Of a DNA stretch of 64,000 bases, positions 1 to 64,000 are shown one piece after another. The stretch is from assembly GCF_023051145.1 (NCBI RefSeq), contig NZ_JALKFS010000005.1:1364001-1428000 (forward strand), written 5' to 3'. Both the position numbers and the translations under genes were made by a program. The notes under the pieces are model-generated. The model was not told the origin of the DNA. It did not search any database and saw only the letters and a list, made by a program, of their open reading frames with translations. Within the stretch, counting starts at the first letter, position 1; every line of letters begins with the position of its first letter. Source of the stretch: Williamsia sp. DF01-3 (GTDB lineage: Bacteria; Actinomycetota; Actinomycetes; Mycobacteriales; Mycobacteriaceae).

Positions 1-1
1 G

Positions 2-949
2 CCGCATTGGCCGGAGCCCTATGGACTGGCGGCAGAACCGGCACAGCAGGTGCTGATCGACCAAGAACTCGACCGCGCCGGCGTTCGCCGCCCAGATCTG
101 GTGATCGCGGGATGGGCGATCCCGACCATCCTCCAGTACGGCACCGACGAGCAGCGTGAGCGATTCGTCCGCGCCACCCTCGACGGCGAGATCATCTGGT
201 GCCAGCTGTTCTCCGAGCCCGGCGCGGGTTCGGACCTCGCGGCCCTGCGCACGAAGGCCACCAAGGTCGACGGCGGTTGGAAACTCCAAGGGCAGAAGGT
301 CTGGACCTCTCACGCACACACGGCCGACTGGGCGATCTGTTTGGCGCGTACCGACCCGGATGCACCGAAGCACAAGGGCATCACCTATTTCCTCGTCGAC
401 ATGAAGTCCGAGGGCATCGAAACCCGACCGCTCCGCGAGATCACCGGGCGCGCGCTGTTCAACGAGGTGTTCCTCGACGATGTGTTCGTGCCCGACGACT
501 GCGTGGTGGGGGAACTGAACAACGGCTGGCGGCTGGCCCGCACCACCCTCGCCAACGAACGGGTTGCGATGGGCGGTTCGGCCCTCGGCAAGGAGATGGA
601 GGCACTGCTCGCACAGATCGAGGGGCGCCGGCTCGACGCGGTCGAGTGTGCCGAACTGGGCGAGCTGATCGTGCAGGCCCAGCTGGGTCAGGTTCTCGAT
701 CTGCGCGCGGTGCTCGGGTCGATCAACGGCACCGACCCCGGAGCCGCCTCGAGCGTGCGCAAACTGATCGGTGTCCGGCACCGGCAGGCGGTGCCGGAGT
801 TCGGCCAGCGACTGCGTGGGCTGGACGGTCTGGAGTACTCGGAGAGGGCTGACGAGTTCCTGCTCAACCGGTGCCTGTCGATCGCCGGCGGCACCACACA
901 GATCCTTGCGACCGCGGCCGCCGAACGCCTGCTTGGACTGCCGCGCTGA
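2..949 (+). CDS. Acyl-CoA dehydrogenase, 5'-truncated (FadE34-like)
   Basis: The reading frame is already open at base 2, so the gene is cut by the window edge; a GTG at 50 is internal. The 315 visible residues carry the acyl-CoA dehydrogenase middle and C-terminal domains: the FAD/substrate segment FSEPGAGSDLAAL, then QKVWTSHAHTADWAICLART, and the C-terminal CLSIAGGTTQILATAAAERL. FAD-dependent alpha,beta-dehydrogenation of an acyl-CoA is the family reaction. The C-terminus resembles the long, fused dehydrogenases such as FadE34/FadE6 (inference from memory). It lies directly upstream of the igr-type operon, which suggests sterol side-chain beta-oxidation. Which FadE it is cannot be decided without the N-terminus. 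Confidence 0.85.
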   Translation, partial: PHWPEPYGLAAEPAQQVLIDQELDRAGVRRPDLVIAGWAIPTILQYGTDEQRERFVRATLDGEIIWCQLFSEPGAGSDLAALRTKATKVDGGWKLQGQKVWTSHAHTADWAICLARTDPDAPKHKGITYFLVDMKSEGIETRPLREITGRALFNEVFLDDVFVPDDCVVGELNNGWRLARTTLANERVAMGGSALGKEMEALLAQIEGRRLDAVECAELGELIVQAQLGQVLDLRAVLGSINGTDPGAASSVRKLIGVRHRQAVPEFGQRLRGLDGLEYSERADEFLLNRCLSIAGGTTQILATAAAERLLGLPR

Positions 950-1005
950 GTGCTGGACCGGGTGTCGACAACACGTAGCTGACGCGCGCCCGACTCTGAT
1001 ACAAC

Positions 1006-1019
1006 TAGAACAGGTTCTA
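1006..1019. promoter_or_regulatory. KstR operator (perfect palindrome) before fadE28
   Basis: TAGAACAGGTTCTA is a perfect 14-bp palindrome matching the KstR consensus TnnAACnnGTTnnA. It sits 24 bases before the GTG of the fadE28 homologue, where KstR would repress transcription until a steroid-CoA ligand is present. Confidence 0.88.
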
Positions 1020-1042
1020 ATTCACTGAAGAGGTGCAAAACG

Positions 1043-2101
1043 GTGGACTTCACGCTCGATTCGACAGCCCAGACTGTGAGCGATGTCATCGCCTCCGTGC
1101 TGGAAAGGCACGAGTCGGTGTGGGACGCCTCACTGTCCGACGCCGGCGGCTTCGAGGGTTCGTTGTGGTCGGCCCTCGCCGACTCCGGACTGCTGGCCCT
1201 GCCGCTACCCGAGGCGCAGGGCGGTGACGACGTCGCAGTCGGGGGACTGACCCCGGTGCCGACCGCGCTCGGCCGTGCTGCCGCGATAACTCCCGCGATC
1301 GGAACGTTGCTGTCCGGACTTGCACCACTGGTGCAGCGTGCGCCCGACGTCGCGGCCGACCTGGGTGCCAAGGTGCAGGCGGGCGGCTGGCTCGCGGCCG
1401 CGATCAACGAACCCGGCGCCCCGATGACCTCCACCCCGCACACCGCCGTTTCTGGTGGCAAGCTCTCGGGCGTCAAGACCGGTGTGCTCCACGCCGAAGG
1501 CGCCACCGCGCTCCTCGTCGCCGCAGACGCGGGTGTTGTGGTCGTGTCACCCGGGGACGACGGCGTGAGGATCACCCGCACCACGTCGTCATCGGGCTGG
1601 GGTGAGTACACGGTCGAGTTCTCGGATGTGCCGGCCGACATCGTGATCGGTGGCGACCCGGTGTGGCTCACGCAGCACCACGCCCTGGGAATCGCGGCCT
1701 ATGCGGACGGGCTGATCGCCGGCGCGATGAAGCTGACCGCCACCCATGTGTCCGAGCGCATCCAGTTCGACAAGCCGATCGGCACGTTCCAGGCCGTTCA
1801 GCAGCAACTCGCGGACATCTACGTGGTGGCCCGATCGATGACCCTGGCCACCACGTCGGCGGGATGGCGCCTGAGTGAAGGTCTCGACGCCGGAACGGAC
1901 CTGGCTTTGTCCGGTTATTGGCTGGCACAGGAGATCCCGGCAGCCATGCGCACCATGATCCATCTGCACGGCGGTGTCGGTGTCGACCTGACCTACCCGT
2001 TGCACCGCTACTTTTCTCTGGCCAAAGACCTTGCCCGCCTGGTCGGTGGGCCCACTGACCGACTCGACGCACTCGCCGAGCAGGTCGAGGCAGGAGCGTG
2101 A
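1043..2101 (+). CDS. fadE28: Acyl-CoA dehydrogenase subunit, FadE28/ChsE-type
   Basis: A 352-residue protein of the acyl-CoA dehydrogenase superfamily with a divergent N-terminal half and a recognisable C-terminal helical domain (HLHGGVGVDLTYPLHRYF near residues 313-330). In M. tuberculosis FadE28 pairs with FadE29 as an alpha2beta2 dehydrogenase acting on the 3-carbon side chain of 3-oxo-4-pregnene-20-carboxyl-CoA. The identity rests on the gene order fadE28-fadE29-chsH2-chsH1-ltp2. GTG start with GAAGAGG upstream (1027-1033). Its stop overlaps a possible GTG of the next gene, so the two are translationally coupled. A KstR box precedes it. Confidence 0.9.
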   Translation: MDFTLDSTAQTVSDVIASVLERHESVWDASLSDAGGFEGSLWSALADSGLLALPLPEAQGGDDVAVGGLTPVPTALGRAAAITPAIGTLLSGLAPLVQRAPDVAADLGAKVQAGGWLAAAINEPGAPMTSTPHTAVSGGKLSGVKTGVLHAEGATALLVAADAGVVVVSPGDDGVRITRTTSSSGWGEYTVEFSDVPADIVIGGDPVWLTQHHALGIAAYADGLIAGAMKLTATHVSERIQFDKPIGTFQAVQQQLADIYVVARSMTLATTSAGWRLSEGLDAGTDLALSGYWLAQEIPAAMRTMIHLHGGVGVDLTYPLHRYFSLAKDLARLVGGPTDRLDALAEQVEAGA

Positions 2102-2103
2102 CA

Positions 2104-3267
2104 ATGTTCATCGATCTCACCCCCGAGCAGCGCGCGCTGAAGATGGAATTGCGCGAGTATTTCTCGAACCTCATCTCGCCCGAGGATGCGGTCACCATGC
2201 TCACCGAACGGCACGGGCCCACGTACCGCAAGGTGATCCGTCAGATGGGCAAAGACGGGTGGCTCGGCGTCGGGTGGCCAAAAGAGTACGGCGGCAGGGG
2301 CTTCGGCCAGATAGAACAGCAGATCTTCGTCAACGAGGCCGCTCGGGCAGACGTGCCGTTGCCTGCGGTCACCTTGCAGACCGTCGGTCCGACACTCCAG
2401 GTGTACGGGACCGACGAGCAGAAGCAACGGTTTCTCCCCGACATCCTGGCCGGTGAGGTGCACTTCGCCATCGGCTACACCGAACCCGACGCCGGCACCG
2501 ACCTGGCGTCGCTCAAGACCACAGCGGTGCTCCAGGGTGACGAGTACGTCATCAACGGCCAGAAGATCTTCACCACGGGCGGGCACGACGCCGACTATGT
2601 GTGGCTGGCATGCCGCACCGACAAGGATGCTCCCAAGCACAAGGGCATCTCGATGATCATCGTCGACACCAAGGACCCCGGCTACAGCTGGACCCCGATC
2701 ATCACCGCCGACCACGCCCACCACGTGAACGCCACGTACTACTCCGATGTGCGCGCGCCCGCGAGCATGGTGGTCGGTGAGGTCAACGGCGGCTGGCGAT
2801 TGATCACCACCCAGCTGAACCACGAACGGGTCATGTTGGGGCCGGCCGGACGGCTCGACGGTCTGCTGGCCCGCATCACCGACTGGGCCGGCCGGCCAGG
2901 GCCCGATGGCACGGTTCCCGGCAAACACACCGACGTCAAGCGGGCGCTGGCCGAGCTCCACGCCTACTACCGGATCAACGAACTGCTCAACTGGCAGGTC
3001 GCCTCGGGCGGCGACTCGATCTCCATGGCCGACGCCGCAGCCACCAAAGTCTTTGCCACCGAACGACTCCAGCGGGTCCACCGCTTGATCGACGAAGTGC
3101 TCGGCCGGCACGGCGACTTCTCGGATCCCGCGACCGCCGAGCTCGCCCAGTGGTTCGACGTTCAGTCCAAGCGCAACGTCGTCATCACCTTCGGTGGCGG
3201 CGTGAACGAGGTGATGCGGGAGATGATCGCGACCGCGGGTCTCGGACTGCCGCGTGGAAAGCGTTGA
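2104..3267 (+). CDS. fadE29: Acyl-CoA dehydrogenase subunit, FadE29/ChsE-type
   Basis: From ATG 2104 the product is 387 residues, the length I recall for M. tuberculosis FadE29, and it begins MFIDLTPEQ as that protein does. Family signatures visible: GYTEPDAGTDLASL (about residue 120), NGQKIFTTGGHDADYVWLACR, and a C-terminal NVVITFGGGVNEVMREMIA. It should form the catalytic heteromer with the preceding gene, introducing the double bond into the C3 side chain of the pregnane-type CoA ester. A GTG at 2098 overlapping the previous stop is an alternative start; ATG is favoured by the family N-terminus. Confidence 0.93.
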   Translation: MFIDLTPEQRALKMELREYFSNLISPEDAVTMLTERHGPTYRKVIRQMGKDGWLGVGWPKEYGGRGFGQIEQQIFVNEAARADVPLPAVTLQTVGPTLQVYGTDEQKQRFLPDILAGEVHFAIGYTEPDAGTDLASLKTTAVLQGDEYVINGQKIFTTGGHDADYVWLACRTDKDAPKHKGISMIIVDTKDPGYSWTPIITADHAHHVNATYYSDVRAPASMVVGEVNGGWRLITTQLNHERVMLGPAGRLDGLLARITDWAGRPGPDGTVPGKHTDVKRALAELHAYYRINELLNWQVASGGDSISMADAAATKVFATERLQRVHRLIDEVLGRHGDFSDPATAELAQWFDVQSKRNVVITFGGGVNEVMREMIATAGLGLPRGKR

Positions 3268-3272
3268 ACACG

Positions 3273-4307
3273 ATGGCATCTGATGCAGCCGCGATCATCG
3301 CGGCCACCGACGCGGTCCGCGCTGCCGGTACCAGTGCGCCCATCTCAGGTCGCGATCCGATCAACACCCCGATGATCAACAACTGGACCGAGGCGCTCGG
3401 CGACACCAACCCCATCTACTCCGACGACGCAGCAGCCCGTGCGGCAGGCCACGACGGCGTTGTCGCGCCTCCGGCAATGGCCCAGGTGTGGACGATGCGG
3501 GGCCTCGGAGGCGTGCGCGCCGAGGACGATCCACTCGGCCAGGTCACCGAGATACTCGATCAGGCGGGCTACTCGTCGGTGGTCGCGACCAACTGTGACT
3601 CGACCTACCATCGCTACACCAGTCCGGGTGAGCACGTCACCATCGAGGCTGCGCTGACCGACGTCGTCGGCCCCAAGCAGACCGCGCTGGGCGAAGGCTG
3701 GTTCTTCACCACCAAGAACATCTGGAAGGTCGGCGACGAGGTGGTGGCCGAGATGGATTTCCGGATCCTCAAGTTCCGCCCCGCCGAAAAGTCGCTGCCA
3801 GCAGAATCGCCGGCGCCCGAACAGGCTGCGGGCGAGGTCATCTCGTCTCTCGGGTCGAACACAGACGACTTCGAGCCGGCGAAGATGATGCGACCCACGC
3901 CATCCCTTGACACGCTGTTCTTCTGGGACGGCGTGCGTGCGCACGAACTCCGAATCCAGCAGCGTGCCGACGGATCGCTGCAGCACCCACCGGTGCCCGC
4001 ATTGTGGAAGCCGACGGGCGAGACCACCGACTACGTGGTGTCGTCGGGCCGGGGCACCGTCTACAGCTACGTGGTCCACCATGCACCGCAGGTGCCCGGA
4101 CGACGTGTGCCGTTTGTGATCGCTCTCGTCGAACTCGACGAGGGGGTGCGGATGCTCGGAGAGCTCCGTGGGGTCGACCCGGCGCAGGTCGAGGTGGGCT
4201 ACCCGGTACAGGTGGAGTTCATCGACTTCCCGGCAGGTGAGGACGGAGACACCCAGGCATGGACGCTCTATGCCTGGCAGCCCGCGAAAGCAGGAGAACA
4301 GTCGTGA
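3273..4307 (+). CDS. chsH2: Steroid enoyl-CoA hydratase large subunit, MaoC + DUF35
   Basis: A 344-residue two-domain protein. Residues about 15-170 are a MaoC-like hot-dog fold (NWTEALGDTNPIY, DDPLGQVTEILDQAGYSSVV). Residues about 205-335 are a DUF35 OB-fold domain (FFWDGVRAHELRIQQ, PVPALWKP, GRGTVYSYVVHH). In M. tuberculosis ChsH2 pairs with ChsH1 to hydrate the side-chain enoyl-CoA, and its DUF35 domain docks Ltp2 for the retro-aldol step. The rubredoxin-like zinc cysteines of many DUF35 proteins are not seen. ATG 3273 is five bases after the fadE29 stop; a longer frame begins inside fadE29 but is not needed. Confidence 0.92.
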   Translation: MASDAAAIIAATDAVRAAGTSAPISGRDPINTPMINNWTEALGDTNPIYSDDAAARAAGHDGVVAPPAMAQVWTMRGLGGVRAEDDPLGQVTEILDQAGYSSVVATNCDSTYHRYTSPGEHVTIEAALTDVVGPKQTALGEGWFFTTKNIWKVGDEVVAEMDFRILKFRPAEKSLPAESPAPEQAAGEVISSLGSNTDDFEPAKMMRPTPSLDTLFFWDGVRAHELRIQQRADGSLQHPPVPALWKPTGETTDYVVSSGRGTVYSYVVHHAPQVPGRRVPFVIALVELDEGVRMLGELRGVDPAQVEVGYPVQVEFIDFPAGEDGDTQAWTLYAWQPAKAGEQS

Positions 4308-4774
4308 GTACACAAGTGGTACCGCCCGCCACGCCTCCCGACGTCAAGGAGGGGGACATGCTCCCCGAACTGACGATCGAGGCCACTCCGACCTTCGTGG
4401 TCTCGACCGCATTGGCCACCAGGGACTTTCAGGACGTGCACCACGATCGCGACCTCGCGCATCAGAAGGGGTCGAAAGACATCTTCGTCAACATCCTCAC
4501 CGACACCGGTCTGGTGCAGCGATACATCACCGATTGGGCCGGTCAGCGAGCGCAGATCCGGTCGATCAAACTGCGTCTCGGCGTGCCCTGGTACGCCTAC
4601 GACACCCTCACGCTGACCGGGACCGTCACCTCGGTCGCCGACGGTCTGGTGAACGTCGAGGTGGTCGGGACAGACAGCCTTGGAAAGCACATCACCTCGC
4701 AGGTGTCACTGGTGATGGATCGCACCGTCGCCGGCGCACTGCCTGAAACGAGTCGAGCGGGGGTTGCCGGATGA
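4304..4774 (+). CDS. chsH1: Steroid enoyl-CoA hydratase small subunit, MaoC-like
   Basis: A 156-residue single hot-dog MaoC-like protein. The segment TRDFQDVHHDRDLAHQKGSKDIFVNILTD, about residues 39-67, contains the hydratase-2 type D/H residues expected of the catalytic subunit of the ChsH1-ChsH2 heteromer. It adds water to 3-oxo-4,17-pregnadiene-20-carboxyl-CoA. The GTG start overlaps the chsH2 stop by four bases and its own stop overlaps the ltp2 start, so the block is tightly coupled. Upstream in-frame codons run into chsH2 and are discounted. Confidence 0.92.
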   Translation: MSTQVVPPATPPDVKEGDMLPELTIEATPTFVVSTALATRDFQDVHHDRDLAHQKGSKDIFVNILTDTGLVQRYITDWAGQRAQIRSIKLRLGVPWYAYDTLTLTGTVTSVADGLVNVEVVGTDSLGKHITSQVSLVMDRTVAGALPETSRAGVAG

Positions 4775-5946
4775 GCGGTCAATTGTCCGGCGCCGCAGCG
4801 ATCGCCGGAATCGGCGCCACCGACTTCTCGAAGAACTCCGGTCGCAGCGAGTTGCGGCTCGCAGCCGAGGCGGTCACCGCGGCAATCGCCGACGCAGGTC
4901 TGACACCCTCCGACGTCGATGGCCTGGTCTCGTTCACCATGGACACCAACACCGAGATTGCGGTCGCGCGCTCTGCCGGGATCGGCGAGCTGAAGTATTT
5001 CTCGCGTATCCACTACGGCGGTGGTGCGGCTTGCTCCACGGTGCAGCAGGCAGCCATGGCCGTGGCCACCGGTGTCGCCGATGTCGTTGTCGCGTACCGG
5101 GCGTTCAACGAACGGTCGGGAATGCGGTTCGGTCAGGTGAACACCTCGCTGGTGGCCCAGGACAACTCCTCGGGCACCGACAACGCGTTCAGCTACCCGC
5201 ACGGGTTGAGCACCCCTGCCGCGTTCGTCGCCATGGTCGCTCAGCGATACATGCACGAGTACGGCGCCACGAGTGAGGATTTCGGCCGGATCTCGGTGGT
5301 GGACCGCAAGCATGCAGCGGTCAATCCGAACGCGTTCTTCTATGGCAAGCCGATCACCCTTGAGGACCACCAGAACTCGCGGTACATCGCCGAGCCGCTG
5401 CATCTGCTCGACTGCTGTCAGGAATCCGACGGTGGCGTGGCGTTTGTCGTGGTCTCGGCCGAGCGGGCCAAGGATCTGCCCCATCCGCCGGCCGTCATCG
5501 CCGGTGCGGCATCGGGGAGTGGCAACGACCAATACATCATGACCAGCTATTACCGTGACGAGCTCGCCGGTCTTCCAGAGATGGGTCTGGTCGGCAGGCA
5601 GCTGTGGGAGCAGTCCGGACTCGGTCCGGACGACATGGATCTGGCGATCCTGTACGACCACTTCACGCCGTACACGTTGATGCAGCTCGAAGAACTGGGC
5701 TTCTGCGGCAGGGGAGAGGCAAAGGACTTCGTCCGCGAACCCGGCGCGCTCGAGGTCGGCGGACGGTTGCCACTCAACACCCACGGCGGCCAGCTCGGCG
5801 AGGCGTACATCCACGGGATGAACGGCATCGCCGAGGCCGTACGGCAGCTTCGCGAAAAGTCGGTCAATCAGGTTCCCGGTGCCAGTAAGGTCGTCGTCAC
5901 CGCCGGAACTGGCGTTCCCACAAGTGGTTTGGTACTCACAGCTTAG
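4771..5946 (+). CDS. ltp2: Thiolase-fold steroid aldolase Ltp2
   Basis: A 391-residue protein with the thiolase/SCP-x fold: AAIAGIGATDFSKNSGRSELRL at the N-terminus, the segment LLDCCQESDGGVAFVVVSAERA, and NTHGGQLGEAYIHGMNGIAEAVRQL near the C-terminus. In M. tuberculosis Ltp2 with the DUF35 domain of ChsH2 performs the retro-aldol cleavage that releases propionyl-CoA and leaves a 17-keto steroid (androstenedione). It therefore ends the side-chain operon. ATG 4771 overlaps the chsH1 stop. Confidence 0.92.
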   Translation: MSGQLSGAAAIAGIGATDFSKNSGRSELRLAAEAVTAAIADAGLTPSDVDGLVSFTMDTNTEIAVARSAGIGELKYFSRIHYGGGAACSTVQQAAMAVATGVADVVVAYRAFNERSGMRFGQVNTSLVAQDNSSGTDNAFSYPHGLSTPAAFVAMVAQRYMHEYGATSEDFGRISVVDRKHAAVNPNAFFYGKPITLEDHQNSRYIAEPLHLLDCCQESDGGVAFVVVSAERAKDLPHPPAVIAGAASGSGNDQYIMTSYYRDELAGLPEMGLVGRQLWEQSGLGPDDMDLAILYDHFTPYTLMQLEELGFCGRGEAKDFVREPGALEVGGRLPLNTHGGQLGEAYIHGMNGIAEAVRQLREKSVNQVPGASKVVVTAGTGVPTSGLVLTA

Positions 5947-5956
5947 GAGTTGCGCG

Positions 5957-7579
5957 ATGGGGTTCAATCTGGCGGATGTCTTCGAGACCGTGGCGGACGC
6001 GGTTCCGGACACGGTGGCGCTCACCTACGAGGGCGTCGACCACAGCTACCGACAGCTCGAGGTCGAATCGAACAAGGTGGCCCACATGCTGACCGCAGCC
6101 GGTGTCGGTGCGGCCGAGCATGTCTCGTTGTTCCTCAAGAACAGCGTGGAACACGTGACCACCATCCTCGGCGTCATCAAGATCCGCGCCGTACCGATCA
6201 ACATCAACTACCGATACACACCGGCAGAGCTGCTCTACATCTTCGAGAACTCCGATTCGGTTGCGATCGTGGTCGAGGAAGCCGAGCACCAGGACAATCT
6301 CGCCACGATCGTCGGCCAGATCCCGACGTTGCGAACGATCTTCGTGATCGGCGTGATCACCGAACAGCTGTCGGTGGCCGCCGCGGACGCGGGCGTCGAC
6401 GTTCGGTTGTTCGATCCGTCGGGTCAGTCGGAGGCGCGTGACTTCGAGCCCAGGACCGGCGATGAGCTGTGGGTCCTCTACACGGGCGGAACAACGGGAT
6501 ATCCCAAAGGCGTCATGTGGCGACACGACGATTTCTTTCACAAGCCCCTGTCCGGCGGCAATCCCTACGAGGACAAACCCCGCAAGGACCTTGCCGAGAT
6601 CGGCGCTGCAGCCAAGGAATTCCCCGGTCTGTCCTTCTTGATAGCGGCGCCACTCATGCACGGCGCAGCCCTGTATTCACTGTTCACCTTCCTCACCTTG
6701 GGCGCCAGACTGGTGCTGATGCGTGCTTTCGATCCGGAGAAGGTCGTGCGGTCGATCGAGGCCGACAAGGTCAATGTGGTGCTGATCGTCGGGGACGGCA
6801 TGGGTTCCCCCTTGGCCGACGCGATGCAGAAACTCAAGGACGAGGTCGACATGTCGACGCTGTTCTCCATCACCTCCGGCGGTGCGATCTGGTCGGTGGG
6901 TGTGCGGGAGAAGATGCTGGCCGCCAAGCCGGACCTGTTGCTGCGCGACAACTTCGGAGCGTCGGAAACCGGCAACGACGGTGCCTTCGAAGTCCGCGAG
7001 GACGGCACGCTTGCGATGCCACCCACCTCGAAGATGACCGTGGTCGACGAGAAGCTGAACGTGATCGAACCCGGTACCGGAGACGTGGGCATGATCGCCC
7101 GCATCGGCAGGGTCCCGCTCGGCTATTACCGGGACGAGGAGAAGTCGGCACGTACGTTCCCGACACTGCCCGACGGGACGCGTCTGGCTGTGCTCGGCGA
7201 CATGGGACAGGTGGAGGCCGACGGGACGATCGTGTTCCTGGGCCGCGGGTCGCAGTGCATCAACACCGGAGGCGAGAAGGTCTTCGCCGAGGAGGTGGAG
7301 GCGTGCCTCCACGCACACCCCTCTGTTGCGGACGCGCTTGTTGTTCCCGCACCCGATGAGCGGATGGGTCAGAAGGTGTCTGCGGTCGTCGCGATTCGTC
7401 CCGACGCTCTAGAGCCCGATCTCGACGAGATCCAGGCCCACTGCCGAACGATGCTCGCCGGGTACAAGATCCCGCGGCTGCTGGTGGTGGTGGACGAGAT
7501 CAAGCGCACGCCGGCCGGCAAGGCGGACTACCGATGGGCCAAGCAGGCTGCGCTGGATGCGACGGGCACGCCGGTCTAG
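5957..7579 (+). CDS. Steroid/fatty acyl-CoA ligase, FadD19-type
   Basis: A 540-residue ANL-superfamily ligase. The P-loop YTGGTTGYPKGVMW lies near residues 174-187, the acyl-binding region follows, DNFGASETG is A5-like, and the C-terminal TPAGKADYRW near residue 518 carries the adenylation lysine. It activates a carboxylic acid to its CoA thioester via an acyl-adenylate. Overall resemblance is to FadD19/FadD17 sterol side-chain ligases (from memory; the precise paralogue is not settled). ATG 5957 has AGGAG at 5945-5949; a longer frame begins inside ltp2 and is less likely. It is last in the igr-type operon. Confidence 0.88.
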   Translation: MGFNLADVFETVADAVPDTVALTYEGVDHSYRQLEVESNKVAHMLTAAGVGAAEHVSLFLKNSVEHVTTILGVIKIRAVPININYRYTPAELLYIFENSDSVAIVVEEAEHQDNLATIVGQIPTLRTIFVIGVITEQLSVAAADAGVDVRLFDPSGQSEARDFEPRTGDELWVLYTGGTTGYPKGVMWRHDDFFHKPLSGGNPYEDKPRKDLAEIGAAAKEFPGLSFLIAAPLMHGAALYSLFTFLTLGARLVLMRAFDPEKVVRSIEADKVNVVLIVGDGMGSPLADAMQKLKDEVDMSTLFSITSGGAIWSVGVREKMLAAKPDLLLRDNFGASETGNDGAFEVREDGTLAMPPTSKMTVVDEKLNVIEPGTGDVGMIARIGRVPLGYYRDEEKSARTFPTLPDGTRLAVLGDMGQVEADGTIVFLGRGSQCINTGGEKVFAEEVEACLHAHPSVADALVVPAPDERMGQKVSAVVAIRPDALEPDLDEIQAHCRTMLAGYKIPRLLVVVDEIKRTPAGKADYRWAKQAALDATGTPV

Positions 7580-7618
7580 TCCTCAGCGGCGACGAGTGGC
7601 CCGTTAACCCGGGCCCGG

Positions 7619-9313
7619 TCAGTCGGTCGAGGTCTTGGCCGCAGCCGCGGTGGCGGGGTGCTCGGTGGGCAATTCGCCCACCGTGGCGTCCTGCCCGCCC
7701 ATCGCCTTCGGGGTGAAGATGGCCAACAACACCGCACCGGCGATTCCGATCGCGCCGAGAACGATGCAGGCGGTGTTCATCGGTCCGACAAAGGCCTCTT
7801 TTGCACCCTCGGAGATCTGCGCCGCGAGTTCGGGTTGGCGCGGCGCGATGCCCTGAGCAACCTGCAGCGCTTCGGCGAGTGTGCGCGTGATGTGTTCGCC
7901 GATGGAACCGGCAGCAGAGGTGGCCTGTTGCGCCTGTTCCGCCTGGCCGGCCGCCTGCAATTGACTCGCGGCCTGGGTCAGCTGGTTCTGGGCCGAATCA
8001 GCGGTCGGCTGAACATCTCTCGTGTAGCCGGCGGCCAACAGGCTGCCGGCGATGGCGATTCCGAGCGCCGAGCCCAGTTCTCGAGCGGTGTCGTTGACCG
8101 CCGAGCCGACTCCCTGATTGTCGGCAGGGGTGTTCACCATGATCCCGGTGGTGGACGGCGCGGTCGCGATACCCAGACCCGCCGCCATGACAACCAGCGA
8201 CACCGCGATCGTCCGGTACTCGGTGTGGTCGATGACGCCCAACATGATGACGCCCACGCCCATGAAGAAGGTGCCGACCGCCAGGATCGCACGCAGATTG
8301 ATCTTCACCGCAACCCAGTTGCCCAGCAACGAGAAGATCATCACGACCACCACAAGGGGGAACATCGCGACGGCCGACTTCAACGGGGAGTAGCCGAACA
8401 CCAACTGCAACCGCTGCAGCAGGACAAAGAACACACCGAAGGCGACCAGGAACTGGAGCATGATGCTGAAGGCGCCGGCTGAGAAGGCCCGGTTGCGGAA
8501 CAGCGTGACGTCGAGGAGGGGCTGGGCCCGCCTCGTCTGAAGCATCCAGAAGACCCCGATCAGGGCGACACCGCCGACCAGTGCGGCGATGACAAGCGGG
8601 TTGACCCATCCGCGGTGCGGAGCCTCGATGAGACCGAACACGACAAGCGCGATGGCTGCCGCAGAGCTGATCGAGCCGATCAGATCGAAGCGTTTCGAGG
8701 TGGAGTCGCGAGATGTCGGGATGGTGCACGAGAGCACAGCGGTGGTTCCTGCTGCGACGGCGAACGCGATGAAGATCGAATGCCAGTCGAAGAACTCAAG
8801 CAATATCCCGGTGACGAAGAATCCGCCGATTGCCCCGATTCCGGCCACGCCGGCCCAGATGCTCACAGCCAGTGGTCGTTTGGACTCCGGCACCCCGGAG
8901 GTGATCAGCGACAGGGTCGCCGGCATCGCAAAGGCGGCACCCACACCGGTGAAACAGCGCGAGGCGATGAACAGGTTCGGATCATTGATCCACACCGGCA
9001 GGAGGGAGCCGATGGCGAAGATGATGAGACCACCGACCAGAGCCAGGCGGCGGCCATATCGGTCGCCCAGAGCGCCCGCCGGCAACAGCAGGGCGGCCAG
9101 GGTCAGCGTGTATCCGTCGATGAGCCAGGTCAGCTGGTTCGAAGTCGCCTCGATGTCCGGAGCGATCTCGGGAATCGCGGTGTTCAACGCGGCCATCGCA
9201 GCCACGACCATCGAGACGGCGGTGCACACCACAAAGATCAGCCAGACGGTTCGGAGTCCGAACTTCTCGTCTGCTCCCGAATCGCTCGGCGACGCCCCCA
9301 CAGATGTCTTCAT
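7619..9313 (-). CDS. MFS drug/H+ antiporter, DHA2 (EmrB/QacA) family
   Basis: A 564-residue membrane protein with the 14-segment DHA2 layout. Motif A-like GALGDRYGRRLALVGG lies after TM2, and the C-terminal loop is rich in Gln/Ala (residues about 455-490). The start is ATG 9313: the longer frame to 9352 would run through the KstR box at 9332-9345. That box makes this a probable KstR-regulon member, so a steroid or steroid-intermediate transporter is inferred. It is transcribed convergently with the fadD end of the side-chain operon. Substrate is unknown. Confidence 0.88.
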   Translation of the reverse strand: MKTSVGASPSDSGADEKFGLRTVWLIFVVCTAVSMVVAAMAALNTAIPEIAPDIEATSNQLTWLIDGYTLTLAALLLPAGALGDRYGRRLALVGGLIIFAIGSLLPVWINDPNLFIASRCFTGVGAAFAMPATLSLITSGVPESKRPLAVSIWAGVAGIGAIGGFFVTGILLEFFDWHSIFIAFAVAAGTTAVLSCTIPTSRDSTSKRFDLIGSISSAAAIALVVFGLIEAPHRGWVNPLVIAALVGGVALIGVFWMLQTRRAQPLLDVTLFRNRAFSAGAFSIMLQFLVAFGVFFVLLQRLQLVFGYSPLKSAVAMFPLVVVVMIFSLLGNWVAVKINLRAILAVGTFFMGVGVIMLGVIDHTEYRTIAVSLVVMAAGLGIATAPSTTGIMVNTPADNQGVGSAVNDTARELGSALGIAIAGSLLAAGYTRDVQPTADSAQNQLTQAASQLQAAGQAEQAQQATSAAGSIGEHITRTLAEALQVAQGIAPRQPELAAQISEGAKEAFVGPMNTACIVLGAIGIAGAVLLAIFTPKAMGGQDATVGELPTEHPATAAAAKTSTD

Positions 9314-9331
9314 CCACTCAAAGTAGTCGAG

Positions 9332-9345
9332 TGGAACGTGTTCTA
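9332..9345. promoter_or_regulatory. KstR operator before the MFS gene
   Basis: TGGAACGTGTTCTA matches TnnAACnnGTTnnA. It is 18 bases upstream of the MFS start codon at 9313 and about 165 bases from the small rightward ORF at 9510. Confidence 0.78.
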
Positions 9346-9509
9346 AACACACCTTCGTGTTGTGTAATCGTTATCACGATCCCACGGTGTGGCACACACG
9401 CATCGACTGTCTCTTATGTCACATTAACAACACTGGTAACTCGACAGTGAGCTTGCTGGTACCGACCGACCCAGCCGGGTCCGGCCACACCCACATGAGA
9501 GGGAATCCG

Positions 9510-9635
9510 ATGGCCTCAACTCAGGTCAACGACGTCTCGGCGGTCAAGCTGCGCGCATGGCGTGTGCTCACGATGCTGGCGTCGCTCGTCGCCGTCATCG
9601 TCGGGCTCGTTGCCATCTTCATGAGCGCTGCCTGA
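9510..9635 (+). CDS. Small single-span membrane protein (41 aa)
   Basis: The predicted 41-residue peptide MASTQVNDVSAVKLRAWRV is followed by one hydrophobic segment, about residues 20-39 (LTMLASLVAVIVGLVAIF). ATG 9510 is preceded by GAGAGGGAA (9497-9505), a good ribosome-binding site; an in-frame ATG at 9495 lies in that site. It stands alone between a divergent MFS gene and convergent steroid genes. I do not recognise a family. Codon use is that of a real actinobacterial gene, but the small size leaves doubt. Confidence 0.5.
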   Translation: MASTQVNDVSAVKLRAWRVLTMLASLVAVIVGLVAIFMSAA

Positions 9636-9742
9636 CAACGCTTTACAACTCTTGTTGCCGGTATAACCGAGCTGTCGGTGCTGGCCACCGATCGCGATGC
9701 GGACCTGTCCGGCAGTCCCGCCCGCGATCAGCAGATGGGCCG

Positions 9743-10603
9743 TCAGCGCCTCGTCAGCACCACGTTCCCCAGAGCCGGTGCCTCGTCGCGTTCGGCCACG
9801 GATGCGGAGATGAGAAGGCGAGATCCGTCTTCCCACACCTTGATTCGTAAAGTCTCACCCGGAAAGACGATACCGGCGAACTTCGCCGCATATCGCTCGA
9901 TCTGGTCCACGTCTCCGCCGAGCATCGTGTCCGTGACAGCCCGGCACACTGTTCCGTACGTGCAGAGCCCGTGGAGTATCGGCCGGGGGAAGCCCGCCAT
10001 CTCGGCGAACTCCGGACTCGAGTGCAACGGGTTGCGGTCGCCGCAGAGTCGGTAGAGAAGCGCCTGTTGCGGGAGCGTCTTCTCTTCGATCGTCCGGTCC
10101 GGTTCGCGGTCGGGATAGGCCACCTTGTCCGAGACCCCACGCTCGCCGCCGAATCCGCCTTCGCCCTTGGCGAAGATGGCCGAACGCGCAGTCCACAGCG
10201 GCTCACCGGCGTCGTCGATCGTCGTCGACTCCTGAACGATGACCGCGGCCGAGCCCTTGTCCTGGAGTTCGGCGATGGTGGTACGTGTGGTGGCCGAACC
10301 CGAAGGCGGGATGGGGCGGTGCACGGTCACCTCCTGCGAACCGTGAACCACTGCGGCAAGGTCGATCTCGATGCCGGGCATCGAGACCTTCGGTGGCTCG
10401 GTCTCGTGGAAGCTCGCGGCGACGGTGGCGAATGTGGGCAGCACTTTCGGTTCGGCGTCGTGCAGATACCGAAGGCTGTTCGCGTCCAGCGGGTCTGCTC
10501 CTGCGCCGACGCCCAGGTGATAGAGCGCGATGTCGGAGGCGTTCCAGCTGAATGTGGTCTGACCGACCTCGGCGCCGAGTGCGACCGACGGATCGATGGG
10601 CAT
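9743..10603 (-). CDS. MaoC-type 2-enoyl-CoA hydratase (Rv3538-like)
   Basis: A 286-residue double hot-dog protein. The C-terminal half holds the hydratase-2 motif YRLCGDRNPLHSSPEFA with Asp189 and His194, followed by GFPRPILHGLCTYG. Family reaction: reversible hydration of a trans-2-enoyl-CoA to the (3R)-hydroxyacyl-CoA. In M. tuberculosis the homologue Rv3538 lies beside kstD and is assigned to the C24 sterol side chain. The start ATG 10603 overlaps the kstD stop by one base (TGATG), so the genes are co-translated. A much longer open frame upstream is a shadow of kstD. Confidence 0.9.
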   Translation of the reverse strand: MPIDPSVALGAEVGQTTFSWNASDIALYHLGVGAGADPLDANSLRYLHDAEPKVLPTFATVAASFHETEPPKVSMPGIEIDLAAVVHGSQEVTVHRPIPPSGSATTRTTIAELQDKGSAAVIVQESTTIDDAGEPLWTARSAIFAKGEGGFGGERGVSDKVAYPDREPDRTIEEKTLPQQALLYRLCGDRNPLHSSPEFAEMAGFPRPILHGLCTYGTVCRAVTDTMLGGDVDQIERYAAKFAGIVFPGETLRIKVWEDGSRLLISASVAERDEAPALGNVVLTRR

Positions 10604-12324
10604 CAGCTGGCCTTCTCTCCGGCGGCACGCGACCGCTGAGCATTGTCGGCGATGTCCAGTGCGGCAAGGTATCCGAAGACCATTGCGGGCCCGATGGTGG
10701 CGCCTGGTCCGGCATAGGTGTGGCCCATGACCGGCGAACTCGTGTTGCCCGCGGCGTAGAGCCCCTCGATGATCGACCCGTCGGCGCGCAGAGCGCGGCC
10801 TGCAGCGTCGGTGTTGATCCCGCCCTTGGTCCCGAGGTCGCCCGGCACCATCTTCACTGCGTAGAACGGCGCCTTCTTCAGGGGGCCCAGGCTGGGGTTG
10901 GGCTTGTTGGTGATGTCGCCGTAGTAGTGGTCGTACTGGCTCACCCCGCGCCCGAAGTCCTCGTCCTCGCCCTTCTTCGCGAACTCGTTGAACCGCTCGG
11001 TGGTTCGGGACAGACGGTCGGCGGGCACGCCGATCTTCTCCGCGAGTTCGGCCAGACTCCCGGCCTTGGTGATCACGCCGGACTTGAACCACTTGCCGGG
11101 CAACGGCTGACGGCCCGACACCGATGCGAACATGTACCGGTTGCGGTAGGTCTGGTCGAACACCAACCAGCACGGCAGGTTCTCTCCTGGCCCCTCGCCC
11201 TGGCCGAACTCGCCGCCGTACATGCGGTGCACTGCTTCCACGTAGGGCAGTGACTCGTTCATGAAACGTTCGCCGCGGTCGTTGACCATGAAGCTGCCCG
11301 GGAGTGCTCGCTCGGAGAGCGCGAACCACGGCCCGCGGGGGAGCGGGATCGTCGGACCCCACCAGGCGTCTTCCATGAAGCTCACGCCCGCACCGATTTT
11401 CAGGCCGGCGTTGATGCCGTCGCCGGTGTTGGACTCTGCGCCGGTGGTCCACTGCGATCCGATGGGTTCGCGCTGGTATTTATGGCGCATCTCCTCGTTG
11501 TGCTCGAAGCCGCCACACGCGAGCACCACGCCGTGCCGGGCACGGATGGTTCTCTGCTTGCCGTCGGTCTCCACCACCACACCGACGACGCGACCGTTCT
11601 CGGTGACCAGATCGACGAGTCCGGTGTTCAGGCGCAACGGGATACCGGCCTGCCGGACTCCGAGAAGCAGTTCCGCGGTGAGGGCGGCGCCCATCGCGAT
11701 CAGTCGTTTGCCGGTCAGCTTGGCAACGGCGAACCGCGTGGCGACCTTGATCGCGCGCAGGGGTCCGCGCCAGTGACGCAGTCCTGTGCTCAGCCAGCGG
11801 TAGTCCGACTGCATCACCACCACGTTCAAGGGGGATTTGCTGTACGGGGGGTGCAGGGTCTTGATGTCGTCACCCAGTTTGCGGGAGTCGAACGGCTTGG
11901 GCTCACAGGAGCGTCCGCCCACTCGGCCGCCCGGTGCCTCCGGGTAGTAGTCGGAGTAGTTCTTGACCCACTCCAGTTCGAGGGGCGCGTGCTCGCTCAG
12001 GAAGTCGAGCGCCTCGGGGCCGCGGTCGATGTAGGCGTCGATGCGCTCGGGTGCCACACCGTCGCCCACGATGGCGCGGACATAGGTCCGTGCGGCCTCG
12101 GGATCGTCCTTGACGCCGTCACGCTTGAGCACCTGGTTGTTCGGGATCCAGACACCTCCACCCGACCGGGAGGTGGATCCACCCCAGTACGGCGACTTCT
12201 CGATGATCACTGTGTCGAGGCCATGAGCGGCGGCCGTGATGGCCGAACTCATACCGGCGCCACCGGCGCCGACGACGATCACATCGAAGATCTCGTCTCC
12301 AGGAATCTCTTCCGAACGGCTCAT
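10603..12324 (-). CDS. kstD: 3-ketosteroid delta-1-dehydrogenase
   Basis: A 573-residue flavoprotein. The N-terminal FAD-binding motif VIVVGAGGAGMSSAI is at residues 15-29, and the C-terminal FAD segment is GLYAAGNTSSPVMGHTYAGP. The YAGPG of that segment fits the catalytic Tyr/Gly pair known from Rhodococcus KstD1. It introduces the 1,2-double bond into ring A of 3-keto-4-ene steroids; with KshA this opens ring B. Three starts are possible (12342, 12327, 12324); GAAGGGG at 12330-12336 favours the inner ATG pair. A KstR box lies 40 bases upstream. Confidence 0.95.
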   Translation of the reverse strand: MSRSEEIPGDEIFDVIVVGAGGAGMSSAITAAAHGLDTVIIEKSPYWGGSTSRSGGGVWIPNNQVLKRDGVKDDPEAARTYVRAIVGDGVAPERIDAYIDRGPEALDFLSEHAPLELEWVKNYSDYYPEAPGGRVGGRSCEPKPFDSRKLGDDIKTLHPPYSKSPLNVVVMQSDYRWLSTGLRHWRGPLRAIKVATRFAVAKLTGKRLIAMGAALTAELLLGVRQAGIPLRLNTGLVDLVTENGRVVGVVVETDGKQRTIRARHGVVLACGGFEHNEEMRHKYQREPIGSQWTTGAESNTGDGINAGLKIGAGVSFMEDAWWGPTIPLPRGPWFALSERALPGSFMVNDRGERFMNESLPYVEAVHRMYGGEFGQGEGPGENLPCWLVFDQTYRNRYMFASVSGRQPLPGKWFKSGVITKAGSLAELAEKIGVPADRLSRTTERFNEFAKKGEDEDFGRGVSQYDHYYGDITNKPNPSLGPLKKAPFYAVKMVPGDLGTKGGINTDAAGRALRADGSIIEGLYAAGNTSSPVMGHTYAGPGATIGPAMVFGYLAALDIADNAQRSRAAGEKAS

Positions 12325-12363
12325 CATTGCCCCTTCGCGCATTGCCGAGCTCTACCCTCTAGG

Positions 12364-12377
12364 TAGAACACGTTATA
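12364..12377. promoter_or_regulatory. KstR operator between kstD and hsaE
   Basis: TAGAACACGTTATA fits TnnAACnnGTTnnA. It lies in the divergent kstD/hsaE intergenic region, closer to kstD. Confidence 0.8.
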
Positions 12378-12443
12378 AACTCACGTCCATGGCAGGCTAT
12401 ACCAGCCTGGAAGGCATTGGCGAGTGCCTGACAGCCCCAAAAC

Positions 12444-12457
12444 AGAAACACGTTCCA
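12444..12457. promoter_or_regulatory. Weaker KstR-like site before hsaE
   Basis: AGAAACACGTTCCA keeps the AACnnGTTnnA core but has A in place of the first T. It lies 33 bases before the hsaE start at 12490, mirroring the stronger site in front of kstD. Confidence 0.45.
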
Positions 12458-12489
12458 GTGCCCAGCTCGTACTGCAGGAGGAGCCACCA

Positions 12490-13278
12490 GTGACCGTTTC
12501 CGACCAGGAACGTCAGCGTATCGCCGACGATCTGGCCCGGGCCGAGGCGACCGCGGTCGCCATCGATCCACCGGTGGTGAGCCAGCCGGATCTCGACGTC
12601 ACCGACGCCTACGAGATCCAGCTGATCAACATCCGCAGGCGGCTCGACGCGGGTGCGTCGGTCGCCGGCCACAAGGTGGGCCTGGCGTCTGAGGCGATGC
12701 AGAAGATGATGGGTGTCGACGAGCCGGACTACGGTCACCTGCTCGACGTGATGCAGTATCACGAGCACACCCCGATCGATGCCACAAAGTTCTGCTATCC
12801 CCGCGTCGAGGTCGAGGTCGGTTTCATCCTCGGCGCTGATCTGCCCGGCGCGGGCTGCACCAACGAGGACGTGATCGCAGCGGTGGAGTGGGTGGTTCCC
12901 TCGATCGAACTGATCGACAGCCGCATCCGCGACTGGAAGATCTCTCTGCCCGACACCATTGCCGACAACGCGTCGTCGTGCGGTTGGGTGCTGGGCGAAC
13001 AGCGCGTCCGCATCTCCGACATCGACACCGGCAACATCGACGCCACCCTGCACCGCAACGACGAGTTGATCGCCGAGGGCAACTCGAGCGCGGTGCTCGG
13101 TCATCCGCTCAATGCGGTGTCCTGGCTGGCGCGCAAGGTCGAGAGCTTCGGTGTTCGCCTGCGAAAGGGTGACGTCATCCTTCCGGGCACCGCCACCCGG
13201 GCGATCGACATCCGGTCGGGCGACCACTTCGTTGCACAGTTCGCCGGACTCGGCAGCGTCACCTTGGATTTCACGTAG
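12490..13278 (+). CDS. hsaE: 2-hydroxyhexa-2,4-dienoate hydratase
   Basis: A 262-residue member of the hydratase/decarboxylase (MhpD, FAH-like) family: GHKVGLASEAMQKMMGVDEPDYGHLLD, then EVEVGFILGADLPG and the C-terminal VSWLARKVESFGVRLRKGDVILPGT. It hydrates the C6 dienoate released by ring A/B cleavage to 4-hydroxy-2-oxohexanoate. GTG 12490 is chosen because AGGAGGAG lies at 12476-12483; an earlier ATG (12424) gives a 22-residue extension that covers the promoter and the weak KstR site. It leads the hsaE-hsaG-hsaF operon, the usual order in actinobacterial steroid clusters. Confidence 0.93.
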   Translation: MTVSDQERQRIADDLARAEATAVAIDPPVVSQPDLDVTDAYEIQLINIRRRLDAGASVAGHKVGLASEAMQKMMGVDEPDYGHLLDVMQYHEHTPIDATKFCYPRVEVEVGFILGADLPGAGCTNEDVIAAVEWVVPSIELIDSRIRDWKISLPDTIADNASSCGWVLGEQRVRISDIDTGNIDATLHRNDELIAEGNSSAVLGHPLNAVSWLARKVESFGVRLRKGDVILPGTATRAIDIRSGDHFVAQFAGLGSVTLDFT

Positions 13279-13332
13279 CACCGCAGACATCACCACAAAC
13301 TTTGGCAAGACCTGAGGTTAGGAGCACCACCC

Positions 13333-14252
13333 GTGGCACAGAAGGTCACTGCAGCAATCATCGGTTCGGGCAACATCGGGACCGACCTGATGTACAAGTT
13401 GGCGCGTTCGGAGGTGATCGAACCACGCTGGATGGTGGGCATCGACGCAGACTCCGAGGGCATGAAGCGTGCGGCCGACCACGGGCTCATCACGATGGCG
13501 GGCGGGGCTGACGAACTCCTGGCGTCAGAAGAGAAGCCCGACATCATCTTCGAGGCCACCTCGGCCTACGTACATCGTGAGTACGCCCCGAAGTACGAGG
13601 CGGCCGGCATCACCGCGGTGGACCTCACCCCGGCTGCCATCGGCCCCGCCGTGGTCCCCCGGCGAACCTGCGGGAGCATCTCGACGCGCCGAACACCAAC
13701 ATGATCACCTGCGGTGGCCAGGCGACCATCCCGATGGTCCACGCCGTCTCGTCCGTGGTGCCGGTGGTGTACGCCGAGATCGTGGCGTCTGTGTCGTCCG
13801 AGTCCGCCGGCCCGGGAACGCGCGCGAACATCGATGAGTTCACGCGTGCCACATCGCGGGGAATCGAGACGATCGGCGGCGCCGACCGGGGTAAGGCGAT
13901 CATCATCCTCAACCCGGCCGATCCGCCGATGATCATGCGCGACACGATCTTCTGCGCGATTCCGGAGGATGCCGACACCGACGCCATCGCTCAGGCGATC
14001 TTGGATCGTGAGAAGGAAATCCAGCAATATGTGCCGGGTTACCGACTGCTGCAGGAGCCGCAGTTCGACCCGCCCAGCGTGGTCAACGGTGGGATGGCCC
14101 GGGTGTCGATCTTCGTGGAGGTCGAAGGCGCGGGTGACTTCCTGCCGCCGTACGCGGGCAACCTCGACATCATGACCGCCGCCGCCACGAAGGTGGGCGA
14201 AGAGATCGCAAAGAAGAAGCTTGCCGAGAAGGCAGAAAAGGTTGGTGTCTGA
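13333..14252 (+). pseudogene. hsaG: Acylating propanal/acetaldehyde dehydrogenase, frameshifted
   Basis: Bases 13333-13704 encode the N-terminal half (Rossmann motif [13 protein letters not shown], residues 8-20; [30 protein letters not shown]) and 13701-14252 the rest, starting at [18 protein letters not shown] with the catalytic Cys. The frames join if one C is added to the run at 13656-13660 (GGTCCCCCGG), restoring [17 protein letters not shown] and a 306-residue protein of normal family length. HsaG converts propanal to propionyl-CoA in complex with HsaF. A sequencing or assembly indel is the likeliest explanation; a real pseudogene is possible. GTG start with AGGAG at 13320-13324. Confidence 0.9.
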
Positions 14253-14253
14253 C

Positions 14254-15330
14254 ATGTTCGCTGATTCGGCAGATCTCATGGCAGGTGCTCGCAAGTACAG
14301 CGATGCCCTGGACATTCGCATCACGGATTCGTCGTTGCGTGACGGCAGCCATCACAAACGTCACCAGTTCACCGAGCAAGAGGTGCGGGACATCGTCGCC
14401 GCCCTCGACGGTGCGGGTGTTCCGGTGATCGAGGTGACCCATGGTGATGGTCTGGGTGGGTCGTCGTTCAACTATGGGTTCTCGAAGACTCCTGAGCAGC
14501 AGTTGATCCGGGCGGCGGTCGAGACGGCGACGACGGCGAAGATCGCGTTCTTGATGTTGCCTGGTCTGGGGATCAAGGACGATATCCGGGCGGCCCAGGA
14601 CAACGGTGCGCAGATCTGTCGTATCGCGACGCATTGCACCGAGGCCGATGTGTCGATTCAGCATTTCGGGTTGGCGCGTGAGTTGGGGCTCGAGACCGTG
14701 GGGTTCTTGATGATGTCGCACAGTCAGCCTCCCGAGGTGCTCGCGAAGCAGGCGCGGATCATGACCGATGCGGGTTGTCAGTGTGTGTACGTGGTGGATT
14801 CAGCCGGTGCACTGGTACTCGAGCAGGTGTCGGATCGGGTGTCGGCATTGCGTGCCGAGCTGGGGGACGACGCTCAGATCGGCTTCCACGGACACGAGAA
14901 CCTCGACATCGCGGTCGCCAATTCCATTGCGGCCGTTCGGGCAGGCGCTCAACAGATCGATGGGTCGGTCCGCCGCTTCGGTGCCGGCGCCGGCAACACG
15001 CCCGTGGAGGCGTTTGTCGGTGTCTGCGACAAGCTGGGCATCAGCACCGGCATCGACTTCATGAAGATCGCCGATGCCGCGCAGGACGTGGTGCGGCCTG
15101 TCATGCCCACCGAATGCCTGGTCGACCGGCCCGCGATGATGATGGGCTACGCCGGGTGTTACAGCTCGTTCCTCAAGCACGCCGAGGGCCACGCCGAGAA
15201 GTACGGTGTGTCCGCCGCAGCGATCTTGATCGAGGCGGGCAGTCGAAAGCTCGTCGGCGGCCAAGAAGACCAACTGATCGACATCGCCCTGGAGCTCAAG
15301 AAGAAGCAGGACGCGAACGCCGGCGTGTGA
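14254..15330 (+). CDS. hsaF: 4-hydroxy-2-oxohexanoate/valerate aldolase
   Basis: A 358-residue class II pyruvate aldolase of the DRE-TIM family. [17 protein letters not shown] (residues 23-39) carries the catalytic Arg29 and metal-binding Asp30; FHGHENLD at 211-218 gives the two metal histidines; the C-terminal helical domain contacts the dehydrogenase partner. It cleaves 4-hydroxy-2-oxohexanoate to pyruvate and propanal, which is channelled to HsaG. ATG 14254 follows the hsaG stop by one base; a longer frame overlaps hsaG. Codon use changes over about 14430-14830 (many TTG, GCG, GGG, ACG), unlike the flanking parts. Confidence 0.94.
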
Positions 15331-15360
15331 GAGTTCGCCGCCGACGTTGCCGCTGACTCG

Positions 15361-15405
15361 CGGACCCCGGTCTCCGGGAACACCGGACGCTACGATCGGG
15401 GTCCG
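15361..15405. terminator. Inverted repeat after hsaF
   Basis: CGGACCCCG (15361-15369) and CGGGGTCCG (15397-15405) form a perfect 9-bp stem with a 27-base loop in the gap between hsaF and the next gene. No T run follows, so terminator function is only a suggestion. Confidence 0.35.
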
Positions 15406-15449
15406 AGCGTGCGTCCGCGCGTCGGTGATGCACTGATCAGGGGGAGAAC

Positions 15450-16411
15450 ATGACCTACGGTCCGCCATCCGGAAACAGCGGTGGGTTCCCGCCGCCGGGG
15501 GGTCCTGGTGGTCAGCCGCCCGGTGGCTATCAGCCGGGGGGATATCAGCCGGGGGGTTATCAACCTGGCCATCAACCGGGACCCGGCTATCCGCCGCAGC
15601 AATCCGGTTATCAGTCGGCCGTCGGTGCCGCCGGTCCGAGCCAGACGTCCGCCAAGGGTCGACTGCTCGCTCCCCGGTCGTCCAATTCCGCGGTGAGGTT
15701 CCCGGGCATCGCCTCGCCGTCGGCGGCTTACTGATCGTGCTGTTCAGCTTTTTCACCTGGGCGTCACAGGACTTCGGTGTGGGAAGCGTGTCGATCAGCG
15801 GCCTCGGTTCGGTGACCATCGACGCAGGCGACGACACGGCCGACTCGAGTGAGGTGGCCGACGCCGAGAGCGAGGCAGAGGCCGAAACCAGTGCGCCGGG
15901 CATCGCCACCATCATCATCGGGCTCTTGCTGGCCGGTGCCGCTGTTCCGTTGATCATCAACCGGTATCCCGCGATCGCGGCCATCGCCGGGACGGTTCTG
16001 GGACTGGTCGCGGTGATCGTGTCCCTTGTGTTCATCGCCGACCCGGGCAGTGTTGTCATCGACGGCGATGCCGGCGACACCTCTGAGGTGGACGCGGGAT
16101 GGGCACTGTGGCTTGTGGTCCTCGGCGCGTTCATCACCTTGATCGCTGCCGGCGTCGCCACCTATCTGGCCTTGGCGGCGGGTAAGGGGAGTCGGCCCGG
16201 ACCCGGAATGTCCGGTCCGCAGTCGCCACAGGGATACGGTCAGCCGCAAGGCTATGGTCAGCCACAGGGCTACGGTCAGCCGCAAGGTTACGGTCCACCG
16301 CAACAGTTCGGTACTCCCGGAGGACAGGGCGGAGGCTACGGACAAGCGCCCGGGCCGTACTTCGGCCCGCCCGGTTCGGGCAATCAGAGGCCCGGTCCGT
16401 ACGGACAGTGA
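15450..16411 (+). pseudogene. Gly/Pro-rich multi-span membrane protein, frameshifted
   Basis: ATG 15450 has GGGGAG upstream. The first frame gives a Gly/Pro-rich head (three QPGGY units); the second (15737-16411) gives three further hydrophobic segments, an acidic linker and a tail of PQGYGQ repeats. The frames join if one base is missing near the C run at 15672-15675: the rejoined stretch reads [18 protein letters not shown] and [10 protein letters not shown], restoring a first transmembrane helix. The full product would be about 320 residues with four spans. No family assigned; such Gly/Pro-tailed proteins are common in mycolic-acid actinomycetes. It is not clearly part of the steroid pathway. 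Confidence 0.7.
16226..16297 (+). repeat. Four 18-bp coding repeats (PQGYGQ)
   Basis: Four tandem units of 18 bases encode PQGYGQ, the last ending in P. Synonymous differences between units (GGA/GGC, TAC/TAT, CCA/CCG) show that the repeat is kept at the protein level rather than being a recent DNA expansion. Confidence 0.85.
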
Positions 16412-16422
16412 GGGTTACGACA

Positions 16423-16460
16423 AAGAACACCACTCGCGATCGATCGCGAGTGGTGTTCTT
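16423..16460. terminator. Perfect 38-bp palindrome between convergent genes
   Basis: Bases 16423-16460 are a perfect palindrome (19-bp arms, beginning AAGAACACCACTCGCGAT) with no loop bases, followed by GTCTTT. It sits between two convergent genes and most likely acts as a bidirectional transcription terminator. Confidence 0.75.
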
Positions 16461-16480
16461 GTCTTTACGAGTTGCCCGGG

Positions 16481-16840
16481 TCAGTAGTAGCCGTCCGGGT
16501 CGACATCGGGTGATTCCTTGGGGATGATCCCTTCGCTCACACCGTGATCGATGCTGGCCGAGAGCCGGGGGCATGTCGGCAACATTGCGGGGTTTCCCCC
16601 TTCCGCCCGGATTCGGGTGAGTTCAGGACATTGCTCTCGCGCCTGCGCCGTCCACTGGACACTCGTGTGGTGGGGGCTGTACTTCTTGACCATCACGCAG
16701 GCGTGGCAGGTGCGGCATTCGATCTCCCGCAGCCCACCCCGTAGGTAGTGCTCTTTGTCTCTCGACGTCGCTTCCCGAACCGCTGGGCCGCGCTCCGGAT
16801 CCTTGCTGAGATCCGGAGCCTTCGACCAACTGATGCTCAT
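16481..16840 (-). CDS. Small Cys/His-rich protein next to kshA (Rv3527-like position)
   Basis: A 119-residue soluble protein starting MSISWSKAPD. A cluster ECRTCHACVMVKKYSPHH (about residues 39-56) plus two later cysteines (EQCPEL, LPTCPR) suggests a metal or Fe-S site. It starts 13 bases after the kshA stop, so it is very probably co-transcribed. In M. tuberculosis an uncharacterised gene (Rv3527) also neighbours kshA; I infer correspondence from position only. A role in electron transfer to, or assembly of, the Rieske oxygenase is a guess. A longer frame to 16888 overlaps kshA. Confidence 0.72.
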   Translation of the reverse strand: MSISWSKAPDLSKDPERGPAVREATSRDKEHYLRGGLREIECRTCHACVMVKKYSPHHTSVQWTAQAREQCPELTRIRAEGGNPAMLPTCPRLSASIDHGVSEGIIPKESPDVDPDGYY

Positions 16841-16853
16841 GACGGGGCGGCGA

Positions 16854-18074
16854 TCACGTGGCCGAAGCCGTCTCGGGCGTCGAGGCATTCGCGGCTTCGC
16901 GCTCGGCCTTGAGGCGAATGTTCTCCTGGACCTCGATGTTCCAGTTCTCGACGGCCTTGGTGGTGTCGATCTCGTATTCGTAGCGCTGTGTCATCTCCTC
17001 GGTCACGTCGGCGACGTCGACGTAGAACTGTTCGTACCAGCGGCGCAGCTGGTAGACCGGACCGTCCTCTTCCACCAGCAGCGGATTGTCGATGCGGCTC
17101 TTGTGCTTCCAGATCTCGACGTCCTGCAGGAAGCCCACCTCGATACCGGCGGTGATCTTCGTCGCCATCTTGTCGGCCTGGTCGGCGGTGAGTCCCTCGG
17201 GGATCTTCGCGATGACGCCGTACATGAGGACAAACGAATTGTTGTCGATCGGGTAGTGGCAGTTGGTCAGGATCGTCTCGATCGCATAGCCGCCGTAGTA
17301 CTGCACCATCGGGTTGAGCATGTAGGCAGGACCGTAGTAGGCGGCGATGGACTCGAGTTTGGTGTCACCGTAAGCCGTCATGATGTCGACGTCCGGACGC
17401 CCATGCGAGTTCATGTACTGCGCAGCGGTCTCGCCTTCGAAAACGTTCTTGAAGTAGTCCGGCAACGAGTAGTGAACGTAGAAGAAGTGCGCCATGTCGA
17501 CGACGTTGTCGATGATCTCGCGGCAGTTCGAACCCTCGATGACGATCTTGTTCCACGTCCAGCCGGTCCACTGGTCGCTGTTCAATTCGTCGAGCTCGGG
17601 GATGATCACGTCATCGGGGGGCGGGTTGCCCTCGGGGTCGTTGTAGACGAAAATCTGCGCGTTGCGGATCATGCCCGGCCACGAACGGGTCTTGGCCAGT
17701 TTGGGTGCCCGCTTTGCATACGGGACGCCGGCGCAACGCCCGTTGGCCTTCCATCGCCAGTCGTGGAACGGGCAGGCGACGTTGCCGTCCTTGATCGAGC
17801 CCTGCGACAGATCGCCGCCCATGTGCCGGCAGTACGCGTCGAGGATCTTGAGCTCGCCGTCGGCGACCCAGACGACCAGTTTCGTGCCGAACACGGTGAC
17901 CGGATGGGGTTTGCCGTCGTCGAAATCGGCAAGAAGGCCGAGGCAATGCCAACCGCGTGCGAATCGGGTCGGTGGCGTGCCGGTGTCGATCTCGCGTACC
18001 GCGCCACCGTCTGCGCTGGTGTCAACCGCTGTCAGGCGGGCCCCCTGCTCCAACTCCGACTCCGTACTCGTCAT
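16854..18074 (-). CDS. kshA: 3-ketosteroid 9-alpha-hydroxylase oxygenase
   Basis: A 406-residue Rieske oxygenase. The [2Fe-2S] ligands are Cys82/His84 (CRHMGG) and Cys101/His104 (CPFHDW). The mononuclear iron histidines are His196 and His201 in DMAHFFYVHYSLPDYF. It hydroxylates C9 of androstenedione or androstadienedione; together with KstD this produces the unstable 9-hydroxy intermediate that aromatises to 3-HSA. The reductase KshB is not in the window. ATG 18074 has GGGAG just upstream. A KstR box lies 77 bases before the start, and hsaA diverges from the same region. Confidence 0.95.
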   Translation of the reverse strand: MTSTESELEQGARLTAVDTSADGGAVREIDTGTPPTRFARGWHCLGLLADFDDGKPHPVTVFGTKLVVWVADGELKILDAYCRHMGGDLSQGSIKDGNVACPFHDWRWKANGRCAGVPYAKRAPKLAKTRSWPGMIRNAQIFVYNDPEGNPPPDDVIIPELDELNSDQWTGWTWNKIVIEGSNCREIIDNVVDMAHFFYVHYSLPDYFKNVFEGETAAQYMNSHGRPDVDIMTAYGDTKLESIAAYYGPAYMLNPMVQYYGGYAIETILTNCHYPIDNNSFVLMYGVIAKIPEGLTADQADKMATKITAGIEVGFLQDVEIWKHKSRIDNPLLVEEDGPVYQLRRWYEQFYVDVADVTEEMTQRYEYEIDTTKAVENWNIEVQENIRLKAEREAANASTPETASAT

Positions 18075-18150
18075 GTCTGCTCCCTAGTTCATCGATGCCG
18101 GCTGTGGGTCGGCATGTGCCGGGCCGCGTGGTTTAAGCGTTCCCGCTTAC

Positions 18151-18164
18151 TAGAACATGTTACA
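18151..18164. promoter_or_regulatory. KstR operator for kshA
   Basis: TAGAACATGTTACA matches TnnAACnnGTTnnA. It is on the kshA side of the divergent kshA/hsaA region. Confidence 0.8.
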
Positions 18165-18240
18165 AAACTTGCCAGGTACTCGCCAGGGAAGTGATCAAAA
18201 CGGCATGAATCGGGGTAAACCTGCAGTACTCGACATAAAT

Positions 18241-18254
18241 GAGAACGTGTTCTA
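18241..18254. promoter_or_regulatory. KstR operator for hsaA
   Basis: GAGAACGTGTTCTA matches the KstR consensus except for the first base. It is 46 bases upstream of hsaA, so each divergent unit has its own box 76 bases apart. Confidence 0.75.
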
Positions 18255-18300
18255 ATCTTGCCGGAGAAGACTTTGTGGAACGAGAGTTAGGAATCGCGCG

Positions 18301-20440
<2,140 letters not shown>

Positions 20441-20441
20441 C

Positions 20442-21014
20442 ATGTCTCCTCATCCACGCGGTTCAGCTGATTTCGACCCGCGGCAGTTCCGGACGGCCAT
20501 GGGTCAGTTCTGTACCGGGGTCACCGTGATCACCACGATGGCCACCGATGACGTCCCAGTGGGGTTCGCCTGCCAGTCGTTTGCAGCCCTGTCGCTCGAT
20601 CCACCACTGGTGCTGTTCTGCCCGATGAAGACCTCCCGCAGCTGGAAGGTCATCGAGCAGAGCGGAAAGTTCTGTGTGAACGTGTTGTCGACCAACCAAC
20701 AGGACGTCAGTGCTGCATTCGGCGCACCGGGTGATGACAAGTTCGCCGGGATCGACTGGGATCCCTCGCCTCTCGGCCTGCCCGTCATCCGGCACTCGTT
20801 GTCATGGGTGGATTGCACGCTGGAGCGCGTCGACGACGGCGGCGACCATTTCATCGCGATAGGCCGGGTGCAGACTTTGGGAGAAGTGCTGCAAGACAAG
20901 CCTTTGCTGTTCTACCGTGGTGGCTATCTGTCCACCGAACATCCGCGGGTCACTCCGGCCCAGGCGGAGCTCGAGAACTTCCTCACCTGGACCGGCGGGG
21001 ACACCTGGCTGTAG
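20442..21014 (+). CDS. hsaB: Flavin reductase of the 3-HSA hydroxylase
   Basis: A 190-residue flavin reductase-like protein (split-barrel FMN-binding fold): FRTAMGQFCTGVTVITTM, GFACQSFAALSLDPPLVLFCP, KFCVNVLSTNQQDVSAAF, and the C-terminal PLLFYRGGYLS. It supplies reduced FMN to HsaA. ATG starts one base after the hsaC stop, so the two are translationally coupled. Confidence 0.93.
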   Translation: MSPHPRGSADFDPRQFRTAMGQFCTGVTVITTMATDDVPVGFACQSFAALSLDPPLVLFCPMKTSRSWKVIEQSGKFCVNVLSTNQQDVSAAFGAPGDDKFAGIDWDPSPLGLPVIRHSLSWVDCTLERVDDGGDHFIAIGRVQTLGEVLQDKPLLFYRGGYLSTEHPRVTPAQAELENFLTWTGGDTWL

Positions 21015-21038
21015 TTCCGGCCATCACAAGGGAGTGAG

Positions 21039-22226
21039 ATGACAACAACCGTCACGAACGATGTGACCGCCCCTTTCGCCGCGGCCATCGCCGACGCCGA
21101 GAAGCTGATCACCTCAGCCGATTTCATCCGCAACGAGCAGGATCTGGCCGAGGGATACGACTACCTCGGCGGCAGCATCCGCGCGAGCCTGCAGATGGCT
21201 TGGGCGTATGGCAAGACCCACCCGTTCTTCGTCACGTCCACGGGCCCCTACACGAAGATGGGGCTGGACAATCCCGATACGCTGTACTACCACGCCAACG
21301 TGCAGGCCGACGCAGAGTATCTGATCACCGGAAAGCGCGGCAACACAGCAGATCTCAGCTTTCAGGTTCTCAAGGGTGACTACACCGCCACCGACGTTCC
21401 CGGTGGCGACGACGCCTTCGACGACCGTCGACTGACGATCGAAGCGGACGGGACCTACACGCTCCGATTCGGACCGCCCAAGGCCGACCCGGGACCCAAT
21501 TACTTCGTTCTCGGCGAGGGGTCGTCGATACTCGCGGTGCGCGAGGTGTACAGCGACTGGATGCAGGAAAAGGGACAGATCCGGATCGAGCGGGTCGACA
21601 CAGTGGGCAGTGCGCCGGTGGAGCCCGACCTCGCTCAGATCACCCGCCGCTATCAGGTGGCCGGCAAGATGTTGCTGTCGCGGATCAACACCTGGTTCAA
21701 CTTTCCGAAGTGGTTCTACCTGGACCTGCCGGTGAACACCTTGACCGCGCCCCGTCTGACGCCGGGTGGGCTGAGCACCCAGTACTCATCGGTGGGTCAC
21801 TACGACCTCGCCGACGACGAGGCGATGGTGATCACGGTGCCGAAATCCGATGCGCCGTATCAGGGTTTCCAGCTGGGCAGTATGTGGTACATCTCGCTCG
21901 ACTACGTCAATCACCAGACCAGCCTCAATTCTGCTCAGGCGCAGGTGGATCCGGATGGGATGATCCGCCTGGTGGTCAGCAGGCAGAATCCGGGCATCGC
22001 CAACTGGATCGAGACAACCGGTAAACAGCGGGGTATAGCGCAGTTCCGGTGGCAGCGGGTCGATCGCGAGCTGACCGAGTCCGATGGGCCCACCGTCGCG
22101 TTCGTCAACGTGGCCGACGTGCCCGACCACCTGCCGCACTTCGAGTCCAACACCATCGACGACGCAGGCTGGCGTGAGCGAATAGCCGCACGCCAGCGCG
22201 GATTCGCGCAGAGGATGCTGGGATGA
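21039..22226 (+). CDS. DUF1214-type protein (Rv3531c-like)
   Basis: A 395-residue protein with no obvious signal peptide or membrane span. The C-terminal half (YDLADDEAMVITVPKSDAPYQGFQLGSMWYISLDYVNHQTSLN, then RLVVSRQNPGIANWIETTGKQRG) has the look of the DUF1214 fold. Its position ahead of an SDR and a sulfotransferase-like gene copies the Rv3531c-Rv3530c-Rv3529c trio in the M. tuberculosis cholesterol regulon. Biochemical role is unknown. ATG 21039 is preceded by AAGGGAG. It probably belongs to the hsaACB transcript. Confidence 0.82.
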   Translation: MTTTVTNDVTAPFAAAIADAEKLITSADFIRNEQDLAEGYDYLGGSIRASLQMAWAYGKTHPFFVTSTGPYTKMGLDNPDTLYYHANVQADAEYLITGKRGNTADLSFQVLKGDYTATDVPGGDDAFDDRRLTIEADGTYTLRFGPPKADPGPNYFVLGEGSSILAVREVYSDWMQEKGQIRIERVDTVGSAPVEPDLAQITRRYQVAGKMLLSRINTWFNFPKWFYLDLPVNTLTAPRLTPGGLSTQYSSVGHYDLADDEAMVITVPKSDAPYQGFQLGSMWYISLDYVNHQTSLNSAQAQVDPDGMIRLVVSRQNPGIANWIETTGKQRGIAQFRWQRVDRELTESDGPTVAFVNVADVPDHLPHFESNTIDDAGWRERIAARQRGFAQRMLG

Positions 22227-23020
22227 CCGCCACCGTGTCCACAGGTCTGCTCGAGGGCAAGGTCGTTGTGGTCGGGGGAGTAGGGCCGGGTCTCGGCCGT
22301 TCGATCAGCTTGCAGGCCGCTGCTGCGGGAGCCAAGGTGGTGCTCGCTGCCCGGACCGAGAGCCGGCTCGCCGAGGTGGCCAAGGAGATCGACGCCGCCG
22401 GCGGCGTCGCATTGCAGGTACCCACCGATATCACCGATGATTCGGCCGTCGAATCCCTCGTCGCGGCAACGGTTGCCGAGTACGGCAGGGTGGACGTCCT
22501 GGTGAACAACGCGTTCTCTCTGCCCTCGATGAAGTCGTTGGCACGCACCGACTTCGACCACATCCGGTCGAGTCTGGACCTGACTGTCCTCGGTGGTCTG
22601 CGTATGACCAAAGCCTTCACCGACGAATTGGCCAAGGTGTCCGGTTCTGTGGTGATGATCAATTCCATGGTCCTGCGGCACTCGGAGCCGCGTTACGGCA
22701 GCTACAAACTCGCCAAGGCGGCCCTGCTCGCCATGTCGCAGACACTCGCCACAGAGTTGGGCGACAAGGGCGTTCGTGTCAACAGCGTGCTACCCGGTTA
22801 CATCTGGGACGACCAGCTGAAGTGGTACTTCGGTGAGGTCGCCAAGAAGTACGACATCACGCCGGAGGCCGTCTACGAACAGACCGCGTCCAAGTCCGAC
22901 CTCAAACGTCTGCCCGAACCCGATGAGATCGCTCGGGCGGTGGTGTTCCTCGCCTCGGATTGGGCCAGCGCCATCACCGGCCAGACGCTGGACGTCAACT
23001 GCGGCGAGTACCACACCTGA
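22223..23020 (+). CDS. Short-chain dehydrogenase/reductase (Rv3530c-like)
   Basis: A 265-residue classical SDR. The cofactor motif VVVGGVGPGLGRSISLQ is at residues 13-29, NNAFS follows the usual strand 4, and the catalytic Tyr158/Lys162 is in EPRYGSYKLAKAALLAM. Family reaction: NAD(P)-dependent oxidation or reduction of an alcohol/ketone, presumably a steroid or a ring-derived CoA intermediate. The glycine-rich motif has PGLG rather than the common GxxxGxG spacing. Its ATG overlaps the preceding stop by four bases. Confidence 0.88.
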   Translation: MTATVSTGLLEGKVVVVGGVGPGLGRSISLQAAAAGAKVVLAARTESRLAEVAKEIDAAGGVALQVPTDITDDSAVESLVAATVAEYGRVDVLVNNAFSLPSMKSLARTDFDHIRSSLDLTVLGGLRMTKAFTDELAKVSGSVVMINSMVLRHSEPRYGSYKLAKAALLAMSQTLATELGDKGVRVNSVLPGYIWDDQLKWYFGEVAKKYDITPEAVYEQTASKSDLKRLPEPDEIARAVVFLASDWASAITGQTLDVNCGEYHT

Positions 23021-23028
23021 GGAGCGAG

Positions 23029-24165
23029 ATGACCATTCCGAGAACGAATGTGGGCACAGTCGAGGATCTGCATGCGTCGGCGACGAAGGCGTGTGGGCTC
23101 GACGAGTTCGGTCAGGACGACTACACCGAGGCGCTCGGTGTCCTGCTGGAGTCGTACGAGCGCGATGCGGGACTCACCGAGCTCGGCAGCAAGATGAACC
23201 GCTTCTTCCTTCGGGGTGCGCTGGTCGCCCGATTGCTCAGCGAGGCATCGTGGAAAACCAATCCCGAATACGTCTCCGCGCCGGTGGAACGCCCCATCTT
23301 CGTCACCGGGCTGCCCCGTACCGGCACCACCGCCCTACACCGGCTGCTCACCGCAGATCCGGGCCATCAGGGTCTGGAGATGTGGCTTGCCGAGTTCCCC
23401 CAGCCGCGGCCTCCGCGCGACACCTGGGAGTCGAACCCGGTCTTCCAGCAGATCCAGGCCGGACTCGAACAGCACCACGTGGAGAACCCGGAATTCATGG
23501 GGCTGCACTACATGAGTGCATCCGACGTCGAAGAATGCTGGCAGCTGCTGCGCCAGACCATGAAGTCGATTTCCTACGAATCCTTGTCGTACCTGCCGAC
23601 CTACTCACAGTGGCTGCAGAAGCAGGACTGGACCAACGCCTACACGCGGCACAAGAAGAACCTCCAGTTGATCGGGCTGAATCAGCCAGAGCGTCGCTGG
23701 GTGCTGAAGAACCCCAGTCATCTCTTCGCGCTGGATGAATTGATGGCCGTCTATCCGGACGCGTTGATCATCCAGACCCACCGGCCACCCGCCACGATCA
23801 TCCCGTCGATGTGCAGTCTTGCCGAGCATGCGGGCGAGGGATGGTCAACCGTCTTCACGGGCGAGCTGATCGGCAAGACGCAACTCGAGTTGTGGTCGCG
23901 AGGGCTGCACGCATTCAATGCGGCACGGTCCAAGTACAACCCGGATCAGTTCATCGACATCGACTTCCGCGACTTCCGCACCGATCCCATGGGCACGGTC
24001 GAAACGATCTATCGCACGTTCGGACTCGACCTCACCGATGATGCGGCGTCGGCGATGCGAGCACTCGACGAGGAGAGCAAGTCGGGCGACCGCAAACCCG
24101 TCCACAAGTACTCCCTGGAGGACTACGGCCTCACCGAGGCCGAGGTGAACGCGGCTTTCGACTGA
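23029..24165 (+). CDS. Sulfotransferase-family protein (Rv3529c-like)
   Basis: A 378-residue protein of the sulfotransferase P-loop family. The 5'-phosphosulfate-binding loop FVTGLPRTGTTALHRLL lies near residues 89-105 and the 3'-phosphate region is around RRWVLKNPSHLFALDELM. PAPS-dependent sulfation would be the family reaction, but many actinobacterial members are untested. ATG 23029 has GAGGAGCGAG just upstream, eight bases after the SDR stop; a longer frame overlaps the SDR. Last gene of the hsaA operon. The substrate in steroid breakdown is unknown. Confidence 0.85.
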   Translation: MTIPRTNVGTVEDLHASATKACGLDEFGQDDYTEALGVLLESYERDAGLTELGSKMNRFFLRGALVARLLSEASWKTNPEYVSAPVERPIFVTGLPRTGTTALHRLLTADPGHQGLEMWLAEFPQPRPPRDTWESNPVFQQIQAGLEQHHVENPEFMGLHYMSASDVEECWQLLRQTMKSISYESLSYLPTYSQWLQKQDWTNAYTRHKKNLQLIGLNQPERRWVLKNPSHLFALDELMAVYPDALIIQTHRPPATIIPSMCSLAEHAGEGWSTVFTGELIGKTQLELWSRGLHAFNAARSKYNPDQFIDIDFRDFRTDPMGTVETIYRTFGLDLTDDAASAMRALDEESKSGDRKPVHKYSLEDYGLTEAEVNAAFD

Positions 24166-24217
24166 CCGGGCAGCCGCCTGTCGTGGACGGGTGACGGTGT
24201 CTCGCTGAGTGGATATC

Positions 24218-24233
24218 CGGAGTCTTGACTCCG
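24218..24233. promoter_or_regulatory. Inverted repeat before MFS-TetR pair (candidate operator)
   Basis: CGGAGT-CTTG-ACTCCG is a perfect 6-bp inverted repeat about 64 bases before the MFS start. The next genes form an MFS/TetR pair, so this is a reasonable TetR operator candidate; there is no direct proof. Confidence 0.4.
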
Positions 24234-24296
24234 CTTGTGGTGCTAACTTCAGAGCAGCATGCGGAGTGGTCTCTCCGGTTCGAGCTCAGGAGCTGT

Positions 24297-25769
24297 ATGG
24301 ACATCGCACCCAAGCGGACGCACTATCGGGTCACGTTCACCGTGATCACCGTGGGCGTGGCCGCGTTCGCGTTGCTGCAGTCCCTGGTGATTCCGGTACT
24401 GCCGACGATCCAGGTGTCCCTCGGCACGACGCAGACCGACGTGACCTGGGTGCTCACCGCCTATCTCCTCTCCGCGTCGGTGTTCACGCCCATCATGGGT
24501 CGCCTCGGGGACATGTACGGCAAGAAGCTGCTCTTCGTGGTTGCGCTGGCCGCGCTGGGAATCGGCTCGTTGCTGGCTGCATTGGCGGCGTCACTGTCGG
24601 TGATGGTGGTCGCGCGTGTGATCCAGGGTGTCGGTGGCGGCGTCCTGCCCTTGGCCTTCGGGATCATCCGTGACGAATTCCCCGAGAAAAAGGTGCCCGG
24701 CGCCGTCGGGATGGTCGCGGCCCTGACATCGCTGGGCGCCGGCCTGGGTGTTGTGCTGGCCGGGCCGATCGTGGATGTACTCACCTATCACTGGCTGTTC
24801 TGGATTCCGCTGATCATGACCACCATCGCGGGTGTGGCGGCCTACGTCTTCATCCCGGAGTCGAAGGGCCGGGCCCCGGGCAAGGTCAACTGGGTCACCG
24901 CGTTGTTGCTGTCAGCGTGGCTGGTGGCTCTGCTGCTCGGTGTCAGCCAGGCACCCAAGTGGGGCTGGACGTCACCCGAGGTCGTCGGATTGCTCGTGAC
25001 CGCTGCGATCTTCCTGGTGGTGTGGGTCGTTGCCGAAGCGCGATCGGCCAATCCGCTCATCGACATGAAGATGATGCGGATGCGCACTGTCTGGGCCGCG
25101 AACCTGGTGGCTCTGATGATGGGTATCGGGATGTATGCCGGGTTCGGATTCCTCCCGCAGTTCGTGCAGACCCCGACATCGGCGGGATACGGATTCGGGG
25201 CATCGGTCAGTGAGTCGGGCTTGATGATGTTGCCCAGCTCGGTCTTCATGTTCATCCTCGGACTCGGTGCCGGGCGACTGTCTGCTCGTTTCGGCTCGAA
25301 GAACCTGTTGACGGTGGGGACACTGGTCAGCGCTGCCGGATACTTCCTCGTCGCGTTCCGTCACTCCAGCGAAGCGGACATCTTCGCCGCGATGTGCCTG
25401 TCGGGTATCGGTATGGGACTTGCGTTCTCCGCCATGGCAAACGTTGTCGTCGCGGCGGTGCCACCCCATCAGACCGGAGTCGCCAGCGGCATGAACGCCA
25501 ACATCAGAACCATCGGCGGTTCGCTGGGCGCAGCATTCATGGGGACTGTGGTCACCGCGGGCGCCGCACCCTCGGGACTGCCCAAAGAATCGGGATACAC
25601 CCACGGCTTCATCATGCTGGGGGTTGCCGTGTGCCTGGGAGCTGTTGCGACACTTTTCATCCCGTCGGTCAAACGGGGAGGGGCGGCATTGGACGAGACC
25701 GCAGACCTCGCACACGCCGAACTCGCGATGGTTGCCGGCGGTACCCTCGCCGGTGACAAGTCGGAATGA
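24297..25769 (+). CDS. MFS transporter, DHA2 family
   Basis: A 490-residue multi-drug type MFS permease with about 14 hydrophobic segments. Motif A is GRLGDMYGKKLLFV after TM2, and GPIVDVLTYHWLFWIPL is in the TM5-6 region. Efflux of a lipophilic or toxic compound is inferred from family. ATG 24297 with AGGAG at 24288-24292; the longer frame would read through the promoter region. The stop overlaps the start of the TetR gene, so transporter and regulator are one operon. No KstR box is visible, so it is probably not part of the sterol regulon. Confidence 0.88.
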   Translation: MDIAPKRTHYRVTFTVITVGVAAFALLQSLVIPVLPTIQVSLGTTQTDVTWVLTAYLLSASVFTPIMGRLGDMYGKKLLFVVALAALGIGSLLAALAASLSVMVVARVIQGVGGGVLPLAFGIIRDEFPEKKVPGAVGMVAALTSLGAGLGVVLAGPIVDVLTYHWLFWIPLIMTTIAGVAAYVFIPESKGRAPGKVNWVTALLLSAWLVALLLGVSQAPKWGWTSPEVVGLLVTAAIFLVVWVVAEARSANPLIDMKMMRMRTVWAANLVALMMGIGMYAGFGFLPQFVQTPTSAGYGFGASVSESGLMMLPSSVFMFILGLGAGRLSARFGSKNLLTVGTLVSAAGYFLVAFRHSSEADIFAAMCLSGIGMGLAFSAMANVVVAAVPPHQTGVASGMNANIRTIGGSLGAAFMGTVVTAGAAPSGLPKESGYTHGFIMLGVAVCLGAVATLFIPSVKRGGAALDETADLAHAELAMVAGGTLAGDKSE

Positions 25770-26419
25770 GGTCGGCCATGGGTGTGCAGGCCACCGCAGA
25801 CGGTGGGAAAGTGCTGCGGCGTGACGCTGCGGAGAATCGGCGACGACTACTGGACGCCGCTGCAACGGTGTTCAGTGAACGCGGGCTCGATGCCGGGGTC
25901 GAGGAGATCGCCCGGGTGGCCGGCGTCGGGATGGGCACGCTGTACCGGCGATTCCCCACCAAGGACGCCTTGATCAGCGAACTCGTACGGCAGTTGCTCA
26001 TCGATCTGGTGGCGATGGCCAGGGCCGCGCGTGACGTGACCGACGGTTCTGGTCTGGAACGATTGCTGTTCGACACCGGTGCCATTCAGGCATCGCACCG
26101 CGGCTGTGTGTCGCGGATGTGGAACGACGAGCACACGGCGTTGCTCAGGGACGAGTTCCGCACGATCCTGACCGAGCTGCTGGCCGTTGCTCAAGATGCC
26201 GGACGGATTCGTGCCGACGTCACCGTCACCGACCTCGACCTCGTGTTCTGGGCGGTCAGGGGTGTCGTCGAGAGCACGCGCGGCGTCAGTGACACGGCAT
26301 GGCGGCGACATCTGGCGATGGTGATCGCCGGACTGCGGCCAGGGTGCGAGGAGCTGTCGGAGGCTCCGGTCGGCGAGCGTGAGGTGGCGTTGGCGAAGAA
26401 GCGGATACTCGCCGGCTGA
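25766..26419 (+). CDS. TetR-family regulator
   Basis: A 217-residue TetR/AcrR protein. The N-terminal helix-turn-helix (ATVFSERGLDAGVEEIARVAGVGMGTLYRRFPTKDAL) spans about residues 33-68; the C-terminal half is a helical ligand domain. Coupled to the MFS gene by an ATGA overlap, so it probably senses the exported compound and represses the pair. An inner ATG at 25778 is a possible start. Convergent with the following IclR gene. Confidence 0.88.
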   Translation: MRSAMGVQATADGGKVLRRDAAENRRRLLDAAATVFSERGLDAGVEEIARVAGVGMGTLYRRFPTKDALISELVRQLLIDLVAMARAARDVTDGSGLERLLFDTGAIQASHRGCVSRMWNDEHTALLRDEFRTILTELLAVAQDAGRIRADVTVTDLDLVFWAVRGVVESTRGVSDTAWRRHLAMVIAGLRPGCEELSEAPVGEREVALAKKRILAG

Positions 26420-26459
26420 ACGGGCCCGTCATGAGGGCCGAGGGCCGCGACAGATGTAT

Positions 26460-27338
26460 TCAGCGTGCGAGCGCGTGGGCGACGCGATCCGCGGCAGCCG
26501 CCACAGATGTGCCCAGATGCGCCATCTCGTCCGCACTCATCTCGCGGTTGGGGCACACGACGATCGACGCGATGACAGTGCCCTCGGAATCGATGATCGG
26601 GGCGCCGATCGTGACCACCGCGACAACTCCGACGGATTCCTCCGGCAGATAGTCGATGGTGGTCAGTTCGGCCAGCAACCCCGCCACCCGTGAGCGCACC
26701 GTGTCGGAGACCGGTGAATCACGCAGTGACGCAAGCGCGTCGATCATCTCGGCATGGTCACCGGTGAGGCGCTCCACCGCGTACCCGCGGTCGCAGATCA
26801 CTTCCAGCACGTCGTGCAGTCGGTCGCGGGCACCCGGCGGTGCCGAGTCGATCCACCGCTGCCGTTCGGCTTCAGGCGCCCACGCGACGAACTCTCGGCA
26901 CACGGGTGGGCGTAGTGCGATGCGCCGGCCGGGCCTGATCCACTGCATGTCCGGCACCCCGACGAGTTCGGTGACAGTGATCTGTTCACTCACGCGTTCG
27001 GCGAGGAACGCCGGCATGTCGAGGTCCGCAGCGAGTTCGTGGATCATCGGAGCTGCCAAGCGCCGCAATGGATAGCCACGTTCGGCCTGCCGCGCCAGGG
27101 CGACAAAGCCGGCACCGATCGCGAACTGGCCGTCTTCTCGCGATACCCAGCCGTCGATGGTGAGTTGGGTCAGCACCGCGTGGGCGGTGGCTCTGGAAAA
27201 CCCTGTGCGGCGGACTATTTCCGCCAGTGTCAGGCGGCCGCCGGTCTGTTCGGCCAGCAGTTCGATCACCCGGACCACACGCTGCGTGGGTGGCGAGGGT
27301 TGACCCACAGGCATGCTGTCGCTTACCGTCACTGTCAT
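26460..27338 (-). CDS. IclR-family regulator
   Basis: A 292-residue IclR protein: an N-terminal winged helix (RVIELLAEQTGGRLTLAEIVRRTGFSRATAHAVLTQL) and a C-terminal effector domain (PRKL-type region PLRRLAAPMIHELA, and VVTIGAPIIDSEGTVIASIVV). The start is ATG 27338; a GTG at 27350 is possible. A TAGTGT hexamer eight bases before the ATG suggests a leaderless transcript. It diverges from cysD. IclR proteins often control catabolic genes; whether it acts on the sulfate genes or the steroid cluster cannot be told. Confidence 0.85.
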   Translation of the reverse strand: MTVTVSDSMPVGQPSPPTQRVVRVIELLAEQTGGRLTLAEIVRRTGFSRATAHAVLTQLTIDGWVSREDGQFAIGAGFVALARQAERGYPLRRLAAPMIHELAADLDMPAFLAERVSEQITVTELVGVPDMQWIRPGRRIALRPPVCREFVAWAPEAERQRWIDSAPPGARDRLHDVLEVICDRGYAVERLTGDHAEMIDALASLRDSPVSDTVRSRVAGLLAELTTIDYLPEESVGVVAVVTIGAPIIDSEGTVIASIVVCPNREMSADEMAHLGTSVAAAADRVAHALAR

Positions 27339-27346
27339 ATTTTCAA

Positions 27347-27356
27347 ACACTAGTGT
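27347..27356. promoter_or_regulatory. ACACTAGTGT palindrome at the IclR promoter
   Basis: A 10-bp palindrome that contains the TAGTGT -10 hexamer proposed for the leftward IclR gene (spacer of eight bases to ATG 27338). Its position would suit autoregulation. Confidence 0.35.
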
Positions 27357-27412
27357 CGGATACTCGACAGGTCAAGTCCTGGCGAGGCGAACGACGCGAG
27401 AGGACTCTCACG

Positions 27413-28327
27413 GTGCTGACAACGGGGTACGAGCTCACCCATCTGGCCGCGCTCGAGGCGGAATCGGTCTACATCTTCCGAGAGGTCGCCGCGACGGCGC
27501 AGCGGCCGGTGCTGCTGTTCTCCGGCGGCAAGGACTCGGTGGTGATGTTCCACGTGGCGCGCAAGGCGTTCTGGCCTGCGCCCGTTCCCTTCCCGCTCAT
27601 GCATGTGGACACCGGACACAATTTCGACGAGGTCATCGACTACCGGGATCGGGTTGTCGACAAAACCGGTGTCCGACTGGTGGTTTCGAGTGTGCAGGAC
27701 GACATCGACGCCGGTCGGGTGGTGGAGCAGACCGGTCCCGGTGCCAGTCGTAACCGGCTGCAGACCACATCGCTGCTGCGCGGGATCCGGGAGAACAATT
27801 TCGACGCCGTCTTCGGTGGTGCGCGACGCGATGAGGAGAAGGCGCGCGCCAAGGAGCGGGTCTTCAGCTTCCGAGACGAGTTCGGCGCCTGGGATCCACG
27901 AGCGCAACGGCCCGAATTGTGGAACCTCTACAACGGCCGCCACAACAAAGGGGAGCACATCCGGGTGTTCCCCCTGAGCAACTGGACCGAACTCGACATC
28001 TGGCAATACATCGCCGCCGAAGAGATAGAACTGCCGAGCATCTACTACGCCCATCAGCGCGAAGTGGTGCCCCGGGACGGGATGCTGCTGGCCAAGACGC
28101 CGTACGTGGAACTCGCACCGGGCGAGACGGTGCACACCGAGCAGGTGCGGTTCCGGACGGTCGGCGACGCGACGTGCACCGGATGTGTGCTCAGTGACGC
28201 CGTCACGGTCGAGCAGGTCATCGATGAAGTGGCCGCCACCAGACTCACCGAACGCGGTGCAACCCGAGCCGACGACCGAATCTCGGAGTCCGGCATGGAA
28301 GATCGCAAGAAAGAAGGATACTTCTGA
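27413..28327 (+). CDS. cysD: Sulfate adenylyltransferase subunit 2
   Basis: A 304-residue PP-loop ATP sulfurylase subunit: LFSGGKDSVV with the PP-loop SGGKDS at residues 37-42, then HVDTGHNFDEV, GGARRDEEKARAKERVFSFRD, and LSNWTELDIWQYI. With the CysN GTPase it forms adenosine phosphosulfate from sulfate and ATP. GTG 27413 follows GAGAGGA; a longer frame overlaps the IclR gene on the other strand and is discounted. Its stop overlaps the cysNC start (TGATG), giving the operon cysD-cysNC-cysQ. Confidence 0.95.
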   Translation: MLTTGYELTHLAALEAESVYIFREVAATAQRPVLLFSGGKDSVVMFHVARKAFWPAPVPFPLMHVDTGHNFDEVIDYRDRVVDKTGVRLVVSSVQDDIDAGRVVEQTGPGASRNRLQTTSLLRGIRENNFDAVFGGARRDEEKARAKERVFSFRDEFGAWDPRAQRPELWNLYNGRHNKGEHIRVFPLSNWTELDIWQYIAAEEIELPSIYYAHQREVVPRDGMLLAKTPYVELAPGETVHTEQVRFRTVGDATCTGCVLSDAVTVEQVIDEVAATRLTERGATRADDRISESGMEDRKKEGYF

Positions 28328-30210
28328 TGACCGTCGACCAAGAACTGATCATCGGCGAGCCCGTGCGGCGTGGGCGGAAAGAGTTGCTGCGGTTGGCAAC
28401 TGCGGGCAGTGTCGACGACGGTAAGTCCACACTGATCGGTCGGCTGTTGTACGACTCGAAGAGCATCTTCACCGACCAGATGGAGTCGATCGAGCGCACC
28501 AGCTCCGAACGCGGCGACGAATACGCCAACCTCGCACTGCTGACCGATGGCCTTCGTGCAGAGCGCGAACAGGGCATCACCATCGACGTGGCGTACCGGT
28601 ACTTCGCAACACCCAAGCGCAAGTTCATCATCGCCGACACCCCCGGGCATGTGCAGTACACCCGCAACATGGTGACCGGGGCATCCACCGCCGACGTGGC
28701 ACTCGTTCTCATCGACGCCCGCAAAGGTGTGCTCGAGCAGACCCGCAGGCACGCCTTCCTGTCGTCGTTGCTCGGCATCGCGCACATCGTCTTGTGTGTG
28801 AACAAGATGGACCTGGTGGACTGGTCGGAGGAACGATTCACCGAGATCAAGGACGAGTTCAGCGCATTCGCCAGCAAACTCAACGTGACCGACCTCAGCT
28901 TCATCCCGGTGTCGGCGCTGCTCGGGGACAACGTGGTCGACCCGTCGGTGCACATGCCCTGGTACCGGGGAACCTCGCTGCTGGGGCACCTCGAGGACGT
29001 ACACATCGCCTCGGATCGCAACTTCATCGACGCCCGGTTGCCGGTGCAGTATGTGATCCGTCCTCAGGTCAGTGACGGATCGGACCATCGCAGCTACGCC
29101 GGAACCATCGCCAGCGGAACGTTCAAGCCCGGCGACGAAGTGGTGGTGCTACCCAGCGGATTCAGCACCACCGTGGCCGAGATCTGGGGCCCCGGCGGCA
29201 GCAAGCTCGACGAGGCATTCGCGCCGATGGCCGTGTCCGTCTCGCTCGCCGACGAGATCGACATCACCCGTGGAGAGATGCTCGCGCGTCCCAACAACCG
29301 GCCGTACGTCGGCCGCGACATCGATGCGATGGTGTGCTGGTTCTCCGAGGACACCGAGTTGAAGTCGGGTAACCGCTACACCATCCAGAGCTCGACCCGC
29401 GAGTCGAAGGCCGTGATCGGCGACCTCACCTATCGGCTCGACGTCAACTCCCTCCATCGTGAGGAGGGGCCACAGGAGTTGCGGCTCAACGAGATCGGGC
29501 GCGTCCGTCTGCGCACCCAGCAACCCATGATGTTCGACTCGTACCGCCAGCATCGCTTCACGGGTAGCTTCATCTTGATCGACGAGGCGACGAACAAGAC
29601 CGTCGGCGCCGGGATGATCAACGGGCCGGTCAGCAACGACTCCCACGTGGTCTGGCACAGCTCGTCGGTGACCAGGGAGCAGCGGTCCCATCGTGGGGCG
29701 ACCATCTGGTTGACCGGACTGTCCGGTTCCGGGAAGTCGTCGATCGCATCGGAACTGGAACGATCGATGGTGGCCGAAGGCCGTCCGGCCTACCTGATGG
29801 ACGGTGACAACCTCCGCCATGGGCTGAATTCCGATCTGGGGTTCGGAGACGACGACCGCCGGGAGAACATCCGGCGCACCGCCGAGGTCGCGGCACTCTT
29901 CGCGGACTCGGGTGCGGTTGCGATCGTTTCGCTGATCAGCCCCTTCGCCGCCGAACGCGAGCGGGCGCGCGAGGTCCATGCCGAGCGCGGTCTGCCCTTC
30001 TTCGAGGTGTTCGTCGACACGCCGCTCGAGGTCTGCGAAGAACGCGATCCAAAGGGGCTGTACGCGAAGGCACGCCGCGGTGAGGTCGCACATTTCACCG
30101 GCGTCAGTTCGCCGTACGAACGACCGGAAGCGGCGGACGTCGTCATCACCCCCGGTGACGGTGCGCCTGCCGACGTCGCGGAGGCCATTCGCCGTAACCT
30201 GGGCGTGTGA
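28327..30210 (+). CDS. cysNC: Bifunctional ATP-sulfurylase GTPase / APS kinase
   Basis: A 627-residue fusion. CysN part: G1 GSVDDGKST at 27-35, G3 DTPGH from residue 104, G4 NKMD from residue 159, then EF-Tu-like beta domains to about 430. CysC part: P-loop GLSGSGKSS at 464-472, LMDGDNLRHGLN, and VFVDTPLEVCEERDPKGLYAKARRGE. GTP hydrolysis drives APS formation and the kinase domain converts APS to PAPS. Length fits the mycobacterial fusion (about 614). PAPS could feed the sulfotransferase-like gene upstream, but most likely serves cysteine and sulfolipid-type pathways. Confidence 0.95.
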   Translation: MTVDQELIIGEPVRRGRKELLRLATAGSVDDGKSTLIGRLLYDSKSIFTDQMESIERTSSERGDEYANLALLTDGLRAEREQGITIDVAYRYFATPKRKFIIADTPGHVQYTRNMVTGASTADVALVLIDARKGVLEQTRRHAFLSSLLGIAHIVLCVNKMDLVDWSEERFTEIKDEFSAFASKLNVTDLSFIPVSALLGDNVVDPSVHMPWYRGTSLLGHLEDVHIASDRNFIDARLPVQYVIRPQVSDGSDHRSYAGTIASGTFKPGDEVVVLPSGFSTTVAEIWGPGGSKLDEAFAPMAVSVSLADEIDITRGEMLARPNNRPYVGRDIDAMVCWFSEDTELKSGNRYTIQSSTRESKAVIGDLTYRLDVNSLHREEGPQELRLNEIGRVRLRTQQPMMFDSYRQHRFTGSFILIDEATNKTVGAGMINGPVSNDSHVVWHSSSVTREQRSHRGATIWLTGLSGSGKSSIASELERSMVAEGRPAYLMDGDNLRHGLNSDLGFGDDDRRENIRRTAEVAALFADSGAVAIVSLISPFAAERERAREVHAERGLPFFEVFVDTPLEVCEERDPKGLYAKARRGEVAHFTGVSSPYERPEAADVVITPGDGAPADVAEAIRRNLGV

Positions 30211-30977
30211 CTGTGACCTCATCCGATGCAGAGCTTGCCGGTCGTCTTGCCACCGAGGCCGGGAATCTGCTGGTCGAACTCCGATCAGACCCATCGCTGA
30301 ACGGCAAAGAACTCGGCAAGGCCGGGGATCTGCGCTCCAACGAGTTCCTGCTCGACGCGCTCGCGCGTGAGCGGCCGGGCGATTCGGTGCTGTCCGAGGA
30401 ATCGGCCGACGATCTGTCCCGGCTCGACGCCGACCGCGTGTGGATCGTCGACCCTGTGGACGGCACAAAGGAATACGGTCTTGACGACCACACCGATTGG
30501 GCTGTGCACGTTGCACTGTGGGAAAAGGGGTTGGGGCTGACGGTCGGCGCGGTGTCGCTGCCGGGGCTCGGCGTAACCTACGTCAACGATGGGGCGCCGG
30601 TGCCACCCACCACAGGTCTGGCGAGAACACCGCGGGGCGACAACCCGCGAGTGGTCATCAGCGGCTCGCGGCCTCCGGCTTTCGCCGAGTCGGTCGCCAC
30701 GGCCATCGGTGGTGAGCTGCTCCCGATGGGATCGGCAGGCGCCAAGGCGATGGCAGTGGTTCGGGGTGAGGCCGACGCGTATGTGCACGCCGGTGGACAG
30801 TACGAGTGGGACTCGGCCGCGCCGGTGGCTGTGGCGAAGTCACAAGGGCTGTGGTGCAGTCGGATTGACGGACTGTCGCTGGAGTACAACCAGCGCGACG
30901 TCTACCTGCCCGATCTTGTCATCTGCAGGCCGGAACTCGCCGAACAGATCCTGGACGTGACCCGAGCTGCCGGCTGA
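30207..30977 (+). CDS. cysQ: 3'(2'),5'-bisphosphate nucleotidase
   Basis: A 256-residue inositol-monophosphatase-like protein with the metal motif DPVDGTKEY at Asp82/Asp85 and the second-site YEWDSAAPVAVAKSQGL near the C-terminus. It removes the 3'-phosphate of PAP (and PAPS), keeping sulfate assimilation balanced. GTG start overlaps the cysNC stop by four bases. Convergent with the next gene. Confidence 0.92.
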   Translation: MTVTSSDAELAGRLATEAGNLLVELRSDPSLNGKELGKAGDLRSNEFLLDALARERPGDSVLSEESADDLSRLDADRVWIVDPVDGTKEYGLDDHTDWAVHVALWEKGLGLTVGAVSLPGLGVTYVNDGAPVPPTTGLARTPRGDNPRVVISGSRPPAFAESVATAIGGELLPMGSAGAKAMAVVRGEADAYVHAGGQYEWDSAAPVAVAKSQGLWCSRIDGLSLEYNQRDVYLPDLVICRPELAEQILDVTRAAG

Positions 30978-30992
30978 GCGTTCGCGGGCCGC

Positions 30993-32825
30993 CTACCGGA
31001 CCCCACCTTGTCCGCTCCGCAATCCGCCGAGCACACCGGCCAATGCGGCCTGCATGTCCGAGGCCTCGATGCGCATGAGTGCGTCGTCGTCGAGGTCGGC
31101 GAGTTCGATGGTGCCGGTTGTCAGGCGGTGTTCGCGTTCTTCCTCGGCGCTCTCGACCACGTTCCGGACGAAGCGGCCGTTGCCCGCCAGGTCGATCATG
31201 CGACGCTCACGGCCGAACTCGTCGAGCTCGACCTGATGACACAGGGGAGCGCACGCCATCTCGAGCTCACGAAGCGCTTCCGCCGACAGTAACGAATCAC
31301 GTTTGCGGGCAAGAAGATCAGCGATCTGGGTGAGTTCGGTGGGACTGTAGGAGTCGAATCTGATGCGCTTGGAGAATCGTGACGACATTCCCTCGTTCGC
31401 GGCGAGCAGACGGTCGATCTCTGCGTCATAGCCCGCAATGATCACCACCAGCCGGTCGCGGTCGTCTTCCATCCGCGCGAGCAAGGTGTCGACGGCTTCG
31501 CGGCCGAACGCGTCGCCGCCGGAGAGGCCACTTTGCACCAGCGTGTAGGCCTCATCGATGAACAGCACGCCGTCCATCGCGCGGTCGATCACCTCCGATG
31601 TCTTGATGGCCGTGCTACCGAGGTGTTCGCCCACCAGATCACGACGTGAGACCTGTACCACCGCATCGGTTTTGATGAGACCGAGCCCGCAATAGATCTT
31701 GGCGACGATGCGCGAGATGGTGGTTTTGCCGGTGCCGGGTGGACCGGTGAACGCCAGGTGCAGACTGCGTGGGCCGGTCGCGAGACCCTTGTCCGATCGG
31801 ATCTTCGCCAGGGTGGCTGCCGACTGCAGCTTGGTCACCTGGCTCTTGACCGATGCGAGGCCGATCTGCTCGGCGAGTTCGGCCTGTGCCGCCGCTAGCA
31901 GACTTCCCTCGGAGTCGTCCGGAGCAGACGCCGAGGCCGCGACCGTCTCTGCTGCAGTGGCCGGGTCCCAGCGGTCGCTACGAGAGTTGATCGTCTCGGC
32001 GGTGGTGATCACCAACCGGAAACGTTGATCCGAGAGGGCCTTGGAATTGGCCGCGAACGAAGGGTCGCGGGAATACACGGCCTCGAACTGTTCACGAGCC
32101 TGCGCCTCCATGCCCTGTTCGCGTAAGGCCAGGCCGTGGGTGAACATCGCCGCCGTCGCTGCCGCGGGGATGGGCCCATTCGCCGCGGCTTCGAGTCGCC
32201 GCACACCTTCGGTGAACAGACCCATCTGCACGCATGCCGATCCGGCCATCAGGTCGGCGCCGGCGTTCATGTACTCGTCCGTCCACGTATTCGACGGGGC
32301 CAGAGCGGTGAGCACGTCGGTCCAACGTTGGGTGCGGAAGTGCAGGCTGGCCCGTAGGTAGTCGACGATCGGCGGCCGGCCCCGGCCGGCACATTCGTCG
32401 GCCGCCTCGTCGAGGGCGTCCTCGGCTCCTTGGTAGTCGGCGCCGGCGATCAGCGTGGCCGCGTACGCCACGATGGCCTCGGTCCGGTCGGCCAACGGAT
32501 AGTCGATGTACAGGCCGGTGGAGAAGCGGCCGGACAACGTTCGCGGTGGAAGCCCCAGCCGACGCTGTTCGGCGCCGATCGTCGCCCGGCTGCGGTACAG
32601 CTGGAGCACCACGGAGGCAGAGTTGTCGCCGGACGCCACCCGCCCCAGCCACGCGTCGGCCATCATGGGCGCCCACTCGGTGGCCCGGGTGAAGGCGAGC
32701 GCGGCCTTGGCCGGATCGGCCGGATACTGCTCGCCGTCGATCGGTATCCCCGACGACCGGACCGCGAAGTCGAACAACTGGCGTGCCTTGGCGACAGACG
32801 AGCGCGACTGCCCTGTGTCGATCAT
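30993..32825 (-). CDS. EccA-like AAA+ ATPase (type VII secretion family)
   Basis: A 610-residue CbxX/CfqX-family ATPase. Residues 1 to about 290 are TPR-like helical repeats; the AAA+ domain has Walker A GPPGTGKTT (361-369), Walker B LFIDEA (421-426) and an arginine-rich sensor region SSRFSKRIRF. The fold and length match EccA, the cytosolic ATPase of ESX secretion. No other ecc, esx, PE or PPE gene is present here, so it is an orphan or works with a distant ESX locus. ATG 32825 has GGGGGAAA upstream. Confidence 0.85.
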   Translation of the reverse strand: MIDTGQSRSSVAKARQLFDFAVRSSGIPIDGEQYPADPAKAALAFTRATEWAPMMADAWLGRVASGDNSASVVLQLYRSRATIGAEQRRLGLPPRTLSGRFSTGLYIDYPLADRTEAIVAYAATLIAGADYQGAEDALDEAADECAGRGRPPIVDYLRASLHFRTQRWTDVLTALAPSNTWTDEYMNAGADLMAGSACVQMGLFTEGVRRLEAAANGPIPAAATAAMFTHGLALREQGMEAQAREQFEAVYSRDPSFAANSKALSDQRFRLVITTAETINSRSDRWDPATAAETVAASASAPDDSEGSLLAAAQAELAEQIGLASVKSQVTKLQSAATLAKIRSDKGLATGPRSLHLAFTGPPGTGKTTISRIVAKIYCGLGLIKTDAVVQVSRRDLVGEHLGSTAIKTSEVIDRAMDGVLFIDEAYTLVQSGLSGGDAFGREAVDTLLARMEDDRDRLVVIIAGYDAEIDRLLAANEGMSSRFSKRIRFDSYSPTELTQIADLLARKRDSLLSAEALRELEMACAPLCHQVELDEFGRERRMIDLAGNGRFVRNVVESAEEEREHRLTTGTIELADLDDDALMRIEASDMQAALAGVLGGLRSGQGGVR

Positions 32826-32964
32826 GGTCGTTTCCCCCTGTATACCGACCAGCCGAACGACGAATCAGCTGGTCTGGCCCCCCGCGCACAGTTCCCACTC
32901 CCGCTGCGCTGCCCGAGACATTACCGCGAGGAGGACGAGATCACCTCGACTGTTGGGCTCCGCC

Positions 32965-32970
32965 TAGACT
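32965..32970 (+). promoter_or_regulatory. -10 hexamer for leaderless purL
   Basis: TAGACT lies six bases before GTG 32977 with no ribosome-binding site in between, the pattern of a leaderless actinobacterial transcript starting at the GTG. Confidence 0.6.
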
Positions 32971-32976
32971 GTCACC

Positions 32977-35256
32977 GTGAGTGCAGACGTAGATACCGTT
33001 TCCGTCGCCGCCGATACCCCCGACCAGCCCCAGCCGTTTCGTGAGCTGGGCCTCAAGGACGACGAGTATCAGCGGATCCGTGAGATCTTGGGCCGCCGGC
33101 CGACCGCCGCCGAACTGGCCATGTATTCGGTGATGTGGTCCGAGCATTGCTCGTACAAGTCATCCAAGGTGCATCTGAGGTATTTCGGCGAGACCACCAC
33201 CGACGAGATGCGCTCCTCGATGCTCGCGGGCATCGGTGAGAACGCCGGTGTGGTCGACATCGGCGACGGCTGGGCTGTCACCTTCAAGGTGGAATCGCAC
33301 AACCATCCGTCGTATGTCGAGCCCTACCAGGGCGCGGCCACCGGAGTCGGCGGCATCGTCCGCGACATCATGGCCATGGGTGCACGCCCGATCGCAGTCA
33401 TGGACCAGCTGCGGTTCGGAGCCGCCGACGCTCCGGACACCCGCCGGGTGGTCGACGGCGTGGTGCGTGGTGTCGGCGGTTACGGCAACTCCCTGGGTCT
33501 GCCGAACATCGGCGGTGAGACGGTGTTCGACGCGTCGTACGCCGGGAACCCGTTGGTGAATGCGCTCTGCGCGGGTGTCATGCGAGTCGAGGATCTGCAC
33601 CTGGCTTTCGCCTCCGGTGCGGGCAACAAGATCATCCTGTTCGGTGCGCGCACCGGTCTCGACGGGATCGGCGGTGTGTCGGTGCTCGCGTCGGAGACCT
33701 TCGACGACAGCGCTGGTGGGCGTCCGAAGAAGCTGCCGGCGGTCCAGGTCGGCGATCCGTTCACCGAGAAGGTTCTGATCGAGTGTTGTCTTGATCTGTA
33801 CAAGGCAGGCATCGTCATCGGCATCCAGGACCTCGGTGGTGCCGGATTATCGTGTGCGACATCCGAATTGGCTGCTGCCGGTGACGGCGGCATGCGCATC
33901 GAGCTGGAGAAGGTCCCGATGAGGGCCACCGGGATGACCCCGGCCGAGGTGCTCTCGAGCGAGTCGCAGGAACGCATGTGTGCCGTGGTGGCGCCGGAGA
34001 ACGTCGACGCGTTCATGGAGGTCTGCGCCAAGTGGGATGTGCTGGCGACGGTCATCGGCGAGGTCACCGACGGTGAGCACCTCGAGATCACCTGGCACGG
34101 CGCGACCGTTGTCGACGTACCGCCCCGCACTGTGGCGCACGAGGGTCCGGTGTACAACCGCCCGCTCGCCCGGCCGGACTGGCAGGATGACGTGATCGCT
34201 TCCACCACAAAGGACTTGACGCGCCCGGCAACCGCCGACGAACTGCGCTCGACCTTGCTGCAGATGATCTCCTCGCCCGCGTTGTGCAGCCGCCGCTTCA
34301 TCACCGAGCAGTACGACCGCTACGTGCGGGGCAACACCGTGCTGGCCGAACATGCGGACTCGGGGATGATCCGGATCGACGAGTCGTCGGGCCGCGGTAT
34401 CGCGCTGTCCACCGATGCGTCGGGTCGCTACACCTACCTCGATCCCTATCGCGGCGCGCAGCTCGCGTTGGCCGAGGCATACCGCAACGTCGCGGTCAGC
34501 GGCGCGACCCCGAAGGCCGTCACCAACTGCCTGAACTTCGGGTCACCCGAGGATCCGGCCGTCATGTGGCAGTTCCAGCAGGCCGTGCGCGGATTGGCTG
34601 ATGGCTGTGCGCAATTGGGCATCCCGGTCACCGGCGGGAACGTGAGTTTCTACAATCAGACCGGTGCGACACCCATCCTGCCGACGCCGGTCGTCGGGGT
34701 ACTGGGTGTGATCGACGACGTGCGCCGTCGCATCCCGACCGGTTTCGGTACCGAGCCGGGGGAGACCTTGATCCTGCTCGGCGAGACCCACGACGAGTTC
34801 GACGGGTCGATCTGGTCGCAGGTGATGCACGACCACCTCGGTGGCACGCCGCCTGCTGTCGACCTCGAGCGTGAGCGTCTCCTGGCCGACATCCTCACCG
34901 CAGCGTCGCGCGATGGCCTGGTGTCCGCTGCGCACGACCTGTCCGAGGGTGGCCTCGCGCAGGCCGTCGTCGAGGGCGCACTCGCGGGCGAGACCGGTTG
35001 CCGGATCTTGCTCCCCGAAGGCGCTGACCCGTTCGTGTGGCTGTTCTCCGAGTCGTCGGGCCGAGTTCTGGTCGCGGTGCCGCGTACCGAGGAAACCCGG
35101 TTCACCGGCATGCTCGACGCGCGGCAGATGCCGTGGACTCGCATCGGCGTGGTGGATCAGGGAAGCGATTCGGTCGAGATCCAGGATCAGTTCTCGATCC
35201 CGCTGACCGAATTGCGCGAGACCTTCGAAGCGACGCTCCCAGCCCTCTTCGGCTAG
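32977..35256 (+). CDS. purL: Phosphoribosylformylglycinamidine synthase II
   Basis: A 759-residue FGAM synthase large subunit: [12 protein letters not shown] near residues 50-61, [24 protein letters not shown] with the catalytic histidine, and a second half with [17 protein letters not shown]. It makes FGAM from FGAR, ATP and the ammonia delivered by PurQ; purQ and purS are not adjacent. GTG start appears leaderless. In M. tuberculosis purL (Rv0803) opens the same purL-purF-purM-pabC neighbourhood, as here. Confidence 0.96.
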
Positions 35257-35261
35257 CCCGG

Positions 35262-35318
35262 TTTTGGTGGGTTCTGGCGGCCGCGACCTGCGGTTTCGGT
35301 CGCCTTAACCCACCAAAA
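35262..35318. terminator. 12-bp stem hairpin after purL
   Basis: TTTTGGTGGGTT (35262-35273) and AACCCACCAAAA (35307-35318) form a perfect 12-bp stem with a 33-base loop just after the purL stop. Probable terminator; it resembles the repeat at 37153-37215. Confidence 0.6.
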
Positions 35319-35379
35319 TGGGGTAGTGGGGGTGCGGTTCTCCTTGATAGTTCGAGGTCCTAAGTATTACCCTTGCTAA

Positions 35380-35844
35380 GTGTTCGACACTGAGCTGACC
35401 AACCTGGCCGACGCCATCCGCCCGACGATGGCTCGGGTGTATCTGACGATCCGCCGGCGGTCACCGTTCGGCGAATACACCGCGGCGCAGGGCTCCACCC
35501 TGGCGACCCTGGCAGAGCACGGCCCGATGCGGATGGGAGAACTGGCCCGCCGCGAGGGAGTGCGGATGCCGACCGTGACAGCGGCCGTGGATGTGCTGGT
35601 CGGTCACGGCCTGCTTCGTCGCGACCCCGATCCCGATGACCGTCGGGCGGTGCAGGTGAGCATCACCGACGACGGGCGTCGCGAGATGGCGCAGCTGCAG
35701 TCGGCGCGCAATGAGGTGCTCGCCCGAGCGATGGCGGGCATGACCGACGACGAGTTGCGAGCCCTCCGGGCCGCTGTCCCCGCCTTGAGGTCGCTGCGCG
35801 CACAACTGGAGAGTCTCGATGAGTCGAGTGCCCTCACGATTTGA
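35380..35844 (+). CDS. MarR-family regulator
   Basis: A 154-residue winged-helix protein: TAAQGSTLATLAEHGPMRMGELARREGVRMPTVTAAVDVL is the helix-turn-helix (about 28-67) and RRDPDPDDRRAVQVSITDDGRREM the wing. Probably represses the MFS gene that follows 15 bases later. The GTG at 35380 lacks a clear ribosome-binding site. Confidence 0.88.
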   Translation: MFDTELTNLADAIRPTMARVYLTIRRRSPFGEYTAAQGSTLATLAEHGPMRMGELARREGVRMPTVTAAVDVLVGHGLLRRDPDPDDRRAVQVSITDDGRREMAQLQSARNEVLARAMAGMTDDELRALRAAVPALRSLRAQLESLDESSALTI

Positions 35845-35859
35845 AGAAGAGGAGTGAAC

Positions 35860-37137
35860 ATGACAACAGGGCAAGCTGATTCGTCACAGGTTGCTGAACA
35901 CCACGGATTTCTGGACGCAGTTCGCGGGCAGCCGGTTGCGGTGTGGGCCACGGCATTCGCCGCCGTCATCGCATTCATGGGTATCGGTCTCGTAGACCCG
36001 ATCCTGCCGGAGATCGCCAAGCAACTCGATGCAGGCGCCGATCAGGTCACTCTGCTGTTCGCGGTGTACATGGGTGTGCAGGTGTTCGCGATGCTGATCA
36101 CCGGATACAGCTCGTACCGCTTCGGACCCAAACGCACACTCATCGCCGGGCTCGCTTTCATCGTTGTCGCAGCGGGTGTTTCGGCAACCGCAAACGGAAT
36201 CGGCGAGCTGATTGCCCTGCGGGTGGCGTGGGGGTTGGGCAACGCCCTGTTCATGGCGACAGCACTCGCCTTCATCGTGGGATCGGCCCGCGGCGGACAA
36301 CACGGTGCGATCCTGCTCTACGAGGCCGCCCTCGGGGTCGGGCTTGCGGTCGGGCCGCTGCTCGGCGCGATTCTCGGCGAATGGACGTGGCGCGCCCCCT
36401 TTGCCGGTACGGCGGTGCTCATGGCGATCGGCGCCTTGCTCTGCGCGATGAAGCTGTCGAAGGATGGTCCGGCCACTGCGCGCCCCAAGGTGGGTATCGC
36501 AGACCCGTTGCGTGCGTTGCGAAATCGTAGGCTCCTGGTGACAGGTATCGGCTCGGCGTTTTATACGGCCGGATTCTTCACCGTGATCGCCTGGGCGCCG
36601 ATCGTTTTGGACATGCGACCGATCTTCCTGGGGCTGGTGTTTGTCGGATGGGGCCTCTGCGTCGCGCTCAGCGGCGTGACGCTCGCACCCCGGGTGGTCG
36701 AGGCCCTCGGCGAACGGCTCGGCGTGATCACTGCTGTCGGTGTCTTCGGCATCGTGATGGCTGTTGCGGCCATCGGAACGGCCGGTGACCTGAAGCCGTT
36801 GGTGATGGCCGCCATCATCGTCTCGGGGATTCCGTCCGGTGTGCTGAACACTGCGCTGACCGGCATGGCGATGGCGGCCGGAACCGGTCCGCGGTCGGTG
36901 TCGAGTGCCGGATACAACTTCTTGCGCTGGATGGGTGCGGCGGTGTCGGCGCTGTTGGTGGCCCATCTCGCGGAGTGGTTCGGCACCAACGCGGCCCCGT
37001 ACTGGTTTGCCGTGGGCTACAGCGTGATCGCGGTCGCCGCCATCGCAGTGGTGGGGACGCAGTCGGAGCCCGAGACCGCTGCCGCCACCGAACGCCGACT
37101 CGAGGAAGCCGCGCTGGTGGGCGCCGAAGAGATGTAG
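35860..37137 (+). CDS. MFS transporter, 12-span
   Basis: A 425-residue MFS permease with about 12 hydrophobic segments (motif: YMGVQVFAMLITGYSSYRFGPKRTLIAG). Resembles drug-efflux DHA1 proteins. ATG 35860 with GAGGAG upstream; co-transcribed with the MarR gene, whose ligand is likely its substrate. Flanked downstream by the long inverted repeat at 37153-37215. Confidence 0.88.
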   Translation: MTTGQADSSQVAEHHGFLDAVRGQPVAVWATAFAAVIAFMGIGLVDPILPEIAKQLDAGADQVTLLFAVYMGVQVFAMLITGYSSYRFGPKRTLIAGLAFIVVAAGVSATANGIGELIALRVAWGLGNALFMATALAFIVGSARGGQHGAILLYEAALGVGLAVGPLLGAILGEWTWRAPFAGTAVLMAIGALLCAMKLSKDGPATARPKVGIADPLRALRNRRLLVTGIGSAFYTAGFFTVIAWAPIVLDMRPIFLGLVFVGWGLCVALSGVTLAPRVVEALGERLGVITAVGVFGIVMAVAAIGTAGDLKPLVMAAIIVSGIPSGVLNTALTGMAMAAGTGPRSVSSAGYNFLRWMGAAVSALLVAHLAEWFGTNAAPYWFAVGYSVIAVAAIAVVGTQSEPETAAATERRLEEAALVGAEEM

Positions 37138-37152
37138 TCGTCTTCCACCCTC

Positions 37153-37215
37153 CGAAAGTGGTGGGTTTCGGCGACGACGACCAGCAGGTTTGCTCACCGA
37201 AACCCACCACTTTCG
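37153..37215. terminator. 19-bp perfect stem after MFS gene
   Basis: CGAAAGTGGTGGGTTTCGG (37153-37171) pairs perfectly with CCGAAACCCACCACTTTCG (37197-37215) across a 25-base loop; flanking CCACC/GGTGG extends the pairing with small gaps. It works as a terminator candidate but is longer than usual. Confidence 0.6.
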
Positions 37216-37234
37216 GGGTGGCCGAGGTCTAGGG

Positions 37235-37248
37235 TGAAACGTGTTCTA
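37235..37248. promoter_or_regulatory. KstR operator before the NAD(P)-reductase gene
   Basis: TGAAACGTGTTCTA fits TnnAACnnGTTnnA. It is 23 bases upstream of the start at 37272, outside the main steroid cluster. Confidence 0.75.
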
Positions 37249-37271
37249 GTTTCTGTCCTGGAGGTCATGAA

Positions 37272-38351
37272 GTGGCGTTACGTGTAGTGGTCTGGTCAAC
37301 CGGCACGATCGGGAAGCTGGCGATAGCGGGTGTGCTCGCCCGCCCCGAACTCGAACTCGTCGGGGTCTGGGTGTCGAACCCCGACAAGGTCGGCAAGGAC
37401 GTCGGCGAGCTCGCCGGCCTGGGTCGTGAACTGGGAATCGCTGCCAGCGGAGACAAAGAAGAACTGCTGGCGCTGCGCCCCGACTGCATCGTGCACGGCG
37501 CCATGACCGACGACCGCATCATGGAATCGGTCGACGACCTGATCAGCTTCCTCGAAGCAGGGGTCAACGTGGTCTCGTCCGGACCGGTCGCGCTGGTCTA
37601 TCCGGACGGCGTGTTCCCCGACGACTTCAACGAGCGCATACGCGCCGCAGCACGAGCGGGCAACGCCAGCCTCCACGTCAACGGCATCGATCCGGGTTTC
37701 GCCAACGACGTCCTGCCGCTGGCGATGACGTCGTTGTCCAAGCGGATAGACGAACTGCGAGTGGCCGAGATCGCCGACTACTCCACGTACTACCAGCCCA
37801 TGACGATGACCGAGCTGTTCGGTTTCGGCAAACCCATGGACCACCAGTCGATGCTCTGGATGCCGGGGGTGCTGTCGTTGGCGTGGGGTCCCGTCGTGCG
37901 GCAACTGGCTGCCGGTCTCGACCTCACCCTCGATGAGCCCCTCGTGGAGCGGATCGACCGCCGACCTGCCGAAGAGGACTACGACATCGCGTCGTGCCAC
38001 ATCGCCAAGGGGACGATGGCTGCGGTGCGGTTCGAGGTCATCGGCACCGTCAACGGATCCGAGCGCATCATTCTCGAACACGTCACCCGGACCAGGGCCG
38101 ATGCCCAACCCGAGTGGCCGATCCCCAGTCACGGCGACGGCTGCTACCGCATCGAGATCACCGGCGATCCGGTGATGACGGTCGACTTCGTGCACCACGG
38201 CGAGAACGGCGATCACAACGATTCCGGAATGCTGGTCACCGCAATGCGTTTGGTGAACGCCGTCCAGGCCGTGGTGGAGGCCCAGCCCGGTCTGCTGACC
38301 GCGTTGGACCTCCCGCAGATCACCGGTCGAGGATTGGTCACCAAGGACTGA
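37272..38351 (+). CDS. DHDPR-like NAD(P)-dependent reductase, KstR-box gene
   Basis: A 359-residue Rossmann protein (VVVWSTGTIGKLAIAGVLARPELELVGVWV at the N-terminus) of the family annotated as dihydrodipicolinate reductase-like or 2,4-diaminopentanoate dehydrogenase-like. Large actinobacterial subfamily, often next to lipid or steroid genes; function unknown. GGAGG at 37260-37264 supports GTG 37272. The upstream KstR box suggests induction with sterol catabolism. Confidence 0.8.
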   Translation: MALRVVVWSTGTIGKLAIAGVLARPELELVGVWVSNPDKVGKDVGELAGLGRELGIAASGDKEELLALRPDCIVHGAMTDDRIMESVDDLISFLEAGVNVVSSGPVALVYPDGVFPDDFNERIRAAARAGNASLHVNGIDPGFANDVLPLAMTSLSKRIDELRVAEIADYSTYYQPMTMTELFGFGKPMDHQSMLWMPGVLSLAWGPVVRQLAAGLDLTLDEPLVERIDRRPAEEDYDIASCHIAKGTMAAVRFEVIGTVNGSERIILEHVTRTRADAQPEWPIPSHGDGCYRIEITGDPVMTVDFVHHGENGDHNDSGMLVTAMRLVNAVQAVVEAQPGLLTALDLPQITGRGLVTKD

Positions 38352-38369
38352 GGTGACCGCCGGCGACCA

Positions 38370-39401
38370 TCAGATGGCCGCCGGTGTGGCGCCGGTGTCG
38401 GCCGAAGCCTTGCTCCCGGCGACTTTGAGCTGCCCCTCCGCCACCATGAAGGTCACGAAGTCGCGCATCGTCTCGTCGACCGGCCTCGGCGAGTGACCGA
38501 GCTCGGTGCGGGCCTTGGTGCCATCGACCACCGGGGAGGCCTCGAGGGACCCGAGCGCCGCCTTCGACATCAGATCGGATTTGAAGAGTCGGCAAATGGG
38601 CTCGGCGACCGGCAGGATGGCCTTCACCATGCTCATCGGGAACGCGAATGCCGGTCCGCGACGCCCTGCTTCTCGGGCGACCATCTGGAACGCCTCGAGC
38701 ATGGTGACCATCTGCCCGGTGAGCAGATAGTTCTCGCCGGTCCGGCCGTGCTCGGCCGCGGCGATCAGGCCGGCCGCGACATCGCGCACGTCGATGAGAT
38801 CGAATCCTCCGGTGACCAGTGCGGGCACGCGGCCACGCGCCGAATCCAGCAGCATCCCGTTGATGCGTGAGAACGGGGTGTGGTCCACCGGGCCGATCAC
38901 GGCGGTCGGGTTGCAGATCACGCCGTCCAGTCCGCGGTCGATGACCTTGCGCAGCTCTTGTTCACCTGCCCATTTCGACCTGTCGTAGACCGGCAGTTCG
39001 GTGTTATCCGATCGGCTTGATGTCTCGTCGATGACACCACCGCAGGTGTACTGGTCGTACGAGTGGATCGAACTGCAGTGCACCATGCGCCGGGCACCTA
39101 CGGCCAGGGCTGCTTCTGCGACGTTGCGGACACCTTCGGTGTTGATCCGCCAGGCGTTGTCGTCGGTGTGGCGCAGCGTGATCACCGCGACCAGGTGGAA
39201 CACCACGTCCACTCCGGTCAGTGCCTCGGTGATCGATTCGGGATCGAGGATGTCGGCGCTCACCCAGCTGACCGCACCGTGGTCGGCGACATCGACGGGG
39301 TGGTGTCTGTCGATGGCGACGACGGAATGACCGTCGGCGACGAGACGGTCGACGAGATTGCGGCCCACAAATCCTGCGGCTCCGGTGACTGCTGCTTTCA
39401 T
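38370..39401 (-). CDS. 3-beta-HSD-like NAD(P)-dependent dehydrogenase, KstR-box gene
   Basis: A 343-residue extended-SDR protein. The cofactor motif VTGAAGFVGRNLV is at residues 5-17 and the catalytic Tyr139/Lys143 is in VYDRSKWAGE. It resembles 3-beta-hydroxysteroid dehydrogenase/isomerase and dihydroflavonol-reductase-like enzymes. With the perfect KstR palindrome 65 bases upstream, oxidation of the 3-beta-hydroxyl of cholesterol or a related sterol is a reasonable inference, not proven. ATG 39401 has GGAAG upstream; GTG 39410 would sit on that site. Confidence 0.82.
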   Translation of the reverse strand: MKAAVTGAAGFVGRNLVDRLVADGHSVVAIDRHHPVDVADHGAVSWVSADILDPESITEALTGVDVVFHLVAVITLRHTDDNAWRINTEGVRNVAEAALAVGARRMVHCSSIHSYDQYTCGGVIDETSSRSDNTELPVYDRSKWAGEQELRKVIDRGLDGVICNPTAVIGPVDHTPFSRINGMLLDSARGRVPALVTGGFDLIDVRDVAAGLIAAAEHGRTGENYLLTGQMVTMLEAFQMVAREAGRRGPAFAFPMSMVKAILPVAEPICRLFKSDLMSKAALGSLEASPVVDGTKARTELGHSPRPVDETMRDFVTFMVAEGQLKVAGSKASADTGATPAAI

Positions 39402-39465
39402 GACGATCACTTCCGTTGTGGCCGGGCTCGGCTTCAGGCCACTCCCCGGCGGTTCGGCACCACAC

Positions 39466-39479
39466 TAGAACATGTTCTA
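39466..39479. promoter_or_regulatory. KstR operator (perfect palindrome) before HSD-like gene
   Basis: TAGAACATGTTCTA is a perfect 14-bp KstR palindrome, with the strongest symmetry of the set together with 1006-1019. It precedes the leftward HSD-like gene; the rightward PhyH gene starts 136 bases away. Confidence 0.88.
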
Positions 39480-39602
39480 GTTTTGATGAACCGTCCAGTT
39501 ACGTCGCATGGGGAAGGGGGACTGGTCACGGGCTCGTATTAAGACCACGTGACAACTTCGACGACAGCACGCGCTCACCCTGAGAGAACTCCTGACCAGG
39601 GC

Positions 39603-39608
39603 TAACGT
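39603..39608 (+). promoter_or_regulatory. -10 hexamer for leaderless PhyH gene
   Basis: TAACGT seven bases before ATG 39616 with no ribosome-binding site between; consistent with a leaderless transcript. Confidence 0.45.
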
Positions 39609-39615
39609 CTTGTGA

Positions 39616-40464
39616 ATGACAATTGTGACCGCAGGCCCCGGCGTATACGGACCCGACGACGTCGAGGGGCTCCTCTGGTTCTACGACATGCACGGCTACG
39701 TCGTGTTGCGGGGATTGCTCGACGAAGCCGCGACGGCTGCGATCGAAGCGGAGTGTGTCGACGCCCAGCGCAAGGTGGTGTCCGGGGAACTCGACGACCG
39801 CTACGGCTCGACTGTGTTCCTCGATGAGGCGGCCAAGGCCGACAAGTTCGCCAACTACGTCGAGTACATCAGCGAGCTGTCGCCCGCGGTCGACGCCGCG
39901 ATCACCCACCCCGTGCTGATCGACATCATGAAACAGCTCGTCGGCGAATCGTGTTGGATCCGGGCCCACGAACAGAACGGCGTGGTGTACCAAGATGCCC
40001 GGCCCGGAAGGGAATCTGGCTACACGCGTATCGGTTGGCACTCCGACTGGCAGGCGAGCCCCAGCCTCGATGTCTGGCCGAGCACTGCCTTCACCGTGCA
40101 CATCGACGGCACCAGCCCGGCGAATGGATTCCTGCGCGTGGTGCCGGGAAGTCACCTGTGGGCGACCCCTGCGCCGTATCGCAATGCCAACGGGGTGTCG
40201 GTGCCGTCGACGGCGCGACCCTCGGGCGGCCGCACCGACCGCACACCACCGTTCGAGATGCCGCTCGGATTCGAGAAGATCCGCGGTGAGGTGGGCGTCT
40301 ACGCCGAACGTGGCGACATCATCTTGCACGACGCCTACCTCTGGCATTCCGCAGCCCGGGCCACCGACGATGCCGCACTGCGCAGGCACGTGCGTGGCGG
40401 TTACTTCGGCGGCGTGAAACCTGCTGCCGGCGTCGAGGAATTCATCAAGAACGCGGCACGGTAG
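39616..40464 (+). CDS. Phytanoyl-CoA dioxygenase (PhyH) family protein
   Basis: A 282-residue Fe(II)/2-oxoglutarate oxygenase. The iron ligands fit His142/Asp144 in GWHSDWQ and His244 in LWHSAARATDD. The family hydroxylates branched-chain acyl-CoAs or small metabolites; the substrate here is unknown. Stands alone between a divergent HSD-like gene and a convergent ligase gene. The KstR box upstream faces the other gene, though it could affect both. Confidence 0.85.
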   Translation: MTIVTAGPGVYGPDDVEGLLWFYDMHGYVVLRGLLDEAATAAIEAECVDAQRKVVSGELDDRYGSTVFLDEAAKADKFANYVEYISELSPAVDAAITHPVLIDIMKQLVGESCWIRAHEQNGVVYQDARPGRESGYTRIGWHSDWQASPSLDVWPSTAFTVHIDGTSPANGFLRVVPGSHLWATPAPYRNANGVSVPSTARPSGGRTDRTPPFEMPLGFEKIRGEVGVYAERGDIILHDAYLWHSAARATDDAALRRHVRGGYFGGVKPAAGVEEFIKNAAR

Positions 40465-40468
40465 ACAA

Positions 40469-40496
40469 CGCGGCCGAGACTCGCGAGCCGGCCGCG
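40469..40496. terminator. Terminator hairpin between convergent genes
   Basis: CGCGGCCG (40469-40476) and CGGCCGCG (40489-40496) form a perfect 8-bp GC stem with a 12-base loop between the convergent PhyH and GCS2 genes. Confidence 0.6.
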
Positions 40497-40500
40497 ACCG

Positions 40501-42009
40501 TTACAGATCCCAGGTGTGCACGGGAGCGCCGTCATGCATGCGTTCTATGTACTCGCGCAGCATTCCAGCCAGCGCCTCCTCGCGGCTGTCGCCGGCCTGC
40601 TCGCGTGCCTGCACCGAGGCACGTTGCCACACCGAGCCGGTCTGCCGATTGAGGGCACGTCCCTCGATGACCGAGAGGTAGCGGTCGCGGGCGTCGGAGC
40701 TCACGCCGAACGCCTGTAGCCCTTCGTCGGCCAGCGGCAACAACTTTCGCAGAACGAGCTCGTCGGGTCGTACCCAGCCGAGCGTCGGCCAATACAGTTG
40801 CGCGTCGATCCCGTCACGTGATGCAGCCTGCAGGTTCTCGGCCGCGGCATCAAACGACATCTGCGACCACAGTGGCCGTTCGGCGTCGACCAGGCCACGC
40901 AGCACGCCGTAATAGAACGAGGCATTGGCCATGATGTCGACAACGGTCGGTCCTGCAGGCAATACCCGGTTCTCGATGCGCAGATGCGCGTGACCGTCGA
41001 CCACGTCGTACACCGGACGGTTCCAGCGGTAGACGGTGCCGTTGTGCATGCGCAACTCTGTCAGTTCGGGGATGGTCCCCGCCTCGAGCTGTTCGAGGGG
41101 GTCGTCGTCGGAGACCACCGGCAGCAGCGACGGGAAGTATCGGGTGTTCTCCTCGAAGAGGTCGAAAATCGTTGTGATCCAACGCTCTCCGAACCACACG
41201 CGCGGACGGACGCCCTGATTGATGAGTTCTTGTGGCCGGGTGTCGGTGGCCTGCTGGAACACCGGGATGCGGCTTTCATGCCAGAGTGCCCGGCCTGCCA
41301 GGAAAGGCGAATTGCCTGCCAGTGCCACCTGTACACCTGCGATCGCCTGTGCCGCGTTCCAGTGATCTGCGAAATCCTCAGGTGCCACCCGCAGATGCAG
41401 CTGCAGTGACGTACATGCCGCCTCGGGCAAGATCGAGTCGATCGAGGTGTGCAGCCGTTCGGATTCGGCGCCGGGGGTCAGTGGGACTCCGGTGATGTCG
41501 AGTTCGATGTCCTCGCCGCGGGCCGCGAAGATCTGCTGGTTCAGCAGATCGTACCGGGGATTGGCTGAAATCCATTGATGCGCAAAGTGTTCCTGGCGCA
41601 ACGTCGGCAGCATACCGATCATCACCAGGTGGTTGTCGGTGCCGGCCGCGCGTTCCTCGGCGCGGTTGAGTGAATCACGCAGAGCCTGCTCCAACGACAC
41701 GGTGTCGCCGCCGACGAATGGGCGGGGCGACACGTTGATCTCGATGTTGAACTGGCCCAACTCGGTTTGGTAGTCGGGGTCGGCGATCGCCTCGAGCACA
41801 GTGGCATTCGACATCGCCGGGTTCATCGCCCGATCGACGAGGTTGAGTTCGACCTCCATGCCGAGCAACGGCTGGGGTGGATTGCCCTGATCGGTGAAGA
41901 GCCCGTTCGCCAGCATTCGGGCGACAGCCTCGGTGCATCGCCCGACCTGTTCGCGGAACAGTCGGCGGTCCTCGCGGCTGAACTCTTGGGTGTTCACATC
42001 CGTGCCCAT
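40501..42009 (-). CDS. GCS2-type glutamate-cysteine/carboxylate-amine ligase
   Basis: A 502-residue protein of the glutamate-cysteine ligase 2 family: GMEVELNLVDRAM (the Glu-rich N-terminal metal/ATP site, about 50-62), LGQFNIEINVSPRP, TSLQLHLRVAP, and the C-terminal helical part. Family reaction: ATP-dependent ligation of a carboxylate to an amine. It differs in length from EgtA (about 430). The substrate is not known. It follows the ABC-F gene by about 74 bases on the same strand. ATG 42009 lacks a strong ribosome-binding site. Confidence 0.8.
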   Translation of the reverse strand: MGTDVNTQEFSREDRRLFREQVGRCTEAVARMLANGLFTDQGNPPQPLLGMEVELNLVDRAMNPAMSNATVLEAIADPDYQTELGQFNIEINVSPRPFVGGDTVSLEQALRDSLNRAEERAAGTDNHLVMIGMLPTLRQEHFAHQWISANPRYDLLNQQIFAARGEDIELDITGVPLTPGAESERLHTSIDSILPEAACTSLQLHLRVAPEDFADHWNAAQAIAGVQVALAGNSPFLAGRALWHESRIPVFQQATDTRPQELINQGVRPRVWFGERWITTIFDLFEENTRYFPSLLPVVSDDDPLEQLEAGTIPELTELRMHNGTVYRWNRPVYDVVDGHAHLRIENRVLPAGPTVVDIMANASFYYGVLRGLVDAERPLWSQMSFDAAAENLQAASRDGIDAQLYWPTLGWVRPDELVLRKLLPLADEGLQAFGVSSDARDRYLSVIEGRALNRQTGSVWQRASVQAREQAGDSREEALAGMLREYIERMHDGAPVHTWDL

Positions 42010-42082
42010 TGATTCATGGTGTCACGGACTTCCCGTGATGTTCTCGCCGACGGGGCCTGTGCAGACCTACCGTGACCTGCCG

Positions 42083-43720
42083 TCAGGCCAGAGTCTCCGA
42101 CAACCGGCCTGCGTCCAGGCGCCATTTGCGTGTCGAGCGCACCCTGGCCAGCATCCGTCTGTCGTGCGTGACCAACAGGACTGTCCCGGAGAACGACTCG
42201 ACTGCCTGCTCCAGCTGCTCTATGGCCGGCAGGTCCAGGTGGTTGGTCGGTTCGTCGAGTACCAGCAGGTTCACCCCGCGGGCCTGCAACAGCGCCAGGG
42301 CAGCGCGGGTGCGTTCACCGGGCGACAGCGAATCGGCCGGCCGCGTCACGTGGTGACCGCGCAGACCGAACTTGGCGAGCAGGGTGCGCACGTCGGCCTC
42401 GGTGAGATCGGGGACCTGCACGGCGAAAGCGTCGGCCAGTGGGGTCTCGCCGATGAACAATGCACGCGCCTGATCCACCTCGCCCACGAGGACTCCCGCG
42501 CCCAATGCAGCCGTGCCCTGGTCCGGGGTGACGGTGCCCAGGAGTAGCCCGAGAAGGGTTGATTTGCCAGAACCGTTGGCTCCGGTGATCACGATGCGGT
42601 CGCCGACGTTGACCTGTGTGCTGATGGGCCCGAGGGTGAAGCCGTCGCGGACGACGGCCGCGTCGTTGAGGGTGGCCACCACGGTGCCCGACCGTGGAGC
42701 GGTGGCGATCTCCATCCGCAGCTCCCACTCTTTCCTGGGTTCGGCCACCTCGTCGAGGCGCTCGATGCGGCGCTGCGTCTGCCTGGCCTTGGCCGCCTGC
42801 TTCTCGGTCGACTCCAACCGGACTGCGCGACCCATCTTGTCGTTGTCCTTGGACTTACGGCGCGCGTTGCGCACACCGTGCTCCATCCAGCCGCGCTGCA
42901 TCTGTGCACGTTCGGTCAACGCGTTCTTGGTGTCGGCGTATTGGTCGTACGCGTCGCGCGCATGCTGACGGGCTACCTCGCGTTCGACGAGGAACGCTTC
43001 GTAGCCGCCGGAATAGACCGATACCTGCTGCTGGGCGAGGTCCAGTTCGATGATGCCCGTGACGGTCCGGGCCAGGAACTCCCTATCGTGGCTGACGATC
43101 ACCAGCGGTGTGCGAGCACCGCGGACGAAGTTCTCGAGTTGATCGAGCCCGTCGAGGTCGAGGTCGTTGGTCGGTTCGTCGAGAAGGAGGATGTCGTAGC
43201 GGGACAACAACAACGCGGCCAGTCCGACCCTGGCCACCTGTCCACCCGACAGGGTGGTCATCGGTGCGTCCAGGTCGATCGTCAGGCCCAGCTCCGAGGT
43301 GACCTGTTCGGCGCGCTCGTCGAAGTCCGCCCCACCCAGGTGCAGCCAGCGTTCGAGTGCCGGCGAATACAGGTCGTCGCCGCCGTCCGCCAGTGCGGCG
43401 GCGGCCTCGTCCATCGCCGATTGCGCCTGCGCCACCCCCACCCTGCGGCACAGAAACTGCCGGACCGACTCCCCGGAGACGAACTCGGCCTCCTGGGCCA
43501 GGTAGCCGACCTCGGCATCCGGGGGACTGAGCGTGATCGTGCCGTCGAAGTCGGCCGTGCCCTGGCCGGCGAGCAGCGTGAGGAGCGTCGACTTGCCGGC
43601 ACCGTTGGCGCCGACCAGCCCGAACACGTCGCCCTCCGCAACGGTCAGGTCCAGATCGGAGAACAACGTCCGCTCACCGTGACCTGCGGACAGTCCGGCG
43701 GCGTGCAGGGTGGCGCTGAT
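42083..43720 (-). CDS. ABC-F ATPase (translation factor / ribosome protection family)
   Basis: Two ABC domains on one chain without transmembrane segments: Walker A GANGAGKST, signature LSGGQ and Walker B LLLLDEPTND in domain 1; a charged linker of about 110 residues; then GANGSGKST, a variant signature LSPGE and LLVLDEPTNH in domain 2. ABC-F proteins act on the ribosome, including antibiotic displacement. The start is odd: the earliest common start codon is TTG 43666, but homologous residues (ISATLHAAGLSAGHGERTL) continue to about 43720, where only GTC/ATC codons follow an AAGGAG (43731-43736). A non-standard start or base error is likely; about 545 residues. Confidence 0.85.
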   Translation of the reverse strand: MSATLHAAGLSAGHGERTLFSDLDLTVAEGDVFGLVGANGAGKSTLLTLLAGQGTADFDGTITLSPPDAEVGYLAQEAEFVSGESVRQFLCRRVGVAQAQSAMDEAAAALADGGDDLYSPALERWLHLGGADFDERAEQVTSELGLTIDLDAPMTTLSGGQVARVGLAALLLSRYDILLLDEPTNDLDLDGLDQLENFVRGARTPLVIVSHDREFLARTVTGIIELDLAQQQVSVYSGGYEAFLVEREVARQHARDAYDQYADTKNALTERAQMQRGWMEHGVRNARRKSKDNDKMGRAVRLESTEKQAAKARQTQRRIERLDEVAEPRKEWELRMEIATAPRSGTVVATLNDAAVVRDGFTLGPISTQVNVGDRIVITGANGSGKSTLLGLLLGTVTPDQGTAALGAGVLVGEVDQARALFIGETPLADAFAVQVPDLTEADVRTLLAKFGLRGHHVTRPADSLSPGERTRAALALLQARGVNLLVLDEPTNHLDLPAIEQLEQAVESFSGTVLLVTHDRRMLARVRSTRKWRLDAGRLSETLA

Positions 43721-43802
43721 GGTGGTGACGCTCCTTCTGGGGTTCTGGGCTGACCGCAGGATATCGCCTCGACGCGGCGGCCCGATTCTGCCGGTCGTGC
43801 CG

Positions 43803-46031
43803 TCACGAACCGGTGAGCACCACCAGTCGCTGCGTCGCGCGGGTCATCGCGACGTAGCGATCCACTGCGCCCTCGACACCGACACCGAACGACTCCGGGT
43901 CGATCAGGACGACCAGATCGAACTCGAGCCCCTTCGACAGCTGTGGCGTCAACCATCGGACGCGTGCAGGCTCCCCGAATCTGCTTGTGTCCACCTCGTC
44001 GTCGTCGATGACACAGACCGTGCCGTCCGGGTTCTCGGCCAGCCAGAGGTCAACGATTGGGCCGAGCTCGATGATGCGGTCGAGGTCGGTGACGGATCGG
44101 TGTTCCACCGGGAAGCCGCTGCTCCGGACCGACTTCGGCACGTTGGCATCGGGCACGACGGCCCGGATGACGGGTTCGGCCTCGGTCATCACCTCTTCGG
44201 GGGTGCGGTAGTTGATACCGAGCGTCGCGACATCGATGCGGTCGAGTCCGACGCGTTCGAGTCTTTCCCGCCAGGACTCCATCCGAATCTCGGACGATCC
44301 AGGGTCGGTCACCGTGAAGCCGTGCCGTGCCTGCGCGCGGTCGCCGACGATGGTGAAACTACGAGAAGGGCAACGTAGCAACAACATCTGCCATTCGGCG
44401 TCGGTCAACTCCTGTGCTTCGTCGACGACGATGTGGGCAAACGGGCCCGCGTGGGGATCGCTCGAGTCGTCCAGCCGGTCGGTGTCGTCGACCAGAGCCC
44501 GGCTCAGGTCGTGGCCGCGCAACATCGACATCACGCGCAGTTCGGAGTCGTCGGATGCGATGAGGTCGTCGACCACCCCGGATCTGCGTTCGTGTTCGGC
44601 CCGCAGGGCTGCACGTCGGCGGCGGATGCGTGAGGCGGCCTTCGGGTCGCCCAGTCGGTGTCGGGCGGCGTCGAGAAGAGGCAGGTCGGAGACAGTCCAC
44701 GCCCGGGGGTCAGGACGGTGCAGTGCGGCGACCTCCTCGGCATCGAGCCAGGGCGCGCACATGCGGAGGTAGGCGGGAACAGACCACAGATCCCCGACGA
44801 GGTCGGCGGCGTCCACCATCGGCCAGGCCCGATTCAGCGCGGCGCGCAGATCGTCATTCTGCCGCAGCGACTTTCGAACCTGATCGGTTCCGACGTCACC
44901 CCGGTACCTGTCGATCAGGATCTCGATCAGTTCCTCCATGATCGCCTCGCGTGCCTCGTTGTGGGGTGTGCCGCGGTCCGGTGACCGGAAGGCCGCCGCC
45001 CAGTCCTCGGCGCTCAGCCAGATCTCGCTCCAGTCGGTCTCGACGGTCATGCCCTTTGCCGGCGGTTTCTCATAGAATCGGACGGCCACCTCGACGGCGT
45101 TCACCAGGTCCGCCGATGCCTTGAGTCGCGCCACCGCGGGGTCGGCTTCGACCTTCGCCTTCGCACCCTCCGGCACAAGGTCTCTCAAGGTGCATGTCCG
45201 CACTCCTTCTTCTCCGAGACTGGGAAGGACATCGGCGACGTAAGCCAGGTAGGGCTCGTGTGGGCCGACGAAGAGCACGCCGCCCCGTTGATGGCCCAGG
45301 CGCGGGTCAGAGTAGAGGAGGTAGGCGGTTCGGTGCAGTGCGACAACGGTTTTGCCGGTGCCCGGCCCGCCGTCGACGACGAGTGCGCCGCGCGATCCGC
45401 CGCGGATGATGGCGTCTTGATCCGCCGCGATCGTGCCCAGGACGTCGCGCATCTTGGCAGACCGGTTCTGTCCCAGACTTGCGATGAACGCCGACTGGTC
45501 ATCGAGCGCTGCGCTGCGTTCGGAGTCTGCGACCACCTGACCTTCCATGGTGAAGACCTCATCCCAGTAGTCGGTGATCTTCTCGCTGGACCATCGGTAG
45601 CGACGGCGTCGGGTCAGGCCCATCGAATCGGCATGGGTGGCACCGAAAAACGGCTCGGCGACAGGGGAGCGCCAGTCGACCATCAGTTGCCGCCCAGAGC
45701 TGTCCGTCAGTCCCAATCGCCCGACATACACCGGTTCCGAACCGTCCGCGCCCACCATGTGCCCGAGACACAGGTCCACGCCGAACCGCCGCAGGGTGCG
45801 CAGACGTGCAGTGAGCCGGTGCACCTCCATGTCCCGATCCATGGCCGCCCGGCCCTCGCCTCCCGGCGCCTTCCGTTCAGCGTCGATGCGATCCCGCAGG
45901 TTCGATATCGACTCTTCCAAACTCCTCGCGACCTCGGTGAAATGGTGCTCATCGTGCGCGATCAGTACCGGGGCGGCTTTGCGTGCCAGGTGGTGGGGCA
46001 GGTCGAAAACACTGGTGGACAACGGTTTCAA
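43803..46031 (-). CDS. helR: RNA polymerase recycling ATPase HelR (HelD-like, rifamycin resistance)
   Basis: A 742-residue UvrD/HelD-like protein: N-terminal coiled coil with ERKAPGGEGRAAMDRDMEVHRLTARLRTLRRF, Walker A DGGPGTGKTVVAL near residue 220, DEAQELTDAEW, and a C-terminal LTPQLSKGLEFDLVVL and YVAMTRATQRLVVL. HelR-type proteins remove stalled or drug-bound RNA polymerase from DNA and confer rifamycin tolerance in actinomycetes. TTG 46031 has GAGGAG eight bases upstream; a nearby ATG (46039) gives only three codons. The rifamycin-associated element at 46131-46149 sits 100 bases upstream. Confidence 0.9.
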   Translation of the reverse strand: MKPLSTSVFDLPHHLARKAAPVLIAHDEHHFTEVARSLEESISNLRDRIDAERKAPGGEGRAAMDRDMEVHRLTARLRTLRRFGVDLCLGHMVGADGSEPVYVGRLGLTDSSGRQLMVDWRSPVAEPFFGATHADSMGLTRRRRYRWSSEKITDYWDEVFTMEGQVVADSERSAALDDQSAFIASLGQNRSAKMRDVLGTIAADQDAIIRGGSRGALVVDGGPGTGKTVVALHRTAYLLYSDPRLGHQRGGVLFVGPHEPYLAYVADVLPSLGEEGVRTCTLRDLVPEGAKAKVEADPAVARLKASADLVNAVEVAVRFYEKPPAKGMTVETDWSEIWLSAEDWAAAFRSPDRGTPHNEAREAIMEELIEILIDRYRGDVGTDQVRKSLRQNDDLRAALNRAWPMVDAADLVGDLWSVPAYLRMCAPWLDAEEVAALHRPDPRAWTVSDLPLLDAARHRLGDPKAASRIRRRRAALRAEHERRSGVVDDLIASDDSELRVMSMLRGHDLSRALVDDTDRLDDSSDPHAGPFAHIVVDEAQELTDAEWQMLLLRCPSRSFTIVGDRAQARHGFTVTDPGSSEIRMESWRERLERVGLDRIDVATLGINYRTPEEVMTEAEPVIRAVVPDANVPKSVRSSGFPVEHRSVTDLDRIIELGPIVDLWLAENPDGTVCVIDDDEVDTSRFGEPARVRWLTPQLSKGLEFDLVVLIDPESFGVGVEGAVDRYVAMTRATQRLVVLTGS

Positions 46032-46130
46032 GCGCTCATCTCCTCTGACGGCTCCGCATCGCGACGGCTTGCTGCCACCGCACGGAAGGGCCGAATGTTG
46101 GCCGTGGACAGTGAGTTTGCGCCCTCAACC

Positions 46131-46149
46131 GGGTCTTGCCGCAAGCCCC
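46131..46149. promoter_or_regulatory. Rifamycin-associated element (RAE)
   Basis: GGGTCTTGCCGCAAGCCCC is a 19-bp inverted repeat with one mismatch between the arms (T/G), centred on 46140. It matches the published RAE type, GGGGCTTGC-N-GCAAGCCCC as I recall it, found upstream of rifamycin-inducible genes, and sits in front of helR. Confidence 0.8.
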
Positions 46150-46183
46150 GGGGTGCGCTATAAATTAGAAGGGGCAAGGACAC

Positions 46184-46657
46184 GTGCCCTCTCATCTCGC
46201 CCCAGAACCTTCACGCAGCACACGACCCGACGACCACGCGCCCATCGGTGCATCGGTTGGCGTGACACGATTGGGTGTGCCTTCTCGTAAGCCGGTCGAC
46301 CCGGCAGCCATGCGTGCCGCGGTGGCGCTGATCGAACCGTGGCTGACCGATCCCGCCGCCGCCGAGCCGACACGGGCCGAACTGGCCGATGCCGTGCGAA
46401 CCTCTGCCCGCACCCTCGCTCAGGTCGCACCTGGTTCGTCGGTCGAGGTGCGGGTTCCCCCGTTCGTCGCGGTGCAGTGCATCGAGGGACCTCGGCACAC
46501 CCGGGGCACGCCGCCGAACGTGGTGGAAACAAATTCGCGCACGTGGCTGTTGTTGGTGACGGGACAGCTCGGACTCGTCGACGCAATCGACTCGGGGATG
46601 GTCACCGCATCGGGGAGTCGCGCCAGGGAGATCGATCACTGGCTACCGCTCGTCTAG
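46184..46657 (+). CDS. Sterol-carrier family protein upstream of purF (Rv0807-like)
   Basis: Up to 157 residues; the family core begins at about VPSRKPVDPAAMRAAVALIEPWL, so the GTG codons at 46262 or 46277 are as likely as 46184 (AAGGA at 46176-46180). The rest (SVEVRVPPFVAVQCIEGPRHTRGTPPNVVET, TWLLLVTGQL) is a small SCP2-like alpha/beta fold. In M. tuberculosis the homologue Rv0807 immediately precedes purF, as here. Function unknown; lipid binding is inferred from fold only. TATAAA at 46159-46164 may be its -10 element. Confidence 0.75.
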   Translation: MPSHLAPEPSRSTRPDDHAPIGASVGVTRLGVPSRKPVDPAAMRAAVALIEPWLTDPAAAEPTRAELADAVRTSARTLAQVAPGSSVEVRVPPFVAVQCIEGPRHTRGTPPNVVETNSRTWLLLVTGQLGLVDAIDSGMVTASGSRAREIDHWLPLV

Positions 46658-46777
46658 ATCCCGGTGCTGGTGAGACAGTTGTGACAGACACACACACTCC
46701 GGCGATTCGCTAACGCGTTTCGGCTGCCCGTAGACTTGAGCCCACGCCCTCCACCAGCCCACCTCATGGGAGTGCCA

Positions 46778-48331
46778 GTGACCGAGCTGTCGATCAACAG
46801 CAAGAACCTGTTAGACGCCGACGAGCCTGAGAACGAGCCACGCGAAGAATGTGGCGTGTTCGGTGTCTGGGCACCCGGTGAAGATGTTGCAAAGCTCACC
46901 TATTACGGCTTGTATGCCTTGCAACACAGAGGCCAGGAGGCTGCGGGCATCGCCGTGGCCGACGGCTCGCAGGTCTTGGTGTTCAAAGACCTGGGGCTCG
47001 TCTCGCAGGTGTTCGACGAGCAGACCCTCGGCGCCATGCAGGGCCACGTGGCCATCGGCCACTGCCGCTACAGCACCACCGGATCCACCACCTGGGAAAA
47101 CTCCCAGCCCATCTTCCGTACCACCGCCGCAGGCACAGGCGTGGCGCTCGGTCACAACGGAAACCTCGTCAACACCTCCGACCTGGCAAGCAAGGCCCGT
47201 GATTTCGGGTTGATGGATTCGCGGCGCGCCGGCGGCGCCACCTCGGATTCGGACGTCGTCGGGGCGCTGCTGGCCCATGGCGCGGCGGACTCGACCATCG
47301 AGCAGGCCGCGATGGAGTTGCTCCCGACCCTTCGGGGTGCGTTCTGCCTGACCTTCATGGACGAGCACACGCTGTACGCGGCGCGCGATCCTCACGGCGT
47401 CCGGCCACTGTGCCTCGGTCGTCTCGACCGCGGATGGGTGGTGGCGTCCGAGACCGCAGCCCTCGACATCGTCGGCGCGTCCTACGTCCGTGAGATCGAG
47501 CCGGGCGAACTGCTCGCCATCGACGCCGACGGCGTCCGCAGCTCGCGCTTCGCCGAGGCCACGCCCAAGGGTTGCGTGTTCGAATACGTCTACCTCGCCC
47601 GGCCCGACAGTGTCATCAACGGACGCTCGGTGCACACCACCCGGGTGGAGATCGGTCGCCGGCTGGCGCGCGAGTTCCCGGCCGAGGGCGACCTCGTCAT
47701 CCCCGTACCCGAATCGGGCACACCTGCCGCGGTCGGATACGCCCAGGAGTCGGGGATCCCCTACGGCCAGGGGCTGATGAAAAACGCCTACGTGGGTCGT
47801 ACCTTCATCCAGCCGTCACAGACCATCCGTCAGCTGGGCATCCGGCTCAAACTCAACCCTCTCAAAGAGGTCATCCGCGGGAAGCGGCTTGTGGTCGTGG
47901 ACGATTCGATCGTCCGCGGTAACACGCAGCGCGCGTTGATCCGAATGCTCCGCGAGGCAGGCGCGGCCGAGGTGCACGTGCGCATCGCATCGAGCCCCGT
48001 GCGCTGGCCATGCTTCTACGGCATCGACTTCGCATCGCCCGCCGAACTCATCGCCAACGGCACGGACTCCGAAGAACATCTCGTGGAAGGCGTCCGGCAC
48101 GCCATCGGGGCAGACTCCCTCGGCTACATCAGTACCGACGAGATGATCGCCGCCACCGAGCAGTCCGCCGACAACCTCTGCGCCGCATGCTTCACCGGGG
48201 AGTACCCGATCGAGCTGCCCAAGGAGACATCCATGGGCAAGGCGGTTCTCGAGACGATGCTCAAGAATGCCGCGACGGGCACCGAGGTGCTCGCCGACAA
48301 CGACAACGTGAGTGCGATCCGCCGGCCCTAG
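46778..48331 (+). CDS. purF: Amidophosphoribosyltransferase
   Basis: 517 residues: an N-terminal nucleophile glutaminase with propeptide and catalytic Cys25 (EECGVFGVW), then RHRGQEAAG-type glutaminase residues, and a PRPP-binding domain with LVVVDDSIVRGNT. Cysteines in KGCVFEY, RWPCFYGID and NLCAACF fit the [4Fe-4S] Bacillus-type enzyme. It commits PRPP and glutamine to purine synthesis. GTG 46778 has GGGAG at 46768-46772; an earlier GTG frame to 46736 is less likely. Followed by a hairpin and purM. Confidence 0.96.
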   Translation: MTELSINSKNLLDADEPENEPREECGVFGVWAPGEDVAKLTYYGLYALQHRGQEAAGIAVADGSQVLVFKDLGLVSQVFDEQTLGAMQGHVAIGHCRYSTTGSTTWENSQPIFRTTAAGTGVALGHNGNLVNTSDLASKARDFGLMDSRRAGGATSDSDVVGALLAHGAADSTIEQAAMELLPTLRGAFCLTFMDEHTLYAARDPHGVRPLCLGRLDRGWVVASETAALDIVGASYVREIEPGELLAIDADGVRSSRFAEATPKGCVFEYVYLARPDSVINGRSVHTTRVEIGRRLAREFPAEGDLVIPVPESGTPAAVGYAQESGIPYGQGLMKNAYVGRTFIQPSQTIRQLGIRLKLNPLKEVIRGKRLVVVDDSIVRGNTQRALIRMLREAGAAEVHVRIASSPVRWPCFYGIDFASPAELIANGTDSEEHLVEGVRHAIGADSLGYISTDEMIAATEQSADNLCAACFTGEYPIELPKETSMGKAVLETMLKNAATGTEVLADNDNVSAIRRP

Positions 48332-48353
48332 GCCACAGTCACCGTTTGCGGTT

Positions 48354-48383
48354 CCGAGTCACCCTGGCGTGGGGATGACTCGG
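48354..48383. terminator. Terminator-like hairpin after purF
   Basis: CCGAGTCA (48354-48361) pairs with TGACTCGG (48376-48383), 14-base loop, 22 bases after the purF stop. A second perfect repeat, GGCAGCC/GGCTGCC (48503-48518), lies just before purM. Confidence 0.5.
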
Positions 48384-48546
48384 TACCCCGTCGAGTGTCC
48401 GCCTTGCGCAGTTTCCGGTTGTTCGCCGATGTAGGCAATGCACGTCGCCAGAACTCATCGGGTGCACCTCGGGTAGCGTGAGACCGGATTATTCGCCACC
48501 ACGGCAGCCCCGGCTGCCGGACTTCGAGAACGGGAACCACACGCCG

Positions 48547-49641
48547 ATGACCGACAACGAGCCCAGCAACGCCTCATATGCTGCGGCGGGAGTGGACATC
48601 GATGCCGGTGAGCGAGCAGTGGAGCTGTTCGCCCCGCATGCAAAGCGCACGCTGCGTCCCGAGGTCATGGGTGGACTCGGAGGCTTTGCCGGCCTGTTCA
48701 AGCTCAAGGGCGGCTACCGCGAGCCGGTTCTCGCGTCGTCCACCGACGGTGTGGGAACAAAGATCGCCGTGGCACAGGCCATGGGCAAGCACGACACGCT
48801 CGGCCGCGACCTCGTGGCGATGGTGGTCGACGACCTCGTCGTCTGCGGTGCCGAACCGCTGTTCCTCCAGGACTACATCGCCGTCGGCAAGGTTGTCCCC
48901 GAGGTCGTCGCAGAGTTGGTCAAGGGAATCGCCGATGGTTGCGTCGAGGCCGGGTGCGCGCTGCTCGGCGGCGAGACGGCCGAACACCCGGGTTTGATGG
49001 CAGAGGGCGACTACGACCTGTCAGCCACCGGCGTGGGCATCGTCGAGGCCGACGCAGTGCTCTCGCCGGACCGCGTGCGGCCCGGTGACGTCGTGATCGC
49101 AATGGGCAGCAGCGGCCTGCACTCGAACGGATACTCGCTGGCGCGCAAGGTGTTGCTCGAGTGGGGCCACATGGACCTCGGCGGGCACGTCGAAGAGTTC
49201 GAGCGCACCCTCGGCGAAGAGTTGCTGGAGCCCACTCGTATCTACGCCAAGGACTGCCTTGCCCTGGCTGCGGAGACCGACGTCCGGACGTTCTCACACG
49301 TCACCGGGGGCGGATTGGCCGACAACCTGGCCCGGGTCATCCCCAGTGGCCTGGTCGCAGAACTCGACCGCGGCACCTGGTCGCCGGCACCGATCTTCCA
49401 GATGATCGCCCAGCGCGGACGCGTGGAACGTACCGAGATGGAACGGACCTTCAACATGGGCGTCGGGATGGTCGCCGTGGTGGCGCCCGAAGACACCGAC
49501 CGCGCATTGGCCGTCCTGACTGCTCGCCACCTTGATTGCTGGGTGCTGGGATCGATCAAGAAGTCCCACACGACAAGCCCGGGGGATCACAAGAAGAAGA
49601 CCGGGGTTGCCGAGCTGATGGGCGAACACCCGCGGTTCTAG
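48547..49641 (+). CDS. purM: Phosphoribosylformylglycinamidine cyclo-ligase
   Basis: A 364-residue AIR synthase: YAAAGVDIDAGERAV at the N-terminus, LASSTDGVGTKIAVA, MVVDDLVVCGAEPLFLQDYIAVGK and GSSGLHSNGYSLARK. It closes the imidazole ring of FGAM to AIR using ATP. ATG 48547 is family-typical; a longer frame to 48478 has no ribosome-binding site. The 215-base gap from purF contains two inverted repeats, so purM may have its own promoter. Confidence 0.96.
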   Translation: MTDNEPSNASYAAAGVDIDAGERAVELFAPHAKRTLRPEVMGGLGGFAGLFKLKGGYREPVLASSTDGVGTKIAVAQAMGKHDTLGRDLVAMVVDDLVVCGAEPLFLQDYIAVGKVVPEVVAELVKGIADGCVEAGCALLGGETAEHPGLMAEGDYDLSATGVGIVEADAVLSPDRVRPGDVVIAMGSSGLHSNGYSLARKVLLEWGHMDLGGHVEEFERTLGEELLEPTRIYAKDCLALAAETDVRTFSHVTGGGLADNLARVIPSGLVAELDRGTWSPAPIFQMIAQRGRVERTEMERTFNMGVGMVAVVAPEDTDRALAVLTARHLDCWVLGSIKKSHTTSPGDHKKKTGVAELMGEHPRF

Positions 49642-49740
49642 ACCGAAAGGAAGCGGCGGCCTGGTCGGGGTGTGCCCGATCAGGATTGCGACCCGATCAC
49701 GGATATGCCGAGTGGCCCGCCCTGACCGGGAGTCGCCTCA

Positions 49741-49786
49741 GGGGGTTGTCAAGAGTGGTGGTTCGAACCAGATGGCCCGAACCCCC
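49741..49786. terminator. Nested hairpin between purM and DUF3073
   Basis: GGGGGTT (49741-49747) pairs with AACCCCC (49780-49786) around an inner perfect 12-bp palindrome TGGTTCGAACCA (49759-49770). It lies between convergent genes and probably terminates both. Confidence 0.6.
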
Positions 49787-49797
49787 GGCTCGCCTTG

Positions 49798-49977
49798 TCA
49801 GGCTCGCCGCCAACTCTCCTCATCGGACCACCGATCGTCCGTGAACCCATCGTTCGGTTCAGCGGAATCGCCACCCGACAGCTCTCGCTGCAAGCTGTCG
49901 AAGTCGGTGTTCGGTGAGCTGTACTTAAGTTCACGAGCAACTTTAGTTTGCTTCGCCTTCGCCCGGCCGCGGCCCAT
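49798..49977 (-). CDS. DUF3073 small protein (Rv0810c-like)
   Basis: A 59-residue acidic-tailed protein starting MGRGRAKAKQTKVARELKYSS, the hallmark of the actinobacterial DUF3073 family, whose role is unknown. Start at ATG 49977 with a G-rich leader. Position next to purM matches M. tuberculosis Rv0810c. Confidence 0.9.
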   Translation of the reverse strand: MGRGRAKAKQTKVARELKYSSPNTDFDSLQRELSGGDSAEPNDGFTDDRWSDEESWRRA

Positions 49978-50029
49978 AGGGGACCCCCTCGCGCAATGAA
50001 GGGGCGGCCAAACACGTGGCGGCCCCATT

Positions 50030-50060
50030 CTGTGTTTACAAATATGGTCGTGAAACACAG
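50030..50060. promoter_or_regulatory. Inverted repeat upstream of DUF3073
   Basis: CTGTGTTT (50030-50037) and AAACACAG (50053-50060) form a perfect 8-bp inverted repeat with a 15-base AT-rich centre, 53 bases before the DUF3073 start. Possible operator of the DUF3073 promoter; regulator unknown. Confidence 0.35.
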
Positions 50061-50113
50061 TCTAGCGTGCTCGCAAGCGTGATGCGGACCGGCTCGGCGG
50101 GGGCCCGCTGAAT

Positions 50114-50758
50114 TTACCTGCTCTTCTTGCGAAGCCACCGCTCTGCGTCCCGCACGACCTTCGGCGGAAGACTGTCGGCGGCCAGCAGTTCTACCAAAGC
50201 ATCACGGTCAGGGCCGGTGATCAGATGCCGGACCAGAACCCCGTGATCCGGCCGGGAAATGACCCTGACCACATCACCCGCTGTCACGGCACCCGGCTGG
50301 ACCACGCGGAGATAACAGCCCACGTCGGCCTGGGCGTTGAAGCGCTTGATCCAGTTCTCCTCCTGCGCCCAGTCGGCGAAGGTGCGGCAGGGGGTACGCG
50401 CAATCGTGACCTCCAGTTCGAGAGTGTCACCGACCTTCCAGCGCTCTCCGATCACCGCATCGGTCGTGGCTACGCCTGCGATCCGGAGGTTCTCGCCGAA
50501 CCATCCGTACGGCAGCTCTCGATCCAGTTCCGTTGCCCATCGCTGGGCCTCGTCTTCGCTGTAGGCGTAAACAGCCTGATCGAGTCCGCCGTGGTGTTTG
50601 ATGTCGCGGACATGGTCGATGTCGAGGCCGTTCTCGTTCACGTCCACCGGACCGTCGATCGCCCGCTTGTCGATGGCGCTGATCCCGACACCACCCGCCA
50701 GGCGATGCTCCTCGTGCACGGCGCACACGGCCAGCACCGTGCCCTCGGCCAAGCTCAC
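50114..50758 (-). CDS. MOSC-domain protein (YiiM-like)
   Basis: A 214-residue MOSC protein: VDVNENGLDIDHVRDIKHHGGLDQAVYAYSEDEAQRW (30-75), GWFGENLRIAG and TIARTPCRTFADW with the conserved cysteine. MOSC domains bind molybdopterin or transfer sulfur; YiiM-type proteins reduce N-hydroxylated compounds. GTG 50758 has GAGGGG just upstream, inside an 18-bp repeat shared with the end of the ygfZ gene. Confidence 0.88.
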   Translation of the reverse strand: MSLAEGTVLAVCAVHEEHRLAGGVGISAIDKRAIDGPVDVNENGLDIDHVRDIKHHGGLDQAVYAYSEDEAQRWATELDRELPYGWFGENLRIAGVATTDAVIGERWKVGDTLELEVTIARTPCRTFADWAQEENWIKRFNAQADVGCYLRVVQPGAVTAGDVVRVISRPDHGVLVRHLITGPDRDALVELLAADSLPPKVVRDAERWLRKKSR

Positions 50759-50832
50759 CTGCCCCTCAACTTCTCGGTGTGTCGGCCGGCCAAGTAGGTG
50801 CTCACCATCGTCATCTGCCCCTCAACTTCTCG
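50759..50832. repeat. 18-bp direct repeat at the ygfZ 3' end
   Basis: CTGCCCCTCAACTTCTCG occurs at 50759-50776 and 50815-50832. On the coding strand the second copy encodes the last residues (EKLRGR) and the stop of the ygfZ-like gene; the first provides the ribosome-binding site of the MOSC gene. This suggests a small local duplication. Confidence 0.7.
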
Positions 50833-51935
50833 ATTGCAGCCCGTCCGGCCTGCACCCGGTCATCAGCCGGGACCGAAGAGGGATCGATGGCCGCGGTCGT
50901 CCCGCCGGTCTCGAGGGCTGTGTCGGCAGGCACACCCCGCTTGACCAAAGCGAGCGCGATCGGCCCGTACTCGAAGTGTTCGACAACGGTGCCGATCCGA
51001 CCGACCGCGCGTCCACCCGCGGTGACGGGATCACCGGTGACTGGGCGGCTGTCGGCACTGCCGTCGAGGTGGAGCAGGAGCAGTTGCCGGGGAGGCTTGC
51101 CGAGATTGTGCACGCGGGCAACGGTCTCCTGCCCCCGGTAACACCCCTTGTTCAGGTGCACCGCACCCATCTCATCCGGCGACCCGATCCAGTTCACTTC
51201 ATGAGGGATCGCGCGGTCATCGGTGTCGATGCCCAGTCGGGGTCGCAGAGCGGCGACCCGAAGAGCTTCGTGAGCCCACGAACCTGCAGGGCGCACGCCG
51301 ACCGCGGTCAGGCTCGACCACCACGTGATCAGCTGGTCGGCCGGGATGACCAGGTCGATGGCCTCGACGGAGGCATGCTCACCGAGAGCCGGCATCACCC
51401 GCCAGAACCCGCCGTCGGCCAACGGCCCGGCGTCGTAGACCGATGCCGTCGGGGGTACGCCGAGCAACTGTGCGACGGCACCTGCACGGGTTTGCGGCCC
51501 CAGCAGGCTCAGTACCGCCATGTCCGGGCGCGTGGCGACCTCGACCTTTGCCCAGAAGATCATCTTCGTCAGGAACGCGGCCAACGGCTCGCCGCGATGC
51601 GCCTCGGTGTCGATCCACGTGGTGCCGTCGAGGTCGGTCTGGATGAAGTGATCTTCGATCCGGCCGTTCCCGTCGAGGCTGAGGTTCTCCGCGCTGCGTC
51701 CGTCCGCGAGGTCGGTGACGAACTGACTGGAGATGGTGTTGAGCCAGCTGAGCCGCTCGTCGCCGGTGAGGGCGATGACGCTGCGATGCGAACGGTCGAT
51801 CACCACCGCCGAGGTGGTCGCAGCACGTTGCTCACCGAAAGGGTCACCGAAGTGCCACGCCACTGCTTCGTCTGGGGAATTTTCCGGGCCACCGACTGCG
51901 CCTGAGGCGCGTAATGAATCCAACAAAACAGTCAC
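50811..51935 (-). CDS. ygfZ: Folate-binding YgfZ/GcvT-like protein (Rv0811c-like)
   Basis: A 374-residue T-protein-like product with the YgfZ signature KGCYRGQETVARVHNLGK (about residues 262-279), the conserved cysteine used in tetrahydrofolate-dependent repair and assembly of Fe-S clusters. GTG 51935 is six bases downstream of TACGAT (leaderless). Divergent from pabC, as in M. tuberculosis Rv0811c/Rv0812. Confidence 0.9.
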   Translation of the reverse strand: MTVLLDSLRASGAVGGPENSPDEAVAWHFGDPFGEQRAATTSAVVIDRSHRSVIALTGDERLSWLNTISSQFVTDLADGRSAENLSLDGNGRIEDHFIQTDLDGTTWIDTEAHRGEPLAAFLTKMIFWAKVEVATRPDMAVLSLLGPQTRAGAVAQLLGVPPTASVYDAGPLADGGFWRVMPALGEHASVEAIDLVIPADQLITWWSSLTAVGVRPAGSWAHEALRVAALRPRLGIDTDDRAIPHEVNWIGSPDEMGAVHLNKGCYRGQETVARVHNLGKPPRQLLLLHLDGSADSRPVTGDPVTAGGRAVGRIGTVVEHFEYGPIALALVKRGVPADTALETGGTTAAIDPSSVPADDRVQAGRAAIEKLRGR

Positions 51936-51941
51936 GTCATC

Positions 51942-51947
51942 ATCGTA
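51942..51947 (-). promoter_or_regulatory. -10 hexamer for leaderless ygfZ
   Basis: TACGAT on the minus strand, six bases before GTG 51935, with no ribosome-binding site. Confidence 0.6.
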
Positions 51948-51960
51948 CGAGCGTGCTCGC

Positions 51961-51966
51961 TACTCT
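51961..51966 (+). promoter_or_regulatory. -10 hexamer for leaderless pabC
   Basis: TACTCT on the plus strand, seven bases before ATG 51974, with no ribosome-binding site; back to back with the ygfZ promoter. Confidence 0.6.
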
Positions 51967-51973
51967 TGCCGTC

Positions 51974-52885
51974 ATGGCTCAACCGATCTTGGTGACTGTC
52001 GACGGCGCGGTACTCGACCCCGACGTGCCGATCCTGCATGCGGACGACCTTGCTGCGGTCCGAGGCGACGGGATCTTCGAAACCCTCCTCGTTCGTGATG
52101 GGCGGGCTCGCGTGGTCGATCTGCATCTGCAGCGGCTCTCGCGCAGCGCCAAGGCGCTCGATCTGCCTGCTCCCGACGAAGAGAAATGGGCCGAGGCGAT
52201 CGCGACTGGTGCCAGGGTCTGGGCGGAGGCCAACGGCAACGCCGAGGGGCTCATGCGGCTGGTCTACTCACGCGGACGGGAGTCGGCGCCCGTCGACGCC
52301 GCGCCTCCGCGGGCCCGCGACGAGACCGGGCTCACCCGTGAGGCGAACGCGGCCACCGAATATCTGACAGTCGGGCCGGTCGCCGAACGGGCTGCGAAGG
52401 TCCGTGAGAACGGGGTGAAGGTCATCACCGCTCCCCGTGGATACTCGGTCGATCTCGCCGCGGTGGCCCCGTGGCAATTGCTCGGCGCCAAAACCCTCAG
52501 CTATGCCACGAACATGGCTGCGCTGCGGTACGCCGCCGAGCAAGGCGCCGACGACGTCATCTACACCAGCAGCGAGGGCTATGTGCTCGAGAGCCCGCGG
52601 TCGACGGTCATCGTGGTCGAGGGCAAACGGTTGATCACACCGCCACCCGAGATCGGCATCCTCGGCGGCACCACCCAGCAGGCCCTGTTCGCCCAAGGCG
52701 AGAAGGACGGTTGGGAGACTGAGGTTCACGCCCTGCGTCCGGCAGACCTCATCTGTGCCGACTCGGTGTGGTTGGTGTCCAGCATCACGTTGGCCACCCG
52801 CGTCATCGAGCTCAACGGTTACTCGATGGCGACTCCTGTTCGCCCACAGGACTTTTCAGCTTTGGTAGACCGAGCAATCGACTGA
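51974..52885 (+). CDS. pabC: Aminodeoxychorismate lyase
   Basis: A 303-residue class IV PLP enzyme: HADDLAAVRGDGIFETLLVRDG near the N-terminus, catalytic Lys173 in LLGAKTLSYATNM, and EGYVLESPRSTVIVV plus ILGGTTQQALF. It splits aminodeoxychorismate to p-aminobenzoate and pyruvate for folate synthesis. ATG 51974 is leaderless. A longer frame to 51914 would overlap the divergent gene's start. Confidence 0.92.
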   Translation: MAQPILVTVDGAVLDPDVPILHADDLAAVRGDGIFETLLVRDGRARVVDLHLQRLSRSAKALDLPAPDEEKWAEAIATGARVWAEANGNAEGLMRLVYSRGRESAPVDAAPPRARDETGLTREANAATEYLTVGPVAERAAKVRENGVKVITAPRGYSVDLAAVAPWQLLGAKTLSYATNMAALRYAAEQGADDVIYTSSEGYVLESPRSTVIVVEGKRLITPPPEIGILGGTTQQALFAQGEKDGWETEVHALRPADLICADSVWLVSSITLATRVIELNGYSMATPVRPQDFSALVDRAID

Positions 52886-52972
52886 TCTGACCCGCCGTTC
52901 GGCATCGGTGAAGGTGCCCGGCGCCACACCTGTTTTGCTTGTTCGCCGTCCGCGCCCGGGCGTACGCTGCAT

Positions 52973-52991
52973 CTACTACCTCTCGTAGTAG
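52973..52991. promoter_or_regulatory. Inverted repeat upstream of cydA
   Basis: CTACTAC-CTCTC-GTAGTAG is a perfect 7-bp inverted repeat 22 bases before the cydA start at 53014. It is a candidate operator for redox or respiratory control of cydABDC. Confidence 0.45.
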
Positions 52992-53013
52992 CGACTCGGC
53001 GAATGAGGCAAAA

Positions 53014-54531
53014 ATGGACGCTCTTGACGTCTCGCGGTGGCAGTTCGGGATCACCACCGTCTATCACTTCATCCTGGTACCGCTGACGATCGGACTCGCT
53101 CCGATGGTTGCGGTGATGCAGACCGTGTGGGTCGTCACCGGCCGCGAGCAGTGGTATCGCGCCACCAAGTTCTTCGGGAAGTTGCTGCTGATCAACTTCG
53201 CCCTCGGCGTCGCCACCGGCATCGTCCAGGAGTTCCAATTCGGGATGAACTGGAGCGAGTACAGCAGATTTGTCGGGGACGTGTTCGGCGGCCCGCTGGC
53301 GCTCGAAGGCCTCGTCGCCTTCTTCATGGAGTCGACCTTCCTGGGTCTCTGGATCTTCGGCTGGGATCGCCTGCCCAAGAAGATCCATCTGCTGACGATC
53401 TGGATGGTTGCCATCGGCGTCAACGCGTCCGCGTGGTTCATCGTCGCTGCGAACTCGTGGATGCAGCACCCGGTAGGGGCGCAGTGGAACGAGGAAAAGC
53501 AGCGTCCAGAGCTCAAGAGCCTGTGGGACGTGATGACCAACAGCACCACGTTGGCGGCTTTCCCGCACACCATCGCCGGCGCGTTCCTCACCGCCGGCAC
53601 CTTCGTCGCGGGGATCGGCTGCTGGTGGATGGTGCGAAACATGCGGCAGGCCAAGCGGTCCGAAGGCGCCGAGGCGGGCCGACTGGAGGCCGATGCGCGG
53701 ACGCTGTACCGCCCGGTGACCCGCTTGGCCCTGTGGGTGATGATCGTCAGCGGCGTGGCCCTCGCCATCACCGGTGACGCGCAGGCCAAGCTCATGTTCG
53801 AACAGCAACCGATGAAGATGGCGTCGGCCGAGTCGCTGTGCGAGACCGAAAGCGGTGCAAGCTTTTCCATCCTTGCCATCGGCACCCAGAACAACTGCGA
53901 GTCCGTCACGCATCTGATCGAGGTGCCCAAGGCGTTGTCCTTCCTGGCCGACTACGACTTCAACTCCACCCTGCAGGGTGTCGAAGACCTGCAGGCGCAG
54001 CACGAGGCGAACTTCGGTCCCGGCAACTACAAGCCGAATCTCTTTGTCACGTACTGGGCGTTCCGTGCCATGATCGGATGGGCCCTCGGCTCGGCGGCGC
54101 TGGCTCTTCTCGCGCTCTGGTTCACGCGCGGTGGCCGTATCCCCGACTCGAAGCGCTTCGGGACATTTGCCATCTGGATGATCCCGACCCCGTTCTTGGC
54201 CAACAGTTCTGGCTGGATCTTCACCGAGATGGGGCGTCAGCCCTGGATGGTGGCACCCAATCCGACGGGTCTGTCGCAGGTGCACCTGACCGTGCAAGAG
54301 GGCGTCAGCCGGCACTCGGGCTACCTCGTCCTCACGTCGTTGATCATCTTCACCCTCCTCTACGGAGTTCTCGGCCTTATCTGGTTCACGTTGTTGCGCA
54401 AGTACACCCGCGAGGGTCCACAACCGTCCGACTCCGGGCCCCCGGTCGGTGGGTCGGGCAACGACGGCGACGGCAGTGGTCGCGATGACGACGACGCCGA
54501 TGACGTCAAACAACTCTCGTTCGCTTACTGA
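53014..54531 (+). CDS. cydA: Cytochrome bd ubiquinol oxidase subunit I
   Basis: A 505-residue integral membrane protein. His18 in FGITTVYHF is the heme ligand near the N-terminus, the region EFQFGMNWSEYSRFVGD follows, and the quinol-loop motif GRQPWMVAPNPTG lies near residue 407 (short Q-loop). It oxidises menaquinol/ubiquinol and reduces oxygen at high affinity. ATG 53014 fits the family N-terminus MDALDVSRWQFG; a longer frame to 52939 would cover the operator. The C-terminal tail is Asp/Gly-rich. First gene of cydABDC. Confidence 0.96.
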   Translation: MDALDVSRWQFGITTVYHFILVPLTIGLAPMVAVMQTVWVVTGREQWYRATKFFGKLLLINFALGVATGIVQEFQFGMNWSEYSRFVGDVFGGPLALEGLVAFFMESTFLGLWIFGWDRLPKKIHLLTIWMVAIGVNASAWFIVAANSWMQHPVGAQWNEEKQRPELKSLWDVMTNSTTLAAFPHTIAGAFLTAGTFVAGIGCWWMVRNMRQAKRSEGAEAGRLEADARTLYRPVTRLALWVMIVSGVALAITGDAQAKLMFEQQPMKMASAESLCETESGASFSILAIGTQNNCESVTHLIEVPKALSFLADYDFNSTLQGVEDLQAQHEANFGPGNYKPNLFVTYWAFRAMIGWALGSAALALLALWFTRGGRIPDSKRFGTFAIWMIPTPFLANSSGWIFTEMGRQPWMVAPNPTGLSQVHLTVQEGVSRHSGYLVLTSLIIFTLLYGVLGLIWFTLLRKYTREGPQPSDSGPPVGGSGNDGDGSGRDDDDADDVKQLSFAY

Positions 54532-54548
54532 AAGGCCGAGGTGACGTG

Positions 54549-55610
54549 ATGAGCCTTGCTGAGTTCTGGTTCGCACTCGTCGGAGTGCTGTTCCTCGGCT
54601 ACTTCGTACTCGAGGGTTTCGACTTCGGGGTCGGGATGCTCATGCCATTTCTGGGCCGGGCGAAGGACGGGGTGTCCGGGGACACCAGGCGACGGGTCAT
54701 GCTCAACACCATCGGCCCGGTGTGGGACGGCAACGAGGTGTGGTTGATCACCGGCGGTGGCGCTCTGTTCGCGGCCTTTCCTGCCTGGTACGCAACGATG
54801 TTCAGCACCTTCTATCTCCCGTTGCTGCTCATCCTCGTCGGGCTGATCACCCGGGTCGTCTCCATCGAGTGGCGTGGGAAGATCGACGACCCTCGGTGGC
54901 GTCGGTGGGCTGACGTCGGTATCGGGCTCGGCTCGTGGCTGCCGGCCGTTCTGTGGGGCGTCGCGTTCGCCAATCTGGTGCGCGGACTTCCCATCGACGG
55001 TGAGGAGCAGTTCACCGGCAACATCCTCGACCTGCTGTCTCCGTACGCGCTGCTCGGCGGCGCCGCCACCGCCTTGTTGTTCATCACCCACGGCGCGGTG
55101 TTCCTGGCACTCAAGACCGGTGGCGACATGCAGCGTGAATCCATGAGGACCGCAGCCTGGCTCGCCGTTCCGACCACCATCGTCACCGCGGTGTGGGGTG
55201 TGTGGACCCAGCTGGCCTACGGCAAGGGATGGACATGGGTGGCGCTGGCGGTTGCCGCGGTGGCCGTCGTCGCCGCCACGGCGCTGGCCTGGATGCGAAG
55301 GGAGGGATGGGCATTCGTTGCCACCTGTTTCGCCATCTTCGGTGTGGTGGTCCTGATCCTCGGGTCGATGTTCCCCAACGTCATCCCGTCCACAACCGAC
55401 CCGGCCTTCCACATGACCATCGAGGGGAGTGCGTCGAGTCATCACACATTGGTGGTGATCACCTGGGCGGCAGCGTTCATCACCCCCGTCGTGCTCGCCT
55501 ACCAGGGTTGGACGTATTGGGTGTTCCGCCAGCGCATCTCGACATCCCAGATTCCCCCGTCCATCGGGCTGGCACTACGCGATCGAAAAGCTGCCGAGGC
55601 ACGGAGATGA
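54549..55610 (+). CDS. cydB: Cytochrome bd ubiquinol oxidase subunit II
   Basis: A 353-residue polytopic subunit: LAEFWFALVGVLFLGYFVLEGFDFGVGML, WDGNEVWLITGGGALFAAFPAWYATMFS and TRVVSIEWRGK. It pairs with CydA in the oxidase. ATG 54549 (a GTG at 54546 is next to it) with GAGG upstream. Its stop overlaps the cydD start. Confidence 0.95.
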   Translation: MSLAEFWFALVGVLFLGYFVLEGFDFGVGMLMPFLGRAKDGVSGDTRRRVMLNTIGPVWDGNEVWLITGGGALFAAFPAWYATMFSTFYLPLLLILVGLITRVVSIEWRGKIDDPRWRRWADVGIGLGSWLPAVLWGVAFANLVRGLPIDGEEQFTGNILDLLSPYALLGGAATALLFITHGAVFLALKTGGDMQRESMRTAAWLAVPTTIVTAVWGVWTQLAYGKGWTWVALAVAAVAVVAATALAWMRREGWAFVATCFAIFGVVVLILGSMFPNVIPSTTDPAFHMTIEGSASSHHTLVVITWAAAFITPVVLAYQGWTYWVFRQRISTSQIPPSIGLALRDRKAAEARR

Positions 55611-57301
55611 CCGAGCAGGGGCGGCGACGACGGGCCAGACCGCCGATCGATCCGCGCCTGTGGAGATACTCACGGACCTCGCGCCGCTACCTGGTGATCA
55701 CGGTGTTCATGGCCGTGGTGTCGGTCGCGACCGTCATCGTCACCGCGGCGATGGTGGCCTCGATATTGTCGGAACTGATCGTCTCTCCGGGGCTGCGCAG
55801 CCTCGATGCACAAGCGTCCCATCTGGTCTGGCTGGCGGCGTCTGTTGTGGTGCGGGTGGCCGCGACCTATCTCCACGACCGCTACGCCCACCGCGCGGGC
55901 GCCCAGGTGATCGCCGAGCTGCGCGAGGCGGCCCTTGCCGTGGTGTCAGACCCAGCTCGTACCGCACCGCGTGAGCTGCTCACCCGTCGCGGGCGTCTTG
56001 CCACCATCCTCACCCGCGGGATCGAGGCGCTGGGTCCTTACCTGACCGGATACGTCCCCGCCCTTGTGCTTTCGGTGGTGGTGATCCCGGTGCTGATCGT
56101 GGTGATGGCAATCGCCGATATGACGTCGGCGATCATCGTGGTCATCACACTGCCGCTGATACCGATCTTCATGATCCTCATCGGGGTGATGACCCGCGAT
56201 CGCACGGCTGACCGGCTGGCGGCGATGAGTCGACTCTCGTCCCAATTGCTCGACCTCATCGCCGGGATACCCACTCTGCGCGCACTGGGGCGCGAGTTGG
56301 AGCCGGCGGGTCGTATCGGTGAGTTGGGACAGGCTCATCGGCGCAGCACCATGAAGGCGCTTCGGATCGCCTTTCTGTCGGGTGCGGTGCTGGAGTTCCT
56401 CGCCACCCTGTGCGTGGCACTGGTCGCCGTGAGCATCGGACTGCGCCTGGTCTTCGGTGACATGGGGCTGTACGCGGGTGTCTTGGCCCTGGTGCTCGCA
56501 CCGGAGATCTATCTGCCGCTACGGGCCGCGGGGGCTCAGTTCCACAACTCGGAGGCCGGGACGGCAAGCGCTGATGAGATATTCGACATCATCGAGGCGG
56601 AATCGGCCGCGCCGACAGCAGACGGTCGGTCGGTACCGGTCGTCGGAGCCGCCATCACCTTGTCCGGCGTCGGCGTCGAGGGCCGCGATGGCTGGGCCCC
56701 GGACGATGTGACGGCGACCATCCGGCCGGGACGCCTGACCGTGGTCGTCGGGCCCAACGGGACAGGGAAGTCGACTGTGCTGGCAGCGATCCTGGGTCTG
56801 CAAGATCTGGACGCCGGCTCGATCCTGATCGGCGACGTGCCGGTGGCCGATTTCGACCGGGAAGGGTTGTGGGAGCAGGTCTCCTGGCTACCCCAGCACC
56901 CGGTGCTGGTACCGGGCACCGTGGGGGACAACTTTCTCCTCGGCGGGCCGATCGCCGACGCGGATCGCGAGTCGGCATGCCGGGCAAGCGGTTTCGACGA
57001 GGTGGTCGCCGGCTTGCCGCAGGGGTGGGACACCCAGCTCGGGCACGGGGGAGTGGGGTTGTCGGCGGGGCAGCGGCAACGCCTGGCGCTTGCCCGTGTG
57101 CTGGCGTCGCCCGCGCCGCTGCTGTTGCTCGATGAACCGACCACTCACCTCGATGCGGTGGCCGAGGCCGAGGTGTGCCGGGTGTTGCAGGCCCGCGCCC
57201 GCGCCGGTGACACCGTTGTTGTCGTCGCTCACCGTCCGGCGTTGCTCGCGGCAGCCGACGACGTGGTCGAGATCGGAGCGCATGTCCATGTCCATCGTTG
57301 A
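55607..57301 (+). CDS. cydD: ABC transporter CydD (cytochrome bd assembly)
   Basis: 564 residues: six membrane spans, then an ATPase domain with GPNGTGKST, LSAGQRQRLALARVLASP and LLLLDEPTTHLD. CydDC exports thiols/heme and is needed to assemble cytochrome bd. ATG 55607 overlaps the cydB stop by four bases; a longer frame overlaps cydB. The stop overlaps the cydC start by 14 bases. Confidence 0.93.
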   Translation: MTEQGRRRRARPPIDPRLWRYSRTSRRYLVITVFMAVVSVATVIVTAAMVASILSELIVSPGLRSLDAQASHLVWLAASVVVRVAATYLHDRYAHRAGAQVIAELREAALAVVSDPARTAPRELLTRRGRLATILTRGIEALGPYLTGYVPALVLSVVVIPVLIVVMAIADMTSAIIVVITLPLIPIFMILIGVMTRDRTADRLAAMSRLSSQLLDLIAGIPTLRALGRELEPAGRIGELGQAHRRSTMKALRIAFLSGAVLEFLATLCVALVAVSIGLRLVFGDMGLYAGVLALVLAPEIYLPLRAAGAQFHNSEAGTASADEIFDIIEAESAAPTADGRSVPVVGAAITLSGVGVEGRDGWAPDDVTATIRPGRLTVVVGPNGTGKSTVLAAILGLQDLDAGSILIGDVPVADFDREGLWEQVSWLPQHPVLVPGTVGDNFLLGGPIADADRESACRASGFDEVVAGLPQGWDTQLGHGGVGLSAGQRQRLALARVLASPAPLLLLDEPTTHLDAVAEAEVCRVLQARARAGDTVVVVAHRPALLAAADDVVEIGAHVHVHR

Positions 57302-58991
57302 GAACTGGTCGGAGGTGCGTGAGGATCCACTTTGGCGTGCGATGGGTCTGCTCGGCCTGCGGAGACAGTTGGTGGCGAAGTCGCTGCTGCTGGGAATGTT
57401 CGGTGCCGGTAGCGCACTCGCGCTCGCCGCGCTGTCGGCATGGTTGATCACCCGCGCCTGGCAGATGCCGCCGGTTCTCTATCTGTCGCTTGCCGTGACA
57501 GCTGTGAGAGCGCTCGGCATCTCGCGCGGATTGTTCCGCTACCTCGAGCGCCTGGCCACACACGATGTGGCGCTCGATGCGATGTCGACTGCGCGCCGCC
57601 GACTGTACGTCGCCCTCGCGGGTGGACCGTCCGGGTACTCGGTGGGATTGCGCCGCGGAGAGTTGTTGTCGCGCACGGGTGCCGATGTCGACGAGGTGGG
57701 CAATGCCTTGATTCGGGTCCTCATACCCATCGGGGTGTCGATGGTGGTGTCCGGCGCCGCGGTGGTGATCATGGCGTGTGTCTCGTTGTGGGCGGCTGCC
57801 GCGTTGGCCGGTTGTTTGCTGATCAGCGGCGCAGTTGCGCCGTGGGGTGCCGCACGCGGTTCTCGCCGTGCCGCAGTGGATGCTGCCGTGGCGCAGGCGC
57901 GCAGCGCCGAGGCGATGATGAATCTGCTCGATCACGGACCCGAGCTGGCTGTGACACGTCGTCGCGCAGAGGTGTTGAGCGACTTGGCATCTGCCGAGGC
58001 CGATGCCCGCAGCGCCACCGATCGTGGAGCCCGGCAGAGCGCATGGGCGGCGGCCGCCACACCACTTGCCGTCGGGGTCTCGGTGATGGTGGCGGGGCTG
58101 ATCGGTATCGGCATGGCTGATTCGGTGTCCCCGATGACGCTGGGCGTTCTGATCCTCTTGCCCTTGAGTGCTTTCGACTCCACCAGCACCATGACCGACG
58201 CTGCGATGACACTGTCGCGCAGCCGCCTTGCGGCGCGGCGGATCATGACCCTCGTCGACCGCGCGCACGACTACCGAAACGCGCGCCCGAACCGGTCGAC
58301 TGCGCTGCCCGCCGGACACCTGACGGTCCGTGGCTTGCGATGGGGGTGGCCCGGCGGCACGGTGTTCGGCGGGTCTGCCGGCCTGGACCTGGACGTGAGA
58401 CCGGGGTCCAGGATCGCCCTCGTGGGTCCGAGTGGCTGTGGGAAATCTACCCTCTTGCTGACGTTGGCCGGGTTGCTGGAACCGGTGTCGGGGACCGTCA
58501 CCGTCTCGAGTCAGAGTGATTCGGACCCAATATATTTCGCGGAGAACGGTCACGTGTTCACCACCAGTGTCCGCGAGAACCTGCTGGTATCGCGCGGTGA
58601 CGCGACCGACGAGGTGCTGATGTCGGCGTTGGCATCCGTCGGCCTCGACACCTGGGTCGGGGGATTGCCGGATGGGCTCGACACGATCCTCGAAGGGGGT
58701 GCGGACGCGATCAGCGGGGGACAGCGGAGACGGCTGCTCGTGGCGCGCGCCCTGATCAACCCCTCGCCGGTGCTGATCATCGACGAACCCGGCGAAAATC
58801 TCGACCGTGCCGATGCGGACAGAGTGCAGGCCGGACTCCTCGATGTCGGTGGCGGACTCGTCGACCGTGGACGCGCGGTCGTTGTTGTCTCGCACCGACT
58901 ACCGGCTTCTCATCGTGCCGACAGGGTGATCGATCTGGGACCGAATTCGCTACGAGAAAAAGCGGTTGCCGACCTATCGAACCGGGGGTAA
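57288..58991 (+). CDS. cydC: ABC transporter CydC (cytochrome bd assembly)
   Basis: 567 residues: spans including SALALAALSAWLITRAWQMPPV, then an ATPase with GPSGCGKST, ISGGQRRRLLVARALINP and LIIDEPGENLD. Partner of CydD. Of two ATG codons, 57288 has GGAG at a good distance; 57282 is too close to it. It overlaps cydD. Ends the cyd operon; a structured element follows at 59047. Confidence 0.93.
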   Translation: MSIVENWSEVREDPLWRAMGLLGLRRQLVAKSLLLGMFGAGSALALAALSAWLITRAWQMPPVLYLSLAVTAVRALGISRGLFRYLERLATHDVALDAMSTARRRLYVALAGGPSGYSVGLRRGELLSRTGADVDEVGNALIRVLIPIGVSMVVSGAAVVIMACVSLWAAAALAGCLLISGAVAPWGAARGSRRAAVDAAVAQARSAEAMMNLLDHGPELAVTRRRAEVLSDLASAEADARSATDRGARQSAWAAAATPLAVGVSVMVAGLIGIGMADSVSPMTLGVLILLPLSAFDSTSTMTDAAMTLSRSRLAARRIMTLVDRAHDYRNARPNRSTALPAGHLTVRGLRWGWPGGTVFGGSAGLDLDVRPGSRIALVGPSGCGKSTLLLTLAGLLEPVSGTVTVSSQSDSDPIYFAENGHVFTTSVRENLLVSRGDATDEVLMSALASVGLDTWVGGLPDGLDTILEGGADAISGGQRRRLLVARALINPSPVLIIDEPGENLDRADADRVQAGLLDVGGGLVDRGRAVVVVSHRLPASHRADRVIDLGPNSLREKAVADLSNRG

Positions 58992-59009
58992 CTTCGTCCG
59001 TACACGAGG

Positions 59010-59062
59010 AAGGAGGTGGTCTGAAGTTGAATTCTTGGACACGTGAGGTGACCATCAGCTAA
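59010..59062 (+). other. Ribosome-binding site and mini-ORF (12 codons) after cydC
   Basis: AAGGAGG at 59010-59016 is a near-perfect ribosome-binding site, followed ten bases later by TTG 59027 and the open frame LNSWTREVTIS then TAA (59060-59062). The mini-ORF ends inside the first strand of the structured element that follows. It could be a leader peptide or a translated regulatory switch; a chance match is also possible. Confidence 0.4.
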
Positions 59063-59145
59063 CGGCCGTTTTGGTGGATTGGCCCGATCGGGATCGCACA
59101 TCGGTTGCGTCCCAGCGGTCGTCAGCTGAATCCACAATGGTCACC
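59047..59145 (+). ncRNA. Candidate structured RNA, nested stems and possible pseudoknot
   Basis: Nested complementary strands: GGTGACCAT (59047-59055) with ATGGTCACC (59137-59145), 9 perfect pairs; CAGCTAACGGCCG (59056-59068) with CGGTCGTCAGCTG (59116-59128), 13 positions with one mismatch and one G-U; an inner hairpin GGGA-T-CGCA (59090-59098) with TGCG-TCCC (59106-59113). In addition GTGGATT (59074-59080) pairs perfectly with AATCCAC (59129-59135) and crosses the 13-bp stem, giving a pseudoknot or a competing fold. The strand is assigned from the upstream ribosome-binding site. I cannot match it to a known RNA family. Thermodynamic folding was not run. Confidence 0.5.
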
Positions 59146-59146
59146 G

Positions 59147-59211
59147 GACCCCCGCACCTCGGCCTTGTCCAGGCCGAGAGAGCCCGCTGAGAAGTGGGTG
59201 GTGCGGGGGTC
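59147..59211. terminator. Nested GC-rich hairpins after the structured element
   Basis: GACCCCCGCACC (59147-59158) pairs perfectly with GGTGCGGGGGTC (59200-59211), and TCGGCC/GGCCGA (59159-59177) forms an inner hairpin. It begins one base after the structured element and probably terminates the cyd/element transcript. Bases 59212-59371 show nothing I can support. Confidence 0.5.
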
Positions 59212-59371
59212 TATCCATTTCCGGCTTTCCCGCTGCCGGGCGATCGGTGTCGGATCCGCCGCAATCGTGGCCGGCTCGGTGGGGAAGTCCGCCGATGCCC
59301 TGGCGATCGAACAGCGTGTGTCGCTGTCCCGAGGAACTGGCGAACGGCTATCGGGCAGCGAACGTCGGCAT

Positions 59372-59986
59372 TTACCCGGCGTAGCGGCGCAGTTTGGCCG
59401 ATGCGCGGGGAACGAGGTCGCCGTCCGCATCGACCCGTTCCTCGACGTAGGCGAGATCGCCGTCCTCGACGAGGCCGTACAGACGTTTGGCGCCTCCGGC
59501 ACGAGGGCCCGACGCAGCTTTGATCACGACGTCGGTGGCCAATTCCCACGACGTCTGATTGAGCGGCTTGCCATAGAACAGTTCCACCCAGCCCTCGGCA
59601 TGGGTGAGGAGGAGTTCGATGACGTCGTCATCGCCGATTCGCCAGAACCCGGCCTCGCGCTCACCGGGGCCGACGTAGTTGGCGTCCGCGTCGATGATCC
59701 AGGTGCGGGATTGCCAGACGAGGTAGTTGCCGCCGTCGTGGCTGATGATGACCTGTTGACCGAAGTGGTGGTCACCGTTCTCGGGGTCGTAACCTTCCCC
59801 TTCGCCGCGCCACACACCGACCATGGGTAGGAGCGCCAGCAGCCCGGGATGCAGGTCAGGGCCCTGACGCAGGTTGGCCGTGTCGTCCGGCAGCGGAAGA
59901 TCGGGCAGCGACGGGACGTTACGCGCCGCGGTTTCCTGCGCGCGGATCGCCGCCTGATTGATCGCTTCGTCGCCCGAACGGGTCAC
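59372..59986 (-). CDS. Nitrobindin-like / FABP-like beta-barrel protein (Rv0813c-like)
   Basis: A 204-residue lipocalin-like protein: [17 protein letters not shown] carries the GxWxGxG motif of the nitrobindin/FABP-like family (about residues 53-69); [10 protein letters not shown] and [26 protein letters not shown] follow. Family members bind heme or small lipids; the homologue Rv0813c has no settled role. The GTG start overlaps the TGA of the small upstream ORF by four bases (GTGA), a coupling signal. Confidence 0.88.
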
Positions 59987-60081
59987 GATTCGTCAGTGAC
60001 CAGCCGGTAGAGGACGTACAGGCCAAACCAGGAAATCAGGATGGTTGCCAGCACCAGCAACGCTTCGAAGAATATGACCAC
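59983..60081 (-). CDS. 32-codon single-span peptide coupled to the nitrobindin-like gene
   Basis: GTG 60081 opens a frame of 32 codons: [19 protein letters not shown], then [13 protein letters not shown] and TGA. It is a hydrophobic single transmembrane helix with a charged C-terminus. TAGAAT lies six bases before the GTG, so the transcript would be leaderless. The TGA overlaps the GTG of the downstream gene. It is too short to be flagged by most gene finders. Not a family I recognise. Confidence 0.55.
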
Positions 60082-60087
60082 CAGAGC

Positions 60088-60093
60088 ATTCTA
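60088..60093 (-). promoter_or_regulatory. -10 hexamer for the leaderless small ORF
   Basis: TAGAAT on the minus strand, six bases before GTG 60081. No ribosome-binding site is between them. Confidence 0.5.
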
Positions 60094-60282
60094 GCTCCCG
60101 ATGATGGGCGGGTGCGTGTGGGGATTCCCTCAGTGTGGCCGCGTGCGCGAGTGCACACAGATCGGTCAGCACGGTCACATCTGGCCACGGTCACGCGAGT
60201 TGTGTGCACGGAGGCACACGGCAGTCGAGAAAGAAGCCCGGCCCGCCTCGAGAGGCGGGCCGGGCTCGTCGGATCCGACCTT

Positions 60283-60588
60283 CTACTTGCTGACGGTCAC
60301 GTTCTGTTCGTGCACGCCGGGGCCCTCCGGGCTCACGGTGGCATCACCGTTGCCGATGGACGACAGCGCACGCAACGACCACGTGCCGGGCGCGGCGAAG
60401 AACCGGAAGTCACCGGTACCGCTGGCGACCACCTCTGCGGTGAACTCGCCGGTGTTGTCGAGAAGGCGGACGAACGCGCCGGCAACGGGGTTGCCGTCGG
60501 TGTCGACGACCTGACCTGTCAACACTGTTTCTTTTTCGGTATCGACACCGGCGGGCATCTTCTGTCCCTGTTTAGGCGCAGCACACAT
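60283..60588 (-). CDS. DUF1416 protein (SseC2/Rv0814c-like)
   Basis: A 101-residue protein, MCAAPKQGQKMPAG and TGQVVDTDGNPVAGAFVRLLDNTGEFTAEVV, matching the actinobacterial DUF1416 family that accompanies thiosulfate sulfurtransferase (sseC2 in M. tuberculosis). A single beta-sandwich-like domain. Starts two bases after the cysA2 stop, so it is co-translated. Function unknown. Confidence 0.9.
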   Translation of the reverse strand: MCAAPKQGQKMPAGVDTEKETVLTGQVVDTDGNPVAGAFVRLLDNTGEFTAEVVASGTGDFRFFAAPGTWSLRALSSIGNGDATVSPEGPGVHEQNVTVSK

Positions 60589-60590
60589 GA

Positions 60591-61430
60591 TTACTTGCTC
60601 TCTCCCAGTTCGATCGGGGCGCCGACGAGTGAGCCGTATTCGACCCAGCTGCCGTCGTAGTTCTTGACGTTCTTCTTGCCGAGCAGCTGATCGAGCACGA
60701 ACCAGGTGTGGCTCGAGCGCTCACCGATGCGGCAGTAGGCGATGGTCTCTTTGCTGTCGTCGAAACCCTTTTCGGCGTACAGCTTTTCGAGGTCATCGTC
60801 CGCCTTGAAGGTGCCGTCCTCGTTGGCGGTGGTGCTCCACGGGATGTTGATCGCGCCCGGGACATGGCCACGCTGCTGGGCCTGCTCCTGCGGCAGGTGT
60901 GCGGGAGCGAGGATCTTGCCCGAGAACTCGTCGGGGCTGCGCACGTCGACCAGGTTCTTGCTGCCGATGGCGTTGATGACCTCGTCGCGGAATGCGCGGA
61001 TGCTCGTGTCCGGGGCAGATGCGGTGTACGTGGTGGCTGGGCGGGTGACCTCGTCGGTCGACAGCGGACGGCCGTCGAGCTCCCATTTCTTGCGGCCGCC
61101 GTCGATGAGCTTGACGTCCTTGTGGCCGTAGAGCTTGAAGTACCAGTAGGCGTAGGCAGCGAACCAGTTGTTGTTGCCGCCGTAGAGAACAACGGTGTCG
61201 TCGTTGGAGACGCCCTTGGCCGACAACAACTCCGAGAACTGCTCCTGGTTCAGGAAGTCGCGGCGAACGCCGTCCTGCAGGTCTTTGCGCCAGTCGAGGC
61301 GGATGGCGCCTTCGATGTGTCCGCCCTCGTAGGCGGTGGTGTCCTCGTCGACCTCGATGAAGACGGTCTTGTCTGCTTTCAGGTTCTGCTCAGCCCAGTC
61401 GGCGCTGACCAGGACGTCGGAGCGAGCCAT
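60591..61430 (-). CDS. cysA2: Thiosulfate sulfurtransferase (rhodanese)
   Basis: A 279-residue tandem rhodanese: an N-terminal inactive domain and a C-terminal domain with the catalytic Cys233 in AYCRIGERSSHTWF. It transfers sulfane sulfur to thiols. ATG 61430 has GAAAGGAAA just upstream. The longer frame to 61484 is not needed. Behind it lies a polycysteine leader peptide (61614-61700), pointing to cysteine-responsive control, with sseC downstream in the operon. Confidence 0.93.
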   Translation of the reverse strand: MARSDVLVSADWAEQNLKADKTVFIEVDEDTTAYEGGHIEGAIRLDWRKDLQDGVRRDFLNQEQFSELLSAKGVSNDDTVVLYGGNNNWFAAYAYWYFKLYGHKDVKLIDGGRKKWELDGRPLSTDEVTRPATTYTASAPDTSIRAFRDEVINAIGSKNLVDVRSPDEFSGKILAPAHLPQEQAQQRGHVPGAINIPWSTTANEDGTFKADDDLEKLYAEKGFDDSKETIAYCRIGERSSHTWFVLDQLLGKKNVKNYDGSWVEYGSLVGAPIELGESK

Positions 61431-61608
61431 GGTTTTCCTTTCGTGGTGGATGCGGCATCGAGAAGCGATCCGCAGTAGATACAACTGTGGTGGTGCTCGG
61501 AGGTTGGAGCTTGGGGGGTGGTGCTGGGGCGTGATGAATCGCTGGAGCGAAGAACGCGAACCAGGGGCACGCCGGACGTGCGGGACGCGGAAGATCTCGG
61601 AACGGCCC

Positions 61609-61621
61609 GCCGGTTACCGGC
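61609..61621. promoter_or_regulatory. Palindrome over the leader-peptide stop codon
   Basis: GCCGGT-T-ACCGGC is a perfect 6-bp inverted repeat whose centre is the TAA stop of the leader peptide. It could act in attenuation, depending on whether the ribosome stalls at the cysteine codons. Confidence 0.4.
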
Positions 61622-61700
61622 TCAGACAGCAACAATTGGCGATACGACAGAAGTCGATCGCCCGACGGCGGGTGAGCATCAACTCACAGCCCAGTTGCAT
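61614..61700 (-). CDS. Polycysteine leader peptide (28 aa) of the cysA2 operon
   Basis: ATG 61700 opens a 28-residue frame that begins MQLGCELMLTRRRAIDF and ends ANCCCLSR: three consecutive Cys codons (TGT TGC TGT) lie four codons before the TAA. TAAGCT (61708-61713) is seven bases before the ATG, so the transcript would be leaderless. Such leaderless Cys-rich uORFs are known in mycobacteria as cysteine-responsive attenuators of operons (Canestrari et al. 2020, as I recall). The gene behind it, cysA2, fits. Confidence 0.78.
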   Translation of the reverse strand: MQLGCELMLTRRRAIDFCRIANCCCLSR

Positions 61701-61707
61701 GGCCGAC

Positions 61708-61713
61708 AGCTTA
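61708..61713 (-). promoter_or_regulatory. -10 hexamer for the leaderless polycysteine uORF
   Basis: TAAGCT, seven bases before ATG 61700. The same bases contain the TAA stop (61711-61713) of the DUF2993 gene upstream, so the promoter overlaps the end of that gene. Confidence 0.6.
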
Positions 61714-62547
61714 CCGCAGCGTGCGACCACTCCGAGATGGCCCTTCCCAGAAGTCCCGAGCGGTTGCGACCAACGGCGCGGGCTCGGCCTCGAGCACCAC
61801 ATCGCTGCCCTGTGAGGCCGCCTCCACCGCCGGCAACGACCACGGAAGTGGCAGTACCGGAAGCGTCTTGGTGAACTGGGCGAGCACCATCGACTCGGCC
61901 CCGGGCGGAACGTCGGACTCCACGTGCTCGGCGGGACCGGAGTAGAGGTTGCGGGCATCGATGTGAAGAGCACCTTCACGTACGGACAGATCAACCGCGA
62001 CGCTCACCTTTTCGCGGCGTTGCCCGGAACTGTGACCGGAATTACGTGGATCGCTCACATTGACCGTCCCGGTCAGGATGACGCCGGTGCTGGTCGAGAG
62101 GATCCCGTCGCCCGGACCACCACCGCCGGCCTTGTCTTCGGGCGCCGGCGTGGTGACGGTGAGGTCGACGATGCCGAGGAATCGGCCGAGATTGACCGAG
62201 TCGATCTTCAGGGACGCGGTGGCCTTGGCCGCAGTCAGTTCGGTGTTCTGTCCGATGACCCATTTGCCCTCTGCTCGGCGCACGTCGGACAGCTTCGACC
62301 GCAGGTCGCCCCGGCGCCCATCACCCAGGTCAGCGCCCCGCGCAGTGATGCCGATCTGGTCGTAGGTGTCGCCGGCGGCCTGGTCGACGAAGGGAAAGCC
62401 GGAGATGGTGATCTCGGGGTCGAACTCCAGGTCGGAAGCCTCCCGCAACGCGGTGGAATAGCGGTACTCTGCGTAGGCCGCGGATGCGAAATCGGCGATC
62501 GTGGCGACCAAGAGGGTGATGAGCACACCGACTGCCAGCTTGCGCAA
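61711..62547 (-). CDS. DUF2993 secreted/anchored protein
   Basis: A 278-residue protein with an N-terminal hydrophobic segment (MRKLAVGVLITLLVATIADFA, no cleavage site resolved), then a DUF2993 (LmeA-like) lipid-binding domain: FDPEITISGFPFVDQAAGDTYDQIGI. Likely anchored at the outer face of the membrane. LmeA in M. tuberculosis (Rv0817c) affects lipomannan maturation; this homologue holds the same neighbourhood before glnR. A perfect palindrome (ATGGACT-C-AGTCCAT, 62563-62577) lies just upstream of its start. Confidence 0.88.
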   Translation of the reverse strand: MRKLAVGVLITLLVATIADFASAAYAEYRYSTALREASDLEFDPEITISGFPFVDQAAGDTYDQIGITARGADLGDGRRGDLRSKLSDVRRAEGKWVIGQNTELTAAKATASLKIDSVNLGRFLGIVDLTVTTPAPEDKAGGGGPGDGILSTSTGVILTGTVNVSDPRNSGHSSGQRREKVSVAVDLSVREGALHIDARNLYSGPAEHVESDVPPGAESMVLAQFTKTLPVLPLPWSLPAVEAASQGSDVVLEAEPAPLVATARDFWEGPSRSGRTLR

Positions 62548-62562
62548 CGATTCCCCTCTGTA

Positions 62563-62577
62563 ATGGACTCAGTCCAT
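62563..62577. promoter_or_regulatory. Palindrome between DUF2993 and glnR
   Basis: ATGGACT-C-AGTCCAT is a perfect 7-bp inverted repeat, 16 bases before the DUF2993 start and about 150 bases before glnR. Possible operator for one of the divergent genes. Confidence 0.35.
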
Positions 62578-62724
62578 CCGGCGACGCGGCCGGCGACCGC
62601 CGGTGGAGACTCCCGCTGGGGACTTGTTAACGGGTAACGACCGATATGACGCTATTCTGTCATCTATCTCGCACACGTTGGTAAGGCAGCGTACATATAC
62701 GAATAATCGAGATCGGAGTGGTTT

Positions 62725-63510
62725 GTGGATCTCTTGTTACTGACAGCCGATCCCACCCCTGAGTCTGTATTGCCGTCGTTGTCACTGCTGGCTCATACCG
62801 TTCGAGTGGCGCCCACCGAGGTGTCCTCATTGATGGAAGCCGGAAACGCAGATGTAGCCATCGTTGATGCGCGTTCTGACCTTGCCGCCGCGCGCGGCCT
62901 GTGCCGACTGCTGGGGAGTACGGGTTCATCGGTCCCCGTGGTCGCGGTGCTGACCGAGGGCGGTCTGGTGGCCGTCAACTCCGAATGGGGCCTCGACGAC
63001 TTCCTGCTGCCCGACACCGGTCCGGCCGAACTCGATGCGCGCCTGCGCCTTCTGGTCGTGCGCACCCGAGGCGTCACCGCCGAGGAGGCCAGTGGAAAGG
63101 TCACCCTCGGTGACCTGGTGATCGACGAGGGCACCTACACGGCACGGCTGCGTGGACGCCCGCTCGACCTGACCTACAAGGAGTTCGAACTCCTGAAGTA
63201 CCTCGCGCAGAACGCCGGTCGCGTCTTCACCCGGGCTCAACTGCTTCAAGAGGTGTGGGGATACGACTTCTTCGGCGGCACCCGCACGGTCGACGTGCAC
63301 GTCCGGCGTCTTCGCGCCAAACTCGGCAGCGAGTACGAGTCGTTGATCGGTACCGTCCGGAACGTCGGCTACAAGGCGGTGCGTCCGAGCCGGGGCGGTC
63401 GCGGTGGCGGCGAGACCTCCACCGACAACGGAGATCTCGACGATCTGGGTGGATCGGACGAGGTCGAGTTCCCGGACCAGGAACTGAGTTCGAGCGCCAA
63501 TGGTGGCTGA
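62725..63510 (+). CDS. glnR: Nitrogen regulator GlnR (OmpR-type orphan)
   Basis: A 261-residue response regulator. The N-terminal receiver-like domain lacks a neighbouring kinase; the C-terminal winged helix is [53 protein letters not shown]. GlnR is the global nitrogen regulator of actinomycetes (Rv0818 in M. tuberculosis). GTG 62725 has ATCGGAG at 62712-62718. The mshD start overlaps its last codons. Confidence 0.92.
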
Positions 63511-64000
63511 CGTCGGCCCTGTCCGCGACCTCTTGACTGCCGCCGCCCGCGCAGACGGTGTCGCGCCATTGGGCGAGCAGGCGGTGGCCGTCATCGGCCG
63601 TGAGGGCGTCAGGGAGTTCACCGTCTCATCCGGCGACACTGTTGTCGGGTATGCCAACGTCACCCCTGCCCGAGAGGGCGAACCGGCGATGATCGAGCTT
63701 GCGGTGCACCCCGAACACCGCCGACGCGGTCACGGGAAGCGGCTGCTGACAACAACTCTGGAGCAGGTGCCCGACAATCGTCGTGTGTGGGCGCATGGGA
63801 ATCTGCCCGCCGCGCAGGCGCTGGCGGCGTCAGTGGGCCTCACTGCCCGGCGCGAGCTGCTGCAATTGCGACGGCCTCTGGCCGGGGCCGAACTCCCGTC
63901 GCTCACCGTGCCCGACGATCTTGTTCTGCGAACGTACGCGGGGCCGTCGGACGACGCGGAGATCTTGCGGGTCAACAACGTGGCCTTCGAGTGGCATCCG
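63500..64000 (+). CDS. mshD: Mycothiol synthase, cut by window end
   Basis: Open from ATG 63500 to the window end (167 codons seen) and cut there. GNAT acetyltransferase motif [18 protein letters not shown] lies near residues 73-90, and a second GNAT domain begins at about residue 150. MshD acetylates Cys-GlcN-Ins to finish mycothiol; full length is about 300-320 residues. The ATG overlaps glnR by 11 bases; a GTG at 63503 is an alternative. It follows glnR as in M. tuberculosis. Confidence 0.93.

Follow-up and report, generated by a model that had tools for sequence, protein, structure and literature searches.

Dual-function small RNAs (sRNAs), which encode a peptide, include SgrS/SgrT, SR1/SR1P, and RNAIII/delta-haemolysin. 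In these systems, the peptide is under selection. The Ms_IGR-5 RNA resembles them in that it is a structured, stand-alone RNA carrying a Shine–Dalgarno (SD) sequence and a short reading frame. Comparison among relatives reveals in Ms_IGR-5 the attributes by which dual-function sRNAs are recognized: a conserved, translatable frame with an SD, a start, and a stop. The difference concerns the product. In the dual-function sRNAs the peptide is selected, whereas in Ms_IGR-5 the frame is kept and the peptide, for the most part, appears not to be.

Leader-peptide attenuators provide a second parallel. In both cases, the choice of helices would depend on a ribosome occupying a mini-ORF. Attenuators, however, have a fixed downstream gene to regulate, and Ms_IGR-5 does not: no gene lies directly downstream on the same strand in the window (the entire 64,000-nucleotide stretch of Williamsia sp. 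DF01-3 DNA analyzed here), where the following gene is convergent, and such a gene lies within 60 nt in 14 of 102 loci among relatives. Finally, tmRNA shares with Ms_IGR-5 a pseudoknotted fold, a stand-alone nature, and a short reading frame inside the RNA. Unlike Ms_IGR-5, tmRNA possesses a tRNA-like end and lacks SD-led initiation.

Ms_IGR-5 itself is a known family of actinobacterial sRNAs, with Li et al. (2013, RNA) as its founding paper, as cited in PMC10454040. Its homologues are reported to be transcribed in Streptomyces lividans, with validation by RNA-seq (PMC8079986), in S. avermitilis, as an sRNA unit (PMC8780764), and in Mycobacterium smegmatis, where the RNA is said to be longer than originally reported (PMC10454040). 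Rfam lists Ms_IGR-5 as an sRNA without function. Our search of the literature outside subscription journals returned papers that merely list the RNA and assign it no function, and none that describes the conserved frame or the two helices, called P2 and the kissing helix, reported below. Here, we show that a Williamsia element is a new example of this family, rather than something new in kind. Judged by comparison with its relatives, the Williamsia RNA most likely stands alone, forms a pseudoknot, and is gated by ribosomes that translate its mini-ORF.

Identity of the element and its relatives

Scanning the whole window against Rfam named a single family, Ms_IGR-5 (RF02471). The match covers positions 1 to 184 of the 184-position model and scores 96.8 bits against a cut-off of 45. 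The original prediction had singled out 59047-59145 as an unexplained structured element; that stretch is the middle part of the match. The parts of the element are as follows.

58956..58994, + strand: promoter, with an A-tract at 58956-58961, TTG at 58966-58968, and the -10 element TAACTT at 58989-58994; conserved in relatives
59002..59218, + strand: Ms_IGR-5 RNA (RF02471), full-model cmscan match with a putative 5′ end
59010..59021, + strand: long SD, AAGGAGGUGGUC, forming a duplex with the 16S 3′ tail
59027..59062, + strand: mini-ORF TTG...TAA, encoding MNSWTREVTIS in 11 codons followed by a stop; relatives keep the frame, start, and stop
59037..59041, + strand: GGACA of the mini-ORF, which supplies the 5′ strand of the kissing helix; covariation, with a sixth pair, 59036:59171, possible
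59047..59055, + strand: P2 5′ arm (the 9-bp stem of the original prediction), within the mini-ORF; covariation at pairs 5, 7, 8, 9, and 10
59055..59068, + strand: P3 5′ arm (the predicted 13-bp stem), holding the stop codon; pairing search, Rfam consensus, and MFE fold
59074..59080, + strand: PK2 5′ strand; pairing search, with support limited to some lineages
59116..59129, + strand: P3 3′ arm; pairing search, Rfam consensus, and MFE fold
59129..59135, + strand: PK2 3′ strand; pairing search, with support limited to some lineages
59137..59145, + strand: P2 3′ arm; pairing search and covariation
59147..59211, + strand: terminator-like hairpin with inner hairpins; pairing search and fold
59166..59170, + strand: UGUCC, in the apical loop of the first inner hairpin of the terminator, which supplies the 3′ strand of the kissing helix; covariation

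Within its own genome, the RF02471 model finds one match, and a nucleotide search with the element returns the self-match alone. The suggestion that the stems belong to a short mobile repeat, or to a scattered family of inverted repeats, is ruled out by this single copy. Across the class, the model matches 249 of 394 genomes, once in each except for two genomes that have two matches. In a phylum-wide draw, 57 of 296 genomes have a match, 26 of them over the cut-off, and 0 of 14 control genomes do.

We analyzed 225 class copies, comprising 105 of the 249 model matches and 120 among the matches listed by a pattern scan of named genomes; three pairs are the same element, leaving 222 distinct copies. 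The scan fixed the SD, GGAC, and GTGAGGTG, so these three are not independent evidence for the 120 copies, while start, stop, loop, and 3′ arm lay outside the search pattern. We kept apart from the class copies a further set of 38 weak matches, which come from other classes. Individual analyses use 221 copies for the promoter (four lack the ACAC anchor), 213 for P2 (the 3′ arm was not found in 8 of 221), and 210 for the kissing helix (the terminator was not located in four of the 225, and the loop motif was not found in 11 more). The automatic terminator rule misplaces a few terminators, those of copies L073 and L204 among them, and the loop picked for L077 appears wrong.

The relatives share with the window copy the layout of SD, promoter, P3, and terminator. 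They differ from it in frame length, with 12 codons versus the 11 found in the window and in Williamsia soli. The latter is the nearest named relative among the matches listed, and its cyd and nitrobindin genes align with those of the window at 72-84% identity.

Helices of the RNA

The RNA is more strongly structured than its composition predicts. Specifically, 59047-59145 folds at -46.6 kcal/mol (z -4.45) and 59002-59222 gives z -5.37, and in each case 0 of 200 dinucleotide shuffles folded as well. Thus, the claim that pairing here is denser than chance allows is upheld, as is that of a structured RNA, for which conserved homologues with covariation had been named as the test: the element is a member of RF02471, and its homologues are kept with covariation. 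The three pairings said to nest, of 9, 13, and 8 bp, all exist. The 9-bp pairing, P2 (59047-59055 with 59137-59145), is perfect. The 13-bp pairing contains mismatches and corresponds to P3, in which 59055-59068 pairs with 59116-59129 (14 nt, 86%). The 8-bp pairing (59158-59165 with 59171-59178) is not nested with the others but lies inside the terminator. The terminator-like 12-bp stem is present as predicted, at 59147-59158 with 59200-59211, and forms part of a 23-nt, 78% pairing.

P2 covaries among relatives. With pairs 1-4 serving as the anchor, Watson–Crick counts in the 213 copies exceed those of every one of 1000 shuffles at pair 5 (99 versus 75), pair 7 (185 versus 164), pair 8 (180 versus 164), pair 9 (139 versus 106), and pair 10 (152 versus 92). 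Pair 6 shows no excess over the 1000 shuffles in these copies (185 versus 185). Between disjoint closest pairs of copies, double changes that keep pairing number 3, 7, 7, 14, and 24 at pairs 5, 7, 8, 9, and 10, respectively, against 3, 2, 1, 2, and 13 that fail to keep it. Changes on one side alone, in which pairing is lost or was absent, are frequent as well at these positions (11, 17, 21, 24, and 38).

The kissing helix joins the mini-ORF to the terminator. GGAC-N in the frame faces N-GUCC in the loop, and N is Watson–Crick in 134 of 210 copies (shuffle mean 65, maximum 91, 5000 shuffles); after dereplication, the count is 131 of 206. The pairs include A-U in 39 copies, G-C in 56 (within GGAC copies), and U-A in 36. 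Disjoint closest pairs, most of which are not close, show 25 double changes that keep Watson–Crick pairing, 10 that do not, and 53 single changes. In 62 of the 210 copies, W. soli included (A against C), N is neither Watson–Crick nor G-U. GGAT is accompanied by AUCC in three of four copies. In other classes, CGAYC occurs with GGTCG in 4 of 4 copies, and GGACC occurs with GGTCC in 25 of 28 and with GGTCG in 2 of 28. There, loop complementarity is significant in 2 of 37 per-sequence tests, and a complement to any 5-mer is found in 34 of 38 versus 72% for swapped partners.

Extensions of this helix were also considered. N-GGAC with GUCC-N is weak (71 of 210 versus 56 expected, shuffle maximum 74), and a pair beyond GGAC-N is ruled out (7 of 210 versus 18 expected). 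GUCC beside the SD offers a second partner for the GGAC of the frame, in a hairpin with a complementary core; its next pair does not covary (62 of 225 Watson–Crick, 70 expected), and we therefore assign GGAC to the terminator loop. On this comparative evidence, the broadly covarying crossing pairing of the RNA is 59037-59041 with 59166-59170, outside the stretch originally predicted.

The Rfam RF02471 consensus contains neither the conserved frame nor P2 nor the kissing helix. The consensus instead pairs the SD with codons 10-12 of the mini-ORF (model positions 14-19 with 55-60). The 5′ strand of that helix is nearly invariant, and its 3′ strand is taken by the covarying P2. The consensus helix may represent an alternative state or an error in the model.

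A conserved frame and its peptide

The predicted mini-ORF is present at 59027-59062, and its start, frame, and stop are kept in relatives. An NTG start lies seven codons ahead of a GAG codon in 221 of 225 copies (TTG 112, ATG 83, GTG 26) and six codons ahead in three (the window, W. soli, and L206), for NTG in 224 of 225; the exception, L022, has ATT. A stop lies five codons past GAG in 223 of 225 (TAG 205, TAA 9, TGA 9). In 221 copies, between 8 and 11 nt separate the SD from the start; thus, indels fall outside the frame or come in threes.

Of the 38 weak matches in the other classes, 36 keep the stop at this codon. The other two, L272 and L275, have GAGGTG in a different frame, yet a 10-codon TTG...TAG can be read in each. 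These two have a shorter layout and may form a separate subfamily. Setting them apart, an ATG, GTG, or TTG start is present in the GAG frame at the expected place in 19 of 38, and 17 of 38 lack one there, having CTG (9), ATT (3), ATC (3), ATA (1), or none of these (1). The CTG, ATT, ATC, and ATA codons, found in L245, L248, L251, L253, L254, L257, and others of L241-L278, could reflect near-cognate initiation.

Codons 2-4 carry 24 synonymous and 65 non-synonymous single changes, with 18.2 synonymous changes expected. Thus, outside the positions fixed by RNA pairing, the peptide appears to change almost neutrally; given the excess of 24 over 18.2, weak selection on it may still act, chiefly at codon 3. 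By contrast, codons 8-9, GAG and GTG, are invariant in 221 of 221 copies. That a synonymous codon is never used at either position indicates a constraint on the RNA. We read the pattern as selection for translation and RNA pairing, not for the peptide.

The alternative is that Ms_IGR-5 is a small mRNA, with the 11-12 residue peptide as its functional product and the fold serving stability. The conservation of start, frame, stop, and SD fits this idea, as does a recurring C-terminal half, T-R/C-E-V-A-A/V. Pairing in P2 and in the kissing helix, however, fixes the nucleotides that encode the recurring residues; codons 8-9 do not change even synonymously while codons 2-4 appear near-neutral, and L272 and L275 keep a frame that encodes an unrelated peptide. 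We consider a functional peptide unlikely. Published evidence of contact with ribosomes, which gating through translation would require, comes from PMC4974804. It reports ribosome-protected reads for the Ms_IGR-5 homologues of M. abscessus and M. smegmatis, and its authors warn that sedimentation can co-pellet non-coding RNPs and that most E. coli non-coding RNAs show footprints.

The crossing pairing PK2

The original prediction included a 7-bp pairing, here PK2, that crosses the 13-bp stem. PK2 exists in the window, with 100% pairing, and it crosses P3; among relatives, however, it is recognizable only in some lineages. For class members, the median shuffle p is 0.53, and p is at most 0.05 in 30 of 213 copies, values that led us to dismiss PK2 as a family-wide feature and to retain it as lineage-limited. 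In other classes, p is at most 0.05 in 11 of 25 copies, after 13 of 38 without a recognizable J motif were dropped. By type, GGATT(C) occurs with AATCC in 14 of 47 copies and with AATCCC in 5 of 38, GGAAT with AATTCC in 10 of 51, and GGTAT with AATACC in 3 of 36, with few mismatched partners. The proposal that the RNA switches between the 13-bp and 7-bp helices is not supported: PK2 and P3 share one base only, 59129, and can coexist as a pseudoknot, and PK2 is confined to some lineages.

Ahead of the P2 3′ arm, 172 of 238 copies have a recognizable GAAUnCC segment (59130-59135 in the window), mostly lacking a partner within the RNA. It is possibly a seed or a tertiary contact. As a target-binding seed, the segment could serve an ordinary trans-acting antisense sRNA, in which the mini-ORF is incidental or merely protects the 5′ end. 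A stand-alone unit with its own promoter and terminator suits such an RNA. An incidental frame, on the other hand, would not hold its start, frame, and stop through indels, and we regard this account as improbable in comparison with gating by translating ribosomes.

The Shine–Dalgarno sequence

The predicted ribosome-binding site is the SD at 59010-59021. Its duplex with the 16S 3′ tail of its own genome is predicted at -26.3 kcal/mol, the strongest 16S-tail pairing scanned in the window; the next best site reaches -20.6 (both strands were scanned, prefiltered to stretches holding an SD-like core). AGGAGGTGRTC-like sites number nine in the genome, two of them in 16S tails, the same as for a reversed-pattern control, and the notion that the SD is unique by exact pattern is consequently unsupported. 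In other classes, the SD is kept in 38 of 38 weak matches.

Such an SD could make the RNA a decoy, that is, an abundant RNA that ties up 30S subunits or senses their pool. The predicted lead of 5.7 kcal/mol over any other scanned site, and the persistence of the SD in the other classes, agree with this idea. A decoy, however, needs neither a conserved stop codon nor a conserved frame, and we judge it quite unlikely.

A probable transcription unit of its own

Comparison with relatives suggests that Ms_IGR-5 is a transcription unit of its own, about 215 nt long, with a predicted transcript start and end. Counting back from the ACAC start, 220 of 221 relatives carry TANNNT at -13/-12; an equal-width stretch further upstream has it in 8 of 221. 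In the -35-like region, T, T, and G occupy -36 to -34 in 75, 73, and 58% of the 221 relatives, and the A-tract has A at -43/-42 in 78 and 88%. In the window, the promoter sits within the 3′-terminal part of cydC, whose TAA stop codon (58989-58991) provides the first bases of the -10 element TAACTT, and the -35-like TTG lies inside the coding end of cydC.

The genes that flank Ms_IGR-5 differ between lineages and include cydC, nitrobindin-like genes, and other, unrelated neighbors, whose names are our presumptive readings of the sequences. Downstream in the window, at 59372-63510, are what we take to be nitrobindin-like, SseC, CysA2, and GlnR-like genes, in the order of Mycobacterium tuberculosis Rv0813c-Rv0818. 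Our home-made gene caller places the nearest downstream gene opposite to the strand of the RNA in 62 of the 102 loci for which it called one. The original prediction of a cis-regulatory or trans-acting RNA is thus narrowed: a stand-alone, trans-type transcript is most likely, and a fixed cis leader is dismissed. A cis element, whether a cydC 3′ UTR or terminator or a leader of the following gene, is very improbable given the promoter of its own, neighbors that vary by lineage, and the convergent orientation of the following gene in those 62 loci, even with an RNA that begins 10 nt past the cydC stop in the window and cydC-like genes upstream in several relatives.

A proposed ribosome-gated RNA

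Comparison lends good support to the architecture of Ms_IGR-5, which comprises family membership, promoter, conserved frame, and covarying P2 and kissing helix. What we infer from it is translation in this organism, together with gating and output. Our best explanation, which we hold to be somewhat more probable than otherwise, is that Ms_IGR-5 toggles between closed and open forms as ribosomes translate the mini-ORF, with the act of translation, and not the peptide, being selected.

The arrangement of the helices suggests how the toggle could operate. In the fold, the second half of the mini-ORF is base-paired in P2, P3, and the kissing helix (and, in some lineages, PK2). The kissing helix sets in at roughly nucleotide 11-14 of the mini-ORF; in the window copy, its 5′ strand begins at nucleotide 11, P2 begins at nucleotide 21, and P3 includes the stop. 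Ribosomes would bind the SD and translate the mini-ORF. The kissing helix would lie at the leading edge of the initiating ribosome and be broken by it, and elongation would then open P2 and P3. The RNA would thereby alternate between two forms, one closed and pseudoknotted and the other open and translated, with the balance set by the ease of ribosome initiation. The selected property would be translation, that is, start, frame, and stop, rather than the peptide.

The helix drawn by Rfam could have a place in this cycle. Prior to synthesis of the 3′ half, the SD could pair with the codons that later enter P2, and formation of P2 would free the SD. The RNA might therefore be closed to ribosomes while incomplete, open once folded, and unfolded by translation. 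Candidate outputs are antisense action of the freed P2 3′ arm, protein binding, stability, and occupation of 30S subunits.

We speculate further, and only tentatively, that Ms_IGR-5 is a phylum-spread, ribosome-gated switch that reads the capacity for translation initiation, and for which translation of the mini-ORF is the signal, whatever the peptide. Comparison makes Ms_IGR-5 testable, in that it predicts a frame that is translated although its peptide can be dispensed with, two helices beyond the public model, and a translation-dependent fold. If the idea is correct, Ms_IGR-5 would be a widely distributed RNA gauge of ribosome availability.
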